Position numbers and translations under genes: made by a program. A DNA stretch of 64,000 bases, from assembly GCA_028712475.1 (NCBI GenBank), contig JAQTQB010000001.1:1-64000 (forward strand), given 5' to 3'. The DNA is from Verrucomicrobiales bacterium. Lineage in GTDB: Bacteria > Verrucomicrobiota > Verrucomicrobiia > Limisphaerales > UBA11358. The notes under the pieces were generated by a model. That model worked only from the letters and a program-made list of their open reading frames with translations. It did not search any database and was not told the DNA's origin. Every line of letters begins with the position of its first letter. The first letter of the stretch is position 1. Of the stretch, positions 1-64,000 are shown piece after piece.

Positions 1-57
1 AACACCATTGGCAGGCCGGTTTACTTGCCGCCGCCCGCCGCCAACACTGAACCGTGA
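1..57 (+). CDS. possible 3' end of a truncated upstream CDS
   Basis: Frame 1 is open from the first base to a TGA at 55-57 and would encode an 18-residue proline-rich tail ending in NTEP. The window edge cuts off everything upstream, so neither product nor reality can be judged; it is listed only because the frame runs in from outside. Confidence 0.25.
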   Translation, partial: NTIGRPVYLPPPAANTEP

Positions 58-312
58 GAACGCAATGAAGGCAAGCCAGCTTATCGTGTCATTGCCCCGC
101 CTCGGAGGCGGGTGGAGTGCTAACCAGTCGCGAGCCCGTGTGAAAACCATTTGCCGGCGGATGAGTTGAAGACGGGGAGCGGGAAAGTTTGTCTTGGAGG
201 GAAGGTTTTGCCGGAACGGCTTGGTTCGATTCCGCTGGTGAGGGGAGCGATCACCACGCTTATCAGGACGGGCTGACCCGCTTTTTTGCGGGCAGGCGTC
301 GCCGCCGGGCTT
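58..312. other. stretch without a recognised gene
   Basis: No credible reading frame was seen. A short hairpin with a 5-bp stem (CCCGC, six T, GCGGG) lies at 277-292. A T-loop-like string GGTTCGATTCC at about 223-233 resembles a tRNA T arm, but its flanks do not pair and no acceptor or anticodon arm could be built. The stretch adjoins the transposase remnant and may include the outer end of that insertion sequence. Confidence 0.4.
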
Positions 313-498
313 TCAACCCACCGCCGCCATCAGTTTCTGGAAGCTCACCAGGTTCAGCACCCGTTTGAGGTTGCAGGCCAGCGTCGTCAGGCTCCATTCG
401 CACTGCACCTTGGCCAGCCCCTTCAGCAAAAAGTGCGTGTAGCCGAACCACCGCTTCGTCCGCGCGCCGGTCCAGCCAGTTTCGTTTCGCCCCGTTTT
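313..498 (-). pseudogene. 3' remnant of a DDE transposase gene (IS1182/IS5-like)
   Basis: Read on the minus strand, about 60 codons end in a segment with the pattern RWFGYTHFLLKGLAKV, CEWSLTTLACNLKRVLNL and a short tail. This is the usual C-terminal signature of IS1182/IS5-like DDE transposases, where an E-W-S-L..A.NLKR block closes the catalytic domain. Nothing transposase-like continues upstream: the frame runs on only as antisense of the glycosyltransferase that starts at 541. The catalytic core is therefore gone and this is a dead fragment. Family assignment rests on memory of the motif. Confidence 0.7.
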
Positions 499-540
499 CC
501 CAAGATTGCCGTCGCGAAAAGTTTCTGATACTGAATCCGC

Positions 541-1374
541 GTGCCTGACCCAAGCCTGCTGCTCCTCATCCCGGCTTACAACGAAGAAGCGCGCATCGAA
601 CCGGTGCTGCGCGATTACGCGGACTTTTTCGGGCGGAATTATTCCGGCATGTTCCGGCTCGTCGTCGTCCTCAACGGCTGCCGCGATGACACGCTCGGCG
701 TGGTGCAGCGCGTGGCGCAGGATTTTCCGTCCGTCATCTGGCTGGATTTCCCCGCGCCCATCGGCAAGGGCGGCGCGCTCATCGAGGGTCTCAAGCTGGC
801 CGGCCACGCGGACTTGATCGGCTATGTGGACGCCGACGGCGCGACGCCGCCGCACGCGTATCTGGAACTGGTCAAAAAAATTGGCGCGGCGGATTGCGTC
901 ATCGGGTCGCGCTGGCTGCCGGGCGCGGTCATCCATCAATCGCAGACGGGCAACCGGCAGTTCGCCAGCCGCGCCTTCCATCTCATCGTGCAGACGTTGT
1001 TCTGGATGAACATCCGCGACACGCAATGCGGGGCGAAGGTGATGAAGCGCACGGTCGTGGATAAAATCCATTCCAACCTGCTCATCGCGGACATGGCGTT
1101 CGACATCAACCTGCTCGTGTCAATCAAGCGCGCGGGCTTCAAGATTCTGGAGGTGCCGACGGAATGGACGGATCAGGCCGGGTCGAAAGTCACGCTGGCG
1201 CGTTCGTCGCTGACGATGTTTTTGTCGGTCGTGCGCGTGCGGCTGATTTATTCGCCGTTCTATAAATTCCTCCGCCCCTTGCGCCCGCTGGAAGCGTGGA
1301 TCTATAAAAAATTGCGCGCGCCGCAGCCGCTTTCGTCGTCCAAAGTCCAAAGCCCGAAGTCCAAGACGGACTGA
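541..1374 (+). CDS. family 2 glycosyltransferase (dolichyl-phosphate-glucosyltransferase-like)
   Basis: Predicted GT-A enzyme that transfers a sugar from a nucleotide-sugar donor, probably to a lipid or glycan carrier at the cytoplasmic membrane. The N-terminus LLLLIPAYNEEARIEPVL is the classic GT2 start, with the DxD-type donor/metal motif YVDADGATPP near residue 98. The GTG at 541 is chosen because the family alignment begins at once after it; no clear ribosome-binding site is seen. The last dozen residues (SSKVQSPKSKTD) are encoded by an inverted repeat rather than by the family core. It is convergent with a flippase gene at 1391, which fits a role in glycan assembly. Acceptor and donor are unknown. 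Confidence 0.85.
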   Translation: MPDPSLLLLIPAYNEEARIEPVLRDYADFFGRNYSGMFRLVVVLNGCRDDTLGVVQRVAQDFPSVIWLDFPAPIGKGGALIEGLKLAGHADLIGYVDADGATPPHAYLELVKKIGAADCVIGSRWLPGAVIHQSQTGNRQFASRAFHLIVQTLFWMNIRDTQCGAKVMKRTVVDKIHSNLLIADMAFDINLLVSIKRAGFKILEVPTEWTDQAGSKVTLARSSLTMFLSVVRVRLIYSPFYKFLRPLRPLEAWIYKKLRAPQPLSSSKVQSPKSKTD

Positions 1375-1420
1375 CCGGGTGACTTTGGCTTTAGACTTGC
1401 GGCTTTGGACTTTGGATTTT
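1339..1420. repeat. inverted repeat of the AAGTCCAAAG phrase
   Basis: Left arm CCAAAGTCCAAAGCCCGAAG and right arm CGGCTTTGGACTTTGGAT are imperfect reverse complements. The repeat sits between two convergent genes and supplies the C-terminal residues of both (KVQSPKSKTD and RKIQSPKPQV). The same phrase recurs at 5975-6004, 6425-6455 and 22575-22612. Confidence 0.75.
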
Positions 1421-2710
1421 TCTTCCCCAGGTGAACCACGCGCAGACGAGGAACAGCAGCGTGTTGAACACGCCGAGCGTCTGGACCATCATGCGCAGTC
1501 CTGACCCGGTGTCGCCCAAAGTTCCGGCGTGATGGCCGACCAGGGCCAGCGCAACGCCGTAGCCAATCGCCACCAGCGCCAGCCACGGGACGGCCGCAAA
1601 CCGCGCCCGCGCCATCAGGCTGTTGATGAGCACGTTTGAAAGCGTCAGCGGCAGCATGGACCACGCAAACCACGGAACCAGCGGCGTCGCAACGGCGAGG
1701 AAAGACTTGTCATACACAATCCGCAGCGGCAGCGAGGGAAACAACGTGCAGCCGATGGCCACCGCCGCGCCCGCCAGCGCCGTCACGCCAAGCGTGAGGG
1801 CCAGCACGTCCGTTTTTTGGGAGCGTGCCGTGCTGTGCGCGATCTTGGGAAACATCACCGCCGTCAGCGGCTGCGTGAAAAAAACCAGCGCGCGGCCGAT
1901 CATGCCGGCGGCGGCGTAAAAACCCGTCTGGTCGCGCGGGAAAAAATTCTGCGCAAACAGCATGTCCGCGCTCAACATGAACGTCGCCACGCCGAAACCC
2001 AGCGTCAACGGCACTGCGCGGCGCAGCCATTCGCCCCACGCCACTTTCACGAGGGCCATGCGCCACACGTCGCGGATCTGCCAGACGCCGATCACCACCG
2101 ACGCCGTCATGCCCAGAAACACCGCGCTCATCGCGCCCGCCGCCCAGCCGTGCAGCAGCAGCACCACCACGCAGACCACGATGAAACGCCCGGCTCCGTT
2201 GAGAATCGCCGCCCAGCCGAGCCAGAGAAAATTCTGCCGTCCCTGCATCACGCCCAAAACGACCGGCATCATCAGCGCCGCCAGCCCGACGCCGACCGTG
2301 GCCGCCAGCGCCGCCGGATTGCTGATCTGCAAGCCCGCCAGGGCCTGTTTCCAAAAAATCGCCACCGTGATCGCCATCGCCAGCCAGATGGAAAATATCC
2401 CCCGCAGCACGATGCGGAAGGTGCTGATGGCCACGCGCCGCTGTTCCTCCGTGATCGCCGCCGCCACCTGCTGCGCAAAAATCATCTGCAATCCGGCCGC
2501 CGGAATCGCCATCAACGACACCACCTGCAATAGCGTCGTGAACACGCCGTATTCGCCCTTCGGCATCTGCTTGGCGACCATGTGGACGACATACATGAAC
2601 CCGCCGCCCGCCGTCGCCGCGATCATCATCCAGCCGCTCTGGCGGAAAAACGCCATGCGATGGTGCGCCGCGTGATGTTCCGGGGCCGGTTCAACAGTTT
2701 TTGCAATCAT
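1391..2710 (-). CDS. MOP-superfamily polysaccharide flippase (Wzx/MATE-like)
   Basis: Integral membrane protein of 439 residues with about a dozen hydrophobic segments, matching the Wzx/RfbX-type oligosaccharide flippases of the MOP superfamily. These move lipid-linked glycans across the inner membrane. The opening membrane helix follows a short polar N-terminus at about residue 26 (SGWMMIAATAGGGFMYVVH), and the core alternates glycine-rich helices with short loops. The ATG at 2710 gives a normal length. It ends within an inverted repeat shared with the convergent glycosyltransferase. The neighbouring glycosyltransferase supports a glycan-export role, but no substrate can be named. Confidence 0.8.
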   Translation of the reverse strand: MIAKTVEPAPEHHAAHHRMAFFRQSGWMMIAATAGGGFMYVVHMVAKQMPKGEYGVFTTLLQVVSLMAIPAAGLQMIFAQQVAAAITEEQRRVAISTFRIVLRGIFSIWLAMAITVAIFWKQALAGLQISNPAALAATVGVGLAALMMPVVLGVMQGRQNFLWLGWAAILNGAGRFIVVCVVVLLLHGWAAGAMSAVFLGMTASVVIGVWQIRDVWRMALVKVAWGEWLRRAVPLTLGFGVATFMLSADMLFAQNFFPRDQTGFYAAAGMIGRALVFFTQPLTAVMFPKIAHSTARSQKTDVLALTLGVTALAGAAVAIGCTLFPSLPLRIVYDKSFLAVATPLVPWFAWSMLPLTLSNVLINSLMARARFAAVPWLALVAIGYGVALALVGHHAGTLGDTGSGLRMMVQTLGVFNTLLFLVCAWFTWGRKIQSPKPQV

Positions 2711-2740
2711 GAGCGTTGGACAATACGCGGAGGCTTCGGT

Positions 2741-3898
2741 TCAAGGAAGCGAATTTAGAAAGCGGAAAAGCAGATTCTTGCCGCGCTCCAGCGACGCCAG
2801 CGAAATCCATTCGTCCGCCGTGTGCGCCTGCGCGATGTCGCCCGGCCCGAACACCACGCTCGGAATCCCCGCCGCCGACAACACCGCTGCGTCGCAGAAA
2901 TAATTCACGCCGACTGTTTTCGTCTGGCCGATGCTTCGCAGAAAATGTTGCACGAGCGGCAATTTAGGATCTGTTTCCAGCGCCGGTGCCGGGCCGAGCT
3001 TCCGGGTGGAAATATGCGCGGATAATTTTTCCGCGCGCAACAACGCGATGATTTCACGCTGAACGCCCGCCTCCGTTTCGCCCGGCAACGTGCGCCGGTC
3101 AATCTGGATCGAACAGCGGTCCGGCACGATATTTGGCTGCGTCCCGCCGCAGATCGCGCCGACGTTCACCGTCGCCGGGCCGAGCAATTTATGTTTCCGG
3201 CGTCGCAACTGCGCCGCGTAGTCCGTTTCCAAAACGTCCACGATCCGCGCCATTTCGTGGACGGCATTCCTGCCCAACTGCGGCGTCGCGCCATGCGCCG
3301 CGCGTCCGCGTGTCTCCAGTTCCAGCCACAGGCTGCCCTTGTGCGCGGTGACGACCTGCAATCGCGTCGGTTCGCCCACGATGGCCAGATCAGCTTTGAA
3401 TTTGCTTTTCGCCAGCGCGCGTGAACCCATCTGTGCATGTTCCTCGTCAACCAAACCGGCGAAAATAATCTCCGTCTCGCGCGGACGGAATTTGGAATTC
3501 GCCAGTTCGCAAAGCGCCATGAGCATGGCGGCGACGGAGCCTTTCGTGTCGCACGCGCCACGACCGTGCAGGCGGCCGTTTTTCATGCGCGGAACAAATT
3601 GCGAATCCTCGGCATTGACCGTGTCGAGGTGCGGCGCCAGCAGGATGGTCGAGCGGATTTTATTTTGCGGCAGGAGGCGGGCGATGAGGTTGGAACGACC
3701 GGGTAATATTTTCTGAAATTCCACTTCCAGTCCTGCGCGCGCGGCCACCGACATCAAGAAATCCGCCACGTTCTTCTCACCAAAGCGCGAGCGACCAAGG
3801 CGGGCCTGCCGCGCCGAAGCTCCAGCGGCGGGAGCGAAGGCGGGATTCACGCTGGGCAGCGCGATGAGTTCGGCCAGAAGTTTTCCGGTGCGCGTCAT
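2741..3898 (-). CDS. M20 family metallo-deacylase (ArgE/DapE-like)
   Basis: Zinc-dependent amidohydrolase of the acetylornithine deacetylase / succinyl-diaminopimelate desuccinylase group, acting in the cytoplasm. Visible ligands and catalytic residues are H and D in LLAPHLDTVNA, the bridging D in GRGACDTKGSVAA, the EE pair in VDEEHAQMG, E in VGEPTR, and a late H in DIAQAHTADEW. The dimerisation lid lies between (HGATPQLGRNAVHEM). The frame opens further upstream through repeat DNA; the ATG at 3898 is preferred because the family N-terminus (KLLAELIALPSVNPAF) starts right after it. Acetylornithine deacetylase is the best guess, but M20 substrates cannot be told from sequence alone. Confidence 0.82.
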   Translation of the reverse strand: MTRTGKLLAELIALPSVNPAFAPAAGASARQARLGRSRFGEKNVADFLMSVAARAGLEVEFQKILPGRSNLIARLLPQNKIRSTILLAPHLDTVNAEDSQFVPRMKNGRLHGRGACDTKGSVAAMLMALCELANSKFRPRETEIIFAGLVDEEHAQMGSRALAKSKFKADLAIVGEPTRLQVVTAHKGSLWLELETRGRAAHGATPQLGRNAVHEMARIVDVLETDYAAQLRRRKHKLLGPATVNVGAICGGTQPNIVPDRCSIQIDRRTLPGETEAGVQREIIALLRAEKLSAHISTRKLGPAPALETDPKLPLVQHFLRSIGQTKTVGVNYFCDAAVLSAAGIPSVVFGPGDIAQAHTADEWISLASLERGKNLLFRFLNSLP

Positions 3899-3987
3899 GC
3901 GGCGACAGCCTAGCGGCTTGACGCGCGGGTGTCGAGAATTGGCCGGGCGGGCCGGCGGAATGAAATTAACCACGGATGAACATAGAT

Positions 3988-4074
3988 TTTCACCGCAAAG
4001 GCGCGAGGTGAAGCCACGAACGCACAAAACACCGGCAGTTAAAATTCTTTGCGCCTTCGCGTCTTTGCGGTGAA
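3988..4074. repeat. palindromic repeat (TTTGCGGTGAA arms)
   Basis: TTTCACCGCAAAGGCGCG on the left pairs with CGCGTCTTTGCGGTGAA on the right across about 45 bases. It lies in the gap between ftsY and the M20 gene, next to the phrase CCACGGATGAACATAG that recurs in other gaps of the window. Confidence 0.75.
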
Positions 4075-4084
4075 GGATTTAGTT

Positions 4085-4996
4085 TCATTCCTCAAACAAC
4101 GCCTGCGCGAACTGTTTCGCGTCGAAGGGCTGCAAGTCGTCCGGCTGCTCACCGAGGCCGATGAATTTTATGGGCAGGCCGAGTTCCTTCTGGATCGCCA
4201 CCACCATGCCGCCCTTGCTCGTGCCGTCGAGCTTGGTCACGATGAGGCCGGTGAGCGGCACGGCCTTGTGAAATTCGCGCGCCTGGTTCAGTGCGTTCAT
4301 GCCGGTCGTCGCGTCCAGCACCAGCAGCACTTCGTGCGGCGCGCCCGCGAGCTGCCTGCCGATCACGCGATGCAGCTTCTGCAATTCCTGCATCAGGTTG
4401 TGCTTCGTGTGCAGGCGGCCTGCCGTGTCAATGAACAGATAATCCGCCTTGCGCGCCTGCGCAGCGGTGACGGCGTCGTGCGCCACGGACGCGGCGTCCG
4501 CGCCATAACTGCCGGCGATGACCTCAATCTTGAGGCGTGCGCCCCACAATTTGATCTGCTCAATCGCCGCCGCGCGGAAGGTGTCACACGCGGCGAGCAG
4601 CACGGTTTTTTTGTGCGCCTGAAAATAATGCGCGAGCTTGGCGCTGGTCGTGGTCTTGCCGGTGCCGTTCACGCCGACAATGGAGACAGCGCAGGTGCTG
4701 CCGGGAATCTCGCGGAGCTTTGGATTGTTTGCGGAAAGACTTTTCTCGATCTCCGCGCTGGCGATGGCCAGGTAATCGAGGCCTGCGCCGCCCTGGGTTT
4801 CGTAAGCTTTTTTTACAGCGGCGACGATCTGCGCGGTCACCGCCATGCCCAGATCGGCGGCGATGAGCGCGGCTTCGAGTTCCTCGATCGAGTCGGCGGT
4901 CAGCCTGGGCGAGCGCGTGACGATGCGTTTGATCTCATGCGTGAGCCTGGCGTGCGTCTTGGCGAGGCCGGCTTTGAATTTGGAAAAAAGTCCCAT
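4085..4996 (-). CDS. ftsY: signal recognition particle receptor FtsY
   Basis: SRP receptor GTPase that docks ribosome-Ffh complexes at the inner membrane and hands them to SecYEG. It carries the NG domain only: helical N domain at residues 1-85, then G1 GVNGTGKTTTSAKLA, the DTFRAAAIEQ insertion-box motif, G3 DTAGRLHTK, G4 TKLDGTSKGG and the closing GLGEQPDDLQPFD. At 303 residues it lacks the long acidic A domain of E. coli FtsY, as is common outside Proteobacteria. The membrane-binding amphipathic start MGLFSKFKAGLAK is present. Its partner Ffh is encoded at 53669-55015 in the same window. Confidence 0.97.
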   Translation of the reverse strand: MGLFSKFKAGLAKTHARLTHEIKRIVTRSPRLTADSIEELEAALIAADLGMAVTAQIVAAVKKAYETQGGAGLDYLAIASAEIEKSLSANNPKLREIPGSTCAVSIVGVNGTGKTTTSAKLAHYFQAHKKTVLLAACDTFRAAAIEQIKLWGARLKIEVIAGSYGADAASVAHDAVTAAQARKADYLFIDTAGRLHTKHNLMQELQKLHRVIGRQLAGAPHEVLLVLDATTGMNALNQAREFHKAVPLTGLIVTKLDGTSKGGMVVAIQKELGLPIKFIGLGEQPDDLQPFDAKQFAQALFEE

Positions 4997-5029
4997 GAAA
5001 TTTTTAGCCGCAGAGAAATACGGAAAGGC

Positions 5030-5114
5030 AAAAAGCTTGACGCGAATTACGCGAATCCGTGCGAATGAATTTTGAATTCGTGTTAATTCGTGAAATTCGC
5101 GTCAAAGCTTTTTC
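5030..5114. repeat. palindromic repeat (AATTCGCGTCAA arms)
   Basis: AAAAAGCTTGACGCGAATTA on the left and its near-complement TTCGCGTCAAAGCTTTTT on the right enclose a loop of about 30 bases, between the PHP gene and ftsY. A related palindrome lies at 62961-63030 upstream of radC. Confidence 0.75.
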
Positions 5115-5124
5115 CGCTTCGTGT

Positions 5125-5970
5125 TTATTGGTGTCCATTCGTGGTTCTAGCTTTTTGTTCTGCCGCTTTGTCTTTGAGTTTTTGAACGTGGTCGTAAGGC
5201 AGTTTCACCGTGCCGATGAGCGGCGCTTTTTTGCTGAAGCCGTGGCAGTCGCTGCCGCCGGTGACGAGCAAGCCATGCTTCTCCGCGATCTCCAGATAAC
5301 GCTCGGCCATCGCGGTCGAGTGCTTCGTGTGAAAACACTCTATGCCGTCCAGCCCGGCATCCACCAGGTCGGGGATGATTTCGTCCGTGCGGTTCAAGCC
5401 CGGATGCGCCATGACCGCAAGTCCGCCCGCCTGATGAATCAATTCCACGCCTTCGAGCGCGGACATCTTGGTCTTGGGCACCCACGCGGGCCGGCCCTTT
5501 TTAAGATAACGCTCAAAGGCTTCATCGAGATTGCCGATGAGCTTTTCCTTCACCAGCGCGCGCGCCACATGCGGACGTCCGGGCGACTTGCAGTTGGCGA
5601 GCGCAAAAACCGTTTCGGCCTTGAGCGGAATGCCCAGCCTGTTCAACGCGGCCACCATTTCGCGGATGCGGTTCTGGCGGACGGATTGAAACTCCGCGAT
5701 GCGCGTGAGCAGCACCTGGTTCTGCGTGTCCACGAAATAGGCCAGAATGTGAACTTCAGTGTCATCATGTTCCGCCGTGAGTTCGGTGCCGGAAATAAAT
5801 TCCATGTCCGCCGCCGCACAGGCCGCTGCGGCGCGTTCGCAACCTTCGACCGTGTCATGATCCGTCAACGCGATGGCGGCAAAACCCAGCTTGCTCGCGC
5901 GCTCCACCAGTTCTTCCGGCGTGAACGTGCCGTCGGAAAAAAAAGTGTGCAGATGGAGGTCGGCGAACAT
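5125..5970 (-). CDS. PHP-domain phosphoesterase (TrpH/RnmAM-like)
   Basis: Predicted metal-dependent phosphatase of the PHP family, related to E. coli TrpH/YciV, which hydrolyses 3',5'-nucleoside bisphosphates and trims RNA 5' ends. Motifs are DLHLHTFFSDG at the start, ALTDHDTVEG near residue 40, a conserved E in GTELTAEH, AVMAHPG in the middle and GGSDCHGF at the end; together they supply the trinuclear metal site. The ATG at 5970 is chosen because the first PHP motif begins three residues later; an upstream in-frame ATG would add only repeat-derived residues. The repeat cassette holding a four-helix-bundle gene begins five bases upstream of this start. Confidence 0.88.
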   Translation of the reverse strand: MFADLHLHTFFSDGTFTPEELVERASKLGFAAIALTDHDTVEGCERAAAACAAADMEFISGTELTAEHDDTEVHILAYFVDTQNQVLLTRIAEFQSVRQNRIREMVAALNRLGIPLKAETVFALANCKSPGRPHVARALVKEKLIGNLDEAFERYLKKGRPAWVPKTKMSALEGVELIHQAGGLAVMAHPGLNRTDEIIPDLVDAGLDGIECFHTKHSTAMAERYLEIAEKHGLLVTGGSDCHGFSKKAPLIGTVKLPYDHVQKLKDKAAEQKARTTNGHQ

Positions 5971-5974
5971 AGTT

Positions 5975-6455
5975 AGTCCAAAGTCCAAAGTCTCATGTCC
6001 AAAGTTGTTGTTGTGCGGACGCTCATGCTTTGAATTTGCTGCCTTTCAGTTCGGAGCGGCGCAGATACGTCATGAAGCCGGAAATCAGGCGGCTGACTTC
6101 GACGCAGCGATCGCAGATGACCTTGAACTGTTCAGACGTCAGATAATTTTCATCAAGCGCAGCGTAAAGCTGCGCCCGCACCTCGCCGCAAGAACCTTTG
6201 GCAATGGATAGAAACTGTAGAAATTCTTTGTCGCCACCACGCTCAAATCCTTCCGCGATATTCGACATGATCGAAATGGAAGCGCTGCGAATCTGGTCAC
6301 GCAGGCCAAAATCTTTTGCAAAAGCACTGTTCCTTGAGGCCCCATAGACAAGCCGGTTCAACTCGCGGGCTTTTTGCCAGCTTATCAAATTTTCAAATCG
6401 CTCAATCTTGGCCATGACTTCGGAGACTTTGGGTTTTGGACTTTAGCCTTTGGAC
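5975..6455 (-). mobile_element. putative palindrome-bounded cassette carrying a four-helix-bundle gene
   Basis: AGTCCAAAGTCCAAAGTCTC at 5975 and GACTTTGGGTTTTGGACTTT at 6425 followed by GCCTTTGGACT are inverted copies of one phrase, with nine bases (AGTCCAAAG) perfect at both outer ends. The only gene between them is the four-helix-bundle gene at 6023-6415. The outer right end supplies the TAG stop of nusB. A second such gene in this window is also enclosed by inverted arms, of a different repeat family, which is why a mobile cassette is proposed. Mobility is inferred. Confidence 0.5.
6023..6415 (-). CDS. four-helix-bundle protein (23S rRNA intervening-sequence/S23 family)
   Basis: Small helical protein of 130 residues of the IVP/S23 four-helix-bundle family. 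Diagnostic stretches are FENLISWQKARELNRLVY at the start, LRDQIRSASISIMSNIAEGF in the middle (the family hallmark R-A..SI..NIAEG), EFLQFLSIAKGSCGEVRAQL and the C-terminal helix. Family members were first seen inside intervening sequences of 23S rRNA genes, and a relative (Avd) works in diversity-generating retroelements; the biochemical role of stand-alone copies is unknown. No rRNA gene or reverse transcriptase is nearby. It is transcribed in the same direction as nusB and the PHP gene. Confidence 0.88.
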   Translation of the reverse strand: MAKIERFENLISWQKARELNRLVYGASRNSAFAKDFGLRDQIRSASISIMSNIAEGFERGGDKEFLQFLSIAKGSCGEVRAQLYAALDENYLTSEQFKVICDRCVEVSRLISGFMTYLRRSELKGSKFKA

Positions 6456-6955
6456 TATTTAATTATCCGCGCCGGCCGCATGAGTTCACCCCGGATCTTG
6501 TCGAGGATGCCGTTCACGAATTTACCGCTGTCCTGCGTGGAGAATTTCTTCGCGATGTCCACCGCCTCGTTGATGCTGACCACGGGCGGGATGTCTTCGC
6601 GATACAGCATTTCGTAGATCGCGAGCCGCATGATGTTGCGGTCCACGGCGGCGATGCGGTGGAAATCCCAGTTCTTCGCGTGGCTTTTGATCTTTTCGTC
6701 AATCGCGTCACGATGTTCCAGCACGCCGCGAATCAGCGGTTCCGCGAAGAGGCGCGTCTCGGCCTCCTCGACCGTCGGCGGCGGCAGTTCAACCGGCTGG
6801 CCCCAGTTGGCCGGGCCTTTTTCCTCCTCAATGGCGGCGGCGCGCTGGGAACTCCAGAACGTCGCCAGCTCGAGTTCGAGATTTTCCGGCGGGTTCAGGT
6901 CGTGCTGAAACAGAAATTGAACTGCGCGTTCGCGCGCTTCGCGTCGTTTGCCCAT
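6455..6955 (-). CDS. nusB: transcription antitermination factor NusB
   Basis: RNA-binding all-helical protein that, with NusE (S10), loads on boxA of rRNA operons to prevent premature termination. Signature segments are RREARERAVQFLFQHDLNP at the N-terminus, then VLEHRDAIDEKIKSHAKNW, the conserved AVDRNIMRLAIYEMLYRED, PPVVSINEAVDIAKKF and the closing GKFVNGILDKI. Length (166 residues) is slightly above the usual 140-150 because of an acidic proline-rich insert around residues 40-60. Its TAG stop overlaps the end of the four-helix-bundle cassette, so the last codons before it abut repeat DNA. Confidence 0.95.
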   Translation of the reverse strand: MGKRREARERAVQFLFQHDLNPPENLELELATFWSSQRAAAIEEEKGPANWGQPVELPPPTVEEAETRLFAEPLIRGVLEHRDAIDEKIKSHAKNWDFHRIAAVDRNIMRLAIYEMLYREDIPPVVSINEAVDIAKKFSTQDSGKFVNGILDKIRGELMRPARIIK

Positions 6956-7018
6956 GAATCACATCATGCCGCAAAAGGCGGCGGCGGGAAATTAAAAATT
7001 CTTGGACGGGGGAAAACG

Positions 7019-7085
7019 TCGCGCGAAGGACGCGAAGAAAACCGAAGGCGAAAAAACCTTCGCCAGCTTCGCGTCCTTCGCGCGG
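7019..7085. repeat. palindromic repeat (GCGCGAAGGACGCGAAG arms)
   Basis: GCGCGAAGGACGCGAAG on the left and CTTCGCGTCCTTCGCGC on the right are perfect 17-bp inverted arms, with an inner CGAAGGCG/CCTTCGCC pair. Related copies are at 32089-32165 and, partial, at 23654-23712. It lies between divergent nusB and the VOC gene. Confidence 0.85.
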
Positions 7086-7142
7086 CATCTTTTGTCCGCT
7101 TTCTCCGTTTGCTCCTGTTTAAATTCCCGTTAAACTGCCCGC

Positions 7143-7526
7143 ATGAGCAAAGTCACAAAGCTGTTGCACACGCGCTACCGCGTGAACGATCTGGAGCGCA
7201 CGGTGAAATTCTACCGCGACGTTCTCGGGCTGGAGGAGATCAAGCGGCACAAATCTCCGCGCGGCTCGGAACTCGTCTTCCTCAAAACGCCCGGCAGCGA
7301 GGAGTTGATTGAACTCACTTATTTCCCGGGCAGCGGCCCGGTGCAAGTCCAGCCCGACCTGACGCATCTGGCGTTCGAGGTGGACAGCCTTGCGAAATTT
7401 TCCAAACACCTCGCACAGCACGGCTTGACTTATTCCGACGGCCCGACGACCAGTTCCAGCGGCTCGACATTCGCCTTCATTGACGCGCCTGAAGGCTACG
7501 AAATCGAATTGATTCAAAAGAAGTAG
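7143..7526 (+). CDS. VOC-superfamily protein (glyoxalase I-like)
   Basis: A 127-residue protein of the vicinal oxygen chelate fold, closest in look to lactoylglutathione lyase. The paired beta-alpha-beta modules show as LLHTRYRVNDLERTVKFYRD with VLGLEE, then DLTHLAFEVDSLAKFSKHL, and a closing FAFIDAPEGYEIELIQ with the last Glu metal ligand. The first His of the pattern (LLHTRYRV) and the later TH..FEV are in the expected places for metal ligands. Glyoxalase activity is plausible, yet VOC proteins this small also include dioxygenases and resistance proteins, so the substrate is left open. Confidence 0.8.
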   Translation: MSKVTKLLHTRYRVNDLERTVKFYRDVLGLEEIKRHKSPRGSELVFLKTPGSEELIELTYFPGSGPVQVQPDLTHLAFEVDSLAKFSKHLAQHGLTYSDGPTTSSSGSTFAFIDAPEGYEIELIQKK

Positions 7527-7574
7527 GGAAGCCCAAGTTCTTCAATGAAGTCCATCAACCATTGTTGCCAACGC

Positions 7575-7730
7575 TCCCCCTCACCCCGGCACTCTCCCGC
7601 CGGGAGAGGGAGAATTGTTTCCGGTTTTTTGGCAAAACAACGATGGTCAGCGGCTCGAATGGCCCTCAATAATTTGAGACGGACAACGGCTGTTCCCTCT
7701 CCTTGGGGAGAGTGCCAGGGTGAGGGAGGA
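7575..7730. repeat. inverted repeat of the CCCTCACCC/CTCTCCC family
   Basis: Left arm (7575-7612) CCCCCTCACCCCGGCACTCT with a small CCCGCCGGG hairpin, and right arm (7693-7730) GGGAGAGTGCCAGGGTGAGG, flank about 80 bases. A shorter copy of the same family lies in frame inside the helicase gene at 61503-61615. Confidence 0.85.
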
Positions 7731-7803
7731 CAATGCTCCATTCAATAGCCCCGTGCCGAAATTTTCACCCATCAACTCTCAACTAAAAACCATCAACCAA
7801 CAA

Positions 7804-8703
7804 ATGAGCGTCCTCATCGTCGGCACCACCGCACTCGATTCCATCAAAACCCCCACCAGGGAAAACCCGCGCCTGCTCGGCGGCTCCGCCAGCCATGCAG
7901 CCGTCGCGGCCAGCTTTTTTTCGCCCGTGAAACTGGTCGGCGGCGTGGGCGAGGATTTTCCCAAGAAATACATCGCGCTGTATCACCGCCACAAGATTGA
8001 CCTCGCCGGCCTGCAAGTTCTGCCCGGCAAAACTTTTCACTGGTCCGGCGAATACGAGGTGAACATGAACAACCGCCGCACGCTCGCGACGGAACTGGGC
8101 GTGATCGAGACCTTCACGCCAATCCTGCCCAAGGCGTATCAAAACTCCGCTTTCGTCCTGCTCGGCAACATCGCGCCGGCGTTGCAGCACAGCGTGCTCG
8201 ACCAGATGAAGAAGCCGAAGTTCGTCGTTGCCGACTCCATGGATCTGTGGCTGAACATCGCGCTCGCCGATCTGCTCAAGCTGCTCAAGCGCGTGGACGG
8301 CTTTGTGCTGAACGACAGCGAGGCCGAACTGCTCACCAAGGAGGACAATATTTTTGTGGCGCTAAAAAAAATCCACAAGCTGGGTCCGAAATACGTCATC
8401 ATCAAAAAAGGTTCGCACGGCTCCATCTTTTCCGGGCCGAAGGGCGTTTTCATCTGCCCGGCGTATCCATTGCACACGGTGGAGGATCCGACCGGCGCGG
8501 GCGATTCGTTCGTCGGCGGCATGATGGGTTATCTCGCCACGGCCAAAGGCTCGATTGATGCGAACATCCGCCGCGCGATGGTCTATGGCAGCGTCACCGC
8601 GTCGTTCTGCTGCGAAGGTTTTGGCCTGAACCGCACGACCAAGACCAAGCGCGCCGACATCGAAAAGCGCGTGAAGGAACTGGAAAAGCTGACGAAGTTT
8701 TAG
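7804..8703 (+). CDS. PfkB-family carbohydrate/nucleoside kinase
   Basis: Cytoplasmic ATP-dependent sugar or nucleoside kinase of the ribokinase/PfkB family, 299 residues. The first PfkB signature is weak but present as PRLLGGSASHAAVAAS followed by VKLVGGVGEDFPK; the second is clear as VEDPTGAGDSFVGGMMGYLA with the catalytic Asp in GAGD. The region FVLNDSEAELLT matches the N-x-x-E phosphate/Mg site. The ATG at 7804 is used because the frame above it is repeat-flanked and lacks family similarity. The substrate cannot be read from the sequence; adenosine- or ribokinase-like members are the nearest. Confidence 0.85.
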   Translation: MSVLIVGTTALDSIKTPTRENPRLLGGSASHAAVAASFFSPVKLVGGVGEDFPKKYIALYHRHKIDLAGLQVLPGKTFHWSGEYEVNMNNRRTLATELGVIETFTPILPKAYQNSAFVLLGNIAPALQHSVLDQMKKPKFVVADSMDLWLNIALADLLKLLKRVDGFVLNDSEAELLTKEDNIFVALKKIHKLGPKYVIIKKGSHGSIFSGPKGVFICPAYPLHTVEDPTGAGDSFVGGMMGYLATAKGSIDANIRRAMVYGSVTASFCCEGFGLNRTTKTKRADIEKRVKELEKLTKF

Positions 8704-9047
8704 AGCGGCAGATAAACCACCTGGTTCATCGCTTCTTCCGGCGTGGCCGACTTGGCGATGATTTCCAAATCAGCGATGCACTGACCGATGGACACTTCCA
8801 TTTGCCGCGCAAAAACCACCGTGGCGAACGGCTCGCGCTTGCGCAAACACCTGGCGGCTTCGGCCAGCAAATCTTGATCGCGAGAAAATAAAATCCGCCC
8901 AAGCTGGGCGGCACGCTTCAGCAATTGATCATCCGGCAGTTTGGTCGTGTCATCCGATTGCGAAGTCAAAACATCCACGCCCCGCCGCCGCAATCCCCGC
9001 GTGATCGCCAGCGGCACATGAACGTCCATGTAAAGCGGCAGGCTCAC
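8700..9047 (-). CDS. DUF5615 PIN-like toxin
   Basis: A 115-residue protein of the DUF5615 group, a PIN-like nuclease fold usually found as toxin beside a DUF433 antitoxin. The acidic start LYMDVHVPLAITRGLRRRGV, the mid DVLTSQ segment, the RILFSRDQDLLAEA block (conserved D..L of the PIN-like site) and the late acidic residues fit. It starts with GTG at 9047, overlapping the antitoxin stop by four bases (GTGA), so the two are translationally coupled. RNase activity is inferred from fold. Confidence 0.8.
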   Translation of the reverse strand: MSLPLYMDVHVPLAITRGLRRRGVDVLTSQSDDTTKLPDDQLLKRAAQLGRILFSRDQDLLAEAARCLRKREPFATVVFARQMEVSIGQCIADLEIIAKSATPEEAMNQVVYLPL

Positions 9048-9358
9048 CGTGATTTCGCCAGTCCGCGCAGACGATATTGCATGGGAGATCCGCCGGTGGC
9101 CGCGCGTAACGCCGCCAGTTCCTTTTCCTGCCGCGCGATTTGATCGTCAAGCTCCGCCGTGTGGTCGTAGTAAAAAGCCAGCGCCGAGTGGATTTCCGCG
9201 AGCGAAAGCTGCGGCTGCTGTTCGTGAATGGCCTCGGCGCTCCAGCCGTAAGCCAGATGATCAAGGATCACCTCAATGACCTTCACATTTTTCCCGTCAA
9301 TCCACGCCACGCCACGCTCGTCTCGCGCGATGTGTGTGCTGGTCTCAACCGTTATCAT
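9044..9358 (-). CDS. DUF433 antitoxin
   Basis: A 104-residue DUF433 protein, a winged or homeodomain-like DNA-binding fold that serves as antitoxin to PIN-like toxins. Typical features are the GKNVKVIEVILDHLAYGWSA segment (a variant of the R-I-x-V..IL.L...G.S..EI pattern), LSLAEIHSALAFYYDH and a charged C-terminal helix. It is the first gene of a two-gene unit with the DUF5615 toxin and would be expected to repress the operon, though no operator was identified in the 67-base gap to the next gene. Confidence 0.82.
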   Translation of the reverse strand: MITVETSTHIARDERGVAWIDGKNVKVIEVILDHLAYGWSAEAIHEQQPQLSLAEIHSALAFYYDHTAELDDQIARQEKELAALRAATGGSPMQYRLRGLAKSR

Positions 9359-9425
9359 GCCGCAACCCTAGCATTGTGGCGGAAATGACGCAACTGCGTT
9401 GGTTTCTGGCCGGCGTAGGAACAAA

Positions 9426-10154
9426 TTACTTTTGGTTGGTATCAATCCCTGCTTTTATTTGCTGCACCTGCTTGTTTCCCTCGCTGATGTCAACGACGAC
9501 TTGCTTTTTTGTGTTCTCGCCAAAGTGCGGGGTAGCGGCAGCAACCAAAACTGGAAAAACACTGCGAAGATCACCGCTCGTGCCTCTACTCATCACGTCC
9601 GTTCGCCAAACCGGAACTTTCTTCTTTTCATTTTGGAGCGCCTTCATGTCGAACACATCTAGAGAAAGATAGCGAAGGAAGGTGATGGTTGAGCCAGAAA
9701 ACTGCTGCGCTCCGACTACACCATACTGCGGTGTTTGTGTTGCTGTTCCATAAGTCATCGCCGAGCCATAGCTTGAGTAGGTCGTGCCGGAGAAGTTGTA
9801 TGTGCCTCCGCCTGTCTGTCCATAAATGGGCGTTGAATAGGAATAAGCTTGTGCTTTGGCGTCACCGATTCCGTAACTGACAAAAATCGCCAAGTCTGCT
9901 TGGTCGGGAGTGACAGACTCGCTATAACCGGCTTGAGCAAGACCACGACGGAGAAAGGCAGCGTATTCACGGAATTCGAGGTCATCCACGGTCACCCCAT
10001 CTTCGCCCGACAAGAGCCAATAAGAATGTCCACCGGCATATTTCGGGTCGTTGAAACCATTGACGGCTATGCGATAGGAGGTGCAACCGCTCAACACAAT
10101 ACCAGCCAGCAACGCCAGTATCGCCGTTGTGAAATGCTTGCGGTATTCGCTCAT
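9426..10154 (-). CDS. lipoprotein, DUF4136-like
   Basis: Predicted lipoprotein of 242 residues: a charged start, hydrophobic stretch TAILALLAGIVLSGC with lipobox LSGC at about residues 21-24, then a mature part with a Ser/Thr/Tyr/Gly-rich low-complexity middle (about 105-150). The ends resemble DUF4136 proteins: residues DLEFREYAAFLRRGLAQAGY with ADLAIFVSYGIG, and LDVFDMKALQNEKKKVPVW near the C-terminus. DUF4136 lipoproteins are of unknown function. Codon use is less GC-rich than neighbours. Confidence 0.7.
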   Translation of the reverse strand: MSEYRKHFTTAILALLAGIVLSGCTSYRIAVNGFNDPKYAGGHSYWLLSGEDGVTVDDLEFREYAAFLRRGLAQAGYSESVTPDQADLAIFVSYGIGDAKAQAYSYSTPIYGQTGGGTYNFSGTTYSSYGSAMTYGTATQTPQYGVVGAQQFSGSTITFLRYLSLDVFDMKALQNEKKKVPVWRTDVMSRGTSGDLRSVFPVLVAAATPHFGENTKKQVVVDISEGNKQVQQIKAGIDTNQK

Positions 10155-10177
10155 TTTTGCGTTTCGTTCAAATGCAA

Positions 10178-10540
10178 TTATTTAGTTCGCGCTAAAGCCT
10201 CTCGTTCAACTGGTGTTGCTAAATAGAAGTTCTGTCCCGGAACTGCGGTGATCGGAGGTTCAGCATGAAGTAATTGCTGATCTGAAAAAGTTGCCAACAT
10301 CGTGCTTTGGTCAATTTGACTAACTTGAACCACGGATACTGAACAACAAACCACAGGCGCGAATTCTCCCCATGCACAACGATGCACAAAAACAGATTCT
10401 TTTGCCCGCTGTGCATTAAGGCAAAGTTCGCCAATTTTTCGTGTGGTTTGAATGGCTTCCAAACGATCATCATCCAGCCAGCTATTTTGCCAAGGCTGAT
10501 TTGTGTCTCGATTGTGATGCACTACGACGTAAACGGCCAT
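10178..10540 (-). CDS. hypothetical protein
   Basis: A 120-residue soluble protein that I do not recognise, beginning MAVYVVVHHNRDTNQPWQNS. It has several Cys and His residues (HHNRD, HRCAWGEF, VVCCSVSV) but no clear metal-binding pattern. The ATG at 10540 is favoured over an upstream frame extension because its start looks like a genuine beta strand; the ribosome-binding site is poor. It follows the same strand as the lipoprotein at 9426 with a 23-base gap, so co-transcription is possible. Base composition is AT-richer than flanking genes. Confidence 0.5.
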   Translation of the reverse strand: MAVYVVVHHNRDTNQPWQNSWLDDDRLEAIQTTRKIGELCLNAQRAKESVFVHRCAWGEFAPVVCCSVSVVQVSQIDQSTMLATFSDQQLLHAEPPITAVPGQNFYLATPVEREALARTK

Positions 10541-10655
10541 AAGGATTTTATTTGTCGAAATTCTTGATGACACGAAATTCTAGTTTTCAAAAAAGTATTT
10601 AGCGAACATTTATTTATTTTTCATCCGTGTCCATCTGTGTTCATCTGTGGTGGAA

Positions 10656-11405
10656 ATGAAAGCTGTCATTCTCGCCGCCGGCAAAGGCACGCGCATGAGG
10701 GAACTCACCAACGAGCTGCCCAAACCCATGATCCGCGTGCAGGGCAAACCAATCCTCGAACACATCGTCGCGGGCGTCGTCGCGGCGGGCGTCCGCGAGA
10801 TTTTCATCGTCACCGGCTGGCGCGCGGAGGTCATCGAGCATCATTTCGGCGACGGCTCAAAATTCGGCGCGCGCATCGCGTTCGGCCGCCAGGTCGTGCA
10901 GGACGGCACGGGCAAGGCGCCGGAACTGGCGAAGGATTTCATCGGCGACTCGCCGTTCCTGCTGACCTACGGCGACATCCTCGTGCCGCCGGCAACCTAT
11001 CCGCAGATGATCCGGCGTTTCGACGAAGGTGATTTCGCGGGCGTCATCACCGTCACGCCCGGCGAGGACGTGACCAAGGGCGGCCTGAATTTCTTCGACG
11101 AACAATTCTGCCTGAAACGGCTGGTGGAAAAACCGTCGCTCGAACAGGTGGGGCAATTGCGTCGCGAAGGCTGGCTCAAGCCCGGCGTTCCGGCGTGGTA
11201 TAACGCGGGCATCTACATCTTCCGTCCGGCGCTTTTTGATTTCACCGCGCGCCTGCAAAAATCTCCACGCGGCGAATACGAACTGACCGACGCCATCAGC
11301 GCTATCGTCGCCAGCGGACAGAAGCTTGCCGGCCTGGAAATCCAGGGCCGCTGGGTGGATGTGCGCGATCCGGAAACCCTGGCGAAGCTGGAAAAAGAAG
11401 CGTAG
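10656..11405 (+). CDS. sugar-phosphate nucleotidyltransferase
   Basis: NTP-transferase of the RmlA/GlmU-N type that makes an NDP-sugar from a sugar-1-phosphate. The N-terminal pyrophosphorylase signature AVILAAGKGTRMRELTNELP with KPM..V.GKP is intact, the metal-binding D is in LLTYGDILV, and VEKPSLE and YNAGIYIFRP are the usual sugar-site motifs, ending in a G-x-W-x-D-V-R-DPE block. The ATG at 10656 has a GGTGGA just upstream. The order and length (249 residues) fit glucose- or mannose-1-phosphate nucleotidyltransferases. The TAG stop is supplied by the left arm of the palindrome at 11402. Confidence 0.88.
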   Translation: MKAVILAAGKGTRMRELTNELPKPMIRVQGKPILEHIVAGVVAAGVREIFIVTGWRAEVIEHHFGDGSKFGARIAFGRQVVQDGTGKAPELAKDFIGDSPFLLTYGDILVPPATYPQMIRRFDEGDFAGVITVTPGEDVTKGGLNFFDEQFCLKRLVEKPSLEQVGQLRREGWLKPGVPAWYNAGIYIFRPALFDFTARLQKSPRGEYELTDAISAIVASGQKLAGLEIQGRWVDVRDPETLAKLEKEA

Positions 11406-11470
11406 CAGCCGACGTGAGTCGGCTCTGACTGCAAAACGGATGAAATGAGCCGACTCACGTCGGCTGCTAC
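11402..11470. repeat. family A palindrome, perfect 24-bp arms
   Basis: GTAGCAGCCGACGTGAGTCG plus GCTC at 11402-11425 and its exact reverse complement at 11447-11470 surround a 21-base loop. The TAG in each arm forms the stop codon of one of the two convergent genes (nucleotidyltransferase at 11403-11405, mqnA at 11467-11469). It could also act as a bidirectional terminator hairpin. Best-preserved copy of the family in the window. Confidence 0.95.
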
Positions 11471-12267
11471 GAAACAAACTTTGGTTCAAACACCGGACCG
11501 AGATTGTGTTTCCGCAGCAGTTCGCAGAACCGGGCGATGCCGCGCTTCTCGTCGTCCGCGAGACGATAGTGGATGTGCCACTCGAAATAATCCCGGCGGA
11601 AAGCCTCATCAAATTCCTCACGCGACTGGATGATCTGCTCCATCTGTTCCAGCCCGGAGTGTTTGGACTCCTTCAGTTCGCGGCGCAGCTCCTTGGTTTC
11701 AATTCCGCGCCGCAGCGCCCAGACCGCATAAACAAAGGGCAGACTGGTCATCTCCATCCACGCGGCACCGAGGTCGAAAATCTCGTGCGTGCCTGTCGCG
11801 CCGGAGCTTTGCGAAGGCTGATGCGCACGCTGAAATTCAATCGCCCGGTCGCCGATGAGCAGCACAAAATCTTGTTCAGTCGCCGCTTCGTAATTTTCCA
11901 GCGGCTTGAACTCCGGCTTTAACCCGCGTTCGGCCAGCAGGACTTTCAGCAGGTTCACGCTCGTGAGCGACGCAGTGTCGCAGAAAATTTCATTCGCTTC
12001 CTCCAGCGGCTTTTTGTGCGCGAGAATGACGCTGAAGACTTCGCCGAGCGACGCGATGGCGATGCCGTCGAGGATGTCGTAACGGTCGTTGAGCAGCACC
12101 TCGGTAATGCTGACGAGCGCGGCGTCGAGCTCGTCGCGCCGGAGCATCTCGGCAAGTTTGGCTGGCGTGGCAAGGATGAGTTCATTCCCAAGGTCGCGCG
12201 TGAGCGGCGCGGCGTTCAGGTAAGGCACGGAGCCGATGCGGAAGATTTGCGTTTTGTCGGAGGACAT
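11467..12267 (-). CDS. mqnA: chorismate dehydratase MqnA
   Basis: First enzyme of the futalosine menaquinone pathway: dehydrates chorismate to 3-[(1-carboxyvinyl)oxy]benzoate. The periplasmic-binding-protein-like fold shows in IGSVPYLNAAPLTRDLG at the start, ELDAALVSITEVLLNDRYDI with the conserved S-x-x-E pattern, SLTSVNLLKVLLAERGL, VLLIGDRAIEF and LPFVYAVWALRRG. The ATG at 12267 begins the family alignment and lies one base after the TAA of the upstream lipoprotein gene, implying co-translation. mqnE lies two genes upstream in the same direction. Confidence 0.93.
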   Translation of the reverse strand: MSSDKTQIFRIGSVPYLNAAPLTRDLGNELILATPAKLAEMLRRDELDAALVSITEVLLNDRYDILDGIAIASLGEVFSVILAHKKPLEEANEIFCDTASLTSVNLLKVLLAERGLKPEFKPLENYEAATEQDFVLLIGDRAIEFQRAHQPSQSSGATGTHEIFDLGAAWMEMTSLPFVYAVWALRRGIETKELRRELKESKHSGLEQMEQIIQSREEFDEAFRRDYFEWHIHYRLADDEKRGIARFCELLRKHNLGPVFEPKFVS

Positions 12268-12268
12268 T

Positions 12269-13045
12269 TTATTTGGCCGGCAGCGGTGCGTCAATTTTGC
12301 CGAAGGAAACCTTGTATTCGTTGTCACCGGCTGGAAGATTGAAAGTCAGGGTGTGATTATGATCCAGCAGCAGGCCGGTGTTCACGCTGCTAAAATCATC
12401 GCGATAATATTTCAGGCTATAGACGCCAGACCGGTTCAAGTGCGCGATGTCCATTTTCTTATAGCCATAATGCCATGACGCCATCACCGGATTTAAGGTG
12501 AAGGCAATAAAATCCCGGCCCGGTTTGGAAGTGTCCTTGATGATGCCAATCCGCTCCGGCGAACCATCGTCCCAAATCCCCTCGATGGGATCCAAGGTCT
12601 GGCGATGCTGCTGGAGGTAGGCCAGAAATTCATTTAGAGACAGGTCTTCCGTTTCCCATGCGGTGGCATAACGAAGCAGGTTAGCCTGGAGGCGATAATG
12701 AGCGCTGGAAAAATCCGGTTTTTCCACGATGAGCAACTGCACCGCATCCGCGCCTTTTTCGTGCGCCGTATCCAGAAGCGTTCTTGTCACTCCAGTGAGC
12801 GACCCGCCCGAAATGGTCAACTCCATGTCGTTGATGGCGAGCCGGCCGATGACCTCACAGGGCCGGGGCAGCGGCATGGCCACGGGATAAACCGGGATGG
12901 GATAACCCGCCGGCTTGGCCGGCCCGGCAGCCATGATCGGCGTGTAGGTTTTGGTCGTGCCGCATCCGGCCAGCAGGAGAAGCACCGGCAGCAATAATGC
13001 CAGGCAGCGGCACGGGCGTGAGAGCAGCAAAATTTTGTCTGTCAT
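12269..13045 (-). CDS. lipoprotein of unknown function between mqnE and mqnA
   Basis: Predicted lipoprotein of 258 residues with signal LALLLPVLLLLAGC (lipobox LAGC at about 25-28). The mature part opens with a proline-rich linker and a YbjQ-like pattern: RPCEVIGRLAINDMELTISG, then LLDTAHEKGADAVQLLIVEK, which recalls the small YbjQ/DUF4156-type lipoprotein core where a G-A-D-A-V motif follows a helix. The C-terminal half is unrecognised. Its ATG overlaps the mqnE stop by four bases and its stop lies one base before mqnA, so it sits inside a tight operon; a link to menaquinone synthesis is not evident. Confidence 0.75.
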   Translation of the reverse strand: MTDKILLLSRPCRCLALLLPVLLLLAGCGTTKTYTPIMAAGPAKPAGYPIPVYPVAMPLPRPCEVIGRLAINDMELTISGGSLTGVTRTLLDTAHEKGADAVQLLIVEKPDFSSAHYRLQANLLRYATAWETEDLSLNEFLAYLQQHRQTLDPIEGIWDDGSPERIGIIKDTSKPGRDFIAFTLNPVMASWHYGYKKMDIAHLNRSGVYSLKYYRDDFSSVNTGLLLDHNHTLTFNLPAGDNEYKVSFGKIDAPLPAK

Positions 13046-14316
13046 GCAGTCGCCAGATTATCTTCCAACACTTTCGAGCGCGCGGAATTTTCATTCGCGT
13101 TTCCGTCGGCTTGGTGGCCGTCCGCAAGAACTTTGATCGGCTCGTAAAATGTGTTCCGCTGCACCGGCGTCCGGCCGGTTTCGCGGATGGCCTTGATCAT
13201 GTCGGTCTCGGTCTGCAATTGCGGCGAGGTCGCGCCGGCCATGTGGAAAATGTGCTCCTCGATGATCGTGCCGTGTATGTCGTCCGCGCCGTAGCTCAAC
13301 GCAACTTGCGCCAGCTTCATGCCAAGGCCGACCCAATACGCGGTGATGTGCGGGAAATTATCGAGGTAAATGCGGCTGACGGCGATGGTGCGCAGCGAAT
13401 CAAACCCGGTCGGCGGCGTCGTGACCGGGATGTCGTTGTCCTCCGGCTGATACGCCAGCGGGATGAAGCCGGTGAAGCCGTGCGTCTCGTCCTGCAACGC
13501 GCGCAACTGCCGCATATGATCCACGCGGTCAGCGAGCGTTTCGACGTGGCCATAAAGTATCGTGCAGGTGCTACGCCCGCCGAGCTTGTGCCAGGTGCGA
13601 TGCACGTCCAGGTATTCCTCGGCGGATTCCTTGCCCTTGGCGATGACGCTGCGGACTTCCTTGCGGAAAATTTCCGCGCCGCCGCCAGTAAGCGAATCAA
13701 GGCCGGCAGCTTTCAATTCAACCAGCGTCTGTTCGATGGATTTTTTCGCGAGCCACGCAAGATGGAGAATTTCAATAGCCGTAAAACATTTAAGGTGCAG
13801 CTTCGGCGTAGCAGCCGACGTGAGGAGGCTCTGACTTTCCACTGACCTCTGACCTCCGTCCTCCGACTTCTGGGTTTGAGCCTCCTCACGTCGGCTGCTA
13901 CCAGTGTTGAGCTCCTTCAACGCCTTCAGCATGTCGGTGTAATGGCTGAACGGCAGCGACGGGTGCAGGCCACCGACGATGTGCAGCTCCGTGATGCCGA
14001 TCTTGAATGCCTCGCGCGCCTTCTCCACAATTTCTTCGACGGACAATTGAAAGCCGTCGGCATCCCGCTTTTTGCGGGCGAACGAGCAGAACTGGCACGA
14101 GAGGATGCAGTAATTCGAATAGTTGATGTAGCGGTTGATGATGTAGCTGGCGCGGTTGCCGACCTTGCGTTGCCGCACAAAATCCGCGATGGCCCCGACG
14201 GCATTCAAGTCCTTCGATTCAAACAACCGCAACGCATCGGCCTCGGAAATGCGTTCGCCCGCGACGACCTTGTCGTAGATGTCGCGCAGTTCGCTGCGTT
14301 GAATGAAAAAATTCAC
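13042..14316 (-). CDS. mqnE: aminofutalosine synthase MqnE (with in-frame repeat insertion)
   Basis: Radical SAM enzyme that joins the MqnA product to SAM-derived adenosine to form aminodeoxyfutalosine. The cluster motif is CILSCQFC (CX3CX2C) near residue 70, followed by ELHIVGGLHPSLPFSHY, which separates MqnE from MqnC, then LKCFTAIEI, GLDSLTGGGAEIF, GGRSTCTILYGHVET and FIPLAYQPEDN. About 31 residues (139-169; SSRREEAQT ... LLTSAAT) between KALKELN and KLHLKC are encoded by a 94-bp family A palindrome and are absent from the family pattern. The reading frame is kept. The insertion lies in a loop of the barrel, so activity may survive. Confidence 0.9.
   Translation of the reverse strand: MNFFIQRSELRDIYDKVVAGERISEADALRLFESKDLNAVGAIADFVRQRKVGNRASYIINRYINYSNYCILSCQFCSFARKKRDADGFQLSVEEIVEKAREAFKIGITELHIVGGLHPSLPFSHYTDMLKALKELNTGSSRREEAQTQKSEDGGQRSVESQSLLTSAATPKLHLKCFTAIEILHLAWLAKKSIEQTLVELKAAGLDSLTGGGAEIFRKEVRSVIAKGKESAEEYLDVHRTWHKLGGRSTCTILYGHVETLADRVDHMRQLRALQDETHGFTGFIPLAYQPEDNDIPVTTPPTGFDSLRTIAVSRIYLDNFPHITAYWVGLGMKLAQVALSYGADDIHGTIIEEHIFHMAGATSPQLQTETDMIKAIRETGRTPVQRNTFYEPIKVLADGHQADGNANENSARSKVLEDNLATA
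13808..13901. repeat. family A palindrome inside mqnE
   Basis: GTAGCAGCCGACGTGAGGAG plus GCTC at 13808-13831 with its exact complement at 13878-13901. The loop of 46 bases is CT-rich (ACTGACCTCTGACCTCC). Read on the minus strand in the mqnE frame it has no stop codon. Confidence 0.93.
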
Positions 14317-14360
14317 ACGCTAGGATTAGCAGAAATCGCGCGTTTGGCAAATTTGAGTTT

Positions 14361-14435
14361 GTAGGAGTCGAGGTGACGAGACTCTAATTTGTCGGCATCG
14401 CTTTTCAGAATGAGACTCCTCACGTCGTCTCCTAC
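14361..14435. repeat. family A palindrome between mqnE and the sigma gene
   Basis: GTAGGAGTCGAGGTGACGAG plus ACTC on the left and GAGACTCCTCACGTCGTCTC plus CTAC on the right; the arms match imperfectly. It belongs to the GTAGGAGAC subgroup. Confidence 0.9.
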
Positions 14436-14444
14436 GAAAGATAA

Positions 14445-15188
14445 TTACCCGCTGAACGCCCCGAACAACGCCCGCATCTCCTCGTCCACCTGTGATTCAT
14501 CCGCCAGCGTCTGCGAAATCTCGTCGCGCAGCAATGCCCGGTAACGCTTTCGCAAACGATGAATCGCCACGCGCACCGCGCCTTCCTCCATGCCCAAAGT
14601 CTTCGCCACGTCGCTTTGCGCCGTCTCGCCCTTGCCCGCCATCAGAAAGGTTTTCAACTGCTCGAAGAGCTTCGCTTTGCCATCCGCCTCGCATTCTTTC
14701 TGCAAGCGCTCAATCACCTTCGCCAGCAGTGCCAGTGCCCACTCGCGATCAAACGCCTTGTCGGGACTCGGCTCGTTGGTCGCGGCGACCTGAAACTTGG
14801 TGTCCGCCGTCTGCCAGTCGAGCGACAACGGCGTTACGCCGCCGCCGCGTTTCTGCGCCTGCGACTTGTCCCATTCATTCGCCAGAAAATGTTTCAACGA
14901 CGCCAGCAGGAACGCGCGGAACCGTCCACGCTCGGCGCTCAAGCCTTCGAGATAATTCTTGGCGAGGAACCGCGCGAAAAATTCCTGCACCAAATCTTCC
15001 GCGTCCTGCTTGCTGTGACCGCGACGGCGGACGTAGGCATAGAGCGGGAACCAGTAGGTGCGGCAAAGCTCCTCCAGCGCATGATCCGACTGCGGCGTGT
15101 GGCGTTTCCCCGCCGCGAGCACGACCGTCCAATGCGTCGTGGCGAAGATGTCGCCCGGCGCGCATGAGGAAGAACCATCCGAGGTCAT
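14445..15188 (-). CDS. ECF sigma factor
   Basis: RNA polymerase sigma factor of the ECF type, 247 residues. Region 2 is seen as LEELCRTYWFPLYAYVRRRG with SKQDAEDLVQEFFARFLAK, the usual core-binding and -10-binding block; region 4 is SDVAKTLGMEEGAVRVAIHR with LRKRYRALL. This group, with the long W-D-x-S linker and a partner kinase gene, is common in Planctomycetes and Verrucomicrobia. The frame is open upstream through a family A repeat; the ATG at 15188 is chosen because the upstream 33 codons are pure repeat. The kinase gene ends 96 bases upstream on the same strand. Confidence 0.9.
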   Translation of the reverse strand: MTSDGSSSCAPGDIFATTHWTVVLAAGKRHTPQSDHALEELCRTYWFPLYAYVRRRGHSKQDAEDLVQEFFARFLAKNYLEGLSAERGRFRAFLLASLKHFLANEWDKSQAQKRGGGVTPLSLDWQTADTKFQVAATNEPSPDKAFDREWALALLAKVIERLQKECEADGKAKLFEQLKTFLMAGKGETAQSDVAKTLGMEEGAVRVAIHRLRKRYRALLRDEISQTLADESQVDEEMRALFGAFSG

Positions 15189-15199
15189 TTCCGATGATT

Positions 15200-15266
15200 G
15201 TAGGAGACGACGTGAGGAGTCTCTAACTTTTCTTTTTGATTTGAGACTCGTCACCTCGTCTCCTAC
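15200..15266. repeat. family A palindrome between kinase and sigma genes
   Basis: GTAGGAGACGACGTGAGGAG on the left and CGTCACCTCGTCTCCTAC on the right, imperfect arms with a T-rich loop. It would form a hairpin in the intergenic mRNA and, read in frame, could extend the sigma factor N-terminus (VRDSSRRLLQ). Confidence 0.9.
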
Positions 15267-15283
15267 AAGAGTTGATGCATTTC

Positions 15284-18200
15284 TCACGGCTCAATCGGCA
15301 AATTTTTCATGCTGTTAAGCGCCTCTTCCATCGTCCCGGCAAGCCCGGTGCCAGAGACGTAGTTGGTCAGATCAATCTCATTTGGAAGCATCCGAATTGG
15401 TGGCGACTTGAGTGGTTCGAGGAAGATGCGCAATTCCACCCCGGATTGGCCACCGTTATTATCGCCTTCAGATCCGTCAAACTCAACCAGACGAACCACG
15501 CGCTGATGACCCGTGCGGACGCTCTGTGGAAATTTGGTCTCGACCCGGTGAAACGGCGGCATCGCAATCCAGCGACTGCCGGTGGAGCCAGTGCCAAGAT
15601 TCACATTCCACCGAACGGCATTGGTCACACCAGCGGATTCTGAATAGCCCCATCCGGCCAATGCCTGACGACGTCCGGCTTCGGGCATCTTGAGAAAGCT
15701 AGATTCAGAAAAAACTCGGTAACACGATAGACAGCAAAACGGAAGATCAATGCCTCCGGCTTTGCCGACCTTGAAATATGTGCTGAAGCCGGGGTCAACT
15801 GTGGGCACTCCGTTAGTCCAGCGAACAAACAAGAGGCTCGCCAAGTGGTCAGGAGGGATAAAGCACTTGAATCCCCAATCAAATTCGCCAGGTTCAGGGT
15901 GAGCGACATCAAACTGCACGGCTTCGAGAACAAGTCGGCTGTCGTCCGTCGAACCGGAAACGGCATCGGCTGATGTTTGCACCAGCTTGTAGCGGAGCTT
16001 CACGCCGCGCGGGTTCTCGGTGAAGCCGGTGATTTGCAGAATGCCCATGCCGCCTTCGCGGGTTTTGAAAAACCACAACGCGGATTGTTTTAGCGTCAGC
16101 AAATTCACCAACGGGCCGCCAGGACTGCTTGAATCCATTTGCATCGCGGAGTGGATGATTCCGCCCGGCTGTGGCGCTTTCGGCCACGTCTGATGCAGAT
16201 GTTCGGCCTCACGCGCTTTTCGTCCCCACTCGATCACCGCCACGTCATTCTGAACTTGTGCCGGGGTCAAGTCATCCCAGCTTTCCCAGTTCGTCGAATT
16301 GTTTCCGTGCGCGAAAGGGAATGCACCGTCAAAACCAATCACCTTGCCGTCGCCTGCGAACATCAAGTCCGCGCCACTTTCACGCAGCCATTGGATGTAG
16401 CGGAATGAACGTGAATCTTCAGGAATGTCCAGTGCTTGCCAATTCCGTTCGTCTTCACCCAGCGGCTCGGTAATGCTGGCTGGCGGAGTCAACAATTCGC
16501 CCGTGTCCAGATTCAGAAACAAGTTCGTTCCCATTTTCCGCTCTTGGAGCACCCGCTCTACCACCGGGCCGAAGGTGGGGATTTTGGCTTTCTTTTGCGC
16601 CGCCAGCCGGGCCGTCTGTTCTTTCGTCCGGGCGGCGGTTTCCTTCAAACTTTGCGTCAGTTCCGCCGTGCCGCTGAAGTGCGTGAACAATTTGTGCTGA
16701 CCGAATATCAGCAGGATTCCTATGCCGACAAAAATCAACACCGGCCAGAGATTTTGCCGTGAGAAGGAAAACAACCTTATCCGGTCGGCAGCATAGCCGC
16801 GTTCCTTGGCCCAGACGGTCGAGCAAAGAAAGCGCCGTTGCATCCGCAACATCGGCGGCAGACTGGCGAGAAAAAGCACGGCAATGAGCGAACCCACAAT
16901 CCAATTTCCGGGAGCGGAAGATGATTTGATGAGCAGGTAGTTTCCAACGGTCATCAGCATCATCCAGAAGCCCATCATTATCCCATAGAGAATGAACTCG
17001 CTGCGTTCCCCCTTGGTCATGTGCGCGGCAATCTCCCGCACTCCCGGCGATGCCAGCGGAGAAACAAACCATGAACATTTGCCAGTAGGAGACGACGTGA
17101 GGAGACTCTGAACTTTGTTTTCTTTGGCGTTGGGATTTTCAGTTTGAGACTCATCACCTCGTCTCCTACTGGACAAAACAGGCTCAGTCTCCCTTTCTTT
17201 GCGGACGCGGAAAAAATATTCAACTAAAACAATCAGGCAAAGCACGGGGAAAACTGATAAACAGAACTTCCATGCCACACTGCCTTTCTCATAGAAAACC
17301 AGCGAAAACACCATGGCGATAACCCAAAGTCGCCAACTCGTATCAATGATTCGGCTGAAACGTGTGGTCGGCAACGGCGTGTCAAATGGAACCAATTGAC
17401 GAAACCAGCCTTTCGGCTCTTTGGATTCAACTTTCCGCTTTCCGCTTTCCGCTTTTTCAGTTTGAGACTCGTCACCTTGTCTCCTACTGGAATCGGCAGG
17501 CGGACCGCCCGCGCCACCTTTGCTCACCGCGCGCCAGACGTTCAGCAAGAGAATTGATCCGATTCCTAAAACGATGGATAACTTCCATGTCCACGCAGCT
17601 TGAAATGCGGAACTGCGCCACACTCCAAGAAAAATGATGAGAAATGCAGTCAAAACAAGCCCTATTACTACACAGCGTATAAACCGCGGCTTGGTTTTAA
17701 TTGCATCAAGCGGCGCAAGGTTTTCAATTGGAGTTTTCCTCCACATTTGAACCAAGGCTGCTGTCACCAAAGTCGCAGCACCGACCGTGCTATCAATCAA
17801 ATTATGAAATGGAACCCAGCGACCGAACGTAATAAACGACCCCAGTAACATTGCGCCGTAAATAACGACCCAAATCTGTATGACACCGGTCCAATTGATT
17901 ACCCGTTTTCCATCGGAAACTCCGACAAGTATAATTCGACCAAACCGACCTTTGGGTGCTGAAGCATTGGCATTCTTTTGCCTTTCGCTTTCAGAATGAG
18001 ACTCGTCACCTCGTCTCCTACTGGAATCGGGCGTGGCCACAATCGTTTCCACCATCGTCTTCACTTCGCTGACTTGCTGGTAGCGGAGTTCGGGTTTCTT
18101 CTCCAACGCACGCAAAACAATTTCATCGAGCCGCACGTCAATTTGAACTTTTGTGGAGGGCGGCACGATGATTTTGCCGGGCAGTTCGCCGGTGAGCATC

Positions 18201-19135
18201 TGGTAAAACACCACGCCCAGCGCGTAAATGTCCGCCCGGTGATCCACCTCGCCCGGCGCGGTGATCTGCTCCGGCGACATGTATTGCGGCGTGCCCATGA
18301 CCTTGCCAGCGTCGGTCAATTCGCTGGTAGGGCGCGTCACTCCGTGCGCGCCGGCGTCCGTTGGCAACCCGCCGGCGGCGGGCAGAGGACTGCCCGCCCT
18401 ACCATCCGTCCCCACAATTTTTGCCAGGCCGAAATCCGCCACCTTCACGCGACCACGGCGGTCCAGCAGGATGTTTTCCGGCTTGATGTCGCGGTGGACG
18501 ATGCCCTGGTCGTGCGCGAATTGCAGCGCGTCGCAAATCTGCGGCACGATGGCCAGCGCCTCGCGCGGCGAAATTCTTCCGGCGTGGAGCAACTGGCGCA
18601 GGTTCACGCCGTCCACAAATTCCATGAGGAAAAAGTAAATCGGCGTAGCAGCCGACGTGAGCCGGCTCTGACTTGTCTGGGCGCTTGCGGATTCAGTTTG
18701 AGCGGACTCACGTCCGCTGCTACCGAATTCGTAGAGCGTCACAATCCCCGGATGATTCAGCTTCGCCAGCGCCTTGGCTTCGCGGGCGAAGCGCTCGGCG
18801 AACGCCGGATCGGCGCCGATGCCGGGCGGGAGAATTTTCAGCGCAACGATGCGATCAAGCTGCTTTTGCCGCGCCTTGTAAACCGCACCCATGCCGCCCT
18901 TGCCAATGAGTTCGAACAGTTCCAGTTGCGGAAACAGCGGGGCGAGTTCGGCGACGCTGGGCGGATTGAACGGCGGCTGTTTTGCATCCGTGACGGTGTC
19001 CGCCGCCGCGCCCAGCTTGAGCAGGCAGGCCGGGCAAAGTCCGGCCAGCGCACCGGTGGGGAGCGGCGTGCCGCATTGCGGACATTTGTTGGTTTCTGGC
19101 ATTGGCGGGTCAATTTTTACCGTGTCCATGCCCAC
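15284..19135 (-). CDS. large Ser/Thr protein kinase with membrane segments and repeat-derived inserts
   Basis: Hanks-type kinase of 1283 residues. An N-terminal zinc ribbon (CPQCGTPLP ... CPACLL, residues 18-40) precedes the kinase domain (about 70-360): GKGGMGAVYKA loop, ALKILPPG lysine, HRDIKPENILLD, DFGLAK, MSPEQ. Residues 400-820 hold several membrane helices; the C-terminal 450 residues are soluble and unrecognised. Five segments are repeat-encoded: about 138-163 (between strands beta4 and beta5), 245-270 (activation loop, after DFGLAKIVG), 371-379, 550-557 and 656-683. It pairs with the ECF sigma gene downstream and may regulate it. A second start codon two residues in (19129) is equally possible. 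Confidence 0.88.
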   Translation of the reverse strand: MGMDTVKIDPPMPETNKCPQCGTPLPTGALAGLCPACLLKLGAAADTVTDAKQPPFNPPSVAELAPLFPQLELFELIGKGGMGAVYKARQKQLDRIVALKILPPGIGADPAFAERFAREAKALAKLNHPGIVTLYEFGSSGRESAQTESASAQTSQSRLTSAATPIYFFLMEFVDGVNLRQLLHAGRISPREALAIVPQICDALQFAHDQGIVHRDIKPENILLDRRGRVKVADFGLAKIVGTDGRAGSPLPAAGGLPTDAGAHGVTRPTSELTDAGKVMGTPQYMSPEQITAPGEVDHRADIYALGVVFYQMLTGELPGKIIVPPSTKVQIDVRLDEIVLRALEKKPELRYQQVSEVKTMVETIVATPDSSRRRGDESHSESERQKNANASAPKGRFGRIILVGVSDGKRVINWTGVIQIWVVIYGAMLLGSFITFGRWVPFHNLIDSTVGAATLVTAALVQMWRKTPIENLAPLDAIKTKPRFIRCVVIGLVLTAFLIIFLGVWRSSAFQAAWTWKLSIVLGIGSILLLNVWRAVSKGGAGGPPADSSRRQGDESQTEKAESGKRKVESKEPKGWFRQLVPFDTPLPTTRFSRIIDTSWRLWVIAMVFSLVFYEKGSVAWKFCLSVFPVLCLIVLVEYFFRVRKERETEPVLSSRRRGDESQTENPNAKENKVQSLLTSSPTGKCSWFVSPLASPGVREIAAHMTKGERSEFILYGIMMGFWMMLMTVGNYLLIKSSSAPGNWIVGSLIAVLFLASLPPMLRMQRRFLCSTVWAKERGYAADRIRLFSFSRQNLWPVLIFVGIGILLIFGQHKLFTHFSGTAELTQSLKETAARTKEQTARLAAQKKAKIPTFGPVVERVLQERKMGTNLFLNLDTGELLTPPASITEPLGEDERNWQALDIPEDSRSFRYIQWLRESGADLMFAGDGKVIGFDGAFPFAHGNNSTNWESWDDLTPAQVQNDVAVIEWGRKAREAEHLHQTWPKAPQPGGIIHSAMQMDSSSPGGPLVNLLTLKQSALWFFKTREGGMGILQITGFTENPRGVKLRYKLVQTSADAVSGSTDDSRLVLEAVQFDVAHPEPGEFDWGFKCFIPPDHLASLLFVRWTNGVPTVDPGFSTYFKVGKAGGIDLPFCCLSCYRVFSESSFLKMPEAGRRQALAGWGYSESAGVTNAVRWNVNLGTGSTGSRWIAMPPFHRVETKFPQSVRTGHQRVVRLVEFDGSEGDNNGGQSGVELRIFLEPLKSPPIRMLPNEIDLTNYVSGTGLAGTMEEALNSMKNLPIEP
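17085..17169. repeat. family A palindrome inside the kinase gene
   Basis: GTAGGAGACGACGTGAGGAG left arm, TCATCACCTCGTCTCCTAC right arm, 37-base loop. It encodes the LSSRRRGDESQTE...LLTSSPT segment (about residues 656-683) in a soluble loop between membrane helices. Confidence 0.92.
17464..17487. repeat. half copy of family A inside the kinase gene
   Basis: Only the right arm GAGACTCGTCACCTTGTCTC plus CTAC is present, preceded by a CTTTCCGCTTTCCGC tract typical of the family loop. It encodes SSRRQGDESQTEK. The left arm is missing, so this is a truncated or decayed copy. Confidence 0.85.
17998..18021. repeat. half copy of family A inside the kinase gene
   Basis: Right arm only: GAGACTCGTCACCTCGTCTC plus CTAC, encoding DSSRRRGDESHSE just after the kinase domain. 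The adjoining TTTCGCTTTCAGAA resembles loop sequence of full copies. Confidence 0.85.
18326..18403. repeat. GGTAGGGCG...CGCCCTACC palindrome in the kinase activation loop
   Basis: A 78-base element (26 codons exactly) with outer ends GGTAGGGCG and CCGCCCTACC and an inner GCCGGCGGCGGGC hairpin. It encodes the segment GRAGSPLPAAGGLP ... GVTRPT between the DFG motif and the conserved GTPQYMSPEQ. Different family from the GTAGSAG palindromes. Confidence 0.88.
18645..18723. repeat. family A palindrome in the kinase N-lobe
   Basis: GTAGCAGCCGACGTGAGCCG left arm, GGACTCACGTCCGCTGCTAC right arm. It encodes SSGRESAQTESASA...RLTSAATP between the VTLYEFG strand and the YFFLMEFVDG strand of the kinase small lobe. 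Confidence 0.93.
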
Positions 19136-19175
19136 TTCAGAAGCAAAACCGGCGGAATGTTACGAAGAATTTTGG

Positions 19176-19274
19176 GGAAACATCGAACATCCAACATTGA
19201 ACTCCCAACATCCATTCGGGCGGGCGCGTCAACCGATGTTCGATGTTGGTTGGTGAGTGTTGGATGTTTCCCCC
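19176..19274. repeat. CATCCAACAT-type palindrome
   Basis: Left GGGAAACATCGAACATCCAA and right TTGGTGAGTGTTGGATGTTT with CCCC at the end, enclosing an ATTCGGGCGGGCGCG loop. It lies between ubiA and the kinase gene. Related copies flank the four-helix-bundle gene at 20213 and lie at 39586-39685. Confidence 0.85.
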
Positions 19275-19280
19275 TGCCTT

Positions 19281-20177
19281 TCACCGCAGCCGGAACCCGC
19301 CTTGAAAAATCACTTCCGCCGCCACGACGACGAGGAACACGGCACCAACGAGCGCGTTCAGCCGGAAGAAGGCGAGGTTGATCCAGTTCAAGCTGCGGCG
19401 GCGCGCGATCCAGTGTTCCATCACCAGACAGCCGACGATGATTGCCCAGCCGATGAGATACGCGATGCGGAACTGGCAGAGCATTCCGAACGCGAACAGC
19501 AAGCCGCACATGACCATGTGCGCGAGGAACGCCGCGCCCAGCGCGTTCTGCGGCCCCCACGCCACGACGAGCGAGCGCAGCCCTTGCGACTTGTCGAACT
19601 CGTAATCTTGCAGCGCGTAAATGATGTCGAAGCCCACGAGCCATAGGACGACGGCGAGCGCGAGCGTGGTCATTTGCAGAATTTCCCAGCCGGAAACATC
19701 CGCGCCCTTCACCGCCAGCCATGCGCCGACCGGCGCGAGCGCGAGCGCAACGCCGAGAAAAACGTGCGTGTAATCCGTGAATCGTTTCGTGAGCGAATAA
19801 AAACAAACCATCACCAGCGCGACGGGTGAAAGATAAAAGCAGAGCGGATTCAAAAAATAACTGGCAGCAATCAATCCTGCCGCCGACAAAGCGCAAAGTG
19901 CAATTGCGTTGAACAAAGAAATTGTTCCGGCTGGCAAATGTCGGCTGGCCGTGCGTGGATTCAGCGCGTCGAACTTGCGGTCAACGATGCGGTTGAAAGC
20001 CATCGCGCACGTCCGCGCGCAGACCATCGCCGCGAGGATCAGTCCAAACGTCCGCCAGCCCGGCCAGCCGCGATTGTCACGCGCGGCCACAAGCATCGCC
20101 GCCAGCGCGAACGGCAGCGCGAAGACCGTGTGCGAGAAGCGCACGAACGAAGCGAATTTTTTAATTTGAGAAAACAT
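19281..20177 (-). CDS. UbiA-family prenyltransferase (menaquinone, MqnP-like)
   Basis: Integral membrane aromatic prenyltransferase of 298 residues with about eight helices. The first Asp-rich motif is CARTCAMAFNRIVDRKFDA (N-x-x-x-D-x-x-x-D), followed by NPRTASRHLP; the second is DIIYALQDYEFDKSQGL. These bind the Mg-prenyl diphosphate. Together with mqnA, mqnE and ubiX in the same window, prenylation of the naphthoate intermediate of the futalosine pathway is the likely role. The ATG at 20177 (FSQIKKFASFVRFSHTVFAL) is preferred; an ATG seven codons upstream would add residues from a repeat arm. Confidence 0.9.
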   Translation of the reverse strand: MFSQIKKFASFVRFSHTVFALPFALAAMLVAARDNRGWPGWRTFGLILAAMVCARTCAMAFNRIVDRKFDALNPRTASRHLPAGTISLFNAIALCALSAAGLIAASYFLNPLCFYLSPVALVMVCFYSLTKRFTDYTHVFLGVALALAPVGAWLAVKGADVSGWEILQMTTLALAVVLWLVGFDIIYALQDYEFDKSQGLRSLVVAWGPQNALGAAFLAHMVMCGLLFAFGMLCQFRIAYLIGWAIIVGCLVMEHWIARRRSLNWINLAFFRLNALVGAVFLVVVAAEVIFQGGFRLR

Positions 20178-20715
20178 CGAACATCCAACATCGAACACTC
20201 AACATCCAATGGTTAGCCGGCTTCGCCGGAAGGGCAACGCGGTGCGGTGGCGGGAGTGCGTTTTTCCACCAGGGCATTTTTCTTCGCGGTCTGGACGCTG
20301 GCAAAGAAAATGCGGATTAACTCTTCCGACTCACCCAATATAAAAATCAGGGAAACGTTTTCGTTCACCCATCCTTTATGCTTGATGAGCCGTGCCCAGC
20401 GGCGGGTTTCGCGCAATTCCTTGAGACAAATCTTGAGTTTGTGGATGAAATCATCGCGTGATTCGGCATCTTCCGCTTCACCATGATTTGGAAAAGGAGA
20501 GGTGCCGGAACGCAGAATCTGCCCGGAGACGTGGTTTCCTGCGCGTGAATTTGGCAGATTTTCCGAAAGGTCAATCACCGCCGAGGCAAATTCCAGCAAC
20601 CGTTCTTCGAGATCAAACTTGCGATTGTTTTTTGAGCCATCATTAAACTCCAAAACGCCCGATGCCGAACCCTTGGGCATTGGATGTTGGATGTTGGATG
20701 TTGGATGTTTCTTCA
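20171..20715 (-). mobile_element. second palindrome-bounded cassette with a four-helix-bundle gene
   Basis: AAAACATCGAACATCCAACA ... CATCCAATGG at 20171-20212 and CATTGGATGTTGGATGTTGG ... ATGTTTC at 20679-20712 are inverted copies of the CATCCAACAT repeat. The only gene between the arms is the second four-helix-bundle gene. The cassette sits between ubiX and ubiA, starting directly after the ubiX stop and overlapping the ubiA start by a few bases. Its arrangement copies that of 5975-6455 with another repeat family. Mobility is inferred. Confidence 0.5.
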
Positions 20716-20716
20716 T
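20213..20716 (-). CDS. four-helix-bundle protein (IVP/S23 family), second copy
   Basis: Helical protein of up to 167 residues. The family pattern is seen as FDLEERLLEFASAVIDLSEN, then GNHVSGQILRSGTSPFPNHG (the R-x-G-x-S hallmark), DFIHKLKICLKELRETRRWA and a C-terminal helix LGESEELIRIFFASV. It is a different subgroup from the copy at 6023. Starting at the ATG at 20716, which follows the ubiX TAA without a gap, the first 12 residues (KKHPTSNIQHP) come from the repeat arm; the ATG at 20680 would exclude them. A four-helix-bundle function is unknown. Confidence 0.82.
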   Translation of the reverse strand: MKKHPTSNIQHPMPKGSASGVLEFNDGSKNNRKFDLEERLLEFASAVIDLSENLPNSRAGNHVSGQILRSGTSPFPNHGEAEDAESRDDFIHKLKICLKELRETRRWARLIKHKGWVNENVSLIFILGESEELIRIFFASVQTAKKNALVEKRTPATAPRCPSGEAG

Positions 20717-21274
20717 TTACTCCTTTTCCTCCGCCCAGCGCGGCGCGAGTTTATTTGGAATACCGATATGATCGAGCACACGAGCCACGACGGTGTCCAC
20801 GATTTGAACCACCGTTTCGGCGCCAGAATAAAAACTGGGGTTCGCCGGCATGATGATCGCGCCCGCCAACAAAAGTAATTCCATGTTCTTGACGTGAATC
20901 AGACTCAACGGTGTTTCTCGTGGAACCAAAATCAATTTACGTTTTTCCTTCAACGTCACGTCCGCCGCGCGCAGGAGAACGTCCTCGCTGTAACCGTGGG
21001 CGATGCGGCCCATCGTGCCCATGGTGCAGGGGATGACGACCATCGCGTCCGGCGGATTCGAGCCGCTGGCGAAGGGCGCGTTCATGCTTTTGACATTGTG
21101 CATTTGCGCGCCCGCCGGAAGCTTCAGGCCGTCCGGCAATTCCACCGCGATGACCTGTTGCGCGTAATTGCTCAACACGACGTGGATTTCGTGCTCCTGC
21201 GGATCCAGATTATCCAGCAACCGCTGCGCATAAAGCGCGCCGGTGGCCCCGGTGATGGCAACGAGAATTTTCAA
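20717..21274 (-). CDS. ubiX: UbiX-type flavin prenyltransferase
   Basis: Makes prenylated FMN from FMN and dimethylallyl phosphate, the cofactor for UbiD-type decarboxylases such as MqnL of the futalosine route. Family motifs are ILVAITGATGALYAQRLLD at the start, VVLSNYAQQVI, the FMN-site VVIPCTMGTMGRIAHGYSED, LLRAADVTLKEKRKLILVPR with ETPLSLIHVKNM, and GAIIMPANPSFYSG. At 185 residues it is of normal length. The only start fitting the family N-terminus is TTG at 21274. A UbiD partner is not in the window. Confidence 0.92.
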   Translation of the reverse strand: MKILVAITGATGALYAQRLLDNLDPQEHEIHVVLSNYAQQVIAVELPDGLKLPAGAQMHNVKSMNAPFASGSNPPDAMVVIPCTMGTMGRIAHGYSEDVLLRAADVTLKEKRKLILVPRETPLSLIHVKNMELLLLAGAIIMPANPSFYSGAETVVQIVDTVVARVLDHIGIPNKLAPRWAEEKE

Positions 21275-21333
21275 TCTTGCAAATAATGAAGCTGCGATGC
21301 ACTTGCGGCAAGCACAACAAAAACTCCGGCTTC

Positions 21334-21402
21334 AGATTTGCGATATACGATTGACGTGCCTCACGCCATCCGTGCGTAAATCGGATATCGTAAATCGCAA
21401 AT
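21334..21402. repeat. palindrome with GATTTGCGATA arms
   Basis: AGATTTGCGATATACGATTG on the left and CGGATATCGTAAATCGCAAA on the right form an imperfect inverted repeat in the divergent gap between ubiX and the amidase gene. It might be a dispersed repeat or a divergent operator; the other gaps show the former. Confidence 0.6.
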
Positions 21403-21448
21403 GAAGGAAACAGCTTGAGTCCGCTTTCCCGTTCCGCACAATTGCCGC

Positions 21449-22651
21449 GTGTTCAAACCTGCGGGAATCATTTTTCTGGGCGCGCTGATTTTTCTGGCGG
21501 GCTGCGCCACCACGCCGACGATGCCGGATGAAACCATTTCATCGCCGGCCCCGGATCAAGCGGCGGCGGCATTGAACTGGGTTGACCCCAACGCCGCGCC
21601 CAAACCGCGCCCGCAGCAATTTCCCAAAACGAATCCACCCGCCGCCATCAGCTCGAACCGCGCGCCGGTGACGATTCCAAAGCCTGCGCCCGCTCCGGTG
21701 ATGACCTGGACTTCGCTCAACCGCTGGGCGGCGGAACACAAACTCGGCGCGCCGCAGTTTTTGTCCAGCACGCCGGTGGCAACTTACTCAATCAGCTCAA
21801 GCAATGGCGTGATGATTCTGGCGCTCGGCAGCCACGAGGCGACGTGGAACGGGCTTGAGATCCTTCTCGGTTTCGAGCCGCAGCTCATTGACGGCCAGAT
21901 TTTTCTGCACGGGCTCGATCTGCAAAAAAACCTTGAACCGCTGCTGTGTCCGCCGCCGCTGACGTTCGGGACAAACCGCGTCATCGTGGTTGACCCCGGC
22001 CACGGCGGGTCAAACACCGGCACGCACAGCGTCCTGGACGGCCGCTTTGAAAAGGAATTCACGCTCGACTGGGCGCTGCGGCTCGTGCCGCTGCTCGAAA
22101 CCAACGGCTGGCAGGTATTCCTCACGCGCACCAACGACACGGACAGCGCGCTTTCCAACCGCGTCGCCTTTGCCGGGGCGCATCACGCGGATGTGTTCAT
22201 CAGCCTGCATTTCAATTCCGCCGCGCCCGACACCAGGCAGGCCGGGCTGGAAACGTATTCCCTCACGCCGGCGGGAATGCCTTCCACCTTGACGCGCGGC
22301 TACGACGACACCTGGGCGCAAAGTTTTCCAAACAATAATTTTGACGCGCAAAACTTGCAGCTCGCCGTGCGCCTTCACGGTGCGCTGCTCCACGCAACCG
22401 GCGAGGAGGATCGCGGCGTGCGCCATGCCCGTTTCATCGGCGTGCTGCGCGGACAAAGGCGGTCGGCCATTTTGCTTGAAGCCGGCTATCTGTCAAATCC
22501 GCACGAAGCGAGACGGATTGAAGACCCGGAGTTCCGGCAGAAACTCGCCGAGGCCGTGGCCGCCGCATTGCGCTTGAAGTCAGAAATCAGAAGCCCGAAG
22601 CCGGAAACCACCGTGCCTGCGGAGGATACAAACCAACTTTCCACGCCGTGA
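21449..22651 (+). CDS. N-acetylmuramoyl-L-alanine amidase (Amidase_3), lipoprotein
   Basis: Zinc amidase that cleaves peptide stems from murein. The signal IIFLGALIFLAGC has lipobox LAGC near residue 19, so it is probably lipid-anchored and faces the periplasm. A proline-rich linker (about 50-85) and an LppM-like or LysM-less middle domain precede the Amidase_3 domain (about 175-375): VIVVDPGHGG (Zn His), GRFEKEFTLDW (Zn Glu), VFISLHFNS (Zn His) and ILLEAGYLSNPHEA (catalytic Glu). The tail (RSPKPETTV) is repeat-derived. Start is GTG. Its stop overlaps the start of the epimerase gene by four bases. Confidence 0.9.
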   Translation: MFKPAGIIFLGALIFLAGCATTPTMPDETISSPAPDQAAAALNWVDPNAAPKPRPQQFPKTNPPAAISSNRAPVTIPKPAPAPVMTWTSLNRWAAEHKLGAPQFLSSTPVATYSISSSNGVMILALGSHEATWNGLEILLGFEPQLIDGQIFLHGLDLQKNLEPLLCPPPLTFGTNRVIVVDPGHGGSNTGTHSVLDGRFEKEFTLDWALRLVPLLETNGWQVFLTRTNDTDSALSNRVAFAGAHHADVFISLHFNSAAPDTRQAGLETYSLTPAGMPSTLTRGYDDTWAQSFPNNNFDAQNLQLAVRLHGALLHATGEEDRGVRHARFIGVLRGQRRSAILLEAGYLSNPHEARRIEDPEFRQKLAEAVAAALRLKSEIRSPKPETTVPAEDTNQLSTP

Positions 22652-23655
22652 ACCCGCTACTCACCACTCGTCACTCGCCTGCCGCGCCGAAACGAAACAA
22701 AGGCGGGTCGCACATCCTCGTCACGGGAGGCGCTGGTTTCATCGGCTCGCATCTGGTCGAGCGGTTATTGAATGACGGCAAAAGCATTGTCGTAGTTGAC
22801 GATTTCTCAACAGGCAGCCCGGAGAACTTAGGCGCGGTGAAATCGAATCCGCGCCTGCGGATCATCCAGTCGAAGATTTGCGATTGCGCGGAACTGCCGG
22901 AACTCGCGGCGCGGGCGGAATTTATTTTCCACCTCGCCGCGACCGTCGGCGTTGATCTGGTCGTGAAATCGGCGCTGCACGTTCTCGAGGCCAGCTTCAA
23001 TGAGACGCAGATCTTGCTGCGCGCCGCCGCGAAAAATTCCACGCCGCTGCTGCTGACTTCCACCTCGGAAGTTTATGGCAAGAGCGCCAAGCTGGAGTTC
23101 AGCGAGGACGACGACCTGCTCATCGGGCCGCCCGGACAATCGCGCTGGAGCTATGCGTGCTCGAAGCTCACGGACGAATTTCTCGCGCTCGCCTACGCGC
23201 GCGAAAAACATCTGCCCGTCACCATCGCGCGGCTGTTCAACACCGTCGGCCCGCGCCAGACCGGACGCTACGGCATGGTGCTGCCGCGTTTCATCGCGTC
23301 GGCCAGGAGCGGCGAACCGCTGCGCGTTTTCGGCGACGGCAAGCAATCACGCTGCTTTGGTTTTGTCCACGACGTGGTGGAAGCGCTGGTCCGTTTGCGG
23401 CAATGCGAAAAGGCGCGCGGCGAAATTTTCAACATCGGCGGCACGGAGGAAGTTTCCATGCTCGAACTCGCACAGCTCGTGGTGAAAACGCTCGGCTCGA
23501 AATCAAAGATTGAGCTGATTCCCTACGACCAGGCGTATGCGCCAGGCTTTGATGACATGCGCCGCCGCAAACCGCTCGTGGAAAAACTGGAACGCTTCGT
23601 GAAGTTCAAACCGCAGACGCCGCTGCGCGAAATCATCCGGCTGACGGCGGGGTGA
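22648..23655 (+). CDS. NAD-dependent epimerase/dehydratase (SDR)
   Basis: Extended short-chain dehydrogenase acting on NDP-sugars, 335 residues. The NAD site is ILVTGGAGFIGSHLVERLL (about 23-41), and DDFSTGSPENL follows. The catalytic pattern is TSTSEVYGKS with SYACSKLTDEF (Y-x-x-x-K), and later GPRQTGRYGMVLPRF and RCFGFVHDVVEALVRL. It resembles UDP-glucuronate decarboxylase and UDP-glucose 4-epimerase branches; the exact product is not clear. The GTG start overlaps the amidase stop (GTGA). Its final 90 bases are repeated 780 bases downstream beyond a RAYT element. Confidence 0.87.
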   Translation: MNPLLTTRHSPAAPKRNKGGSHILVTGGAGFIGSHLVERLLNDGKSIVVVDDFSTGSPENLGAVKSNPRLRIIQSKICDCAELPELAARAEFIFHLAATVGVDLVVKSALHVLEASFNETQILLRAAAKNSTPLLLTSTSEVYGKSAKLEFSEDDDLLIGPPGQSRWSYACSKLTDEFLALAYAREKHLPVTIARLFNTVGPRQTGRYGMVLPRFIASARSGEPLRVFGDGKQSRCFGFVHDVVEALVRLRQCEKARGEIFNIGGTEEVSMLELAQLVVKTLGSKSKIELIPYDQAYAPGFDDMRRRKPLVEKLERFVKFKPQTPLREIIRLTAG

Positions 23656-23717
23656 GACGTCGCGCGAAGGCCGCGAAACGAGCGAAAGGATTTCGCCTTG
23701 GCAGTCGCGAAGCGACG

Positions 23718-24318
23718 ACCGATAATAGCCCGCAGTTTCAACTGCGGGAATAGTTTGAAATTGCCAAAGTCCCGCAGGGACGGCTGAATAGATGCCATGT
23801 CCTACGTCAGTGCCTATTTTCATTGCGTCTTCAGCACCAAGGAACGTCGCCGCTTCATCACTCCGGATTTACGCGAGCGGCTCTGGCCGTTTCTCGGTGG
23901 CATTGCCCGGCAGAACAAAATGAAGGCCATCGAAATCGGCGGCGTGGAGGATCACGTTCATATTTTGCTTTCGCTGCCGTCCACGATGGCGGTTTCCAAG
24001 GCATTGCAGTTGATCAAAGGCGGCTCGTCCAAATGGATTCACGAGACGTTTCCAGAACACCGTGAGTTTGCCTGGCAGGAAGAATATGGCGCATTCAGTG
24101 TGAGCGTGTCGCAACTGGACAAAACCATCGAATACATCAAGGGGCAGGATGGACATCACCGAAAGATGACGTTTCAGGAGGAATTTCTGGCGCTGTTGAA
24201 AAAGCATCGCATTGAATATGACGAACGGTATTTATGGAAATGAATTTCAGCCGCCCCTCCGGGGCTTGATTTGTTTGTTGGCGTTGACCCGCAGTTGAAA
24301 CTGCGGGCTATTCTCGGT
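23718..24318 (+). mobile_element. RAYT/IS200-like element bounded by inverted REP-type arms
   Basis: Left arm 23718-23748 (ACCGATAATAGCCCGCAGTT...) and right arm 24288-24318 are reverse complements over 31 bases with one mismatch; each contains the palindrome CCCGCAGTTTCAACTGCGGG. Further REP-like hairpins GTCCCGCAGGGAC (left) and TCCCTGCGGGA (right) adjoin. Between them lies one transposase gene. A 90-bp copy of the host gene's 3' end follows the right side, so the element sits between direct repeats. Confidence 0.8.
23797..24243 (+). CDS. REP-associated tyrosine transposase (Y1, IS200/IS605-like)
   Basis: A 148-residue HUH-type single-strand transposase. The start YVSAYFHCVFSTKERRRFIT is typical, the HUH motif is VEDHVHILLSLPSTMAVSKA (H-V-H), and the catalytic Tyr region is VSQLDKTIEYIKGQDGHHRK. 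Such RAYT proteins nick at REP palindromes; the palindromes on both sides of this gene would be its natural substrate. All key residues appear intact, so the protein could be active, possibly also on other repeats of the genome. Confidence 0.9.
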   Translation: MSYVSAYFHCVFSTKERRRFITPDLRERLWPFLGGIARQNKMKAIEIGGVEDHVHILLSLPSTMAVSKALQLIKGGSSKWIHETFPEHREFAWQEEYGAFSVSVSQLDKTIEYIKGQDGHHRKMTFQEEFLALLKKHRIEYDERYLWK

Positions 24319-24340
24319 TGTCCCTGCGGGACGAAAGCAA

Positions 24341-24430
24341 GCCGCCGCAAACCGCTCGTGGAAAAACTGGAACGCTTCGTGAAATTCAAACCGCAGACGC
24401 CGCTGCGCGAAATCATCCGGCTGACGGCGG
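24341..24430 (+). repeat. 90-bp direct repeat of the epimerase gene 3' end
   Basis: Bases 24341-24430 equal 23561-23650 with one difference (A for G). In frame it repeats the last 30 codons of the epimerase (RRKPLVEKLERFVKF...) and ends LTAA-TGA versus LTAG-TGA. The two copies enclose the RAYT element and 690 bases in all. IS200-like elements make no long target duplication, so this arose in another way. Confidence 0.95.
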
Positions 24431-24507
24431 CCTGATACTCGCGGCAGAATCAACCACGTCCAACGCCGCTGGCTCCAGCGCGGTGCCAGGCGGTATCGTC
24501 ACATATG

Positions 24508-25008
24508 CTATTTGCAAAAATCGAGAGGAATCTTCCGAGATCCGTTGGGTGCATCACCTGCGACAAAACCCCCTCCATTGTCGGCCCACATAAACCCGTA
24601 AACCTGCGAAACCTCACCATACTCAGAAACAAGACCAACGCATTTTCCATCTTTTAAATAAAATCTGTTTTCGTAATGCCCGCTTGGAACAAGCAATGGA
24701 ACGGGAATAATAATCACAAATGCACCCACGCCAGACCACGAACAATCGTTGCGATAGCTCAACACCCTGCAACATTTGTTTGTTGTAATCCTGTCTGGTT
24801 CGCCCCAGAGGCTCAGAATTTCGGGCTCCGAATAAGCTTCCGAAGGAACAGAACCCCCAAAATTATTCTTTCCTTGAGTTAGAGCAAAGGAAGTATCTAG
24901 CCGCTCGTGCTTGCCATACGAACCAACAGCCAAGCCGATGCAACCGGATAAAACAATGGCAGCACCAGCAAAAAGGAGAGCTTTGCAAATCTCATAGCCG
25001 CCCAACAT
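24508..25008 (-). CDS. hypothetical lipoprotein
   Basis: A 166-residue predicted lipoprotein: the hydrophobic segment ALLFAGAAIVLSGC gives a lipobox LSGC near residue 23. The mature part contains the phrase SEPEILSLWGEPDRI, like the G-x-P-D segment of small outer-membrane assembly proteins of the BamE/SmpA kind, then a hydrophobic stretch GAFVIIIPVPLLVPSG and NRFYLKDGKCVGL. I do not recognise the family firmly. AT content is above the window's average, as for the other small lipoproteins. Confidence 0.65.
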   Translation of the reverse strand: MLGGYEICKALLFAGAAIVLSGCIGLAVGSYGKHERLDTSFALTQGKNNFGGSVPSEAYSEPEILSLWGEPDRITTNKCCRVLSYRNDCSWSGVGAFVIIIPVPLLVPSGHYENRFYLKDGKCVGLVSEYGEVSQVYGFMWADNGGGFVAGDAPNGSRKIPLDFCK

Positions 25009-25065
25009 CTAAATCAGATGAGAAATGATGCCATTCGTAGCCTTGTTGCGTTTGTTGAGCCATAA

Positions 25066-25611
25066 TCAATTTTTGTATCGAATGCCTTCCCGCGCGAGCA
25101 AGCTACGCTTCCAATCCAATCCGCCGGAGAAGCCGCCGAGTTTTTTGTTCGCGGCCAGCACGCGATGGCAGGGAACCAAAACCGGAACCGGGTTCGCGCC
25201 GCACGCGCCGCCCACGGCGCGGACGGCCTTGGGCCGGCCAATCGCCTGCGCAATTTCACCGTAGCTTTTCGTCTTGCCGGGGGAAATTTTCCGCAGCGCG
25301 TTCCAGACGCTTTTCTGAAATGCCGTTCCCGCCATGTCCAGCGGCGGGAATTCCTTTGGCTCGCGTCCGGTGAGAATGGCTTTCAGCGCGGTGGAAGTGA
25401 TGCGATGCCAGCGGCGGATTTTCACTTGTAGGAGACGACGTGAGGAGTCTCTGACCAAATCCCCCGCAGCCGGAGAAATTAGAGACTCGTCACCTCGTCT
25501 CCTACGATCGGACTTGGGAAAATTTAATTCGGCCAAGCCATTTTCCGAATAGCGCGCGATGAATTCGCCATCCGCAGTCGCCACCGGCAGTTCGACAATA
25601 TTATTTTTCAT
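25066..25611 (-). CDS. ogt: methylated-DNA-protein-cysteine methyltransferase (Ogt type) with repeat insert
   Basis: Suicidal DNA-repair protein that removes O6-alkyl groups from guanine. The active site is VPVLVPCHRVLAANKKLGGF with Cys in PCHRV; upstream MAGTAFQKSVWNALRKISPG and KTKSYGEIAQAIGRP form the DNA-binding wing. Between the N-terminal beta part (ending LNFPKSD) and the K-I-R-R-W-H-R segment lie about 26 residues (RRRRGDESLIS ... SSRRLLQ) encoded by a family A palindrome. The ATG at 25611 is preferred over a TTG three codons upstream. The insertion is in the variable N-terminal domain, so activity may persist. Confidence 0.9.
   Translation of the reverse strand: MKNNIVELPVATADGEFIARYSENGLAELNFPKSDRRRRGDESLISPAAGDLVRDSSRRLLQVKIRRWHRITSTALKAILTGREPKEFPPLDMAGTAFQKSVWNALRKISPGKTKSYGEIAQAIGRPKAVRAVGGACGANPVPVLVPCHRVLAANKKLGGFSGGLDWKRSLLAREGIRYKN
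25428..25505. repeat. family A palindrome inside ogt
   Basis: GTAGGAGACGACGTGAGGAG left arm and CTCGTCACCTCGTCTCCTAC right arm; 78 bases, a multiple of three, with a loop containing CCCCCGCAGCCGGAG. No stop in the ogt frame. Confidence 0.92.
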
Positions 25612-25649
25612 ACGATTCAACGGTTTAAACTTTCAACGCTTCACGGGCT

Positions 25650-26171
25650 TCAATGGTTCTTCACGAAGATGGAGATGACGCCGAGCAAAACCAGAAACAG
25701 CACGACAACCAGCAGGATGAAGCGGTTGCGTGCGACGCGCTTCTCGTAGCGCATCGGGCGCAGGCCGTGAACGCCGCCGGCGGCGAGATAATTCACAAGG
25801 CGCGGATTGTTGGAGGTCGGACCGCGAAAATGATTCTTCAGGCGTCCCCACAGCGCGGGCAGGTCGTATTTGCGCACGCCAAGTTCGTTGAAGTGGTCGG
25901 CGGATTCCGAATCGGCGCGCGATTGCAGCGGCTCCTGGTTGATCTTTTCAAAAACCGGCTCGTGCCGGGCTGGCTTGGGCGCGGGCGGCGGCTCGGCCCC
26001 ATGCGGCACGCTGGCGCCGAGGGGCAGGGCGGTGGAGCGCAGTTTGGGCGTGGGTGCGCGCTGGATTTGCGTGTCGAGCTTTTTGATCTCGGATTCGAGC
26101 GCGGCGATCTGCTGGTTGAGCGTGCGGGCGCGGTCGGAAATCGGATCCGCTTTTTTTTTCGAGAACGCCAT
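25650..26171 (-). CDS. tail-anchored coiled-coil protein, hypothetical
   Basis: A 173-residue protein with an N-terminal coiled coil (RARTLNQQIAALESEIKKLD), a proline-rich linker (residues 40-75), a middle soluble part and one C-terminal membrane helix, NRFILLVVVLFLVLLGVISI, followed only by FVKNH. There is no signal peptide, so the bulk should face the cytoplasm. I do not recognise the family. It lies 10 bases downstream of another tail-anchored coiled-coil gene in the same direction, and the two probably act together. Confidence 0.7.
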   Translation of the reverse strand: MAFSKKKADPISDRARTLNQQIAALESEIKKLDTQIQRAPTPKLRSTALPLGASVPHGAEPPPAPKPARHEPVFEKINQEPLQSRADSESADHFNELGVRKYDLPALWGRLKNHFRGPTSNNPRLVNYLAAGGVHGLRPMRYEKRVARNRFILLVVVLFLVLLGVISIFVKNH

Positions 26172-26181
26172 AGGCCGGACC

Positions 26182-26853
26182 TCAATGCCGCGCCAGCACG
26201 GCGATGAACACGCCGAGTGCGCCCAGGGCGACGAGCACGAGCGGCCACGTCATCGCCAGGCCGATCTTGCAAAGCTGGCCGAAGCTCAAGCTGGCGAGCG
26301 GCGAGGCGGCGGGCGGCGGCGCGGTTTCAACTTCGGTTTTCTTCAACGCCTCGGGAGACAGCGCGGGAAGTTTCAGGCGCGCGGTGTTCCATTCCATGCG
26401 GGCGTTTTCGATGGCGGTGAGGGCGCGGGTCAGCTCGGTGCTGAAATTTTCCTTCGTCCACGATTCGTCATGGACGGCCTCGATCTTGGTGAGCGCGTCG
26501 CGGAAATCGGCGATGGTCTTGACCATCTGCTCGGCTTCGCGGCGCGTGTTGAACTCGGATTCCTCCAGCAAGCCCAGGCCGCGCGTGAGGTTGTGGATCA
26601 TTTCCTGGCGGCCGGTTTGAAATTCGCTCTGGCGGCGGCGCAATTCCTCCAGCGAGGAGCGTTCGCGTTCCAAACTGTCCTGGGCGCGCTTCAGTTCGGC
26701 GAGCTTTTGCTGCGCCTCGACGACCTTGCGGTCCACTTCGTCGCGCGTGGGCGCGCGCAGCGGGTCGCTGGCGGACGCGGGCGTCGCGAAGGGCGACTTG
26801 TGCGTTTGAAAATCGGTGTCCACAAACTCGGTTGAATCGTAATCAGCAGCCAT
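26182..26853 (-). CDS. coiled-coil protein with C-terminal membrane helix, hypothetical
   Basis: A 223-residue protein: a polar start, then a long heptad-rich stretch (about 40-160, e.g. EAQQKLAELKRAQDSLERER), a proline/alanine linker and one C-terminal helix LAMTWPLVLVALGALGVFIA before the end LARH. It is thus likely tail-anchored in the inner membrane with a cytoplasmic coiled coil. No known domain was recognised. It heads a two-gene unit with the gene at 25650 (10-base gap). Confidence 0.72.
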   Translation of the reverse strand: MAADYDSTEFVDTDFQTHKSPFATPASASDPLRAPTRDEVDRKVVEAQQKLAELKRAQDSLERERSSLEELRRRQSEFQTGRQEMIHNLTRGLGLLEESEFNTRREAEQMVKTIADFRDALTKIEAVHDESWTKENFSTELTRALTAIENARMEWNTARLKLPALSPEALKKTEVETAPPPAASPLASLSFGQLCKIGLAMTWPLVLVALGALGVFIAVLARH

Positions 26854-26912
26854 GAAGCGAATTTAGCCCGCACAGAAAAATTGTAAAGCGATGTGTTGCC
26901 GGGCGCGACCGG

Positions 26913-28604
26913 CTATTCCACGCCCGCCCGGTAGAAGCGGCGGTCGGGCGGGTTTGTGTCGGTGATGGAAACGACCGAACCGGAACCGGGAATGTTTGTG
27001 GCCAGGCCATTCCAAATTGCGGGGGGCGCAAGAGAATCAAGCGATTGAACAAAATAATTTCTGGCGACGGAAGTGGGGAATGAGATCACAGGCCAATGTG
27101 TCGCGGGCGACAAAGATATTTGCGCCATCAACCCGACGGTGACCGTGACGGTCGCGGTGGCGGTGGCGCCGCTGCTGTCGCAGACCTGGCAGGTGAATGT
27201 GTCGGTGCCGGTGAAGTTCGTGGCCGGAACATAGGTCAGTGTGGTTTGGTTGAACACGTCATTGAGACGCTTCAATGATTCGATGAAATAATAATCGCCG
27301 TAAATCAGCGAGGTGTCGGTGTTGGAATCCACCGGGTTTCCGTGCAGCAGAATCGCATTGGTGGTGCCCACAGCGAGATAGTTCGTGGAACTGATGGAGC
27401 GGAAAAGATGATGCGCGGCCAGCCAGTATTTTGCACCGTCGTCGGCATTGGTCACCTGCTGGCTCAAATCCAGGAGTCCCGCAAGCGTGATGGAAGCGGC
27501 GGATGAATCCCGCAGCAGGTTTGTATTGACGCTGTTGGACGGATAATACCAATAAGGCACGTAGTCCGCCGGGGCGTGGCTGATGTAAAAATCTGCAACC
27601 TTTTTAGCCGTGTCCAGAAAGCGCGCGTCGCCGGTTTCTCGAAACACCACCGGGAAGGCATACGTCGCCCAAGCGTGGCCGCGCGCCCACGTGTCGAGCG
27701 GCTGCCCCGGCAGCGCACGATTATCCCGGAACAACACCGAGCCGTTGGTGACCGAATCATACATCACCCGGTGATATGTGCTGCCGTCGGCCCGGAGATG
27801 ATTGGTCATGGTCCGTCCCGCGTGGCTCACGGCGATGTTCAAGAGGTTCGCGCCCCCGCCCAGATCGTGTGCGACATGGAGCAGTTCCGTGTTCATCATC
27901 GTGTCCATGATCACCTCAAACGGCGGCGGCGTGAGCAGCCGGTCGTCCGCGAGGCAGCCGACAACGGCATTGAAACGCACGGAAAGCGACTGCGCCGCCT
28001 GAAGCAGCACGGCCTTGTAACCCGGATTCCCGGTCAGCCGGTAACCATTGCCGAAACTCGTGTTGATCATGAACCCCACGTCATCCGTGTTCGTGGAAAA
28101 CTGCTCCGCAGCGATGGCCGCCATCCACCGTTCAGCCCAAACCTGATAATTCGTATCGCCGGTGTATTCATAAATCATCCAGAGTGAGCCGGGGAAAAAG
28201 CCGCAGATCCAGTCATTGTCATCAACCACCCTGCCCACCCACACGCCATTCGTCAGATACCACGGATACAGGTTGGTGATGGCAACCTGCACGACCGTGT
28301 TGCTAAGCTGCGTGGCGGCGAATTGAAACAACGGCGTCAGTTCGGCATGGTTGGCGGGGGTCGAGTCAATAACCACCCGTCCGTGAGCCGGCTGGGTCAC
28401 ACGGAGAATGGCGGTTGCGTTGCTGCTGGAAATAAAATCATTGGTCAGCACAGCAATCGTGACGGAAGTGTTCGGGGGCGTGACTGCGAAATCGTCAACC
28501 GCAACGGGCGTATCGGCCCGCAGAGTGTGGCTGCAAAACAACAGCCACAGCACGGGGAGCCAGCGCGGCGCAAGTTTCAAGGCAATGATCCCGGGGAACT
28601 TCAT
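26913..28604 (-). CDS. GH88-type unsaturated glucuronyl hydrolase nested in a split Ig-like domain
   Basis: Secreted glycosidase of 563 residues. A signal peptide (1-30, LPVLWLLFCSHTLRA) is followed by the first half of a Big_9/cadherin-like domain (about 31-82: PVAVDDFAVTP ... VTQPAHGRVVI), an alpha/alpha-barrel of the GH88 kind (about 83-450) and the second half of the Ig-like domain (455-490: LTYVPATNFTGTDTFTCQV ... ATVTVTV), then a beta tail. GH88 candidates for the catalytic Asp pair are D131 (DNDWICGFFPGSLW) and D234 (VIMDTMMNTELL); DTWARGHAWATYAF is the barrel signature. The family hydrolyses unsaturated uronyl sugars left by polysaccharide lyases. Confidence 0.82.
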   Translation of the reverse strand: MKFPGIIALKLAPRWLPVLWLLFCSHTLRADTPVAVDDFAVTPPNTSVTIAVLTNDFISSSNATAILRVTQPAHGRVVIDSTPANHAELTPLFQFAATQLSNTVVQVAITNLYPWYLTNGVWVGRVVDDNDWICGFFPGSLWMIYEYTGDTNYQVWAERWMAAIAAEQFSTNTDDVGFMINTSFGNGYRLTGNPGYKAVLLQAAQSLSVRFNAVVGCLADDRLLTPPPFEVIMDTMMNTELLHVAHDLGGGANLLNIAVSHAGRTMTNHLRADGSTYHRVMYDSVTNGSVLFRDNRALPGQPLDTWARGHAWATYAFPVVFRETGDARFLDTAKKVADFYISHAPADYVPYWYYPSNSVNTNLLRDSSAASITLAGLLDLSQQVTNADDGAKYWLAAHHLFRSISSTNYLAVGTTNAILLHGNPVDSNTDTSLIYGDYYFIESLKRLNDVFNQTTLTYVPATNFTGTDTFTCQVCDSSGATATATVTVTVGLMAQISLSPATHWPVISFPTSVARNYFVQSLDSLAPPAIWNGLATNIPGSGSVVSITDTNPPDRRFYRAGVE

Positions 28605-28835
28605 CTGTCGCCCAAGGTATCATCAAGCGGCAAAATTTGAAATTATTCGTTGCCGCCGCCAGATTGCGCGGCAGTGCGCCGCAACAGTCCCGATTTTCTC
28701 AAGGTGCTGCCGTTCAGCCCAAACACGCCTGAACTCAAGAGCTCCAAATTTATTCTTCAAATCGGCGGCATTTCCGCTTGTCACCGCGCAGGTCGAATCC
28801 TAAAGTGCATTGTTCAAGAGTGATGAAATATTGAC
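28605..28835. other. intergenic gap without recognised content
   Basis: A divergent gap of 231 bases between the GH88 gene and the GST-like gene. No palindrome of the families seen elsewhere and no convincing promoter was found. Confidence 0.4.
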
Positions 28836-29504
28836 ATGATTGAATTGATTCAATTTCCGTGGAGTCCGTTCTGCATTGTGCAACGGCGGATTCTTGAATT
28901 TTCCGGTGCGCCCTTCAAAATCACCAACATCCCCAACCAGGACCGTTCGCTGGTCTGGAAACTCACCCGGCAGCGTTATTATGGCGTGCCGATCATCCGC
29001 GACGGCAGGACCGTCGTGTTTGAGGTCGCCGACGATTCGCAGGTCATCGCCAAATATCTCGACGAGGAAATGGATCTGGGACTGTTCCCAGACCGGTGGC
29101 GCGGCGTGCAATCCGTCCTGTGGAAGTTCATCGAAAACGAAGTCGAGGGCGCGGCGTTCCGGCTCAACGACATTTACTGGCAGGAAAATGTTCCGCCGGC
29201 GGACCAGTTGCAATTTTTACGGTTCAAGGAACGCAAGTTCGGCCGCGGCTGCATTGACCAATGGCGCAAGGAACAAAAACTGTGGCTCAAAAAACTGGAA
29301 GACCGGCTGATTCCGTTTGAGATCATCCTGACGCATCAGGCCTTTTTGCTGGACGACCAGCCGCGCTTCGTGGATTTCGACCTGTTCGGGATGCTCGATA
29401 ATTTTCTCTACTCCGGCCACTACAAACTGCCCGCACGCCACAAACAGATCCGGGAATGGCACCGGCGCATGACGTCCGTAAAACACTCCGATCACAATAC
29501 GTAA
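28836..29504 (+). CDS. glutathione S-transferase-like protein
   Basis: A 222-residue protein with a thioredoxin-like N-terminal domain (IELIQFPWSPFCIVQRRILE, with SPFC in the position of the GST/glutaredoxin active site; then YYGVPIIRDGRTVVFEVADD with the cis-Pro VP and DDSQVIAKYLDE) and an all-helical C-terminal domain with VDFDLFGMLDNFLYSG, which matches the N-capping D of GST domains. The substrate is unknown. It is followed after 3 bases by a PIN-PhoH gene whose start is GTG, so they probably share a transcript. Confidence 0.78.
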   Translation: MIELIQFPWSPFCIVQRRILEFSGAPFKITNIPNQDRSLVWKLTRQRYYGVPIIRDGRTVVFEVADDSQVIAKYLDEEMDLGLFPDRWRGVQSVLWKFIENEVEGAAFRLNDIYWQENVPPADQLQFLRFKERKFGRGCIDQWRKEQKLWLKKLEDRLIPFEIILTHQAFLLDDQPRFVDFDLFGMLDNFLYSGHYKLPARHKQIREWHRRMTSVKHSDHNT

Positions 29505-29507
29505 CAA

Positions 29508-30833
29508 GTGAAAAACTACATACTCGACACCAACGTTCTGCTCCACGACCCCAACTCGCTGCTCAACTTCAAGGAAAATCATGTCGTGATTCCCATTGAA
29601 GTCATCGAGGAGATTGACCGTTTCAAGCGCGAATCCAGCGAACTCGGCCAGAATGCGCGGCAGGTCTCGCGGATGCTCGACGGCTTTCGCGGCGAAGGCA
29701 GCTTGAGCGAAGGCGTGAAACTGCCCAATGGCGGCGAGCTTCAGATCGCCTTTTACAAAAACGGCAACGGCAACGGCCATGCCAACGGCGACAGCCACAT
29801 CGTGAACGGCAACAGCGTGGACAACCGCATCCTCCTGCTCGCCGCCAGCGTCCAAAAACATCAGCCGAAAAACGCCACCATTCTCGTCAGCAAGGACATC
29901 AACCTCCGCATCAAGGCCGACGCGCTGGGCTTGCAGGCCGAGGATTATGAAACCGACCGCGTGTTCCTGACCGATCTCTACACGGGCATGATTGAAATGT
30001 CAGTCGCCGCCGACAAGATCGCAGCCTTTCGCGCCGATGGCGAACTGGATCTTGAGACGGGCAAAAAATATTCGCCGAACGAATTCTGCACGCTCATTGA
30101 CGAGGCGAATCCCAAGAAGGCCGCGCTCACCAAGGTGGACGCCACCGGCACAAAGCTCGTCCCCATCATTGACTGCCGCGAAGGCGTCTGGGGCATCAAA
30201 CCGCGCAACCGCGAACAGCATTACGCCTTCGACGCCCTGCTCGATGACCGCATCAAGCTGGTCACGCTCATGGGCAAGGCCGGCACGGGAAAAACCCTGA
30301 TGGCGATGGCCGCCGGGCTGAAGCGCACCGTGCTGGACCGCGAATTCCGCCGGCTCGTCGTCGCGCGCCCGACCATTTCCATGGGCAAGGAACTCGGCTT
30401 CCTGCCCGGATCGCTCGAGGAAAAACTCGCGCCGTGGATGCAGCCCATTCACGACGCGCTCGAGATGTTGAGCGACCTGAACATGGGCCACGATCATCGC
30501 CGCGCCGCCGACCTGATGCGTTCCGGCAGCATCGTGGTGGAAGCGTTGAGCTACATTCGCGGACGCAGCATCGCCGGGCAGTTCATGGTCATTGACGAGG
30601 CGCAGAACCTGACACCGCTCGAAGCCAAGACCATCATCACGCGCGTCGGCCACGGCACGAAGATCATCTTCACCGGCGACCCGTATCAGATTGATAATCC
30701 CTACGTGGACTCCTCCTCGAACGGATTCAATTACATCGTCAGCCGTTTCCGCGACCAACCCATCGCCGCGCACATTGAATTACAGAAGGGTGAACGCTCG
30801 GAACTGGCGGAGCTGGCGGCGAATATTTTGTAA
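29508..30833 (+). CDS. PIN-PhoH fusion protein (PhoH2/YlaK type)
   Basis: A 441-residue cytoplasmic protein with an N-terminal PIN RNase domain (YILDTNVLLHDPNSLLNF, then VIEEIDRFK, VDNRILLLAASVQ and LVSKDINLRIKAD carry the acidic residues) and a C-terminal PhoH ATPase (GKAGTGKTLMAMAAGL Walker A, ARPTISMGKELGFLPGS, FMVIDEAQNLTPLEAKTI Walker B, IIFTGDPYQID). PhoH2 proteins unwind and cleave RNA, some as part of toxin-antitoxin units; no antitoxin gene like phoAT is present here. An Asn/Gly/His-rich spacer (residues 84-100) interrupts the PIN part. Confidence 0.93.
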   Translation: MKNYILDTNVLLHDPNSLLNFKENHVVIPIEVIEEIDRFKRESSELGQNARQVSRMLDGFRGEGSLSEGVKLPNGGELQIAFYKNGNGNGHANGDSHIVNGNSVDNRILLLAASVQKHQPKNATILVSKDINLRIKADALGLQAEDYETDRVFLTDLYTGMIEMSVAADKIAAFRADGELDLETGKKYSPNEFCTLIDEANPKKAALTKVDATGTKLVPIIDCREGVWGIKPRNREQHYAFDALLDDRIKLVTLMGKAGTGKTLMAMAAGLKRTVLDREFRRLVVARPTISMGKELGFLPGSLEEKLAPWMQPIHDALEMLSDLNMGHDHRRAADLMRSGSIVVEALSYIRGRSIAGQFMVIDEAQNLTPLEAKTIITRVGHGTKIIFTGDPYQIDNPYVDSSSNGFNYIVSRFRDQPIAAHIELQKGERSELAELAANIL

Positions 30834-30887
30834 ATTGACAAATTGCTGGAAACGGCAAATGGTTTGATGAGCAAAGACTAGAAGCTT

Positions 30888-31235
30888 ATGAGCAAGAAAG
30901 TGTCAGACTGGCATGTTCCGGCAGATTGGATGGCACTGTTTGGTATTTACTTCGGTATTCCCATAATTGCGATTGGGGTAAGCTGTTTACTCCCATCATT
31001 GAACTCTCTTAAATCCAGAGACCTAGCTGATTTATTTTATACCGCGCTAGGAACGGGTTGTTTGGGAAGCGTTCTACTTTTTTTCGCGCGATTACCACTT
31101 TACCGACAACGCCAGTTTTGGACGTTTGGCCCGCGCGAACTTCCAAGCTTCAACCGCAAACTTTATTGGCTGGCCTATTTATTCGTCGTTGCCAGCGTTT
31201 TGCTGTTTAGCATTGTTTGGTTAAGAGCAAAATAA
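30888..31235 (+). CDS. small membrane protein, hypothetical
   Basis: A 115-residue protein with three predicted membrane helices: LFGIYFGIPIIAIGVSCLL, LGTGCLGSVLLFFARL and LYWLAYLFVVASVLLFSIVW, with a short polar start SKKVSDWHVPADW. No family is recognised. It follows the PhoH gene by 54 bases in the same direction. Codon use is AT-richer than in the neighbours, which suggests recent acquisition or low expression. Confidence 0.6.
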   Translation: MSKKVSDWHVPADWMALFGIYFGIPIIAIGVSCLLPSLNSLKSRDLADLFYTALGTGCLGSVLLFFARLPLYRQRQFWTFGPRELPSFNRKLYWLAYLFVVASVLLFSIVWLRAK

Positions 31236-31305
31236 GGAAATTAACCCTACCAATCGAGGGACGAAAACGCCGTTGCATCCGTGGCGGCATACTCATTACG
31301 AGTTT

Positions 31306-31569
31306 ATGAAGACTCTGACAATTACCGAAGGACGCGGCCGGCTGGGCTACTGGCTCAAGAAAGCTACCGAAGGGCAGGACATCGGCATTTTGTATAAAGG
31401 CAAAGTTGTGGCGCTGCGTCCAATGACGGTGCATTCGGAATATTACGCCTTGCAGGAATACGGCCTGACGAAATCAGAAGCGGCGGTGGCCGCGAAACGC
31501 ATCAGTGCGGACATCAAGGCTGCAAGGAAACGCGGGGAAGTTCAAAACTGTCTTCGCGGCAAATTTTAA
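31306..31569 (+). CDS. Phd/YefM-like antitoxin, orphan
   Basis: An 87-residue protein resembling the Phd/YefM antitoxin fold: KTLTITEGRGRLGYWLKKAT, then EGQDIGILYKGKVVALRPM, which is the typical N-terminal dimer and DNA-binding part, and a basic C-terminal helix that would bind a toxin. The ATG at 31306 is chosen over an upstream in-frame start because the fold begins there. No toxin gene follows: the next gene is rsfS on the other strand. It may be a solitary antitoxin or regulator. Confidence 0.7.
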   Translation: MKTLTITEGRGRLGYWLKKATEGQDIGILYKGKVVALRPMTVHSEYYALQEYGLTKSEAAVAAKRISADIKAARKRGEVQNCLRGKF

Positions 31570-31603
31570 AACGCTTTGCACGCAAGCCCGCAGCAGATTC
31601 AGA

Positions 31604-32020
31604 TTACTTCTTCCCCGCTTTCCGGACGCGTTTCTTTGAAGCCTGACGCCTAGTCAATTTCACCTTAGCCGGCTTGGCTTTTGCCTTCACCCGCGCCGCG
31701 TCGCCCCACAGACCTTCCAGATCGTAGCGTTCGCGCGCGTCGGTGCGCATAACGTGGACGATCACGTCGAAGAAATCCAGGATCACCCACGCGCCCTGCA
31801 TCGAGCCGTCGGTGCGCAGCGGACGCACGTCGTGTTCCTCGCGCAGCCGGTCGGTGAGTTCGCCCACGATGGCGCGCAGATGCGGCTCGCTCGTGCCGGA
31901 CGCGATCACGAAATAATCCGTCACGGACGACAAATCCCGCACGTCGAGGATGACGATGTTCTCCGCCTTTTTGTTGTCCGCATAATCGCGGCAAAGCCCG
32001 GCCAGTTTTTTAGAATCCAT
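31604..32020 (-). CDS. rsfS: ribosomal silencing factor RsfS
   Basis: Binds ribosomal protein uL14 and keeps 30S and 50S subunits apart when nutrients are low. The family core shows in ADNKKAENIVILDVRDLSSV, TDYFVIASGTSEPHLRAIV, RTDGSMQGAWVILDFFDVIVH and ERYDLEGLWGDA. A lysine/arginine-rich tail (residues 110-138) is an extra that might contact RNA. nadD lies downstream on the same strand in the usual nadD-rsfS neighbourhood, but here the order is nadD then rsfS with a repeat-filled 154-base gap. Confidence 0.95.
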   Translation of the reverse strand: MDSKKLAGLCRDYADNKKAENIVILDVRDLSSVTDYFVIASGTSEPHLRAIVGELTDRLREEHDVRPLRTDGSMQGAWVILDFFDVIVHVMRTDARERYDLEGLWGDAARVKAKAKPAKVKLTRRQASKKRVRKAGKK

Positions 32021-32088
32021 AGTTGCGGGGAGGATTTAACCACAGATGAACGCGGATGGACACGGATAAATTTCCAAACCCGCCGTGT

Positions 32089-32165
32089 CGCGCGAAGGAC
32101 GCGAAGGTGGCGAAGGAAAGAGAAGCCTTTGTTTCACCTTCGTTTTTCCTCGCGTCCTTCGCGCA
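32089..32165. repeat. palindromic repeat (GCGCGAAGGACGCGAAGG arms)
   Basis: GCGCGAAGGACGCGAAGGTG on the left and CCTCGCGTCCTTCGCGC on the right in the nadD-rsfS gap. Adjacent at 32040-32072 is the phrase CACAGATGAACGCGGATGGA, also found near 3970, 10620 and 63800. Confidence 0.85.
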
Positions 32166-32174
32166 ACAATTTTC

Positions 32175-32747
32175 CTAAACGTAAAGTTTTGCCGCGTGAA
32201 TCGCACCGGCCACGAACGGCGGCACGAGATGCTCAACCGGCAAACCCGCCTTGACCCGCGCGCGGATTTGCGAGGATGACACATCAAATTGAAAACCTTT
32301 GAGCGTCCGTCCGCGAAATGGCGGCGGGAAAACTGCCGGTGCGCCACCCGGTCGCGGCACGGCGACAAACTCCGCAAGCTTCGCCAGCTCAATTGGCTCG
32401 CACCATTCGTCCAGCTTCGCCGCATTGTCCGCGCCGACAAGATAAAACAACTGTGCGCCGGGAAATCGTTTTGCGTAATCGCGCAGGGTTTCAATCGTGT
32501 AGGAAACGCCGCCGCGCCGGATTTCCTGATCGTCCACTTCGCAATTCGTCCTGCCTGCGAGCGCGAGCCGTAGCAGTTGCAGGCGGACGGCATCGGGCGC
32601 GGGCTGGTTCTCCGGCTTGAACGGCGATTGCGCGGCGGGGATGAAAAACAGCCGGTCCAGGCCAAGTTCCTCGACCGCCGCCTGCGCGACGAGCAGATGC
32701 CCGAGATGAACGGGGTCGAACGAGCCGCCATATAATCCAAATTTCAT
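32175..32747 (-). CDS. nadD: nicotinate-nucleotide adenylyltransferase NadD
   Basis: Adenylates nicotinic acid mononucleotide in NAD synthesis. The adenylyltransferase motif is GLYGGSFDPVHLGHLLVAQ with the H-x-G-H element, FFIPAAQSPFK follows, and the C-terminal V-S-S-S-Q-I-R-A-R signature is complete. The YLVGADNAAKLDEW segment fits the substrate site. Length (190) and start are normal. It precedes rsfS in a same-strand pair. Confidence 0.95.
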   Translation of the reverse strand: MKFGLYGGSFDPVHLGHLLVAQAAVEELGLDRLFFIPAAQSPFKPENQPAPDAVRLQLLRLALAGRTNCEVDDQEIRRGGVSYTIETLRDYAKRFPGAQLFYLVGADNAAKLDEWCEPIELAKLAEFVAVPRPGGAPAVFPPPFRGRTLKGFQFDVSSSQIRARVKAGLPVEHLVPPFVAGAIHAAKLYV

Positions 32748-32748
32748 T

Positions 32749-33678
32749 TTAATCCCAATCCAGATAGCAGACGCGGAAATCCTCCACTTTGACCGGGGCG
32801 TTGCGATCTAAAATTTGCAGCAACGGCTTCCCGCCATAAAAAGAGGCCCATTGCGGAAAGGTGCTTTTGGTGCCGACAATGTAATCGCAGCGGGCGAGCG
32901 CGAAAAGATCGGTTACGGGCGATTTGGTGCCGAACCCGACGGTCAGTCCGGGAAATTCCCCGGCGTTGCGCCGCTCATCGCTGCAAACAAGAAAGGAAAC
33001 TTTGCGGCCTGGGAATTGCGTCACAAGGTCGCGCATCCACGCGGCGTAACATTCAACCGGATAAAAATATTTTCCGCCCTTCCACCCGCGATAATCGCCG
33101 TGGCGGACGTGGACGCCAATGACGATGTCGGCATCGTGCCGCAATGGTTCCACGACTTCGCGGCTGGCCTTTTCAAACGTCTCCAGCGGACGGAAGTAAG
33201 CGCGGATTTTGTCGCCATGCTTCTGCATCAGGTTCGGCGCGCGAAACCGCCAGTCATAAACAAAAACAATCTTGGCCGGACGGATTTTCTCCTGAACTTC
33301 CGGGCTGTCCAGGTAGGTGATGAATTGTCCCTCCGTTTCACACAGCGTGACAACCTTCCTGCCAAGTATTGGAAAGCGATCAATCAGCACGCTGGCGTAG
33401 CGGGTGAAGTGATAGAATATCCGTGTCTTGCGAATGGCCGCGCCGACGCCCGGAATCCGGTCCAGCCAGCTTTTCTTTTTCGGCACGGGATACGCGCAAT
33501 GGACGTTTTCGCGCGTGGCTTCAAACAGATCGGAGTAACTGTGAAAGGTGTAATTGATGACGCGATCCCCTTGTTCCTCCGCCAGCGCGATGAAATTTGC
33601 GAAGATGATGAGACGGTTGGCGAGCCGGCCGCACCGGCGTCCGATGGTGAACAGTTTTTGATTCTTCGGCGGCGTCAT
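32749..33678 (-). CDS. fucosyltransferase-like protein (GT-B, NodZ/FUT8 superfamily look)
   Basis: A 309-residue protein without membrane segments. The start FTIGRRCGRLANRLIIFANF is the G-R-L-A-N-R-L pattern of alpha-1,2/1,6-fucosyltransferase-like enzymes, and VIGVHVRHGDYRGWKGGKYF in the middle is the H-x-R-x-G-D-Y donor-site motif; near the end, SPVTDLFALARCDYIVGTKS and STFPQWASFYGG match the conserved acceptor/nucleotide part. Transfer of a GDP-sugar, perhaps fucose, is thus likely. It lies two bases from the nadD start on the same strand, though the functions are unrelated. Confidence 0.72.
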   Translation of the reverse strand: MTPPKNQKLFTIGRRCGRLANRLIIFANFIALAEEQGDRVINYTFHSYSDLFEATRENVHCAYPVPKKKSWLDRIPGVGAAIRKTRIFYHFTRYASVLIDRFPILGRKVVTLCETEGQFITYLDSPEVQEKIRPAKIVFVYDWRFRAPNLMQKHGDKIRAYFRPLETFEKASREVVEPLRHDADIVIGVHVRHGDYRGWKGGKYFYPVECYAAWMRDLVTQFPGRKVSFLVCSDERRNAGEFPGLTVGFGTKSPVTDLFALARCDYIVGTKSTFPQWASFYGGKPLLQILDRNAPVKVEDFRVCYLDWD

Positions 33679-33752
33679 CGGGAAAAATTATCCACGGTGT
33701 CCGGTTTCAAAACAAACTTTCTTTGGTGTTGAAGGATTTGCGTGAGTCAGCC

Positions 33753-36125
33753 TCAACAGCATCGCCGCACGCCGTTGAAGCGCTGCTCGGTGGTCTCCAG
33801 GTAAATCTGATCTGCGGATTTTGCGGGTGCCGCCGCGTGCGCGTTGCATTCACAGACGACGGCCTGCTGCCGCGCGCGTTCGAGCTGCGACTCGCCGGAA
33901 AGTTCCTTGGCCAGCGTAAACACGATGGCCGCCGCGCCCAATGCGCCTAGCGGTTTACCGCCCTCGACGATGGCGTAATCCGGCAGATAAACCGGCTCGG
34001 TCTCGTGCAGCAATGCCGGTTTGCGGCGCGACAAAAGTAAAATCCATTCGCGCACGCTCATGATGACAATCACCCCGACAAGAAAGAGAAAAACTCCGGC
34101 TACAGCAGCGTCGACAACCATGTTGAACCATTGTTTTCTTATGATGGGAAGTTGTTGCTCGATATTTCTGATGCCGGATTGATGATCAGCGTCTTGTTTT
34201 ATCTGACTGGCTAAATCTGAATACTTATCACCCAAAGCGTTTGCCTGTGACCAAAACCCAATCCTCGGATCGGGATGAAAAATTTTCTCCACGCCCGCCG
34301 TGAACGTCACTGCCAGCAGCCAGACCAGCGGAATCAGCGTGATCAGCGCGAATGCGGGCCGGCATTTCGGAACGCCGGTCTCCGACCCGGCGCGCAAATC
34401 GCCAGTTCGAGCCGGGCCGGAGGCCGGCGCTCCTAGTTGCATTTTCAAAATGATCGTTGTCCCGAGGCACAGCGCAATGGCGGCGAGCATCTGGTTGGCG
34501 ATGCCGAACAGCGGCCAGAGAGAGTTGATGCCACCCAGCGGATCCCGCACGCCCTGGATCAGGAAATAGCCCCATGCCCCGACCATCAACGTGGCGGCCA
34601 CCGGCGCGGCGAAGAAATTTTTCGGGTTGCCCAGCGGTTTCCAGACGCGACCCAGCACGCCTTGCAACAGATATCGGCCGACGCGCGTGCCGGCGTCGAG
34701 CGTTGTCAAAATGAACAGCGCCTCGAACATCACCGCGAAGTGATACCAGAGGTCGAGCCAGCGGCCATTGACGGCCTTGGAAAAAATATGCGCCATGCCG
34801 ACCGCCAGCGTCGCCGCGCCGCCGGTGCGACCGAACAAGGTTTTTTCGCCGAGGTCGTGTGCGATGGAATTCATCTGGTCCACGGTCACGGGAAAATTGA
34901 GCGCGTTCATTTTGGCGACGGTGGCGGCGGGATCGCCTTTGACGTTCATGGAAAAGTAAACGCCCGGATCCAGCGTGCAGGCCGCGATGAGCGCCATGAT
35001 GGCGACGAACGATTCAAAGCACATCGCCCCGTAGCCGATGGGCCGCGCGTAATTTTCCCGCGTGATGAGCTTGGGCGTGGTGCCGCTGGCGATGAGCGAA
35101 TGAAAGCCGGAGATCGCCCCGCACGCGATGGTGATGAAACAGAATGGAAACAATTTCCCCGCCACTACCAGACCGGAGCCATCAGTGAACTGTGTGAGCG
35201 CGGGCATCTGAAGATGGGGCAGCGTGAACAAGATTCCCAGTGCCAGCGCGAGGATGGTGCCGAGTTTCATGAACGTGCTCAGATAATCGCGCGGCGCGAG
35301 CATCAGCCACACCGGCAGGCTGCTGGAGATGACGCCGTAGCCGATGATAATCCAGGCGAGCGAAATGTCGCGCAGGCCGAACACCTGCGACCAATGCGCA
35401 TTTTCATATACCAGCTTTCCGCCCCAGACCGCAAGCAGCAGCAGGGTGATGCCGATGGCGGTGGCTTCGAGAATTTTTCCGGTGCGCACAAGCCGCATGT
35501 AGCCGCCCATGAACAGCGCGATGGGAATGGTCGCGCCGACGGTGAAAACGCCCCAAGGACTTTCGGCCAGCGCCCGGACAACGACGAGCGCGAGCACGGC
35601 CAGCAAAATGACCAGGATGGCGAGAATCGCGAGCACGGCGATGGCGCCGGCAGGCGCGTTCAATTCCTCCTTCAAAATATCCGCAAGCGATTTGCCGTCG
35701 CGCCGCATGGAGGCGAACAGGATCACAAAATCCTGCACTGCGCCGCCGAGCACGACGCCGATGAGAATCCACAGCGCGCCGGGCAGATAGCCGAATTGCG
35801 CCGCCAGCACCGGCCCGACGAGCGGCCCCGGCCCGGCAATCGCCGCGAAGTGATGGCCGAAAAGAATCCATTTGTTCGTGCGGACAAAATCCTTGCCGTC
35901 GTCGTGGACCTCGCACGGCGTGGCGCGGCGGTTGTCCAGCACGAGCACGCGCAGCGCGATCCACCTGGAATAAAACCGGTAGCCGATGACATAGGTGCAG
36001 ACGGCGGCGATGAGCAGATAGGCGGAATTGACCGGCTCGCCGCGTTTGAAGGCGATCACCGCGTAAGCCCATGCGCCGAGCAACGCGAGCAGCAGCCAGA
36101 AAATCGAGGCAATAACTTTCTTCAT
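33753..36125 (-). CDS. cstA: carbon starvation protein CstA (peptide/pyruvate transporter family)
   Basis: Inner-membrane transporter of 790 residues with many helices. The hallmark FGHHFAAIAGPGPLVGPVLA, FGYLPGALWILIGVVLGGAV with QDFVILFASMRRDGKSL, AFHSLIASGTTPK-like GFHSLIASGTTPKLI and LLFGIANQMLA-type WPLFGIANQMLAAIAL are all clear. E. coli CstA/BtsT take up peptides or pyruvate. About 24 residues (564-587; GAPASGPARTGDL ... GVPKC) in the soluble loop before the last helices come from an in-frame palindromic repeat. The ATG at 36125 starts the first membrane helix. It is divergent from mocA. Confidence 0.92.
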   Translation of the reverse strand: MKKVIASIFWLLLALLGAWAYAVIAFKRGEPVNSAYLLIAAVCTYVIGYRFYSRWIALRVLVLDNRRATPCEVHDDGKDFVRTNKWILFGHHFAAIAGPGPLVGPVLAAQFGYLPGALWILIGVVLGGAVQDFVILFASMRRDGKSLADILKEELNAPAGAIAVLAILAILVILLAVLALVVVRALAESPWGVFTVGATIPIALFMGGYMRLVRTGKILEATAIGITLLLLAVWGGKLVYENAHWSQVFGLRDISLAWIIIGYGVISSSLPVWLMLAPRDYLSTFMKLGTILALALGILFTLPHLQMPALTQFTDGSGLVVAGKLFPFCFITIACGAISGFHSLIASGTTPKLITRENYARPIGYGAMCFESFVAIMALIAACTLDPGVYFSMNVKGDPAATVAKMNALNFPVTVDQMNSIAHDLGEKTLFGRTGGAATLAVGMAHIFSKAVNGRWLDLWYHFAVMFEALFILTTLDAGTRVGRYLLQGVLGRVWKPLGNPKNFFAAPVAATLMVGAWGYFLIQGVRDPLGGINSLWPLFGIANQMLAAIALCLGTTIILKMQLGAPASGPARTGDLRAGSETGVPKCRPAFALITLIPLVWLLAVTFTAGVEKIFHPDPRIGFWSQANALGDKYSDLASQIKQDADHQSGIRNIEQQLPIIRKQWFNMVVDAAVAGVFLFLVGVIVIMSVREWILLLSRRKPALLHETEPVYLPDYAIVEGGKPLGALGAAAIVFTLAKELSGESQLERARQQAVVCECNAHAAAPAKSADQIYLETTEQRFNGVRRCC
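34362..34438. repeat. GGAGCGCCGGCCTCCGGCCC-type palindrome inside cstA
   Basis: GGAACGCCGGTCTCCGACCC and GGGCCGGAGGCCGGCGCTCC are imperfect inverted arms with a short loop. The element is in frame with cstA and encodes LGAPASGPARTGDLRAGSET. It belongs to another family than the GTAGSAG palindromes. Confidence 0.85.
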
Positions 36126-36221
36126 CAGGGAAAAATTTTGTCCATGAAAGCGGCGGGGCGGCAAATGTGCAAAACAATTCGCGCCTTGACGCCGGCGGCG
36201 GGATTCGGTTCAAAGGTCGGC

Positions 36222-36845
36222 ATGGCGCAAATCCACGGACATCTCGGCGTCGTCATTCTGGGCGCGGGCGCATCGGCGCGGATGGGCCGGCCCAAACTTT
36301 TGCTGCCGTGGCGCGGCACGACGGTCGCCGGCCATTTGCTGGCGCAATGGCGCGAAACCGGGGCCGGGCAAATCGCGGTCGTGCTGCGTTCAAACGACAC
36401 GGCGCTCGCGGCGGAACTGGACCGGCTGAACGTTCCCAAGCCAGACCGCATTGAAAATCCGCAGCCGGAGCGCGGGATGTTCAGCTCCATTGTCTGCGCG
36501 GCGAACTGGCACGGCTGGCGGCGGGAAATTTCAAGCTGGGCGATTGTGCTGGGCGACCAGCCGCATTTACGTCCGGAAACCCTGCGGCAGTTGCTGGAAT
36601 TTTCCGTGCAAAATAAGGACGCGATTTGCCAACCGGCGTTTGGCGGACGCCTGGGGCATCCGGTAATCTTGCCGCGACAAACATTTATGGAATTGAAGAA
36701 TTCCGCTGCGGCCACGCTGAAAGATTTTTTGAAACCTGCGGCAGCGCCGCGCGTCCAGTGTTCTGTAGCCGATGCCGGACTGTCGCTTGACTTGGACACG
36801 CCGGAGGATTACAAACGTCTGACAAATTCCCATCAGTCCGTATGA
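36222..36845 (+). CDS. molybdenum cofactor cytidylyltransferase MocA-like
   Basis: NTP-transferase of 207 residues that attaches a nucleotide to molybdopterin; the MocA type makes the cytidine form used by enzymes of the xanthine oxidase family. Motifs are VVILGAGASARMGRPKLLLP, the mid GMFSSIVCAANWH, IVLGDQPHLRPETLRQLLE (D of the metal site), GRLGHPVILPRQTF and the closing LDLDTPEDYK. A frame of 802 codons runs in from upstream, but the part before about 36165 is only antisense of cstA. Its stop overlaps the FeS-subunit start by four bases (ATGA), so it belongs to the aldehyde oxidoreductase operon. Confidence 0.88.
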   Translation: MAQIHGHLGVVILGAGASARMGRPKLLLPWRGTTVAGHLLAQWRETGAGQIAVVLRSNDTALAAELDRLNVPKPDRIENPQPERGMFSSIVCAANWHGWRREISSWAIVLGDQPHLRPETLRQLLEFSVQNKDAICQPAFGGRLGHPVILPRQTFMELKNSAAATLKDFLKPAAAPRVQCSVADAGLSLDLDTPEDYKRLTNSHQSV

Positions 36846-37492
36846 AAGAACCGGAGCCGGAAAAATTTGGCGCGCATTCGCGGCGCACGTTTCTCAAAAG
36901 CCTCGGCACCGTCGCCGCCACGACCGCCACGGCGCAGGTCAAGTCGGTCGCCGCCGAACTCGAAAAGGTCAACGCGGAGAAGGTCATCGGCCCGGAGGCC
37001 GTTCCCGTCACGCTGAAAGTCAACGGCGAAAAACTCAAACTTCTCCTCGAACCGCGCGTCACGCTGCTCGACGCGCTGCGGAATTATTCCAGCCTCACCG
37101 GCGCAAAGGAAGGTTGCGACCGCGCGAGCTGCGGCGCCTGCACGGTGTTGATCAACGACGCGCCGGTTTATTCCTGCCAAAAACTGGCCATCGAAGCGCA
37201 AGGGGTTGAAATCACAACCATCGAGGGACTGGCCAAAGATGGGAAGCTGACCAAGGTGCAGTCGGCATTCATTGAAAAAGACGCACTGCAATGCGGCTAT
37301 TGCACGCCCGGCTTCGTGATGAGTGTGACCGCGTTGCTCAAGAAAAATTTCCACCCGACCGCCGCCGACGTGAAACATGCGTGTGCCGGCAATCTTTGCC
37401 GCTGCGGCTGCCATCCGCACATCCTTCAGGCCGCGCTCAAAGCGGCGGGAGTCGGGCACGCGGCCAAAACGGAGATTGTGAATTATGCCTAG
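36842..37492 (+). CDS. periplasmic aldehyde oxidoreductase, 2Fe-2S subunit (PaoA/YagT-like)
   Basis: Electron-transfer subunit of a xanthine-oxidase-family enzyme. The Tat signal SRRTFLKSLGTVAATTATA (twin Arg, residues 14-32) indicates folded export to the periplasm. The plant-type 2Fe-2S centre is EGCDRASCGACTVLIN plus YSCQKLA; the second centre is QCGYCTPGFVMS with NLCRCGCHPHI. Length 216 fits PaoA/YagT. It is the second gene of an operon (mocA, FeS, Mo, FAD, small Cys protein) and overlaps the Mo subunit gene by eight bases. The substrate is probably an aromatic aldehyde or N-heterocycle. Confidence 0.93.
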   Translation: MKEPEPEKFGAHSRRTFLKSLGTVAATTATAQVKSVAAELEKVNAEKVIGPEAVPVTLKVNGEKLKLLLEPRVTLLDALRNYSSLTGAKEGCDRASCGACTVLINDAPVYSCQKLAIEAQGVEITTIEGLAKDGKLTKVQSAFIEKDALQCGYCTPGFVMSVTALLKKNFHPTAADVKHACAGNLCRCGCHPHILQAALKAAGVGHAAKTEIVNYA

Positions 37493-39572
37493 CTGGCCCG
37501 CCGAAACCAAATACATCAGCCATGCCACGACGCGCGTTGACGGCGCGGCGAAGGTGACGGGCAAAGCCCGTTACTCCTCCGACATCCAGGCCAACGGCTG
37601 GCTTTACGGCATGATTCTCCGCTCGAAATGGCCGGCGGCGAAAATCACCGACATCAATCTGGAACAGGCGCTGAAGGTTCCCGGCATCAAGGCCGCCGTG
37701 CTGGCGCGCAGCAAGGAATTCACCGTGCGTTATTACGGCGAGGAACTCGCGGCGGTCGCCGGCACCAGCAAACAGGCGTGCCTCGACGCGTTGCGCGCCA
37801 TCGAAGTCACGGCGCAACCGCTGCCGTTTGTCGTCAACGAGAACGATGCCAAAAAAGCGGACGCCCCGCGCGTCTGGGAAAACGGCCCCAATTACAAGGA
37901 GCCGAACGCCCGCGACCGCGGCGATGTGACCGCGGCGTTCGGCCAGTGCGCGGCGGTGATCGAGGGTTTTTATTCCACGCCGGTGCAGACTCATAATTCG
38001 ATGGAAACGCACGGCAACACGGCTTCGTGGACGGACGACGGCGTGACGGCGTGGTCTTCCACCCAGGGAATTTCCAGCGTGCGCGACGGCCTGGCCGGCA
38101 GCCTGCGGCTGGAACACAGCAAGGTGCGCGTCATCACCGAATACATGGGCGGCGGCTTCGGCGCCAAATTCGGCGCGGGCGTTGAAGGCGTGCTGGCGGC
38201 AAAACTTTCCCGCGAGGCCAAGGCTCCGGTGCGTCTCATGCTCACGCGGTTTGACGAGGCATTGGCCGTGGGCAACCGGCCGTCCAGCTTTCAAAAGATC
38301 AAGCTCGGCGCGGCGGCGGATGGAACCTTGCTCGCATTTGATCTGGAGAATTACGGCACGGCGGGCATCGGCGCCGGCGGCGATGCCGGCGGCGGCGGCG
38401 GCGGGGCGGACATTCCCGCGCCCTATCTTTACAAGGTCGCCAACACACGCGTGAAACAGGCGGCGGTCGCGGTCAATGCCGGTTCCGCCCGGGCGTTCCG
38501 CGCGCCGGGAAATCCGCCGGCCTCGTTCGGCATCGAATCGGCGATGGACGATCTCGCCGTGAAGCTCGGCATGGATCCGGTGGAATTGCGGTTGAAAAAC
38601 GACCCGAACCCGATCCGCCAGCGTGAATATAAATTGGGCGTGGAAAAATTTGGCTGGAAGGAAAAATATCGCAAGCCCGGCAGTTCGCCCGGCGTCGTGA
38701 AAACTGGCATCGGCTGCGCGGGCGCGGCGTGGCCCGCCGGCGGCCCCAGCAAGAACACCCACGGCGAAGCTCAAATCAATCCTGACGGCACCATCGAATT
38801 CCGGCTTGGCGTGCAGGACATCGGCACCGGCACGCGCACCGTCATCGCGGTCGTCGCGGCGGAAATGCTCGGCCTGAAACCGGAACAGATCACGGTGAAA
38901 GTGGGCGACACGCGGTTTCCGCCCGGGCCCGGCAGCGGCGGCAGCACGACGTGCCCCTCGATTTCGCCGACGGTCTTTGATATTTGCGCGAAAGCCTTGC
39001 AGCAGTTGCAGACGCAGTCGGGCATCGCCGATGCGCGCGGCGCGAACTGGTTCCCCGCCTGCAAAAAACTCGGTGTGAATTCCCTGACGGTTTCAGGGCA
39101 GTGGATCGAAGGCCTTTCCTCCAATCCCGCCGGCGGCGTGCAGTTTGCCGAAGTCGAAGTGGACACGGAAACCGGCTTGGTCACGGTGAAAAAAATGCTT
39201 GGCGTCCACGACTGCGGACTCATCGTCAACCAGCTCACCCTGGAAAGCCAGATCAACGGCGGCATCATCATGGGCATGGGCTACGCGCTCTACGAGGAAC
39301 GCGTGATGGACGATTTGTCGGGCGTGATGCTGAACCCGAATTTTGAGACCTACAAACTGCCGGGCATCGCGGACGTGCCGGAGATCGAGATTGTTCTGAT
39401 CAACATGCCCGAGCGCGGCGTCATCGGCATCGGCGAACCGGCCACGGTTCCGACCGCCGGCGCGATTGCCAATGCCGTGGCCAACGCCATCGGCGTGCGC
39501 GTTGGCAGCCTGCCCATCACGCCGGCAAAAGTTCTTGCCGCCCTCGGCAAAGTTCCCCCTGTCACCGCATGA
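37485..39572 (+). CDS. aldehyde oxidoreductase, molybdenum-binding subunit (PaoC/YagR-like)
   Basis: Catalytic subunit of 695 residues in the xanthine oxidase family. Recognised motifs are the start THATTRVDGAAKVTGKARYS-like HATTRVDGAAKVTGKARYSS, the MCD-contact GGGFGAKFGAGVEGVLAAKL, ARAFRAPGNPPASFGIESAM, VQDIGTGTRTVIAVVAAEML and the catalytic Glu in GIGEPATVPTAGAIANAVAN. It has no signal of its own and would be co-exported with the Tat-carrying FeS subunit. The glycine-rich stretch (AGGDAGGGGGGADIP) at residues 300-315 is unusual but in frame. The order FeS-Mo-FAD differs from E. coli paoABC (FeS-FAD-Mo). Confidence 0.93.
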   Translation: MPSWPAETKYISHATTRVDGAAKVTGKARYSSDIQANGWLYGMILRSKWPAAKITDINLEQALKVPGIKAAVLARSKEFTVRYYGEELAAVAGTSKQACLDALRAIEVTAQPLPFVVNENDAKKADAPRVWENGPNYKEPNARDRGDVTAAFGQCAAVIEGFYSTPVQTHNSMETHGNTASWTDDGVTAWSSTQGISSVRDGLAGSLRLEHSKVRVITEYMGGGFGAKFGAGVEGVLAAKLSREAKAPVRLMLTRFDEALAVGNRPSSFQKIKLGAAADGTLLAFDLENYGTAGIGAGGDAGGGGGGADIPAPYLYKVANTRVKQAAVAVNAGSARAFRAPGNPPASFGIESAMDDLAVKLGMDPVELRLKNDPNPIRQREYKLGVEKFGWKEKYRKPGSSPGVVKTGIGCAGAAWPAGGPSKNTHGEAQINPDGTIEFRLGVQDIGTGTRTVIAVVAAEMLGLKPEQITVKVGDTRFPPGPGSGGSTTCPSISPTVFDICAKALQQLQTQSGIADARGANWFPACKKLGVNSLTVSGQWIEGLSSNPAGGVQFAEVEVDTETGLVTVKKMLGVHDCGLIVNQLTLESQINGGIIMGMGYALYEERVMDDLSGVMLNPNFETYKLPGIADVPEIEIVLINMPERGVIGIGEPATVPTAGAIANAVANAIGVRVGSLPITPAKVLAALGKVPPVTA

Positions 39573-39585
39573 AAGATAAAATGAG

Positions 39586-39685
39586 AAACATCCAACAACC
39601 AACATCCAACACCGAACATCCAATGGGTTCCGTGCGCCGCTGCGCTGGATGTTGGATGTTCGATGTTGGATGTTCGATGTTCATT
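39586..39685. repeat. CATCCAACAT-type palindrome within the aldehyde oxidoreductase operon
   Basis: GAAACATCCAACAACCAACA on the left and TTGGATGTTCGATGTTGGAT on the right surround a GTTCCGTGCGCCGCTGCGC loop. It fills the 121-base gap between the Mo and FAD subunit genes, so the two are probably one transcript with a hairpin between them. Confidence 0.88.
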
Positions 39686-39693
39686 CCCCCGCA

Positions 39694-40662
39694 ATGAAAG
39701 CTTTTCAATACGCCACCGCGCACTCGCCCGACAGCGCCCGCCAACTGGTCGCCGACAACGGCGCCTATCTCGCCGGCGGCAACGACCTGCTCGGCCTGCT
39801 CAAGGAATACCTCGTCACCGCCGACCCGCTGGTGAACATCAAGTCGCTGCCCGGCTTGAACAAAATCGAGGATGGCCGGAAAGCCTGGACCATCGGCGCG
39901 CTCGTCACCATTGCGCAGATTGAGAACCATGCGGACATCAAAAAAACTTTCCCCGGTTTGCACGAAGCCGCGTCGGAGATCGCTTCGTTGCAGATCCGCA
40001 ACGTCGCCACCGTCGGCGGCAACCTCGCCCAGCATTCGCGCTGCTGGTATTTCCGCCAGCGCGACGTGAAATGCCTGAAGAAACATGGCGACCTCTGCTA
40101 CGCCCGCAGCAGCGAGAACCGCTACCACAGCCTCTTCACCGGCAACGACTGCATCAGCCCCGTCGTCTCCAGTCTCGCCACCACGTTCGCCGCGCTGGAC
40201 GCCAGCGCCATCGTGCTGCGCGACGGCAAGGAACTCCGCTGGAGCATGGCCGAACTTTACGCCGAGGCCTGGAAAAATCCTTACGCGCACAACTCACTCC
40301 AGCCGGGCGACCTGATTGTGCGCGTCGAAATCCCCACGGCGCGCAGCCGCAGCGCCTACATGCAAATCAGCGACAAACATGCGTTCGACTGGGCGCTGGT
40401 CAGTTGCGCAGCGGCGGCGGAAATCGCGGACGGAAAAATGAAATCGCCTCGTGTTGCGCTCGGCAGCATTTCGCCGGTGCCACATCAGTCCGAGGCCGCG
40501 AACAGCTTTCTGGATGGAAAAGTTTTGGACGACGCGACCGCAACGCAGGCGGCGGATATGATTTTGAAGGATGCAAAGCCGCTCGAGCACAACGCCTACA
40601 AAATGCCGATGGCGCAAGCGCTCATCCGCCGCACGCTCCTCAAATTGAAAGGCGACGCATGA
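39694..40662 (+). CDS. aldehyde oxidoreductase, FAD-binding subunit (PaoB/YagS-like)
   Basis: FAD subunit of 322 residues. The flavin-binding motifs are AYLAGGNDLLGLLKEYLVTA at the start and LQIRNVATVGGNLAQHSRCW in the middle; the latter is followed by CWYFRQRDVKCLKKHGDLCY and ENRYHSLFTGNDC, the extra [4Fe-4S]-binding loop typical of PaoB/YagS. The C-terminal part (KHAFDWALVSCAAAAEIADG, VALGSISPVPHQSEAA) is the CO_dh_flavoprotein C domain. The ATG at 39694 begins the alignment; the open frame above is a repeat arm. It overlaps the next small gene by ATGA. Confidence 0.92.
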   Translation: MKAFQYATAHSPDSARQLVADNGAYLAGGNDLLGLLKEYLVTADPLVNIKSLPGLNKIEDGRKAWTIGALVTIAQIENHADIKKTFPGLHEAASEIASLQIRNVATVGGNLAQHSRCWYFRQRDVKCLKKHGDLCYARSSENRYHSLFTGNDCISPVVSSLATTFAALDASAIVLRDGKELRWSMAELYAEAWKNPYAHNSLQPGDLIVRVEIPTARSRSAYMQISDKHAFDWALVSCAAAAEIADGKMKSPRVALGSISPVPHQSEAANSFLDGKVLDDATATQAADMILKDAKPLEHNAYKMPMAQALIRRTLLKLKGDA

Positions 40663-40871
40663 ACAACAAAAATTTCATTTTCTGCAAGCATCTCCGCACG
40701 AAAAAAATGTTCACGGGTGCGACGGTCATGGAAGCCTTTGCCGACAAACTCGACGAACACGCCTCGCCCAGCCACTTCTGGTGCAACCGCACGCAGACGG
40801 TCGTTGGGGTGGATGACCAGCCCGTCCATAAGAACGCCTGCACGCCGGGACGTTCCTGTTTTGAGGAATAA
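40659..40871 (+). CDS. small Cys/His-rich protein linked to the aldehyde oxidoreductase operon
   Basis: A 70-residue protein starting at an ATGA overlap with the FAD subunit stop. Conserved-looking features are FCKHLRTKKMF at the start, SPSHFWCNRTQTVVG in the middle and HKNACTPGRSCFEE at the end: four Cys and two or three His suitable for a metal or cluster site. No signal peptide is seen. I do not recognise the family; its position argues for a role in maturation or electron transfer of the molybdoenzyme. The following PH-domain gene starts 44 bases on. Confidence 0.7.
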   Translation: MNNKNFIFCKHLRTKKMFTGATVMEAFADKLDEHASPSHFWCNRTQTVVGVDDQPVHKNACTPGRSCFEE

Positions 40872-40914
40872 ACGGCCGCCGGCCGCCCGACCGGCGGGTA
40901 ACTGTTGCTGGAAG

Positions 40915-41412
40915 ATGAACTCAAACCATTTCAACGCACCTTGGGGCAAGACCCTTTGCTGGATGTCGGCATTCAGCGTCGCGATTCTGCTGGCGGCATT
41001 GGTCCCGGTTCTTTTATTGAAGAAGCCGGAGTGGGCGTGGCTTCTGGCTTTGTTGCCGTTGCTCCTGCTGCCAGGGGCCGCGCTGTTCATCATCCGCAGC
41101 TACACGATTGAACCCAATATCCTGGCCATTCAGCGGCTGCTCTGGACGACGCGCCTGCCGTTGTCGGGATTGCAGTCCGCCGAGGTGCGGCCGGACGTCA
41201 TGCGCGGCAGCCTCCGGCTGTTTGGCAACGGCGGAATGCTTTCGATCACCGGCCTGTATCGCAACCGCGCGCTGGGAAATTACCGTGCGTTCGTCACCGA
41301 CTTGAAGCGCACGGTCGTGCTGCGATTTCCGAAGCGAACCGTCGTCGTTTCACCGGAAAACCCCGAGCAGTTTGTCGCGGAGATTTCCCAATTCGCTTTT
41401 CGCACCGCTTAA
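40915..41412 (+). CDS. membrane protein with bacterial PH-like domain
   Basis: A 165-residue protein with two adjacent N-terminal membrane helices (LCWMSAFSVAILLAALVPVL and WAWLLALLPLLLLPGAALF) and a C-terminal bPH-type beta domain (RSYTIEPNILAIQRLLWTTR, then LPLSGLQSAEVRPDVMRGSL, and RTVVVSPENPEQFVAEI). Such small bPH proteins sit in the inner membrane with the domain in the cytoplasm; their partners are mostly unknown. A GGAAG precedes the ATG at 40915. Upstream in-frame codons overlap the small Cys gene and are not used. Confidence 0.72.
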   Translation: MNSNHFNAPWGKTLCWMSAFSVAILLAALVPVLLLKKPEWAWLLALLPLLLLPGAALFIIRSYTIEPNILAIQRLLWTTRLPLSGLQSAEVRPDVMRGSLRLFGNGGMLSITGLYRNRALGNYRAFVTDLKRTVVLRFPKRTVVVSPENPEQFVAEISQFAFRTA

Positions 41413-41419
41413 AATTCTC

Positions 41420-41716
41420 ATGACCCGTCATTGCCACAACTGCGGCGAACCCTGGACGATCAACGGCAATCCCGGCCGTGGCGAGGTTTGCATGAAATGC
41501 CGCGCCGACCTGCGCGTGTGCCTGAACTGCACCAGCTACGATCCGCGCGTGGCCCAGCAATGCCGCGAGCGCCGCGCCGATCCGGTGCTGGAAAAGGCCG
41601 CCGGAAATTTCTGCGAGTATTTTGAATTCATCAAGCGCGCTTGGACGCCGAAAACGGAGGCCAATCCCCGTGAAGCCGCCGCACGCGAACGGATGAACAA
41701 ATTGTTCGGGGGCTGA
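41420..41716 (+). CDS. zinc-ribbon protein, hypothetical
   Basis: A 98-residue soluble protein with many Cys: RHCHNCGEPW, GEVCMKCRADLRVCLNC, then QQCRERRADPV and NFCEYFEF. The pattern suggests two structural zinc sites. The order CxxC ... CxxC ... CxxC ... C ... C is seen in small uncharacterised proteins of planctomycetes and verrucomicrobia; function unknown. The ATG at 41420 is chosen since the first CxxC lies four residues on. It starts seven bases after the PH-domain gene. Confidence 0.68.
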   Translation: MTRHCHNCGEPWTINGNPGRGEVCMKCRADLRVCLNCTSYDPRVAQQCRERRADPVLEKAAGNFCEYFEFIKRAWTPKTEANPREAAARERMNKLFGG

Positions 41717-41733
41717 TGCGTCTTTCTTCTGGG

Positions 41734-41803
41734 GCGCGGCTGCGCACAGCGCCAGCCGCAGCCGTGTTCAAATTTCCGCGGCTGGTCTGCGCACAGCCGC
41801 TCT
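41734..41803. repeat. GCGGCTGCGCACAGC-type inverted repeat
   Basis: GCGCGGCTGCGCACAGCGCC with AGCCGCAG, and GCGGCTGGTCTGCGCACAGC with CGCTC, form an imperfect inverted repeat in the gap before the APS-kinase-like gene. A longer relative lies at 57965-58085. Confidence 0.75.
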
Positions 41804-41871
41804 CCGTTGATAAAACAAATTGACCGGCGCGCGGTTTTACTTTGGAATCAGTTCACTCAACCTAAACAAAT

Positions 41872-42312
41872 ATGATTTATTGGTTCACCGGCCAGCCGGG
41901 CGCAGGCAAGACGACCCTGGCGCTGGCATTGCAAAAAGAATTGCGGCGGCGCGGCCATGTGACCGTGCATCTGGACGGCGACCTGCTGCGCATCGTCACG
42001 GCCAACCAGGATTTCTCGACGGCAGGCCGCATGAAAAACATCCGGGCGGCGCAGGCGCTGGCGGCCAAAATCCACGATGACGGCGCGTGGGTCGTGGCGG
42101 CGTTTGTCTCGCCCTTCCGCGTCTTGCGCGAGGAATTCAAAAAGCGACCGGAGGTTTTGGAGATCTACGTTCACACGAACGAACGGCGCGGGCGGGAAAA
42201 TTTTTTCTCGGACGTTTACGAACCACCGCTGGAAAACTTCCTCGACATTGACACGACCAACGTGGGCGTGGACGAATGCGTGCGGCGGATTCTAAGCGTT
42301 AAGAATTCATGA
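41872..42312 (+). CDS. adenylylsulfate kinase-like protein (short CysC)
   Basis: P-loop kinase of 146 residues resembling APS kinase, which makes PAPS, the sulfate donor of sulfotransferases. Motifs are YWFTGQPGAGKTTLALALQK (Walker A), VHLDGDLLRIVTANQDF (the DGD-x-x-R site) and FSTAGRMKNIRAAQALAAKI with WVVAAFVSPFRVLREE. It is about 50 residues shorter than E. coli CysC: the C-terminal lid part is reduced. No sulfate adenylyltransferase is near. Three sulfotransferase genes within 4 kb make a PAPS role likely. Its stop overlaps that of the convergent sulfotransferase by 14 bases. Confidence 0.8.
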   Translation: MIYWFTGQPGAGKTTLALALQKELRRRGHVTVHLDGDLLRIVTANQDFSTAGRMKNIRAAQALAAKIHDDGAWVVAAFVSPFRVLREEFKKRPEVLEIYVHTNERRGRENFFSDVYEPPLENFLDIDTTNVGVDECVRRILSVKNS

Positions 42313-43135
42313 CCGGCGGCCACGGTTTTTCCGCCGCCAGATCGGCGTCTGTTGGATAAAAAAGCCGGTGCCGGACTTTGTAAATTTGCCGGAACCACAC
42401 CTTGTTGTAAATCCGGCTGAATCTAAATTTCAACTGCCTGTTGTTCGCGGAAACTTCGTAGGACGAAACCGTGTCCGCAGGATTGGCCTCCGCTTTCTGA
42501 CATAACTTGGGGAAAATTTCGTTCAGGGCGAACGCGTAGAGTTCGAGATCCAGCCGGTTGTGTTCACGGGCCAGATCCAGCATCCGGGGATCGGCCAGCA
42601 GGCCTTTTTGGATCGCATTGTCCTTCGCGACAATCAGCCGTTTGTAGCGCAAGTCCATCGGGCACGGGGCCACTTTGCCAAAAACATGCAACGACAGGTT
42701 GAATTTTTCCGTCAGCCCGACGAAGCTGCAGCGTTCCAGAAAACGTTTCGCCTTGTCGAGGTTTTCCCCGCCAGCCAGCATTTTCACCTGCCAGTTGTTG
42801 AGGCGGGTGTTGGTTTTTATGTTTTCCTCAAAAGACACCCGGGTCGGTCCGCGCAGCACGGAGTCCTGATAATGGGAGATCACCCGCGCCACCGGTTCGC
42901 GCAAAAACGTGGCGTAAAACGGGTCGGGCACGGAAAACCGCAGCGGGTCAACGATGTTATGGCCGGTGATGGCCTGCAGCCGGGGGAAAACTTTTTTCGC
43001 AAACTCCAGATCCTCCTGGCAGAACTGCTCGCGCCGGGTCTGGTTGGTGTGGCAGCAGGCGGCGCTGAAATTCTTTTCCAGGATGGATCTAAAAGTGGTG
43101 CCGCCCGTTTTGTGGATGTGTAAAAATACAATCAC
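42299..43135 (-). CDS. sulfotransferase (family 2)
   Basis: PAPS-dependent sulfotransferase of 278 residues, probably acting on a glycan. The 5'-phosphosulfate loop is IVFLHIHKTGGTTFRSILEK and the 3'-phosphate motif is FYATFLREPVARVISHYQDS. No signal or membrane segment appears, in contrast to Golgi-type relatives, so it would act in the cytoplasm. It starts with GTG at 43135. It is a close relative of the gene at 44950 (shared blocks such as VGLTEKFNLSLHVFGK versus VGLTEKFDLSLHMLAK), so the pair arose by duplication. Confidence 0.85.
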   Translation of the reverse strand: MIVFLHIHKTGGTTFRSILEKNFSAACCHTNQTRREQFCQEDLEFAKKVFPRLQAITGHNIVDPLRFSVPDPFYATFLREPVARVISHYQDSVLRGPTRVSFEENIKTNTRLNNWQVKMLAGGENLDKAKRFLERCSFVGLTEKFNLSLHVFGKVAPCPMDLRYKRLIVAKDNAIQKGLLADPRMLDLAREHNRLDLELYAFALNEIFPKLCQKAEANPADTVSSYEVSANNRQLKFRFSRIYNKVWFRQIYKVRHRLFYPTDADLAAEKPWPPVMNS

Positions 43136-43187
43136 GATAAATTGGTGCTGGAAAATTTCCAGAACGCGGCCGGTCTGGCAAACATAA

Positions 43188-43967
43188 TCATGCCATGGCA
43201 GTCCGGGAGGGCGGCGGCCGGCCGCCGGCGTCCCGCATCGCCAGCAGTTCCTTCAGATTGGAATTGTCGAAGTTGTATCCCAAAATCCGGAGGTCGTCGG
43301 CATAAACCTCCGCGACAATTCTCCGGGATTCATCGGTATAATATTCCTGGTAATTTTTTTTGCGCGCCGGGTTGCGGTTGGCTTCGAGCAGCGGGACGTT
43401 GAAGTGCAGTTTCCGGCAGATGAAGGCAAAATCCGCCTCCAGATTTTCAAAGTAGCCGGTGAAATCCAAACCCGGACGGTTCTTGGCGAGGCAGATGAAA
43501 TGGGATTGCGGCCTAAAATGCAGGGCGCGCACCACGTTGTGCGTGTTTACCCAGCCTTTGACGAACGCATCAAAGGTGTCAAACCTAGAAAATTTCCGAT
43601 CCGCCCAGCGCCTGTCCTTTTCGTGCAGACCTCCCTGTTTCATGAACAAAAAAGCCGACACGAGCCGGTCAAACGGGTTTCGCACGATGGTGAATTTGAA
43701 ATAACGGCTGAACTCCTCCGGGCCAAACATGATTTGATAACGGCGCAGGCTGGCGTGGCCGCAGTCGAAATCACCGAACAGGCTTTTCACAACTGAAATA
43801 CCGGCGCATTTCGGGATGTGGACAAAGATGCATCGGTGTTCGTCAAACGGACCGCGCTTTTTTTGCAGGCCGGCGAACTTGGCCGGCCGGAAGGTCCGGA
43901 AATTCCAGCGGCGGAAACGATGCCACATCACGTTTGGGGTCGCCTGCGGGTTCGCCGACTGAATCAT
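43188..43967 (-). CDS. sulfotransferase (family 2, HNK-like group)
   Basis: A second type of PAPS-dependent sulfotransferase, 259 residues from the ATG at 43967. Motifs are CIFVHIPKCAGISVVKSLFG (5'-PSB loop) and FKFTIVRNPFDRLVSAFLFM (3'-PB), then FVKGWVNTHN and HFRPQSHFICL. This resembles the chondroitin/HNK-type Sulfotransfer_2 branch more than the two REPVAR genes beside it. The last residues (GGRPPPSRTAMA) look repeat-influenced. Start is uncertain: TTG at 44000 and ATG at 43928 are also in frame. Confidence 0.83.
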   Translation of the reverse strand: MIQSANPQATPNVMWHRFRRWNFRTFRPAKFAGLQKKRGPFDEHRCIFVHIPKCAGISVVKSLFGDFDCGHASLRRYQIMFGPEEFSRYFKFTIVRNPFDRLVSAFLFMKQGGLHEKDRRWADRKFSRFDTFDAFVKGWVNTHNVVRALHFRPQSHFICLAKNRPGLDFTGYFENLEADFAFICRKLHFNVPLLEANRNPARKKNYQEYYTDESRRIVAEVYADDLRILGYNFDNSNLKELLAMRDAGGRPPPSRTAMA

Positions 43968-44051
43968 GCCGAAAATTAAAAGATGCGAAATCAATGACAA
44001 GGGAATTCTTTCTCCTGTTCAAGCCGGCGGATGCCCTTTAGTTTTGCGCGC

Positions 44052-44927
44052 ATGAAAGTCAGCGGGTTCACCTTTTTGCGGAACGGGCAGAAGCTCGGCT
44101 ATCCGTTCGTCGAATCCATCCGCTCGGTCCTGCCGATCGTGGATGAGTTCGTCGTGGCGCTGGGCCCGTGCGACGATGACACGGAGCGGATGCTGCGCGA
44201 GATCGGCGATCCCAAAATCCGCATCATCCCGACGCAATGGAACGAGCGGGTCAAAAACGATTACAGCATCAAGGGCTTCGTTTACGGCCAGCAAAAATCC
44301 ATCGCGCTCTTCAACTGCACGGGCGACTGGGCGTTTTACCTGGAAGGCGACGAACTCATCCACGAAAACGAACTGGCGAAAATCCGCGCCGCGATGGAGC
44401 AGCACCTGGACGATCCGCGCATCGAGGCGCTGGCGTTTGACTACCTGCATTTTTATGGCAATGCCAACACGATCGCGTGGTCGCCGCGCTGGTATCGAAG
44501 CGAGGTGCGCATCCTCCGCAACACGATTCCGGCGTGGGGGCCGAAGGGATTGTTTTTTGTGGTGCTGGACACGTCGTTGCGCGGGCATTACCCGCGCGCG
44601 GCGCACACGGGTGCGACGATTTACCACTACGGCTATGTGCGGAGCGAAGCGCAGATGAACTTGAAAATTTCGGCGGTGCGGAAATTCTGGCGCAACCAGC
44701 CGGCGTCGGGCGTGGACTTCTCGCAGATTGACGCGGCGACGCTGAAACCGTTCACCGGCACGCATCCCAAAGCCATCCAGGAGTGGCTGCCCGGGGCGGA
44801 CGGGGTTTTTCAGGCCGACCCGGATTACCGCCTCACGAAACGCGACAAGAAGCATCGCTGGATGTTGAAACTGGAGCAGTGGTCCGGTTTCCGCTTCAAC
44901 AAAAAACATTACCGGCTGGTGCGCTGA
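44052..44927 (+). CDS. family 2 glycosyltransferase
   Basis: A 291-residue GT2 enzyme. The start KVSGFTFLRNGQKLGYPFVE is the S-G-F-x-F-x-R-N pattern of a GT2 subgroup; the donor motif is WAFYLEGDELIHENELAKI with E-G-D in place of DxD. Later HYPRAAHTGATIYHYGYVRS and a C-terminal KRDKKHRWMLKLEQWSGFRF follow. The ATG at 44052 is used as it begins the GT2 core. A deleted copy of its 3' end is found at 45855-45979. The context of sulfotransferases and LPS-core-type transferases suggests surface-glycan assembly. Confidence 0.83.
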   Translation: MKVSGFTFLRNGQKLGYPFVESIRSVLPIVDEFVVALGPCDDDTERMLREIGDPKIRIIPTQWNERVKNDYSIKGFVYGQQKSIALFNCTGDWAFYLEGDELIHENELAKIRAAMEQHLDDPRIEALAFDYLHFYGNANTIAWSPRWYRSEVRILRNTIPAWGPKGLFFVVLDTSLRGHYPRAAHTGATIYHYGYVRSEAQMNLKISAVRKFWRNQPASGVDFSQIDAATLKPFTGTHPKAIQEWLPGADGVFQADPDYRLTKRDKKHRWMLKLEQWSGFRFNKKHYRLVR

Positions 44928-44949
44928 AAATCCCCACGCTCATCAACAC

Positions 44950-45747
44950 TTACGCCAGCTTCTCCCGGTCGCGGCGGCGCTGGTAAATCTTGCAGACATT
45001 CCGGAAGAACGCCTGGTTGTAGAGCCGGAACAGCACGAATCGCGGCCGGATCTGGGTTGAGTATTTGTCGAAGGAAGCAACCTTGTCCGCCGGGCTGAAC
45101 CCGGACTGGGCGCACATCTTCGGAAAAATCTCTTTGACCGCGAAGTCATAGAGTTCGATGTCCAGCTTGTTATATTCACGGGTCATTTCGACCAGCCGGC
45201 TGTCGCTTTGGAGCGATTGCTTGATGGAGTTGTCACGGGCGGTGATTTTGCGTTTGTATTTCAGATTCAGTTTGACCGGGCAGATCTTGGCGAGCATGTG
45301 CAGCGACAGGTCGAATTTTTCCGTCAGGCCGACGAAGTTGAATTTTTCCAGCGCCAGCTTCGCGCGGCCCAAGTCAGCCTTGCCCGCCAGTCGCTTCACC
45401 TGGATGTTTGAGAGCTTCGGATTGGTAAGCAGCATCTGCTCAAAGGTGATGGTTTCTCCACCCCGCAGCACGTCGTCCTGATAATTTGAAAAGACGCGGG
45501 CGACCGGCTCGCGCAGGATGGTGATGTAAAACGGATCCGGGAGGGAATACCCGAGCGGATCCAGAATATTCTGGCCGGCGATGCTCCGCATCCGCGGGAA
45601 TAATTTTCGGGCAAAGTCAATGTCCCGCTGGTCCACCAGCTTTTTCCGCATGTGGCCGAGGTGGCAATGATTCATTCCAAAATTGTTTTCTAGAATGAAC
45701 TGAAACGTGGTGCCGCCGGTTTTCGGGATATGTAGAAAAACGATCAT
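44950..45747 (-). CDS. sulfotransferase (family 2)
   Basis: A 265-residue PAPS-dependent sulfotransferase, paralogue of 42299-43135. The 5'-PSB loop is IVFLHIPKTGGTTFQFILEN and the 3'-PB motif YITILREPVARVFSNYQDD. Most blocks align with the paralogue (e.g. the DPLGYSLPDPFY and DPLRFSVPDPFY pair), which implies the same fold and perhaps another acceptor position. No signal peptide. It is convergent with the GT2 gene at 44052 and lies between that gene and its degraded copy. Confidence 0.86.
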   Translation of the reverse strand: MIVFLHIPKTGGTTFQFILENNFGMNHCHLGHMRKKLVDQRDIDFARKLFPRMRSIAGQNILDPLGYSLPDPFYITILREPVARVFSNYQDDVLRGGETITFEQMLLTNPKLSNIQVKRLAGKADLGRAKLALEKFNFVGLTEKFDLSLHMLAKICPVKLNLKYKRKITARDNSIKQSLQSDSRLVEMTREYNKLDIELYDFAVKEIFPKMCAQSGFSPADKVASFDKYSTQIRPRFVLFRLYNQAFFRNVCKIYQRRRDREKLA

Positions 45748-45854
45748 ATAGTTCCTTCAGAGGATGATTTCCAATCATCCAATTGATTCAAGCCCAATCC
45801 TGTTGGGCAACCGGTTCCAGCCACCAGTTTGCATGGCGGCGCGTTTTATCCAAG

Positions 45855-45979
45855 CGGAAACCGGCACGCATCCGCAATCCATCCAGGCCCGGCTGCCCAA
45901 GGCGGACGGAATTTTTGAGGCCGACCCGGGCTGCCGCCTTGCCAAGCGCGACAAGAAACACCACAAGCTCGTCCGCTGA
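45855..45979 (+). pseudogene. degraded 3' fragment of the GT2 gene at 44052
   Basis: Codons read TGTHPQSIQARLPKADGIFE, then ADPGCRLAKRDKKH and KLVR before TGA, matching the intact gene (TGTHPKAIQEWLPGADGVFQ, ADPDYRLTKRDKKH ... YRLVR) with about 15 residues deleted near the end. No upstream part of the gene remains. A frame start at 45764 would add unrelated residues. It is a leftover of a local duplication. Confidence 0.8.
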
Positions 45980-45980
45980 A

Positions 45981-46970
45981 TCACTGGGCTGCGCCAGTTT
46001 CGGCAAGCGCCCGCTCGCACGCCTCGATGACCGTGCCGGTCTGAATGTTTGAAACGATGCGGTCGGCGGTGGGCGGGGCGATCGCCCAATCCGCGTGTCG
46101 AAAAGGATATGGGCGTCCTGGCGCGACCGAATTGATAATCATGACCACGCGCTTTTCCATCGCCACGGCCAGATGCAGGATCCCGGTGTCGCTGCCCAGA
46201 ACCAGCGTGGACAGTTGAGCCAGGCCAGCAGTGACCAGCAGCGGTGCGCCGGCCGAAACGACGAATCCTGCCTCACGCACTGGTTCCAACGCCGCCTTGT
46301 CCGCCGGCCCGCCGCCGAACAGAACTTGCAACCCATTTGCCCGCCAATGCCGGGCCACGGCCAGATACCGGTCCAACGGCCAGTTTTTATTCGCCGTGCT
46401 GGTGAACGGCTGGATGAAGAGGGTGGACTTGGCCGGGTCGAGACCCGAAGCCAGAAAGAACTGGCGGGCTTCGGCCAGAGCGTTCTCCGGCAAAAAAAAT
46501 TCGTTGCGGACTTCTCCCGGGCGCAGGCCGCATTGCTCCAAGAGCAACAGGTTCCGGTCCGCAAAATGAATTTGTTTTTCCAGCGTCACGCCCTGCGTAT
46601 AAGCCCAGCGCCGTCCCGGCCCATACACGTTGCCCCAGCGGCGGGGAGCGCCGCTCAACCACGCAAACCAGGCCGTCTCACCGAAGCCTTGAAAATCCAC
46701 GACGAGCGAAAATTTGCCGCCGCGCAGCCCCCGCATCAGGGAAAAACCCTCCGTCCAAATCCGTTTCGGATTGCCGCCCTTGAAACCCGCCCGGTCGAGC
46801 GCGATGACTGCATCCACCTCCCGAAAACCGCTGATCAACGGCGCGTTTTCCTTGGAAGTCAGAAAGGTGATTTTCGCGTCCGGAAAATTTTCCCGGATCC
46901 TGTGGACGGCGGGCAGGGTGAACACCACGTCGCCGATGGACTTGAGCCGGATGAGCAGAATATTTTCCAT
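45981..46970 (-). CDS. family 9 glycosyltransferase (heptosyltransferase-like)
   Basis: GT-B enzyme of 329 residues of the ADP-heptose:LPS heptosyltransferase group. Motifs are LLIRLKSIGDVVFTLPAVHR at the start, FSLVVDFQGFGETAWFAWLS, FIQPFTSTANKNWPLDRYLA in the nucleotide-binding half and LSTLVLGSDTGILHLAVAME. It is expected at the cytoplasmic face of the inner membrane, extending the LPS inner core. It overlaps no neighbour but is followed upstream by two GT2 genes in the same direction (gaps of 4 and 7 bases), forming a three-gene glycosyltransferase operon. Confidence 0.9.
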   Translation of the reverse strand: MENILLIRLKSIGDVVFTLPAVHRIRENFPDAKITFLTSKENAPLISGFREVDAVIALDRAGFKGGNPKRIWTEGFSLMRGLRGGKFSLVVDFQGFGETAWFAWLSGAPRRWGNVYGPGRRWAYTQGVTLEKQIHFADRNLLLLEQCGLRPGEVRNEFFLPENALAEARQFFLASGLDPAKSTLFIQPFTSTANKNWPLDRYLAVARHWRANGLQVLFGGGPADKAALEPVREAGFVVSAGAPLLVTAGLAQLSTLVLGSDTGILHLAVAMEKRVVMIINSVAPGRPYPFRHADWAIAPPTADRIVSNIQTGTVIEACERALAETGAAQ

Positions 46971-46974
46971 CGGT

Positions 46975-47772
46975 TCAGCGGTGTTGGGCGAGGCCGTGTT
47001 CGCAGCGCGTGATTTTTTCGCGCCGGGTTTTTTCCAACAGTTCGTCGTTAGTGCCCAGGTTTGCGCGGCTGGCGGGCGGGTGCCACAGATGAAAGCACAA
47101 GGCCCGGCCGCGCAAATCCAGCCGTTGGACCCCGGTGTTCATAAGGCGGACGGCCAGTTCGGAATCCTCTCGCCCCCAGCCGGTGAAATCCTCGTTGTAG
47201 CCGTTCACGCGCACCAGGTCTTCGCGCCAGATGGCGAGGTTGCAACCCCGTATGCCGCGCAGATGGCTTTTTATTTTGCAGACGACAAACGGCCAGCGGA
47301 AAGAATTTTTCAGGCCGGAAATCTGGTTTTGTAAAACGGCCCGGCGGCGGTCGGCGGAAAAATTATTCTTCCCAAACCACGCGGCGGCGGCTTGCTCCAC
47401 GAGCGCGCGATGGCCCTGGACAAAAAATTCCGGGCGCGCAGCAGCGCGGTGGTCGGCGATAAAATCCGGATGCGGCACGGTGTCGCCGTCGAGAAAAACG
47501 AGGTAGTCGCCGCGCGCCGCAGCGATGGACTGATTGAGGATTGAGGCGCGGCGAAAGCCTTCGTGAGCCTGCCAGACATGCGCGGCGTGGAATTTCTGTT
47601 CCGCCGACCAGCTCAAAAACAGTTCACGCGTCGGCGGCTCCGAGCCGTCATCGGCGAGCAGCACCTCGTCCGGCGGCGAACTTTGGCCAGTGACGGCAGC
47701 CAGCACGCGCGCCAGATAATCCGGCTGGTTGAAGGTGTTGATGACAAGCGTGATGGCGGACGGGGGTTTCAT
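46975..47772 (-). CDS. family 2 glycosyltransferase (GT2/GT27-like with C-terminal GWGxED motif)
   Basis: A 265-residue GT-A enzyme. The N-terminus ITLVINTFNQPDYLARVLAA, the donor site YLVFLDGDTVPHPDFIADHR, and the C-terminal GCNLAIWREDLVRVNGYNED with GWGREDSELAVRLMN fit the family with a Glyco_transf_7C-type end. The acceptor is unknown, but position between a heptosyltransferase-like gene and a WaaE-like gene suggests LPS core or related glycan. ATG at 47772 is taken; a GTG one codon upstream is possible. Confidence 0.86.
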   Translation of the reverse strand: MKPPSAITLVINTFNQPDYLARVLAAVTGQSSPPDEVLLADDGSEPPTRELFLSWSAEQKFHAAHVWQAHEGFRRASILNQSIAAARGDYLVFLDGDTVPHPDFIADHRAAARPEFFVQGHRALVEQAAAAWFGKNNFSADRRRAVLQNQISGLKNSFRWPFVVCKIKSHLRGIRGCNLAIWREDLVRVNGYNEDFTGWGREDSELAVRLMNTGVQRLDLRGRALCFHLWHPPASRANLGTNDELLEKTRREKITRCEHGLAQHR

Positions 47773-47779
47773 CACGGAT

Positions 47780-48565
47780 TCATTTAGCCGCCTGCTCCTC
47801 GGTTTCAGCCTCCCGAACCATAGTGTAACGGGTCAATGTTGAAAACGCGCTCAACTTGGCGATGTAAAATCCCTGCCAGCCGTCCAGAAAACCGAGCCGG
47901 AAAAAATAGGCGCGAAGAAAACGCCACGGCGGGCGCAGAGCCAGTTCGACAAATCCGGCCGACTTGCCCCCGGCCCGTCGGCGTTTCACAAAGTCAACGT
48001 GATTGAGGGTGATCTTGGAAATCTGGCGCGTGATGCTTTCGTTCGTGAAGTGCAGCAAGTCGGAGCGCAGGCGGCCGACCCTGCCGTTCACTTCCAGCTT
48101 GGTGTGCGGCTCGATTCCGCCCCATTTTGCGAACCCGCGCCGCCATAATCGCAGGACGCGGTCGGGATACCAGTCACCGTGGCGGATCCAGCGTCCACAG
48201 TAAAAGGCGCAGCGCGGAAATTCGTAGGCGGCGAAAGGCGGCTTTTCCAGGCTGACGGCGGCGGCGATTTCGCTTTGCAATTCCGGGGTGACAACCTCGT
48301 CGGCGTCCAGATTGAGCAGCCAGGGCTGGGTGCATTTGTCCGAGGCGGAATTTTTCTGGTTGAGAAATCCCTTCCACGGCTCGCGAAAAACCTTGCCGCC
48401 AAAAGATTCAACGACCTTGTCGGTGCCGTCACTGACGGTGTCATTGATCACCACTACGATTTCGCTTGTCCAGGCTTGCACGCTTTCCAGAGTGTGGCCG
48501 ATTCGGCGGGCTTCGTTGCCGGCGATGATGCAAACGGAGACCGGTAATTTGGATGGCGGATTCAT
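47780..48565 (-). CDS. family 2 glycosyltransferase (WaaE/KdtX-like)
   Basis: A 261-residue GT2 enzyme of the WaaE/KdtX group that adds glucose to inner-core heptose in some Enterobacteria. Motifs are SVCIIAGNEARRIGHTLESV at the start, EIVVVINDTVSDGTDKVVES, the donor site WLLNLDADEVVTPELQSEIA, FYCGRWIRHGDWYPDRVLRL and FLRAYFFRLGFLDGWQGFYI, all standard for this group. It leads the three-gene glycosyltransferase operon and is divergent from the ABC exporter gene. Confidence 0.88.
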   Translation of the reverse strand: MNPPSKLPVSVCIIAGNEARRIGHTLESVQAWTSEIVVVINDTVSDGTDKVVESFGGKVFREPWKGFLNQKNSASDKCTQPWLLNLDADEVVTPELQSEIAAAVSLEKPPFAAYEFPRCAFYCGRWIRHGDWYPDRVLRLWRRGFAKWGGIEPHTKLEVNGRVGRLRSDLLHFTNESITRQISKITLNHVDFVKRRRAGGKSAGFVELALRPPWRFLRAYFFRLGFLDGWQGFYIAKLSAFSTLTRYTMVREAETEEQAAK

Positions 48566-48714
48566 AGACCAAGTTTCGATGGTGCCAGTTTATGGGTTTT
48601 GCGGACTGCCAGCCAGAACAGATTAAGCGGCAAGGATTGATCTGCCGGCCTTGCGCGCTGCCTACCATTATGCTCGCGTTGACTGCGCGGCGCCGGCATA
48701 TTGCGCGGCAAACT

Positions 48715-50532
48715 ATGCTGGCTTTTCTTTTCAAGGTCTGGGGGTTGGCCAGACCCTACCGCATGCGGCTTTTTCTCGGCGTGCTCACGGGCGTCATCAG
48801 CGGACTGATGTCGCCGCTGCTGATCGCGACGGTCATGTTCGTCTATGGCGCGGTGTTCCCCTCGGCAAACACGGTGGCGACGGGAAGACTGCCGATGAAA
48901 GTGCCCGCCTTCGTGCAGGACTGGTTCGGTTCCGTGCGCACCGGCCTCGAAAGCGGCGTCCACGCGCATCCATGGGCGGTGTTCATGCTCATCGCCGCGA
49001 TTCCCTGCGTCATGTTTCTGCGCGGGCTGCTGGGTTATCTGAATGTTTATTTTCTGCAATGGACGGCCAGCCGCACTATCGCGGATTTCCGGACGCGGCT
49101 GTTCGCGCATCTGCTGAATTTGTCCGCCGGCTTTTACACGCAAAACTCCTCCGGCCAGCTCATCTCGCGCGTGATCGCGGACACCCAGGCGCTCCAGACC
49201 ATTTTGAGCAACGCGACATCGGTGATCATCCGCGACCCGGTCACGCTGATTGGCATCCTGGGATATTTGTTTTATGAACAGCCCAGGCTCACCTTGATTT
49301 CTTTGGTCGCGCTGCCGGTTTGCGTGATTCCCATCGCCATTTTCAGCCGCAAGGTCCGCCGGAACAGCCGCCTGATGCAGGCGCAGTCCGCCGAGCTGAC
49401 GCAGATCATGAGCGAAGCCTTCACCGGGCATCGCATCGTCAAGGCCTACAACCTGGAAGGCATCGCGGCGGAAAAGTTCCGCAGCACCGCGCGCCGGATC
49501 GTCGGCCACTACATGCGCAACATCCGGGCGATGGAGATTCCCGGGCCGTTGATTGAATTTTTCGGCTCGTGCGGCGTCGCCTTGGTGCTGCTGTATTTGA
49601 TTAATCATTCCAAATCCGGCCCCAGCCCCACGGATTTCCTGCAACTCATCGGCTCCATTTTCACCATGTATCAGCCGCTGAAAAATCTCACGCGGCTGCA
49701 AAACCAGATCGTCCAGGCACGCGCCGCCAGTGAACGCGCCTTCGCGCTGCTGGCCACGGAAACCACCGTGCCCGAACCTGCCCAGCCGCGCATGCTCCAT
49801 GCCCAGAACGCGGACATCCAGTTCGACCACGTCGAGTTTGCCTACGGCGAAAAAATTGCGCTGCACAACATCAATCTTCCGATCAAGTCCGGCCAGCTCG
49901 TGGCGCTCGTCGGCGCCAGCGGCTCCGGCAAGACGACGCTCTCCAACCTGCTGCTGCGTTTTTACGACCCGCAGCGCGGCGCGGTCCGCATCGGCGGCGT
50001 GGACATCCGCGAATTCACCACGCGCGACCTGCGGAATCAAATCGCCGTCGTCACGCAGGAAACAGTTTTGTTCAATGACACCATAGGCCAGAACATCGAA
50101 CTTGGCCGCCCCGGTGCCACAAGGGAAGAAATCATCGCCGCCGCGCAGCACGCCCACGCGCACCAGTTCATTTCGGAAAAGCCCGAAGGCTACGACACCG
50201 TCATCGGCGAAAAGGGCGTGATGCTCTCCGGCGGACAACGCCAGCGCCTCGCCATCGCCCGCGCCGTGTTGCGAAATGCGCCCATTCTTATTTTGGACGA
50301 GGCGACCAACGCGCTGGACACCGAATCCGAACGCGCCGTGCAGACCGCGCTGGACGAACTGATGAAGGGCCGCACAACGCTGTGCATCGCGCACCGGCTT
50401 TCAACCATCCTGCACGCGGATCTGATTGTCGTCATGGATCATGGCCGCATCGTGGAAACCGGCAAACACGACGAACTGGTTGCTCGCGGAGGCGTCTATC
50501 AAAGGCTTTACGAACTTCAATTCCGTGAGTAG
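48715..50532 (+). CDS. ABC exporter, MsbA-like
   Basis: Half-transporter with a fused membrane and ATPase domain, 605 residues from the ATG at 48715. Six membrane helices occupy about 1-320 with an unusually long first periplasmic loop (residues 40-90). The ATPase has LVALVGASGSGKTTLSNLLL (Walker A), the Q-loop IAVVTQETVLFN, signature LSGGQRQRLAIARAVL, Walker B ILILDEATNALD and the H-loop CIAHRLST. The surrounding LPS-type genes point to lipid A-core or lipid-linked glycan export, as for MsbA. An ATG at 48670 is also in frame; the start is not certain. Confidence 0.88.
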   Translation: MLAFLFKVWGLARPYRMRLFLGVLTGVISGLMSPLLIATVMFVYGAVFPSANTVATGRLPMKVPAFVQDWFGSVRTGLESGVHAHPWAVFMLIAAIPCVMFLRGLLGYLNVYFLQWTASRTIADFRTRLFAHLLNLSAGFYTQNSSGQLISRVIADTQALQTILSNATSVIIRDPVTLIGILGYLFYEQPRLTLISLVALPVCVIPIAIFSRKVRRNSRLMQAQSAELTQIMSEAFTGHRIVKAYNLEGIAAEKFRSTARRIVGHYMRNIRAMEIPGPLIEFFGSCGVALVLLYLINHSKSGPSPTDFLQLIGSIFTMYQPLKNLTRLQNQIVQARAASERAFALLATETTVPEPAQPRMLHAQNADIQFDHVEFAYGEKIALHNINLPIKSGQLVALVGASGSGKTTLSNLLLRFYDPQRGAVRIGGVDIREFTTRDLRNQIAVVTQETVLFNDTIGQNIELGRPGATREEIIAAAQHAHAHQFISEKPEGYDTVIGEKGVMLSGGQRQRLAIARAVLRNAPILILDEATNALDTESERAVQTALDELMKGRTTLCIAHRLSTILHADLIVVMDHGRIVETGKHDELVARGGVYQRLYELQFRE

Positions 50533-50560
50533 TTTGGTAAGGCAAACTGATTCTACCAAA

Positions 50561-51670
50561 ATGAGTGATAAAGTTCCCTATCTCGACCTGCCCGCGCAAA
50601 TCCGCAGCGTGCGCAAAGAACTCGACGCCGTCATCGCCCGCACCCTCGACAACTGCTCGTTCTGCCTGGGGCCGGACGTGGCACAGTTTGAAAAGGACTT
50701 CGCCAGATTTGTCGGCGCGCAACATTGCGTCGCCTTCAACAGCGGCACGTCCGCGCTGCACGTCGCGCTGCTGCTGCTCGACATCAAGCCGGGCGACGAA
50801 GTCATCAGCACGCCCTACACCTTCGTGGCGACGAGCTGGGCAATTTCCTACGTCGGCGCGACACCCGTTTATGTGGATGTGGAAGACGGGACGATGAATC
50901 TCGACCCAAAGCTGCTCGAACGCGCCATCACATCGAAAACCAAGGCCGTCATGCCCGTGCATCTTTACGGACAGCCGTTCGACATTGATCCGGTTCTGGA
51001 AATCTGCCGGAAACACAAGCTGCCGCTCGTGGAAGACACGGCGCAGTCGCACGCGGCGAAATACAAAGGCAAAATCGTCGGCACGTTCGGCGAAATGTCC
51101 TGCTTCAGCTTTTATCCCGGCAAAAACCTCGGCGCGTGCGGCGAAGGGGGCGCTCTCGTGACCAATAACGCGGAATTTGCCAGGCGTGCGCGGTCTTTGC
51201 GCGAACACGGTTCAACCGTGCGTTATTATCACGACGAAGTCGGGTTCAACTATCGAATGGAAGGCATTCAGGGCGCGGTGCTGGGTGTGAAGCTGCCGCA
51301 TCTGCAAAAGTGGACCAACGAACGCCGCCGCGTGGCGCATCGCTATCACGAACTGTTGAAAGACACGCCGCTGCAACTGCCGTTTGAGGCCGCCTACGCT
51401 GAAAGCGCCTATCATCTTTACGTCGTGCGCGATCCGCAGCGTGACAAGCTAAAGGAACATCTCGACGCGAACGGCGTGGGCTGCGCGTTGCATTATCCGG
51501 TGCCGCTGCACCTGCAAAAATGTTACGCAAGCCTCGGCCACAAGGCGGGCGATTTCCCCGTGGCCGAAAAGGCCGCGAACCAGTGCTTGAGCCTGCCGGT
51601 TTATCCGGAGCTGACCGACGCCCAGATTCAGCGCGTGGTGGCGGTGATCAAGGAATTTTTCGCGCGGTGA
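50561..51670 (+). CDS. DegT/DnrJ/EryC1/StrS aminotransferase
   Basis: PLP enzyme of 369 residues that aminates keto-sugars on NDP-sugar precursors. The start YLDLPAQIRSVRKELDAVIA, the FNSGTSALHVALLLLDIKPG block, HLYGQPFDIDPVLEICRKHK, DTAQSHAAKYKGKIVGTFGE and the Lys in FSFYPGKNLGACGEGGALV (internal aldimine) are all present; GFNYRMEGIQGAVLGVKL follows. ATG at 50561 begins the family pattern. It follows the exporter gene by 28 bases in the same direction, so an amino-sugar for the surface glycan is likely. Confidence 0.92.
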   Translation: MSDKVPYLDLPAQIRSVRKELDAVIARTLDNCSFCLGPDVAQFEKDFARFVGAQHCVAFNSGTSALHVALLLLDIKPGDEVISTPYTFVATSWAISYVGATPVYVDVEDGTMNLDPKLLERAITSKTKAVMPVHLYGQPFDIDPVLEICRKHKLPLVEDTAQSHAAKYKGKIVGTFGEMSCFSFYPGKNLGACGEGGALVTNNAEFARRARSLREHGSTVRYYHDEVGFNYRMEGIQGAVLGVKLPHLQKWTNERRRVAHRYHELLKDTPLQLPFEAAYAESAYHLYVVRDPQRDKLKEHLDANGVGCALHYPVPLHLQKCYASLGHKAGDFPVAEKAANQCLSLPVYPELTDAQIQRVVAVIKEFFAR

Positions 51671-51736
51671 CGCTTTTCATGCGCCGACGCGTGGGAATTG
51701 GTCAAGCCGGCCAAGATTTTATTTTTTATTTCTTTT

Positions 51737-51763
51737 GGCGGGAATCAGGCTATAATTCCCGCC
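51737..51763 (+). promoter_or_regulatory. putative promoter with palindromic operator before the aldolase gene
   Basis: GGCGGGAAT (51737-51745) and ATTCCCGCC (51755-51763) are perfect 9-bp inverted arms around a TATAAT-type -10 box (51751-51756). A regulator binding here would cover the -10 element. No convincing -35 box stands 17 bases upstream. The ATG is 46 bases downstream of the palindrome. Confidence 0.45.
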
Positions 51764-51808
51764 AGTCGGAGAATTAAGGCCGTTTTTCAATCGAAAACTA
51801 ATAAATTT

Positions 51809-52774
51809 ATGCCACTAACACACACCACAGACCTGTTTGCGAAAGCATTGAAAGGCAAATACGCCCTCGGCGCATTTAACGTCAACAACATGGAACTCAT
51901 CCAGGCAATCGTTGAAGCCTGCGAAGAGGAGAAGGCGCCGCTGATGCTCCAGATTTCCAAGGGCGCGCGCCAATACGCCCATCCGACCTACCTGAAAAAG
52001 TTGATCGAAGCAGCCGTCAGCCTTTCGACCATCCCCATCGCGGTTCACCTTGACCACGGCGACACGTTTGAGCTGTGCAAAGAGTGCATTGACGAGGGTT
52101 TCACGAGCGTGATGATTGACGCCAGCCATGAAACCTTCGAGAAGAACGTGGAAATCTGCAAAAAAGTCGTGGATTACGCCCACGCCCACAATTGCGTGGT
52201 CGAAGGCGAACTCGGCATGTTGGTCGGCGCGCAGCACGACGACGGCGAAGAAGGCGGCGGTTATTCCAAGGGCGGCGCTTACACGCATCCCGACGAGGCC
52301 GTGGCGTTCGTGAAAGCTTCCGGCGTGGATTCATTGGCCGTCGCAATCGGCAATTCCCACGGCGCATACAAGTTCAAGGGCGAACAGCATCTCGATCTCG
52401 AACGGCTCAAGGCCATCAAGAAGGCGCTGCTCGATGCCGGCATGGGCGATTATCCGCTCGTGTTGCACGGTGCCTCCAGCGTGCCGAAGGATCTGGCCGA
52501 CGAGATCAACAAATACGGCGGCAAGATGGGCACAGACACCGCCGGGGTGCCGGAAGCCGACATCGAAATCGCCCGCCGCGTGGGATGCACGAAGGTGAAC
52601 ATTGACACCGACCTCCGCATGGCCATGACCGCCGCCATCCGCAAAGTGTTCGCGGAAAGCCCGAAGGAATTTGATCCGCGCAAATATTTGGGCCCGGCCC
52701 GCGCGAAAGTGAAGGAACTCGTCCGCCACAAAGTCCGCGACGTGCTGTGCTGCGCCGGCCACGCGTTCGATTAA
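51809..52774 (+). CDS. fba: class II fructose-bisphosphate aldolase
   Basis: Zinc aldolase of glycolysis and gluconeogenesis, 321 residues. The start ALKGKYALGAFNVNNMELIQ is typical; catalytic/zinc motifs are IPIAVHLDHGDTFELCKECI (D-H), CVVEGELGMLVGAQ (E), VAIGNSHGAYKFKGEQ (H) and LVLHGASSVPKDL (H); the NIDTDLRMAMTAAIR end is also standard. The ATG at 51809 is selected; the frame upstream is leader. A strong hairpin terminator follows, so the gene is a single transcription unit with its own palindrome-containing promoter. Confidence 0.95.
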   Translation: MPLTHTTDLFAKALKGKYALGAFNVNNMELIQAIVEACEEEKAPLMLQISKGARQYAHPTYLKKLIEAAVSLSTIPIAVHLDHGDTFELCKECIDEGFTSVMIDASHETFEKNVEICKKVVDYAHAHNCVVEGELGMLVGAQHDDGEEGGGYSKGGAYTHPDEAVAFVKASGVDSLAVAIGNSHGAYKFKGEQHLDLERLKAIKKALLDAGMGDYPLVLHGASSVPKDLADEINKYGGKMGTDTAGVPEADIEIARRVGCTKVNIDTDLRMAMTAAIRKVFAESPKEFDPRKYLGPARAKVKELVRHKVRDVLCCAGHAFD

Positions 52775-52787
52775 AATTGATTTTCAT

Positions 52788-52820
52788 CAGCCCCAAGCCA
52801 TCCGGCTTGGGGCTTTTTTG
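52788..52820 (+). terminator. rho-independent terminator after the aldolase gene
   Basis: GCCCCAAGCC and GGCTTGGGGC make a 10-bp perfect stem with loop ATCC, followed by TTTTTTG. It lies 15 bases past the stop. Confidence 0.93.
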
Positions 52821-52854
52821 TTTTCAGTGCAAACGTGGCACAGAACAACCGCCG

Positions 52855-52944
52855 GTGGCACACCGTTTGTGCCAAAAGTTTCCAGCGGCTTCCGGGCATT
52901 TATCCGGCGATGTTCTAAAAACCCTTTATTTCCAATGGTTATAA
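52855..52944 (+). promoter_or_regulatory. possible regulatory region of hsp20
   Basis: TGGCACACCGTTTGT at 52856-52870 fits the sigma-54 pattern TGGCACN5TTGC with one mismatch, and its outer part is a 6-bp inverted repeat GGCACA/TGTGCC. A TATAAG at about 52939 could be a sigma-70 -10 box instead. Neither is tested; the hsp20 start lies 70-150 bases on. Confidence 0.25.
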
Positions 52945-53016
52945 GGATTTCGCGCGGTTGGCATCGCGCCAGCTAAAGTTGTCTTGTCGCAAACAACCAT
53001 CAACCAAATTAAAAAT

Positions 53017-53451
53017 ATGAAACTGATACAATGTGAAAGACCCGGATTGGTCGGCCTCGGCTTTGGCCGCCTGTCGAACCTGCAAGATGAACTGGATCGC
53101 CTGTTTGAATCGCCATTGACCGGCTGGGCGCCCGCAGTGGATGTCCACGAGGACAAGGACAGCTTCATCGTCAGCACGGAATTGCCCGGCCTGAAGCGCG
53201 AAGACATCGAAGTCACGCTGCAAGACGGCGCGCTCGTCATCTCCGGCGAACGCAAGGCCGAAGTGAAGCAGGAAGGCGTGGAAATCCACCGGCAGGAACG
53301 CTATTACGGAAAATTCCAGCGCGCCCTGACGCTGCCTACGCCAGTGGCATTAGACAAGATCAAGGCTCAATACAAAGATGGCGTCCTCACCGTTACGCTT
53401 CCGAAAGTTGAGGAGGCCAAGCCGAAGCAGATTGATATTTCGGTGAACTGA
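53017..53451 (+). CDS. small heat shock protein (Hsp20/alpha-crystallin)
   Basis: ATP-independent holdase chaperone, 144 residues. The alpha-crystallin domain runs from about residue 38: WAPAVDVHEDKDSFIVSTEL, PGLKREDIEVTLQDGALVIS with GERK, RQERYYGKFQRALTLP and the A-x-Y-K-D-G-V-L-T-V-T-L-P end (AQYKDGVLTVTLPK). The short C-terminal tail lacks a clear I-x-I motif beyond IDISVN. ATG at 53017 begins the protein; an upstream in-frame ATG would add 11 unrelated residues. A terminator follows before tRNA-Tyr. Confidence 0.92.
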   Translation: MKLIQCERPGLVGLGFGRLSNLQDELDRLFESPLTGWAPAVDVHEDKDSFIVSTELPGLKREDIEVTLQDGALVISGERKAEVKQEGVEIHRQERYYGKFQRALTLPTPVALDKIKAQYKDGVLTVTLPKVEEAKPKQIDISVN

Positions 53452-53466
53452 TCTGGCAGAAACACA

Positions 53467-53503
53467 AACTCCCGCGAACAAAATCTGTTCGCGGGAGTTT
53501 TGT
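53467..53503 (+). terminator. rho-independent terminator after hsp20
   Basis: AACTCCCGCGAACA and TGTTCGCGGGAGTT form a 14-bp stem with an AAATC loop, ending in TTTTG. The A-tract on the opposite side could also serve tRNA-Tyr transcription from the other strand. Confidence 0.92.
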
Positions 53504-53509
53504 TGAAAA

Positions 53510-53595
53510 TGGTGGTAGGTAATGGATTCGAACCATTGAAGGCGTTAGCCGACAGATTTACAGTCTGCACCCTTTAGCCACTTGGATAACCTACC
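53510..53595 (-). tRNA. tRNA-Tyr (GTA)
   Basis: The minus strand reads GGTAGGT at the 5' end pairing with ACCTACC at the 3' end, with discriminator A and an encoded CCA (TGG at 53510-53512). The anticodon stem-loop holds CTGTAAA, anticodon GTA, and the T arm is ATGGTTCGAATCCAT. The long variable arm expected for bacterial tRNA-Tyr is present (TCGGCTAACGCC region). Confidence 0.96.
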
Positions 53596-53668
53596 ACGCA
53601 AGGGGCGCAGATTAAGCCAGACTCCCGCAGCCTTGTCAATCCGCACGCTTTTGCGATAACTTGGACAA

Positions 53669-55015
53669 ATGTTCGACTCGTTAAGCGGCAAACTCCAGAA
53701 CGCCTTCAAAAACCTGCGCGGCCTCGGCAAGATCTCCGAGAGCAACGCCGCCGACGCCCTGCGCGAAGTCCGCATGGCGCTGCTCGAAGCCGACGTGAAT
53801 TTCAAGGTCGCGCGCGATTTCATCGAACGCGTCAAGACCAAGGCCCTCGGCGCGGAAGTCATCGCCAGCGTCCAGCCCGGCCAGCAGATCGTCAAAATCA
53901 TCGCCGACGAACTCACCGCTCTGCTCGGCTCCACCAACGCCGCCATTGATCTTTCCGGCAATCCCGCCTGCGTGCTGATGGTCGGCTTGCATGGCGCGGG
54001 CAAAACCACTTCGTCCGGCAAGCTCGCCAAACTGCTGCTCAAACAAGGCCGCACGCCGTTGCTCGTCGCGGCGGACGTCTATCGTCCGGCGGCGATGGAC
54101 CAACTGGAAACGCTCGGCAAGCAGCTCGGCATCCCCGTGTTCCTGAAGCGCGGCGAGACGGACGTTTTGAAGATTGCCCGCGAAGCGCTCGACGTCGCGA
54201 AGGCCAATAATCGCAACACGCTCATCTTTGACACTGCCGGGCGTTTGCAGATTGACGAACCGCTCGTGCAGGAACTCGTGCGCCTGCGCGACCTCGTGAA
54301 GCCGCAGGAAATCCTCCTCGTGCTCGATGCCGCCACCGGCCAGGAAGCCGTCAACGTCGCCACGCATTTTGATTCCGCGCTGTCCATCACCGGCGCGATC
54401 CTCACCAAGCTCGATGGAGACGCGCGCGGCGGCGCGGCCTTGAGCATGAAGGCCGTCACCGGCAAGCCCATCAAGTTCATGGGCACCGGCGAAAAGCTCG
54501 ACGAGTTCGAGCCGTTCCATCCCGAACGCATGGCGTCGCGGATTCTCGGCATGGGCGACGTCGTCAGCCTCGTCGAACGCGCCGCCGAGGCCGTCAGCGA
54601 GGACGAGATGAAGCGCATGGAGGAGAAGATGCGCAAGGGCGAGTTCACGCTCGACGATTTTCTCGATCAATTGCGCCAGATGAAAAAGCTCGGCCCGCTG
54701 GAGAACGTGATGAAGATGCTGCCCGGCGGCGCGGAAGCGATAAAGGGCCAGGATTTGTCCAAGCAGGAGCGCGAGTTCAAGCACATGGAGGCGATGATCT
54801 GCGGCATGACCATCAAGGAACGGCGCAACCCGGCGCTCCTGAACGCCAAGCGCCGCATCCGGGTGGCCAAGGGCAGCGGCGTGACCGTGACCGAGCTGAA
54901 CACGATGATGAACAAGTTCGGCCAGATGCAGCAGATGATGAAGAAAATGGGCAAGTTTCAAAAAATGATGGGCAAGATGGGCGGCGGTCTGCCGGGGATG
55001 TTGGGGCGGCGTTAA
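53669..55015 (+). CDS. ffh: signal recognition particle protein Ffh
   Basis: SRP54 GTPase of 448 residues that binds signal sequences and 4.5S RNA. The NG domain shows SLSGKLQNAFKNLRGLGKIS, VLMVGLHGAGKTTSSGKLAK (G1), DVYRPAAMDQLETLGKQLGI, LIFDTAGRLQIDE (G3), TKLDGDARGGAALS (G4) and FMGTGEKLDEFEPFHPERMA. The methionine-rich M domain (about 300-448) ends MKKMGKFQKMMGKMGGGLPG. It pairs with FtsY at 4085. Its stop overlaps the stop of the convergent protease gene by four bases. Confidence 0.97.
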   Translation: MFDSLSGKLQNAFKNLRGLGKISESNAADALREVRMALLEADVNFKVARDFIERVKTKALGAEVIASVQPGQQIVKIIADELTALLGSTNAAIDLSGNPACVLMVGLHGAGKTTSSGKLAKLLLKQGRTPLLVAADVYRPAAMDQLETLGKQLGIPVFLKRGETDVLKIAREALDVAKANNRNTLIFDTAGRLQIDEPLVQELVRLRDLVKPQEILLVLDAATGQEAVNVATHFDSALSITGAILTKLDGDARGGAALSMKAVTGKPIKFMGTGEKLDEFEPFHPERMASRILGMGDVVSLVERAAEAVSEDEMKRMEEKMRKGEFTLDDFLDQLRQMKKLGPLENVMKMLPGGAEAIKGQDLSKQEREFKHMEAMICGMTIKERRNPALLNAKRRIRVAKGSGVTVTELNTMMNKFGQMQQMMKKMGKFQKMMGKMGGGLPGMLGRR

Positions 55016-56352
55016 TAAACTAAAATCAATACGGCTGCGTCTTGTGCCGACTTAACCACGTCTTCAAATTTCCGGTCAGCCGTGATTGGTTGTTTGAGCT
55101 TGGCCGAAACACCCGGCACCGACTCAAGGAAATTCAAAAGCAAACTGCTCTTAACCGCGTAATTTACATTCTCCGGCAACTCGTCGCTTGTGCGGGCTCG
55201 ACCAATTGTCACCCCGAGCTTTGCTGATACCACACCCACCACGTTGCCATGCTCATCTACTAATGCACCGCCAGAATTACCATGCTGCACCGGCGCGCTG
55301 ATTTGAAAATATCCCGGATCATCTTGAATACCGGATAGCGAGGCGATTTCACCCTTGGCCAGCTTGGGAGCAAACCCTTGAGAAACAATTTTTGGAAAAC
55401 CCACCGTGGCCACCGTAACTCCTAAATGAACAGTGCGGCTCTCCGCAATTGGCAACGATGAAAATTTTCCACTTACTTTCAGCAAAGCCAAGTCATTAGC
55501 CGCATCCACCTGAACCACTTTCGCATCAAGCGTTCCCTCGCTCGTGATCAAGCGGACTTTTGTGGCATCTTTAACGACATGGTTATTTGAAATCAGATAA
55601 CCATCGTCCGTGATAAAAAATCCCGAACCTGAGCTTTTCAAATCATCGCTTTCGGGCAACGAAGCGATCAGGTTTTTGCTTGGTGTGCCGACAGAGGGTG
55701 TGCTGACAGAAGCCAGAAAATCAAAAGTTTTTTTCCCAGTTAAAACAGAATCAGGAATTTCATCGCGACCACAGGGACGCCCCGCGTCATATTCGCGAAT
55801 TGTCCGGTCGTCGCCCTTTTTGTTTATGTAGCTGTAATTGCCGGTCAATCTGGCGGTGAAACTGATTGTATCCCTATCTCCAATGGAGTTCCCAAGATTT
55901 TTTACATGCGCCCCATAAAATGAATTCGCATCGGGCGTTATATCAAGAATTACTCCGTCATCTAAAACTTGAATTATTTTAGCCTTCGGAATTGTTGTCC
56001 AGCCAGATTGAGGCTTGCGCGTGTCATAAACAATCCCATCAATTTCCCTAAAACGGCCAGCCTGAATAGCTCTTTCCAAATCTTGGGCAGTTTTTTGTGT
56101 TTCGGCGATTTTTGCAGCATCCTGTGATTCTTTATTAATGTTCCATGATGTAAGAAAATCTGCTGGAACTTTGTCTGCGCTTGCGGAAGTTCCTCCTCCG
56201 GGAAAGAAGATAAAAATTTTACCGCCCGGTCCAACATAGACCCTATTGATGTTGGTATACTGGTTGCCATTAACCACGATGCTCGTAATTCCATCAGCCA
56301 ATACAGAGCATCCCATTAAAGCCGCCAGAGCAACTCCAAGTAGAGCCTTCAT
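55012..56352 (-). CDS. trypsin-like serine protease (HtrA/S1C-like), secreted
   Basis: Predicted periplasmic or surface protease of 446 residues. The signal peptide is ALLGVALAALMGCSVLA (a lipobox-like MGC is present, but LADG may be a normal cleavage site). The first 200 residues are of unknown fold and rich in beta strands. The protease domain (about 250-420) has DGYLISNNHVVKDATKV (His), VDAANDLALLKVSG (Asp) and PVQHGNSGGALVDEHGNVVG (Ser). No PDZ domain follows, so it differs from DegP. The ATG at 56352 is used; upstream in-frame codons precede the signal. AT-richer than its neighbours. Confidence 0.87.
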   Translation of the reverse strand: MKALLGVALAALMGCSVLADGITSIVVNGNQYTNINRVYVGPGGKIFIFFPGGGTSASADKVPADFLTSWNINKESQDAAKIAETQKTAQDLERAIQAGRFREIDGIVYDTRKPQSGWTTIPKAKIIQVLDDGVILDITPDANSFYGAHVKNLGNSIGDRDTISFTARLTGNYSYINKKGDDRTIREYDAGRPCGRDEIPDSVLTGKKTFDFLASVSTPSVGTPSKNLIASLPESDDLKSSGSGFFITDDGYLISNNHVVKDATKVRLITSEGTLDAKVVQVDAANDLALLKVSGKFSSLPIAESRTVHLGVTVATVGFPKIVSQGFAPKLAKGEIASLSGIQDDPGYFQISAPVQHGNSGGALVDEHGNVVGVVSAKLGVTIGRARTSDELPENVNYAVKSSLLLNFLESVPGVSAKLKQPITADRKFEDVVKSAQDAAVLILVY

Positions 56353-56435
56353 GCCCAGACCGTAAGAATTGAATTCAAAACAGTCAACCAACAATTTCCC
56401 CGTCGCCATTTCGGCACGGTCCGTTTTTACAAATC

Positions 56436-56530
56436 GTGTGGACAAAAATCACGACACCACCGCGCAGTTTTTCGCGCAAAGCTTTCAGCCCGGCGACGAT
56501 GCAGGCCAACTTCTTCCATTGGAAACATAG
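56436..56530 (-). pseudogene. short fragment resembling the DAG-kinase gene at 57002
   Basis: On the minus strand the codons read LACIVAGLKALREK, then LRGGVVIFV, like LAYVIAGLKALREK in the middle and REKLRVVVP at the end of the intact gene. At the base level TTTCAGCCCGGCGA with nearby CACGAAGC/GCAAAGC and CCACC.CGCAG..TTCGCGC also match. It looks like a copy with the part between two REKL-like sites deleted. Only about 25 codons, so the claim is tentative. Confidence 0.4.
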
Positions 56531-56651
56531 GGTTACACCCCATGGCATTGGGCCAGTCCAGATTCTAATTTTACCCGTCTTATTGCCAAGAAAGCACTTC
56601 GGTGCATATTGTCGGGAAGGAAGTTGAATTTGGAAAACCCAAGGTAAAATT

Positions 56652-56867
56652 ATGAAAATCGAATCAGGCGGTTTATTCCTGGCGCTGGGTCTCGGCATGT
56701 CGGTTATGGTCGCCGGCATCAACGGTTGCGCCGCCGGTCCGGATAAGTCAGGCCGCAAACTTGCACCCACCAACCCCAACCCGACCTGGAGTGGCGATCA
56801 ACATGATCCGCCGGTTTATACGTCCCCGGCCACTCCGGATAAAAAAGACCTGTCAGTCCCTCCGTGA
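56652..56867 (+). CDS. small secreted/lipoprotein-like protein
   Basis: A 71-residue protein: hydrophobic stretch LFLALGLGMSVMVAGINGC near the start could be a signal with an imperfect lipobox (INGC), followed by a polar proline-rich mature part (KLAPTNPNPTWSGD ... DLSVPP). No family recognised. The start has little ribosome-binding signal. The gene stands alone between two repeat-rich gaps, so its reality is moderate. Confidence 0.5.
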   Translation: MKIESGGLFLALGLGMSVMVAGINGCAAGPDKSGRKLAPTNPNPTWSGDQHDPPVYTSPATPDKKDLSVPP

Positions 56868-56912
56868 CCGTCGGAATTCAAACGCCAATCTTTTCAGCCT
56901 GGGTTTTTTGTG

Positions 56913-56965
56913 TGTAGCGTCGAGCCTATGGCTCGAAACAATCAGCGCACAGCGCCGACACTACA
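56913..56965. repeat. TGTAGCGTCG...CGACACTACA palindrome
   Basis: TGTAGCGTCGAGCC with GGCTCGA, and GCGCACAGCGCCGACACTAC: outer TGTAG/CTACA arms and two inner hairpins. A second copy lies in frame in the helicase gene at 62058-62112 in rearranged order. Confidence 0.85.
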
Positions 56966-57001
56966 TCCTTAAATTCGGCGATTATCCCGACGCCGACAAA
57001 T

Positions 57002-57892
57002 TCACGGCACCACCACGCGCAGCTTTTCGCGCTCGAGGACAAACGTCACGGGCAGTTTTCCCACCCATTCCCCGTCCAGTTCAAACGCCGCCGGCATTTC
57101 GCTCGTCAGTTCAAAGGTTGCGGCGCTCAAATGTTGCACGGCGTTCGCGGGCAGTTTTCCGCGCAGCAGCAGTCCCGGCGCACAGCACAGCAGCGTCCAC
57201 CAGTTGACGCGCGGCAGCACGCAGATGTCCAGCACCCCGTCGCACAGATCCGCCTGCGGCAGGATCGCGAACGACCCGCCGTAAAGCCGTCCGTTCCCGA
57301 CCAGCACGAGTTCGCCCGTCGCGCCTTGCCCGTTTGCGCGCACGATGATCTGCGGTTTTTTCTCACGAAGCGCTTTCAGCCCGGCGATGACGTAGGCGAG
57401 CGGCCCGACCTGCTTCTTGTGCTGCCAGTCCACCAGTTCAATCGCCCGCGCGTCCAGTCCCGCGCCGGCGAGCTGGCAGAAGTATCGTTTTTGTAAAACG
57501 CCGTCCACGGAAAATCCCACGCGCGGCAGGTCAATTTTCAGTTCGCGCCCGCGCTGCAAAACTTCCCACGCCCGCTCGACCTTCAAGGGAATTTTCAGTT
57601 CACGGGCAAACACATTCACCGTGCCAAGCGGCAGCACGCCAAGCCGCGCGCGGGCGAAACCATCCGGCGCATCGCCGATGCCGTTAAGCGCTTCGTTGAC
57701 CGTGCCATCGCCGCCCGCCGCCACGATCAGATCGAATCCGTCCATCACAGCTTCCTTGGCGAGCCGCCGCGCGTCGCCCGCCGTCGTGGTGGCCTTGAGC
57801 GCGCATTGCGCGCCGATGGCGTCAAGCTGGCGGCGAAAGCGCCGGGCCTTGTCGCCGCGGGCCGCCGGATTGAAAATCACGCACGTTGACAC
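57002..57892 (-). CDS. diacylglycerol/sphingoid-base kinase family protein (YegS-like)
   Basis: Lipid kinase of 296 residues. The N-terminus CVIFNPAARGDKARRFRRQL, the ATP-site LIVAAGGDGTVNEALNGIGD, LGVLPLGTVNVFARELKIP and the later GAGLDARAIELVDWQHKKQV with VLVGNGRLYGGSFAILPQAD are complete, and the D-G-x-L-D-I motif (CDGVLDICVLP) is present. The C-terminal beta part ends FELDGEWVGKLPVTFVLERE. Such enzymes phosphorylate diacylglycerol or related lipids in lipid recycling. The start is GTG at 57892. A short fragment resembling it lies 500 bases further along. Confidence 0.9.
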   Translation of the reverse strand: MSTCVIFNPAARGDKARRFRRQLDAIGAQCALKATTTAGDARRLAKEAVMDGFDLIVAAGGDGTVNEALNGIGDAPDGFARARLGVLPLGTVNVFARELKIPLKVERAWEVLQRGRELKIDLPRVGFSVDGVLQKRYFCQLAGAGLDARAIELVDWQHKKQVGPLAYVIAGLKALREKKPQIIVRANGQGATGELVLVGNGRLYGGSFAILPQADLCDGVLDICVLPRVNWWTLLCCAPGLLLRGKLPANAVQHLSAATFELTSEMPAAFELDGEWVGKLPVTFVLEREKLRVVVP

Positions 57893-57964
57893 GCGCGCAT
57901 GATTTTGGCGGCGGGCTGGTTAGTCGAGGAGAAAGCAATCCTTGCGGATGGCGATTTAAATTCG

Positions 57965-58085
57965 GAGCGCGGCTGTGTGCGTAGCACCAGCCGCAGCACT
58001 TGCGAATGTTTTGGGACTTCGGATTCATCCGACCCCGCTTTGTTTGCCGACAAGCTGCGGCTGGTCTCCAACACAGCCGCGCTCT
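57965..58085. repeat. GCGCGGCTGTGTGCG-type inverted repeat
   Basis: GAGCGCGGCTGTGTGCGTAG with CACCAGCCGCAGC, and GCTGCGGCTGGTCTCCAACA with CAGCCGCGCTC, form a long imperfect palindrome in the divergent gap before the GrpE-like gene. Relative of 41734-41803. Confidence 0.82.
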
Positions 58086-58150
58086 ATTTGAGGCGGGACG
58101 CTACCGGCGTTTGCTTGCGCTAAGCACGCATTTCCGCAAAACTTGACACG

Positions 58151-58990
58151 ATGAATGACGTGACGAATTACAAGGTTCCCAAGTGGCCGTTTTTTCTGGC
58201 CGACGCGCTGCTGATGTTCTTCGCCTATTATTATGTCCTGCACGCGGCGCTGCCGATTCATCACTGGGAAATCGCCGCCGGCTGCGTCACCCTCGGGGCC
58301 TTGCTCGGTGTGCTCCCGTATTATCTGGATTATCGCGCGACGGGAAAAGCCCTTGAAGCCGATGCCCTCGGCGCGGTCGCGGGAAAATTTCAGGACGTGA
58401 AAATGCTGGTCGCCCAGATCGGTTCTGCCTCGAGCCAATGGGCGATCATCCAGGAGGCGGTGCAGACGGAATCCGGCAAGACCGCCGCCATCGCCAAGGA
58501 CATCGCTGAAAAGATGACCGAGGAAGTCCGGCGGTTCTCCGAGTTCATGCAGAAGATGAACGACAACGAGAAGTCCACGCTGCGGCTGGAGGTTGAAAAG
58601 TTGCGCCGCTCCGAGGGCGAATGGCTGCAGATGCTCGTGCGCATCCTCGATCATGTTTTCGCGCTGCACACCGGCGCCGTCCGCACCGGCGACCAGCGGT
58701 TCATCGAACCCATCACGAATTTTCAGAACGCCTGCCGCGACACCGTGCGTCGTCTCGGCCTCACGCCGTTTGTCGCCGAGCCGGACGAACTGTTCGACGC
58801 CGAACGGCATCAACTGGCGGGCAAGCCGGAAAAAGTTCCAAATGGCGCGGTCGTCAGCGAAACCATCGGCGCCGGCTACACGTTTCAGGGAAAGCTCCTG
58901 CGCCCCGCCATCGTGCGCCTGCACGAAGCAAAGGTTCCGGCCGCAAAACCGGCGCAGGAAGAAAACGCGGCCGATGAACTGCCGCTCTAA
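58151..58990 (+). CDS. membrane-anchored protein with GrpE-like C-terminal domain
   Basis: A 279-residue protein with two N-terminal membrane helices (PFFLADALLMFFAYYYVLHA and WEIAAGCVTLGALLGVLPYY), a long coiled coil (about 80-175) and a C-terminal part that resembles the beta domain of the nucleotide exchange factor GrpE: DTVRRLGLTPFVAEPDELFD, AERHQLAG, then VVSETIGAGYTFQGKLLRPA-IVRLHE. The coiled coil before it matches GrpE's overall design, but canonical GrpE has no membrane anchor. Its partner could be a DnaK-type chaperone; none is in the window. Convergent with the helicase gene by four bases. Confidence 0.75.
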   Translation: MNDVTNYKVPKWPFFLADALLMFFAYYYVLHAALPIHHWEIAAGCVTLGALLGVLPYYLDYRATGKALEADALGAVAGKFQDVKMLVAQIGSASSQWAIIQEAVQTESGKTAAIAKDIAEKMTEEVRRFSEFMQKMNDNEKSTLRLEVEKLRRSEGEWLQMLVRILDHVFALHTGAVRTGDQRFIEPITNFQNACRDTVRRLGLTPFVAEPDELFDAERHQLAGKPEKVPNGAVVSETIGAGYTFQGKLLRPAIVRLHEAKVPAAKPAQEENAADELPL

Positions 58991-61900
58991 TCAGCGCAAT
59001 CCACGCTCTCCGTCCGCTGCGCCGATAAAAAGTGCAGCCAGCAATTCGTGACCGGCTTGGAATAAATCCTCCCCAGCGCGCTGGCATAAAGTTTTAATTG
59101 TGGCGAATAGAGTTTTATTTTCGCCGGTAAATCGCCCGCGCCGGCTTCGTCCGTCTTGAAATCCACCAGCCAGATTTCCCGTGGCAGCAGCACGACCAGA
59201 TCCGCCACGCCCTGCACGACGACAAATTCATTTGAGGCAAGGATGCCGTGCTGCGGCGTCCCGTCGTCGCAGCGCGACGACCCCACCAACTTGTCCAATT
59301 CGTTCAGTCTAAACTTCGCAGTGAACGCCAGCTCGCGCTTCACGCTCGTAGCCTGCTGCCGGATTTTTTGACCGGCATCAGAATTCCAAAACGCAGCGAC
59401 CGCCTTCAAATTCAAGGCTCCACGCTCGTCCGCCGACAAAACCCTCTGCCGTTCCAGCCGCAGAGCCTCGGCTTCGAGCGCGGTCACTCCGCCGGTTTTT
59501 TCAAGCGAAACGTGCTGGAGAAACTTGTGGTGCGCCGTGCCAGCATCCGCCGCATTCAATTTCGGATTTCGGATTTCGGATTTCGGATTTTGGCCCGGTG
59601 GGGCGGGCACCCTCGCGAGCCGTCTTCCTGAAAATTGAAAATTGAAAACTGGCTCTGCCTCGTCATCCAGCTCATCTGATGCCTGCCGCCGCAAGGCCGT
59701 CACCGAAGATTTGGCGGCGCGTTCCGTCGCTGCTTGTTGTGGATATACCCAACCCAAAACCGCGCGCAGTTTTTTCACAGTCGCCTCGTCGAGCGCCGTT
59801 GTGTCCCCGTAGCAGCCGACGTGAGGAGGCTCTGGCTTTTCTTTTGTTTGAGCCTCGTCACCTCGGCTGCTACGAACTGGATCGCCGCCAAGTTCCACGT
59901 CCTCCACAATCCGCCAGCGCAACAACGGCGTTTCACCTTCCTTCTCATTTTGAATTTTGAATTTTGAATTTTGAACCTGCCGTTGCGCGAACCAAATTCC
60001 CAGCCAGTCCGCGTAACTTTTCGCCGCCAGAATTTTTTGTTCCGTGACCGTGCCGGTTTCCTGCCATTGCTCCGTCCATTTTTTCTCCGAGACGCTGCCC
60101 GTCAAAATCAGCGTGTCGCGCGCTCGCGTCATCGCGACGTAAAGCAGCCGCAATTCTTCGCCCGCCTGCTCGCGGCGCTGATGCCGCTGCGCGAGCCAGT
60201 GCGGCAGGCTCGGATAACGCCGCCCGGTGTGCGGCGGCTTCACCTTGGGGCAAAGCCCGAATTCCTCGTCAAAAATGATTTCGCCGCGCAGGTCTTGAGT
60301 GTTGAACGGCTTCGCCAGGTCGGCGATGGCCACGACGGGAAATTCCAGGCCCTTGCTCTGGTGGATGCTCATCAGGCGCACGGCATTTTCATCCGGCGTT
60401 GCCGCGACCTCCGGCTCCGCCTCCGCCTCGCGCTGCGCCTCGATGAATTTCAGAAAGCGGAACAATCCCTGCCGCTGAAACTGGTCAAACTTCTGCGCGA
60501 GATTCAAAAACCTCCCGACGTTCGCGTGCCGCTGCAATCCGCGCGAGCGCGATTTCAGCCAGTCGTCATAATGTGTTTCCGCCAGCACCTGTTCCAGACA
60601 GCGCGACAACGACGCCTGCCGCGCCAGCTTCCGCCAGCGCGCGAACCGCTCAAGAAATTTTGAAACTTTCCCCGCCGCCGCATTTTTAATTTTTAATTTT
60701 TCATTTTGAATTGCATTGAGCGCCGTCCAAAAATGTTCGCGCGACACGGTGAGACGGATGGCCGCCAGTTCATCCAGCGACAAACCGACGAGCGGCGAAC
60801 GCAGCACGGCGATGCACGGGACGTCCTGCAACGGATTGTCGAGCAGTTGCAGCAGGCTCAAGAGGTCGGCAATCTCGCTGCTGTCGTAAAATCCGCCGCG
60901 CGCGATGACCAGCGGCACGCCTGCGTGCTCAAATTCCATCGCATAAATCTCCGACTTGCCCGACATCGCGCGCAGCAGCACCGCCATGTCGCGCCATTCT
61001 ACGGCGCGGAAGATTTTATCTTTATCATCCCAAATCTCATGTTTCTCCGCCCGCAACTCTTTCAACCGCGCTGCGAGTAACCGCGCTTCCTTTTCCGTCT
61101 CGCCCAAGTCCGCCGGCTCATCTGCGCCGGATTCCTCGTCCGGTTCGGAAGATTCGTTACGTCCGGCTTTGAGGCGTAACAGCAGTTCCGTTCGCGGCGA
61201 AGCATCTTTCGCAACGCTGAAACCGGGGCGAGTTTCCGGCGAACCAAATTTCAATTGCGCCTCCTCGTCGTATTCCACGCCGCCAAGCTCCTTGCGCATG
61301 AGCGGCGCGAAAACGGAATTCACGAAATTAAGCAATGATTCGCGGCTCCGGAAGTTTTCGGAAAGCGGAATCACCCGACCGTTTTCGCCGTGCCAGATCT
61401 TCGAGTAATCGCGGAAGATTTTTGGATCAGCGAGCCGGAAACGGTAAATGCTCTGCTTCACGTCACCGACTAGAAACCGGTTGCCCACGGGCGCATTTTT
61501 TCCTTCTCCCTCTCCTCCCAAAAGGAGGAGAGGGTCGGGGTGAGGAGGTAGATTGTTCGCGAGTTCAGCACCCCTCACCCCAGCCCTCTCCCCGCTTGGG
61601 CGGGGCGAGGGAGAAAAGGCATTGCGTGAAAGCGCAGCAATGATCTTGTCCTGCGCGGCGTTGATGTCCTGATATTCGTCCACGAAAACGAAGCTCAATT
61701 TATTCCGCCATGTTTCGGCAGTGGCCGTTGGTTTGTCAGCGGCAAAATCCCAAAGCAATTTCAGGGCGAACTGTTCAAGGTCGTGAAAATCCAGCACGCC
61801 GTCGGCGCGTTTGCGGTCGGAAAATTTTCCGGCGAATTCTTCCGCGAGCCGCAGCAGGGTTTCCATGTGGCCCCGAACCCAGTTCCAGTCTTCCGTGAGC

Positions 61901-62919
61901 GGATCAGTGCCGTTTTTGACCGGCGCAAGCGCGGCGAGGAAGGCGGCTTCGTCGAACAAATCTTCCAGCGGTTTGCGCAGAACGGTTTTGCGCTTTGCGG
62001 GCCAGTTGCCGTCGGCGGAGATGATTTGCTCCAGAACTTCCGCCTCCATTTCGCGGGTGTAGCGTCGGCGCTGTGCGCCGATATGGTCGAGCCGGAGGCT
62101 CGACGCTACACCGCTTTCTAAGCGCGCTAATATCCCTGCCAATTCAGCGGCTTTCTCGTTTCCGCCTTTTAGATTTTCCAGAACCGGCAGCCATTCGTTG
62201 CGCCAGTCTTCAATCGCGGTGAGCAGCAGGTGTCGCCAGTCGGCGGGTTCGGCGGCGGAGAATTTTTGGATTTGCTCCGCGAGCCAGCCGGCGGCAGCGG
62301 GACGTGTTTGCGAATAGTTGTGCAGGCGCAGGATGAGCGCGCGGATTTTTTCGTCGCGACCGCCGCCGTGGATTTGGATCAGGTTTTTGACGGCGATGGA
62401 AAATTCATCTTCGCCGGCATAATGCGCTTGAAATTGTTCGTCCAGCGTTTCGTTGGCAAGCTGGCGGGCCTCGCCTTCGTCAAGGATGGCGAGCTGCGGG
62501 TCGAGGCCAAGCTCGTGGAAATGTTCGCGCACCAGGCGCAGGCAAAAACTGTGGAGCGTGCCGATGTGCGCGATGTCGAAGAGCGCGAGCTGGCTTCGCC
62601 AGAAGTTGAGGGTTGACCCGTCTTCGCCCTGCTTCGACGCGGCAAGTGGTTGAGAGTTGAGGGAAGCGTCCTGTGTCCTGGCTTCAATCGCGCGACGGAG
62701 GCGCTGGCGCATTTCGGCGGCGGCGGCCTCGGTGAACGTGACGATGAGCAGTTTGTCGAGCGACGCGCGTTCACGTTCGAGGCAATCAAGACAGCGGGCG
62801 ACGAGCGTCTTGGTCTTGCCGGTGCCGGCACCGGCCATGACGAGGACGTTGCCGCGCGCGGCGACCGCCTGCCGTTGGGACGGCGTGAGCGAATCGTTTT
62901 GGGTGCGCGAGGGTTCCAT
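58987..62919 (-). CDS. UvrD-family helicase-nuclease (AddA-like) with several repeat-derived inserts
   Basis: ATP-dependent DNA helicase with a C-terminal nuclease, 1310 residues. Motifs: LTPSQRQAVAARGNVLVMAG with GAGTGKTKTLVAR (Q and I), LLIVTFTEAAAAEMRQRL (Ia), FVFVDEYQDINAAQD (II), VGDVKQSIYRFRLADPKIF (III), IHQSKGLEFPVVAIADL (V), LYVAMTRARDTLILTG (VI), and the nuclease GVADLVVLLPREIWLVDFKT with YSPQLKLYASALG. No AddB gene is adjacent. At least six in-frame segments come from dispersed repeats (about residues 269-287, 435-474, 736-745, 983-991, 1016-1038, 1109-1120). It may act in double-strand break repair. Confidence 0.9.
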   Translation of the reverse strand: MEPSRTQNDSLTPSQRQAVAARGNVLVMAGAGTGKTKTLVARCLDCLERERASLDKLLIVTFTEAAAAEMRQRLRRAIEARTQDASLNSQPLAASKQGEDGSTLNFWRSQLALFDIAHIGTLHSFCLRLVREHFHELGLDPQLAILDEGEARQLANETLDEQFQAHYAGEDEFSIAVKNLIQIHGGGRDEKIRALILRLHNYSQTRPAAAGWLAEQIQKFSAAEPADWRHLLLTAIEDWRNEWLPVLENLKGGNEKAAELAGILARLESGVASSLRLDHIGAQRRRYTREMEAEVLEQIISADGNWPAKRKTVLRKPLEDLFDEAAFLAALAPVKNGTDPLTEDWNWVRGHMETLLRLAEEFAGKFSDRKRADGVLDFHDLEQFALKLLWDFAADKPTATAETWRNKLSFVFVDEYQDINAAQDKIIAALSRNAFSPSPRPSGERAGVRGAELANNLPPHPDPLLLLGGEGEGKNAPVGNRFLVGDVKQSIYRFRLADPKIFRDYSKIWHGENGRVIPLSENFRSRESLLNFVNSVFAPLMRKELGGVEYDEEAQLKFGSPETRPGFSVAKDASPRTELLLRLKAGRNESSEPDEESGADEPADLGETEKEARLLAARLKELRAEKHEIWDDKDKIFRAVEWRDMAVLLRAMSGKSEIYAMEFEHAGVPLVIARGGFYDSSEIADLLSLLQLLDNPLQDVPCIAVLRSPLVGLSLDELAAIRLTVSREHFWTALNAIQNEKLKIKNAAAGKVSKFLERFARWRKLARQASLSRCLEQVLAETHYDDWLKSRSRGLQRHANVGRFLNLAQKFDQFQRQGLFRFLKFIEAQREAEAEPEVAATPDENAVRLMSIHQSKGLEFPVVAIADLAKPFNTQDLRGEIIFDEEFGLCPKVKPPHTGRRYPSLPHWLAQRHQRREQAGEELRLLYVAMTRARDTLILTGSVSEKKWTEQWQETGTVTEQKILAAKSYADWLGIWFAQRQVQNSKFKIQNEKEGETPLLRWRIVEDVELGGDPVRSSRGDEAQTKEKPEPPHVGCYGDTTALDEATVKKLRAVLGWVYPQQAATERAAKSSVTALRRQASDELDDEAEPVFNFQFSGRRLARVPAPPGQNPKSEIRNPKLNAADAGTAHHKFLQHVSLEKTGGVTALEAEALRLERQRVLSADERGALNLKAVAAFWNSDAGQKIRQQATSVKRELAFTAKFRLNELDKLVGSSRCDDGTPQHGILASNEFVVVQGVADLVVLLPREIWLVDFKTDEAGAGDLPAKIKLYSPQLKLYASALGRIYSKPVTNCWLHFLSAQRTESVDCAD
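59561..59593. repeat. iterated TTCGGATTTCGGA phrase in the helicase gene
   Basis: Four tandem units of about 8 bases, TTCGGATTTCGGATTTCGGA and on, encoding PKSEIRNPKLN on the minus strand. In frame and about 30 bases long. A similar phrase (GAAATCAGAAGCCCGAAGCC) ends the amidase gene. Confidence 0.85.
59630..59649. repeat. iterated GAAAATTGAAAATTG phrase in the helicase gene
   Basis: GAAAATTGAAAATTGAAAAC encodes VFNFQF on the minus strand, in frame in the linker before the nuclease domain. Confidence 0.7.
59809..59873. repeat. family A palindrome inside the helicase gene
   Basis: GTAGCAGCCGACGTGAGGAG plus GCTC and GAGCCTCGTCACCTCGGCTG plus CTAC; 65 bases with a T-rich loop. In frame; encodes VRSSRGDEAQTKEKPEPP. 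Confidence 0.93.
59948..59975. repeat. iterated TTTTGAATTTTGAA phrase in the helicase gene
   Basis: Three to four units of TTTTGAAT, encoding VQNSKFKIQNEK, in frame. Confidence 0.85.
60681..60712. repeat. TTTTTAATTTTTAATTTTTC phrase in the helicase gene
   Basis: AT-rich iterated stretch encoding AIQNEKLKIKNAAA in a helix linker. In frame. Confidence 0.75.
61503..61615. repeat. CCCTCACCC/CTCTCC-family inverted repeat inside the helicase gene
   Basis: CTTCTCCCTCTCCTCCCAAA with GGAGGAGAGGGTCGGGGTGA, then CCCCTCACCCCAGCCCTCTC with CCGCTTGGGCGGGGCGAGGG: the same family as 7575-7730 but compact. In frame; encodes SPSPRPSGERAGVRG ... HPDPLLLLGGEGEGK. Confidence 0.9.
62058..62112. repeat. TGTAGCGTCG-family palindrome inside the helicase gene
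   Basis: GTGTAGCGTCGGCGCTGTGC with GCC, and GAGCCGGAGGCTCGACGCTA with CACC. In frame; encodes GVASSLRLDHIGAQRRRYTR. Confidence 0.9.
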
Positions 62920-62960
62920 GCGGCGTTCGCAGGCTAACAGTGAAAGTGGGGAATGAAAAG

Positions 62961-63030
62961 AGGTGACGCAAATTACGCCAATTAACGCGAATTAAAATTC
63001 CATTCGCGATAATTCGTGAAATTCGTGTCA
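62961..63030. repeat. palindrome with GTGACGCAAATTACG arms
   Basis: GACGCAAATTACGCCAATTA and GATAATTCGTGAAATTCGTG with TC form a loose inverted repeat between the divergent helicase and radC genes, related to 5030-5114. Confidence 0.6.
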
Positions 63031-63075
63031 AAAATTCCGCGTGTGTTTGGCGGCGGGTTCGCTTACAACTTTTTC

Positions 63076-63789
63076 ATGGCAGACAGTTTGCGCCTCAAAG
63101 ACCAGCCCGTGAGCGAGCGGCCGCGCGAACGGCTCGTGGCGCGCGGGCCGGATGCGCTCACGCACGCGGAGCTGATTGCGATCCTGCTGCGGACGGGGCT
63201 GAAAGGCGCGAACGTGGTGCAGGTGGGGCAGAATCTGTTGAAGAAATTCGACAACTCCCTGAACGCGCTGGCGAAGGCGAAGGTTGACGAGTTGAAACAG
63301 GTTCCCGGCGTCGGCCCGGACAAGGCGGCGACGCTGGCGGCGGCATTCGCGCTCGCCAAACGCATGGAGGAGGAGCGCCGCGGGGATTCGCCGGTGCTGG
63401 ACAATCCGGCGACGGTGGTGAGCTTCATGCGCGAGACGAACCGGCTGAAAAATGTGGAGTCGTTTCAGGCGCTGCTGCTGAACACGCGCAAGCGGCTGAT
63501 CCGCGTGGAAGAAATTTCGGACGGGACGCTGGACACGATTCTGGTGCATCCGCGCGAGGTGTTCCGCGCGGCGATCGTGGCGAACGCGGCGGGAATTGTC
63601 CTCGTCCACAATCATCCGAGCGGCGATCCGACGCCGAGCGAGGCGGACATCAAGGTGACGCGGGATCTGATCCGCGCCGGGCAGCTTTTGAAGATCGAGG
63701 TGGTGGATCACGTCATCATCGGCCGCGCGACGGCGGAGCGGGCGAAGGATTACTCGTCATTGCGCGAGCTGGGATATTTTTACGCGTGA
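63076..63789 (+). CDS. radC: RadC-family JAB-domain protein
   Basis: A 237-residue protein with an N-terminal helix-hairpin-helix region (SERPRERLVARGPDALTHAE with LIAILLRTG, VDELKQVPGVGPDKAATLAA) and a C-terminal JAB/MPN metal site: IVLVHNHPSGDPTPSEADIK (H-x-H-P-S-G-D). The conserved E earlier (RVEEISDG) is also in place. RadC proteins were once tied to recombination repair; their true role is unknown. ATG at 63076; the frame above derives from a repeat. Confidence 0.93.
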   Translation: MADSLRLKDQPVSERPRERLVARGPDALTHAELIAILLRTGLKGANVVQVGQNLLKKFDNSLNALAKAKVDELKQVPGVGPDKAATLAAAFALAKRMEEERRGDSPVLDNPATVVSFMRETNRLKNVESFQALLLNTRKRLIRVEEISDGTLDTILVHPREVFRAAIVANAAGIVLVHNHPSGDPTPSEADIKVTRDLIRAGQLLKIEVVDHVIIGRATAERAKDYSSLRELGYFYA

Positions 63790-63797
63790 AACAATTA

Positions 63798-63876
63798 ACC
63801 GCCGATGAACGCCGATGAATACGGATGGCCGAGCAAAATCATTTTCAATCTGTGTGAATCTGTGTGAATCTGTGGC
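63798..63876. repeat. short phrase repeat before lpxA
   Basis: ACCGCCGATGAACGCCGATG, then three tandem units of CTGTGTGAAT at 63850-63876. The same style of phrase occurs at 3970, 10620 and 32040 in other gaps. Confidence 0.7.
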
Positions 63877-63882
63877 CACAAA

Positions 63883-64000
63883 ATGATCCATCAGACCGCC
63901 ATCGTTCATCCGCAGGCGAAGCTGGACGCGACCGTTCAAGTCGGGCCGTATGCCGTGATTGACGCGGGCGTGGAGCTTTGCGCGCACTGCATTGTCGGGC
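63883..64000 (+). CDS. lpxA: acyl-[ACP]-UDP-N-acetylglucosamine O-acyltransferase LpxA, 5' part
   Basis: Start of the first enzyme of lipid A synthesis; only 39 codons lie in the window. IHQTAIVHPQAKLDATVQVG and PYAVIDAGVELCAHCIVG give the left-handed beta-helix hexapeptide rhythm and the H-P-x-A start of LpxA. ATG at 63883. The frame runs off the window end. Confidence 0.88.
   Translation, partial: MIHQTAIVHPQAKLDATVQVGPYAVIDAGVELCAHCIVG

Follow-up and report, generated by a model that had tools for sequence, protein, structure and literature searches.

S23/IVP proteins, often annotated as 'four helix bundle' proteins, occur in many bacteria without an assigned function and are known mainly from inserts in rRNA genes. 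To our knowledge, the S23 four-helix bundle has no known nuclease activity. REPIN–RAYT systems, in which the RAYT protein is a Y1 transposase, combine a single-gene source element that has inverted repeats with many gene-less inverted pairs of that repeat. The 23S rRNA intervening sequences (IVSs) with an S23 open reading frame (ORF) are described from Leptospira and Coxiella (Ralph and McClelland 1993, cited in PMC4990558). The Coxiella IVS is given as 428 nt long, with three tandem heptamers (GACAGAT) just upstream of the S23 ORF, and mobility of 23S IVSs was proposed earlier (PMC4990558). 23S_rRNA_IVP genes within cas loci are listed among CRISPR–Cas-associated functions (PMC3936711). Heptamer repeats are described as GGGAATC in Xanthomonas, which has 70–75 inverted pairs of heptamers (PMC4692102), and as TAACTGA in Beggiatoaceae and cyanobacteria (PMC4692102, PMC4679880); the passages of these two papers that were searched make no mention of S23 genes. 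These repeats have no accepted origin. A non-exhaustive search of the open-access literature revealed no work joining S23 genes with heptamer arrays outside rRNA.

The window, which is the whole 64,000-nt stretch of DNA analysed here, contains an S23/IVP gene that lies between nusB and a PHP-domain gene and not inside a 23S rRNA gene. The gene (6023–6415, minus strand) encodes a protein of 130 amino acids with full-length matches to PF05635 (E 6.5e-35; 120 bits, curated cut-off 33.8) and to TIGR02436, 23S_rRNA_IVP (E 4.7e-32; 110 bits, cut-off 24). The protein also matches PDB 2gsc by sequence (E 3e-12). An earlier note on this DNA had described the gene as the only one between two inverted arms, and this description was correct: the arms are 78% complementary, and between them we found the S23 ORF alone, with no Y1 (HUH) transposase and no other transposase. 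The arms are longer than had been proposed, however, at 32 nt each, and they consist of tandem AGTCCAA heptamers rather than one unique palindrome. The arm upstream of the gene (6426–6457, minus strand) is the heptamer array TAGTCCAAAGGCTAAAGTCCAAAACCCAAAGT, as read on the minus strand; the downstream arm (5974–6005, plus strand) is its inverted copy, in which TRF counted 4.4 units of AGTCCAA (TAGTCCAAAGTCCAAAGTCTCATGTCCAAAGT on the plus strand). Allowing up to two mismatches, the two-unit 14-mer AGTCCAAAGTCCAA matched nine times in the window, against 0.38 expected from shuffles. All three genes share the minus strand. Upstream, the insertion is bordered by the host gene nusB (6455–6955; PF01029, E 3e-36, and comparison with empty sites), and its TAG stop codon (6455–6457) falls within the arm, which bears out the claim that the outer arm end provides this stop. 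The host gene downstream, encoding the PHP domain (5125–5970; PF02811), has its true start at the ATG at 5970, as aligned with relatives; the alternative TTG at 5988 would run into the arm.

The analogy with 23S IVSs that the earlier note had drawn fits. The element shares with them the protein family, an ORF inside inverted repeats able to form a stem, a similar size, a sense orientation to the host transcript and, in the case of Coxiella, the heptamers before the S23 ORF. It differs from them in lying at protein-operon junctions instead of rRNA helices, in having locus-specific heptamer arrays as both arms, with several copies per genome, and in that movement between unrelated sites can be seen directly. 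It resembles REPIN–RAYT systems in combining an armed single-gene element with gene-less inverted pairs of the same repeat, but has no Y1 transposase, and its repeats are tandem heptamers that vary by element. It has defined terminal inverted repeats, as classical IS elements and MITEs do, yet no transposase inside. Intergenic 7-nt tandem arrays are shared with Xanthomonas, Beggiatoaceae and cyanobacteria, and inverted pairs, as far as the heptamers are described, with Xanthomonas. Xcc has an S23 protein, XCC0516, and the heptamers of these bacteria may be linked to S23 elements. Considering the evidence below, we think it likely that the window feature represents a copy of a mobile element that is widespread and composed of a heptamer array, an S23/IVP gene and an inverted array. 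Such a heptamer-armed S23 element looks largely undescribed.

To measure how general the arms are, we compared, at each locus, the 300 nt on either side of the IVP domain and took the highest-scoring inverted match without gaps, with a threshold of at least 13. Inverted arms were found at 128 of 157 IVP loci (81.5%) in more than 15 phyla: 31/41 (76%) in this and related genomes, 62/76 (82%) across many bacterial phyla and 35/40 (87.5%) in 40 further loci from relatives. Within the genome of the window, 11 of the 14 IVP loci reached this score, compared with 11 of 339 ordinary genes (3.2%) of contig C9 (Fisher p ~1e-12), so that the enrichment anticipated in the earlier note was confirmed in its own genome as well as in the other samples. 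The window locus scored 15.0, a value attained by 1.8% of the same 339 genes. When flanks were swapped between loci, 2.5–3.6% reached the threshold, which indicates that each arm matches its partner at the same locus and not arms from elsewhere. Inverted matches were also far commoner than direct ones (12–27% at the same threshold). Approximately 18% of IVP loci had no recognizable arms. The whole arm–gene–arm package measured about 430–570 bp.

The arms are built from a 7-nt, at times 8-nt, unit that is specific to each locus. Across the 76 loci from many phyla, arm identity at lag 7 was 0.52 against a background of 0.25, with an echo at lag 14; about four fifths of the arms repeated every 7 nt and one fifth every 8 nt. 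Rotation alignment of 72 upstream-arm units gave the consensus YNNRAGT with an RGT core (3.26 bits in total, null maximum 2.51). The GT is conserved at approximately 80–84%, whereas the remaining positions differ between elements and repeat within one. The orientation of the unit relative to the gene was the same in 64 of 72 cases, and array length had a mode of five units on both sides of the gene.

IVP genes were co-directional with both neighbours at 83 loci and opposed to both at 4, so the gene is probably expressed from host operons. The dN/dS of IVP genes was approximately 0.08–0.2 where computable (approximately 0.15 for the window gene and its orthologue in the relative G004), and this purifying selection shows that the protein matters. 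The sites occupied are operon junctions: on the mobile reading, the element goes in close to the very point where one co-transcribed gene stops and the next starts, in almost every case along the direction of transcription, so that S23 is made from the host operon while the host genes stay intact. This orientation could point either to a process at the RNA level or to selection on expression. It is thus among the points in favour of a possible, if somewhat unlikely, alternative, in which these elements are generalized 23S-type IVSs whose spread and tolerance both depend on RNA: the arms would pair in the transcript, RNase III would excise the insert from the polycistronic mRNA and S23 would act on the excised RNA. 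The common protein family, the size and heptamers of the Coxiella IVS, and the pairing of the window arms as RNA at about −34 kcal/mol are consistent with this idea. However, if selection acted on an RNA stem, arm mismatches should favour G–U pairs in the sense transcript, and they showed no such asymmetry (81 vs 95). We therefore rejected selection through sense G–U wobble, and the result is a mild argument for a DNA-level process. Moreover, outside rRNA the function of the host genes requires no cleavage.

The heptamers extend beyond the arms of IVP genes. The window contains a second element of the same class, with an IVP domain at 20315–20596 (minus strand; PF05635, E 2.3e-11, and TIGR02436), an AACATCC-type array at 20173–20206 (plus strand; TRF, inverted partner score 20–24.5) and the inverted arm at 20680–20709 (minus strand; TRF, 4.3 units of TTGGATG on the plus strand). 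It also contains two solo inverted pairs: one at 1338–1420 with the heptamer of the first element (GTCCAAA/TTTGGAC), a 16-nt loop and no IVP gene, and one at 39587–39681 with AACATCC, the unit of the second element, a 22-nt loop and no gene. Period 7 was the commonest tandem-repeat class of C9 (464 kb), where many arrays pair inverted with loops of approximately 17–34 nt and repeat a unit that also occurs in an IVP element of that genome (AACATCC as in the second window element, AGTTTCA as in locus L004 and GGATGAA as in locus L007). Other gene-less arrays are single rather than paired, such as those of AAAGCGG, the arm unit of locus L303. This pattern matched 111 times in the relative G016 and 36 times in its sister G002, with no match for the reversed control, and G002 has these 36 matches yet lacks the L303 copy at that junction. 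Many G016 contigs carry mostly one strand of AAAGCGG, which hints at an orientation bias relative to replication or transcription. The only AAAGCGG site in the genome of the window is a single array (CTTTCCG) at 17431–17455.

These observations raise the alternative that the arrays are the mobile or self-expanding entity and that an IVP gene between two of them only occasionally rides along or benefits. There are far more arrays than IVP genes, as the AAAGCGG counts and the many solo pairs and single arrays of C9 illustrate, and a glycosyltransferase-like gene of C9 (259666–260898) lies between inverted ATTTACG arrays (C9:259519–260929, outside the window), which is the one clear case of non-IVP cargo in 464 kb. 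We nevertheless regard this alternative as unlikely. Arms are specific to IVP genes, given their frequency at other genes of C9, they keep a fixed orientation to the gene, and gene and arms move as one (see below). Arrays are also scarce in IVP-free relatives: away from IVP genes we counted 2 arrays in about 252 kb from four IVP-free relatives, each at least 90% complete, compared with 2.5–25 per 100 kb in IVP-rich relatives, in a comparison that is small and has no phylogenetic correction. A fifth IVP-free genome (57% complete) had 9.8 arrays per 100 kb. If the arm-bounded S23 element is the mobile entity, gene-less arrays would be decayed copies, or would be mobilized in trans, much as RAYTs mobilize REPINs.

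Comparison of occupied and empty sites supports this reading. Empty nusB–PHP sites, for which the earlier note had suggested a search, were found: in most relatives the nusB TGA overlaps the PHP ATG (ATGA), with neither gene nor arms between. The element is present in the window's own genome (G000) and in G004, a remnant is present in G011, and in four more relatives this junction holds different short inserts that lack the gene, several of which are inverted repeat arrays. That note had named nusB–PHP orthologues with the gene but without the arms as evidence against its proposal. The G004 locus goes part of the way, as it keeps the gene although one of its arms has decayed, and residence therefore does not strictly require arms. 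At fabZ–lpxA and metK–ahcY, empty sites occur alongside versions that are full, internally deleted or gene-less, and the internally deleted copies in G015, G022 and G024 keep their arms; the element decays by internal deletion and leaves the arms behind. Two further junctions are empty in relatives, that of locus L015 in G012, where the flanks are 88% identical, and that of L303 in G002. On the species tree the distribution is patchy, with the sisters G016 and G002 being full and empty, respectively, at metK–ahcY. Across filled and empty pairs we found no target-site duplication of constant length; ATG(A) is present on both sides at some junctions and absent at the L303 site.

IVP copies that are 76–85% identical and have the same heptamer occupy unrelated sites in different species. 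Four pairs of loci (L015/L281, L018/L003, L289/L295 and L038/L299) share 68–72% identity at the DNA level across the span between the outer edges of the arms, and no similarity was detected between their flanks, so that homology stops at the arm edges; L015 and L281 belong to different families. Where the sites are demonstrably different, however, same-arm copies reach an identity of about 85% at most. This ceiling, the IVP loci that lack arms, the inconsistent target-site duplication and the fact that the element encodes no catalytic enzyme weigh against the mobile reading, as does the failure to detect RVT_1 in the window's own genome (see below). Together, the empty sites, the arm-retaining deletions and the arm-to-arm homology at unrelated sites identify arm–gene–arm as a unit of movement, with movement seen on an evolutionary timescale only. 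The earlier suggestion that S23 genes travel generally in palindromic elements is thus supported, with locus-specific heptamer arrays in place of simple palindromes. We rejected plasmid copies as evidence of insertion: 24 plasmid records carry IVPs, and those inspected lie in conserved plasmid gene clusters and show no insertion. The phages that we searched gave no IVP match.

Several junctions look like old residences that were kept vertically with many losses, and metK–ahcY and fabZ–lpxA hold related IVPs in several species. This pattern and the ability of the arms to form strong hairpins are what would be expected if the arms were host regulatory hairpins (terminators or mRNA stabilizers) around an ordinary, vertically inherited operon gene. 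The exact empty sites in relatives, the unrelated host operons and the arm-bounded homology of the same element at unrelated sites make this very improbable, and the IVPs at fabZ–lpxA do not form one clade (AU p 0.005). It is scarcely credible that the protein is a DGR accessory protein (Avd, cd16375) working with a reverse transcriptase: Avd and S23 are reported to be homologous in fold and PF05635 picks up Avd (PMC10053308), but neither a reverse transcriptase nor a template or variable repeat is present here, and we rejected the partnership because RVT_1 was not detected in the window's own genome, with its 14 IVP genes, or in the IVP-rich relatives G004, G024, G026 and G030.

How might a mobile S23 element without a transposase act on its arms? 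Solved S23 structures hold five chains, and for XCC0516 an assembly made up of five four-helix bundles has been reported (reference in PMC3936711). Considering that the arrays most often have five units, a pentamer reading five units is a natural idea, and a model in which an S23 homopentamer reads about five RGT-core heptamers is attractive but unproven. Each subunit of such a pentamer would bind one 7-nt RGT-core unit in the arrays of the element that encodes it, and the protein may join the inverted arms or stabilize a hairpin or cruciform, at which host enzymes would copy or move the element. The whole heptamer tracks the protein (r 0.29), whereas its four variable bases do so weakly (Mantel r 0.08), and 7- versus 8-nt spacing follows the protein tree weakly (p 0.04–0.10). 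We therefore rejected co-evolution of heptamer and protein and a spacing set by the protein; the weak tracking of variable bases and spacing speaks against tight matching of protein and array. Our broadest proposal, which we offer tentatively and at less than even confidence, is that these elements form a so far unrecognized, bacteria-wide mobile class in which a non-nuclease pentamer reads the arrays, one RGT unit per subunit, as rapidly evolving, self-matching terminal repeats. This class would spread and seed genomes with the heptamer repeats described from several phyla, and 23S IVSs would be a special case that landed in rRNA.

Joining S23 and the heptamers in one mobile element would explain both the S23 proteins that lack a function and the heptamers that lack an origin. 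It would make the nature of 23S IVSs a testable question, and it predicts a new mode of protein–repeat recognition, a pentamer on about 5 × 7 nt. It would also account simply for the S23 genes found among cas genes and in other operons: the IVPs of cas loci belong to the same family, and they would be one more operon insertion. At locus L006 (G000:C25:67280–70600), an IVP gene is flanked by genes that resemble cas1 and cas2, as read from sequence, with extra short repeat arrays upstream.

Additional arrangements were observed at these junctions and in the window. The release factor–HAD junction carries an IVP element in G002 and an unrelated hydrolase-like gene of approximately 0.9 kb in G016 (L324) and G007 (L326), and such junctions therefore accept other inserts too. 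At four metK–ahcY loci (L204, L211, L212 and L217), a complete short hairpin, composed of an array and an inverted array, precedes the IVP gene, and a third array follows it. Within approximately 1.2 kb of the window (59559–60712), arrays of several A+T-rich heptamers (ATTTCGG, TGAAAAT, ATTTTGA and ATTTTTA) are clustered. Repeats with a period of approximately 9–10, such as AATTCGTGTT and CATCTGTGTC, differ from the heptamers in unit length and are found in the window at 5064–5110, 10622–10649, 62966–63027 and 63847–63874, and also at locus L056. A similar type forms an inverted pair inside the decayed nusB–PHP element of G011.
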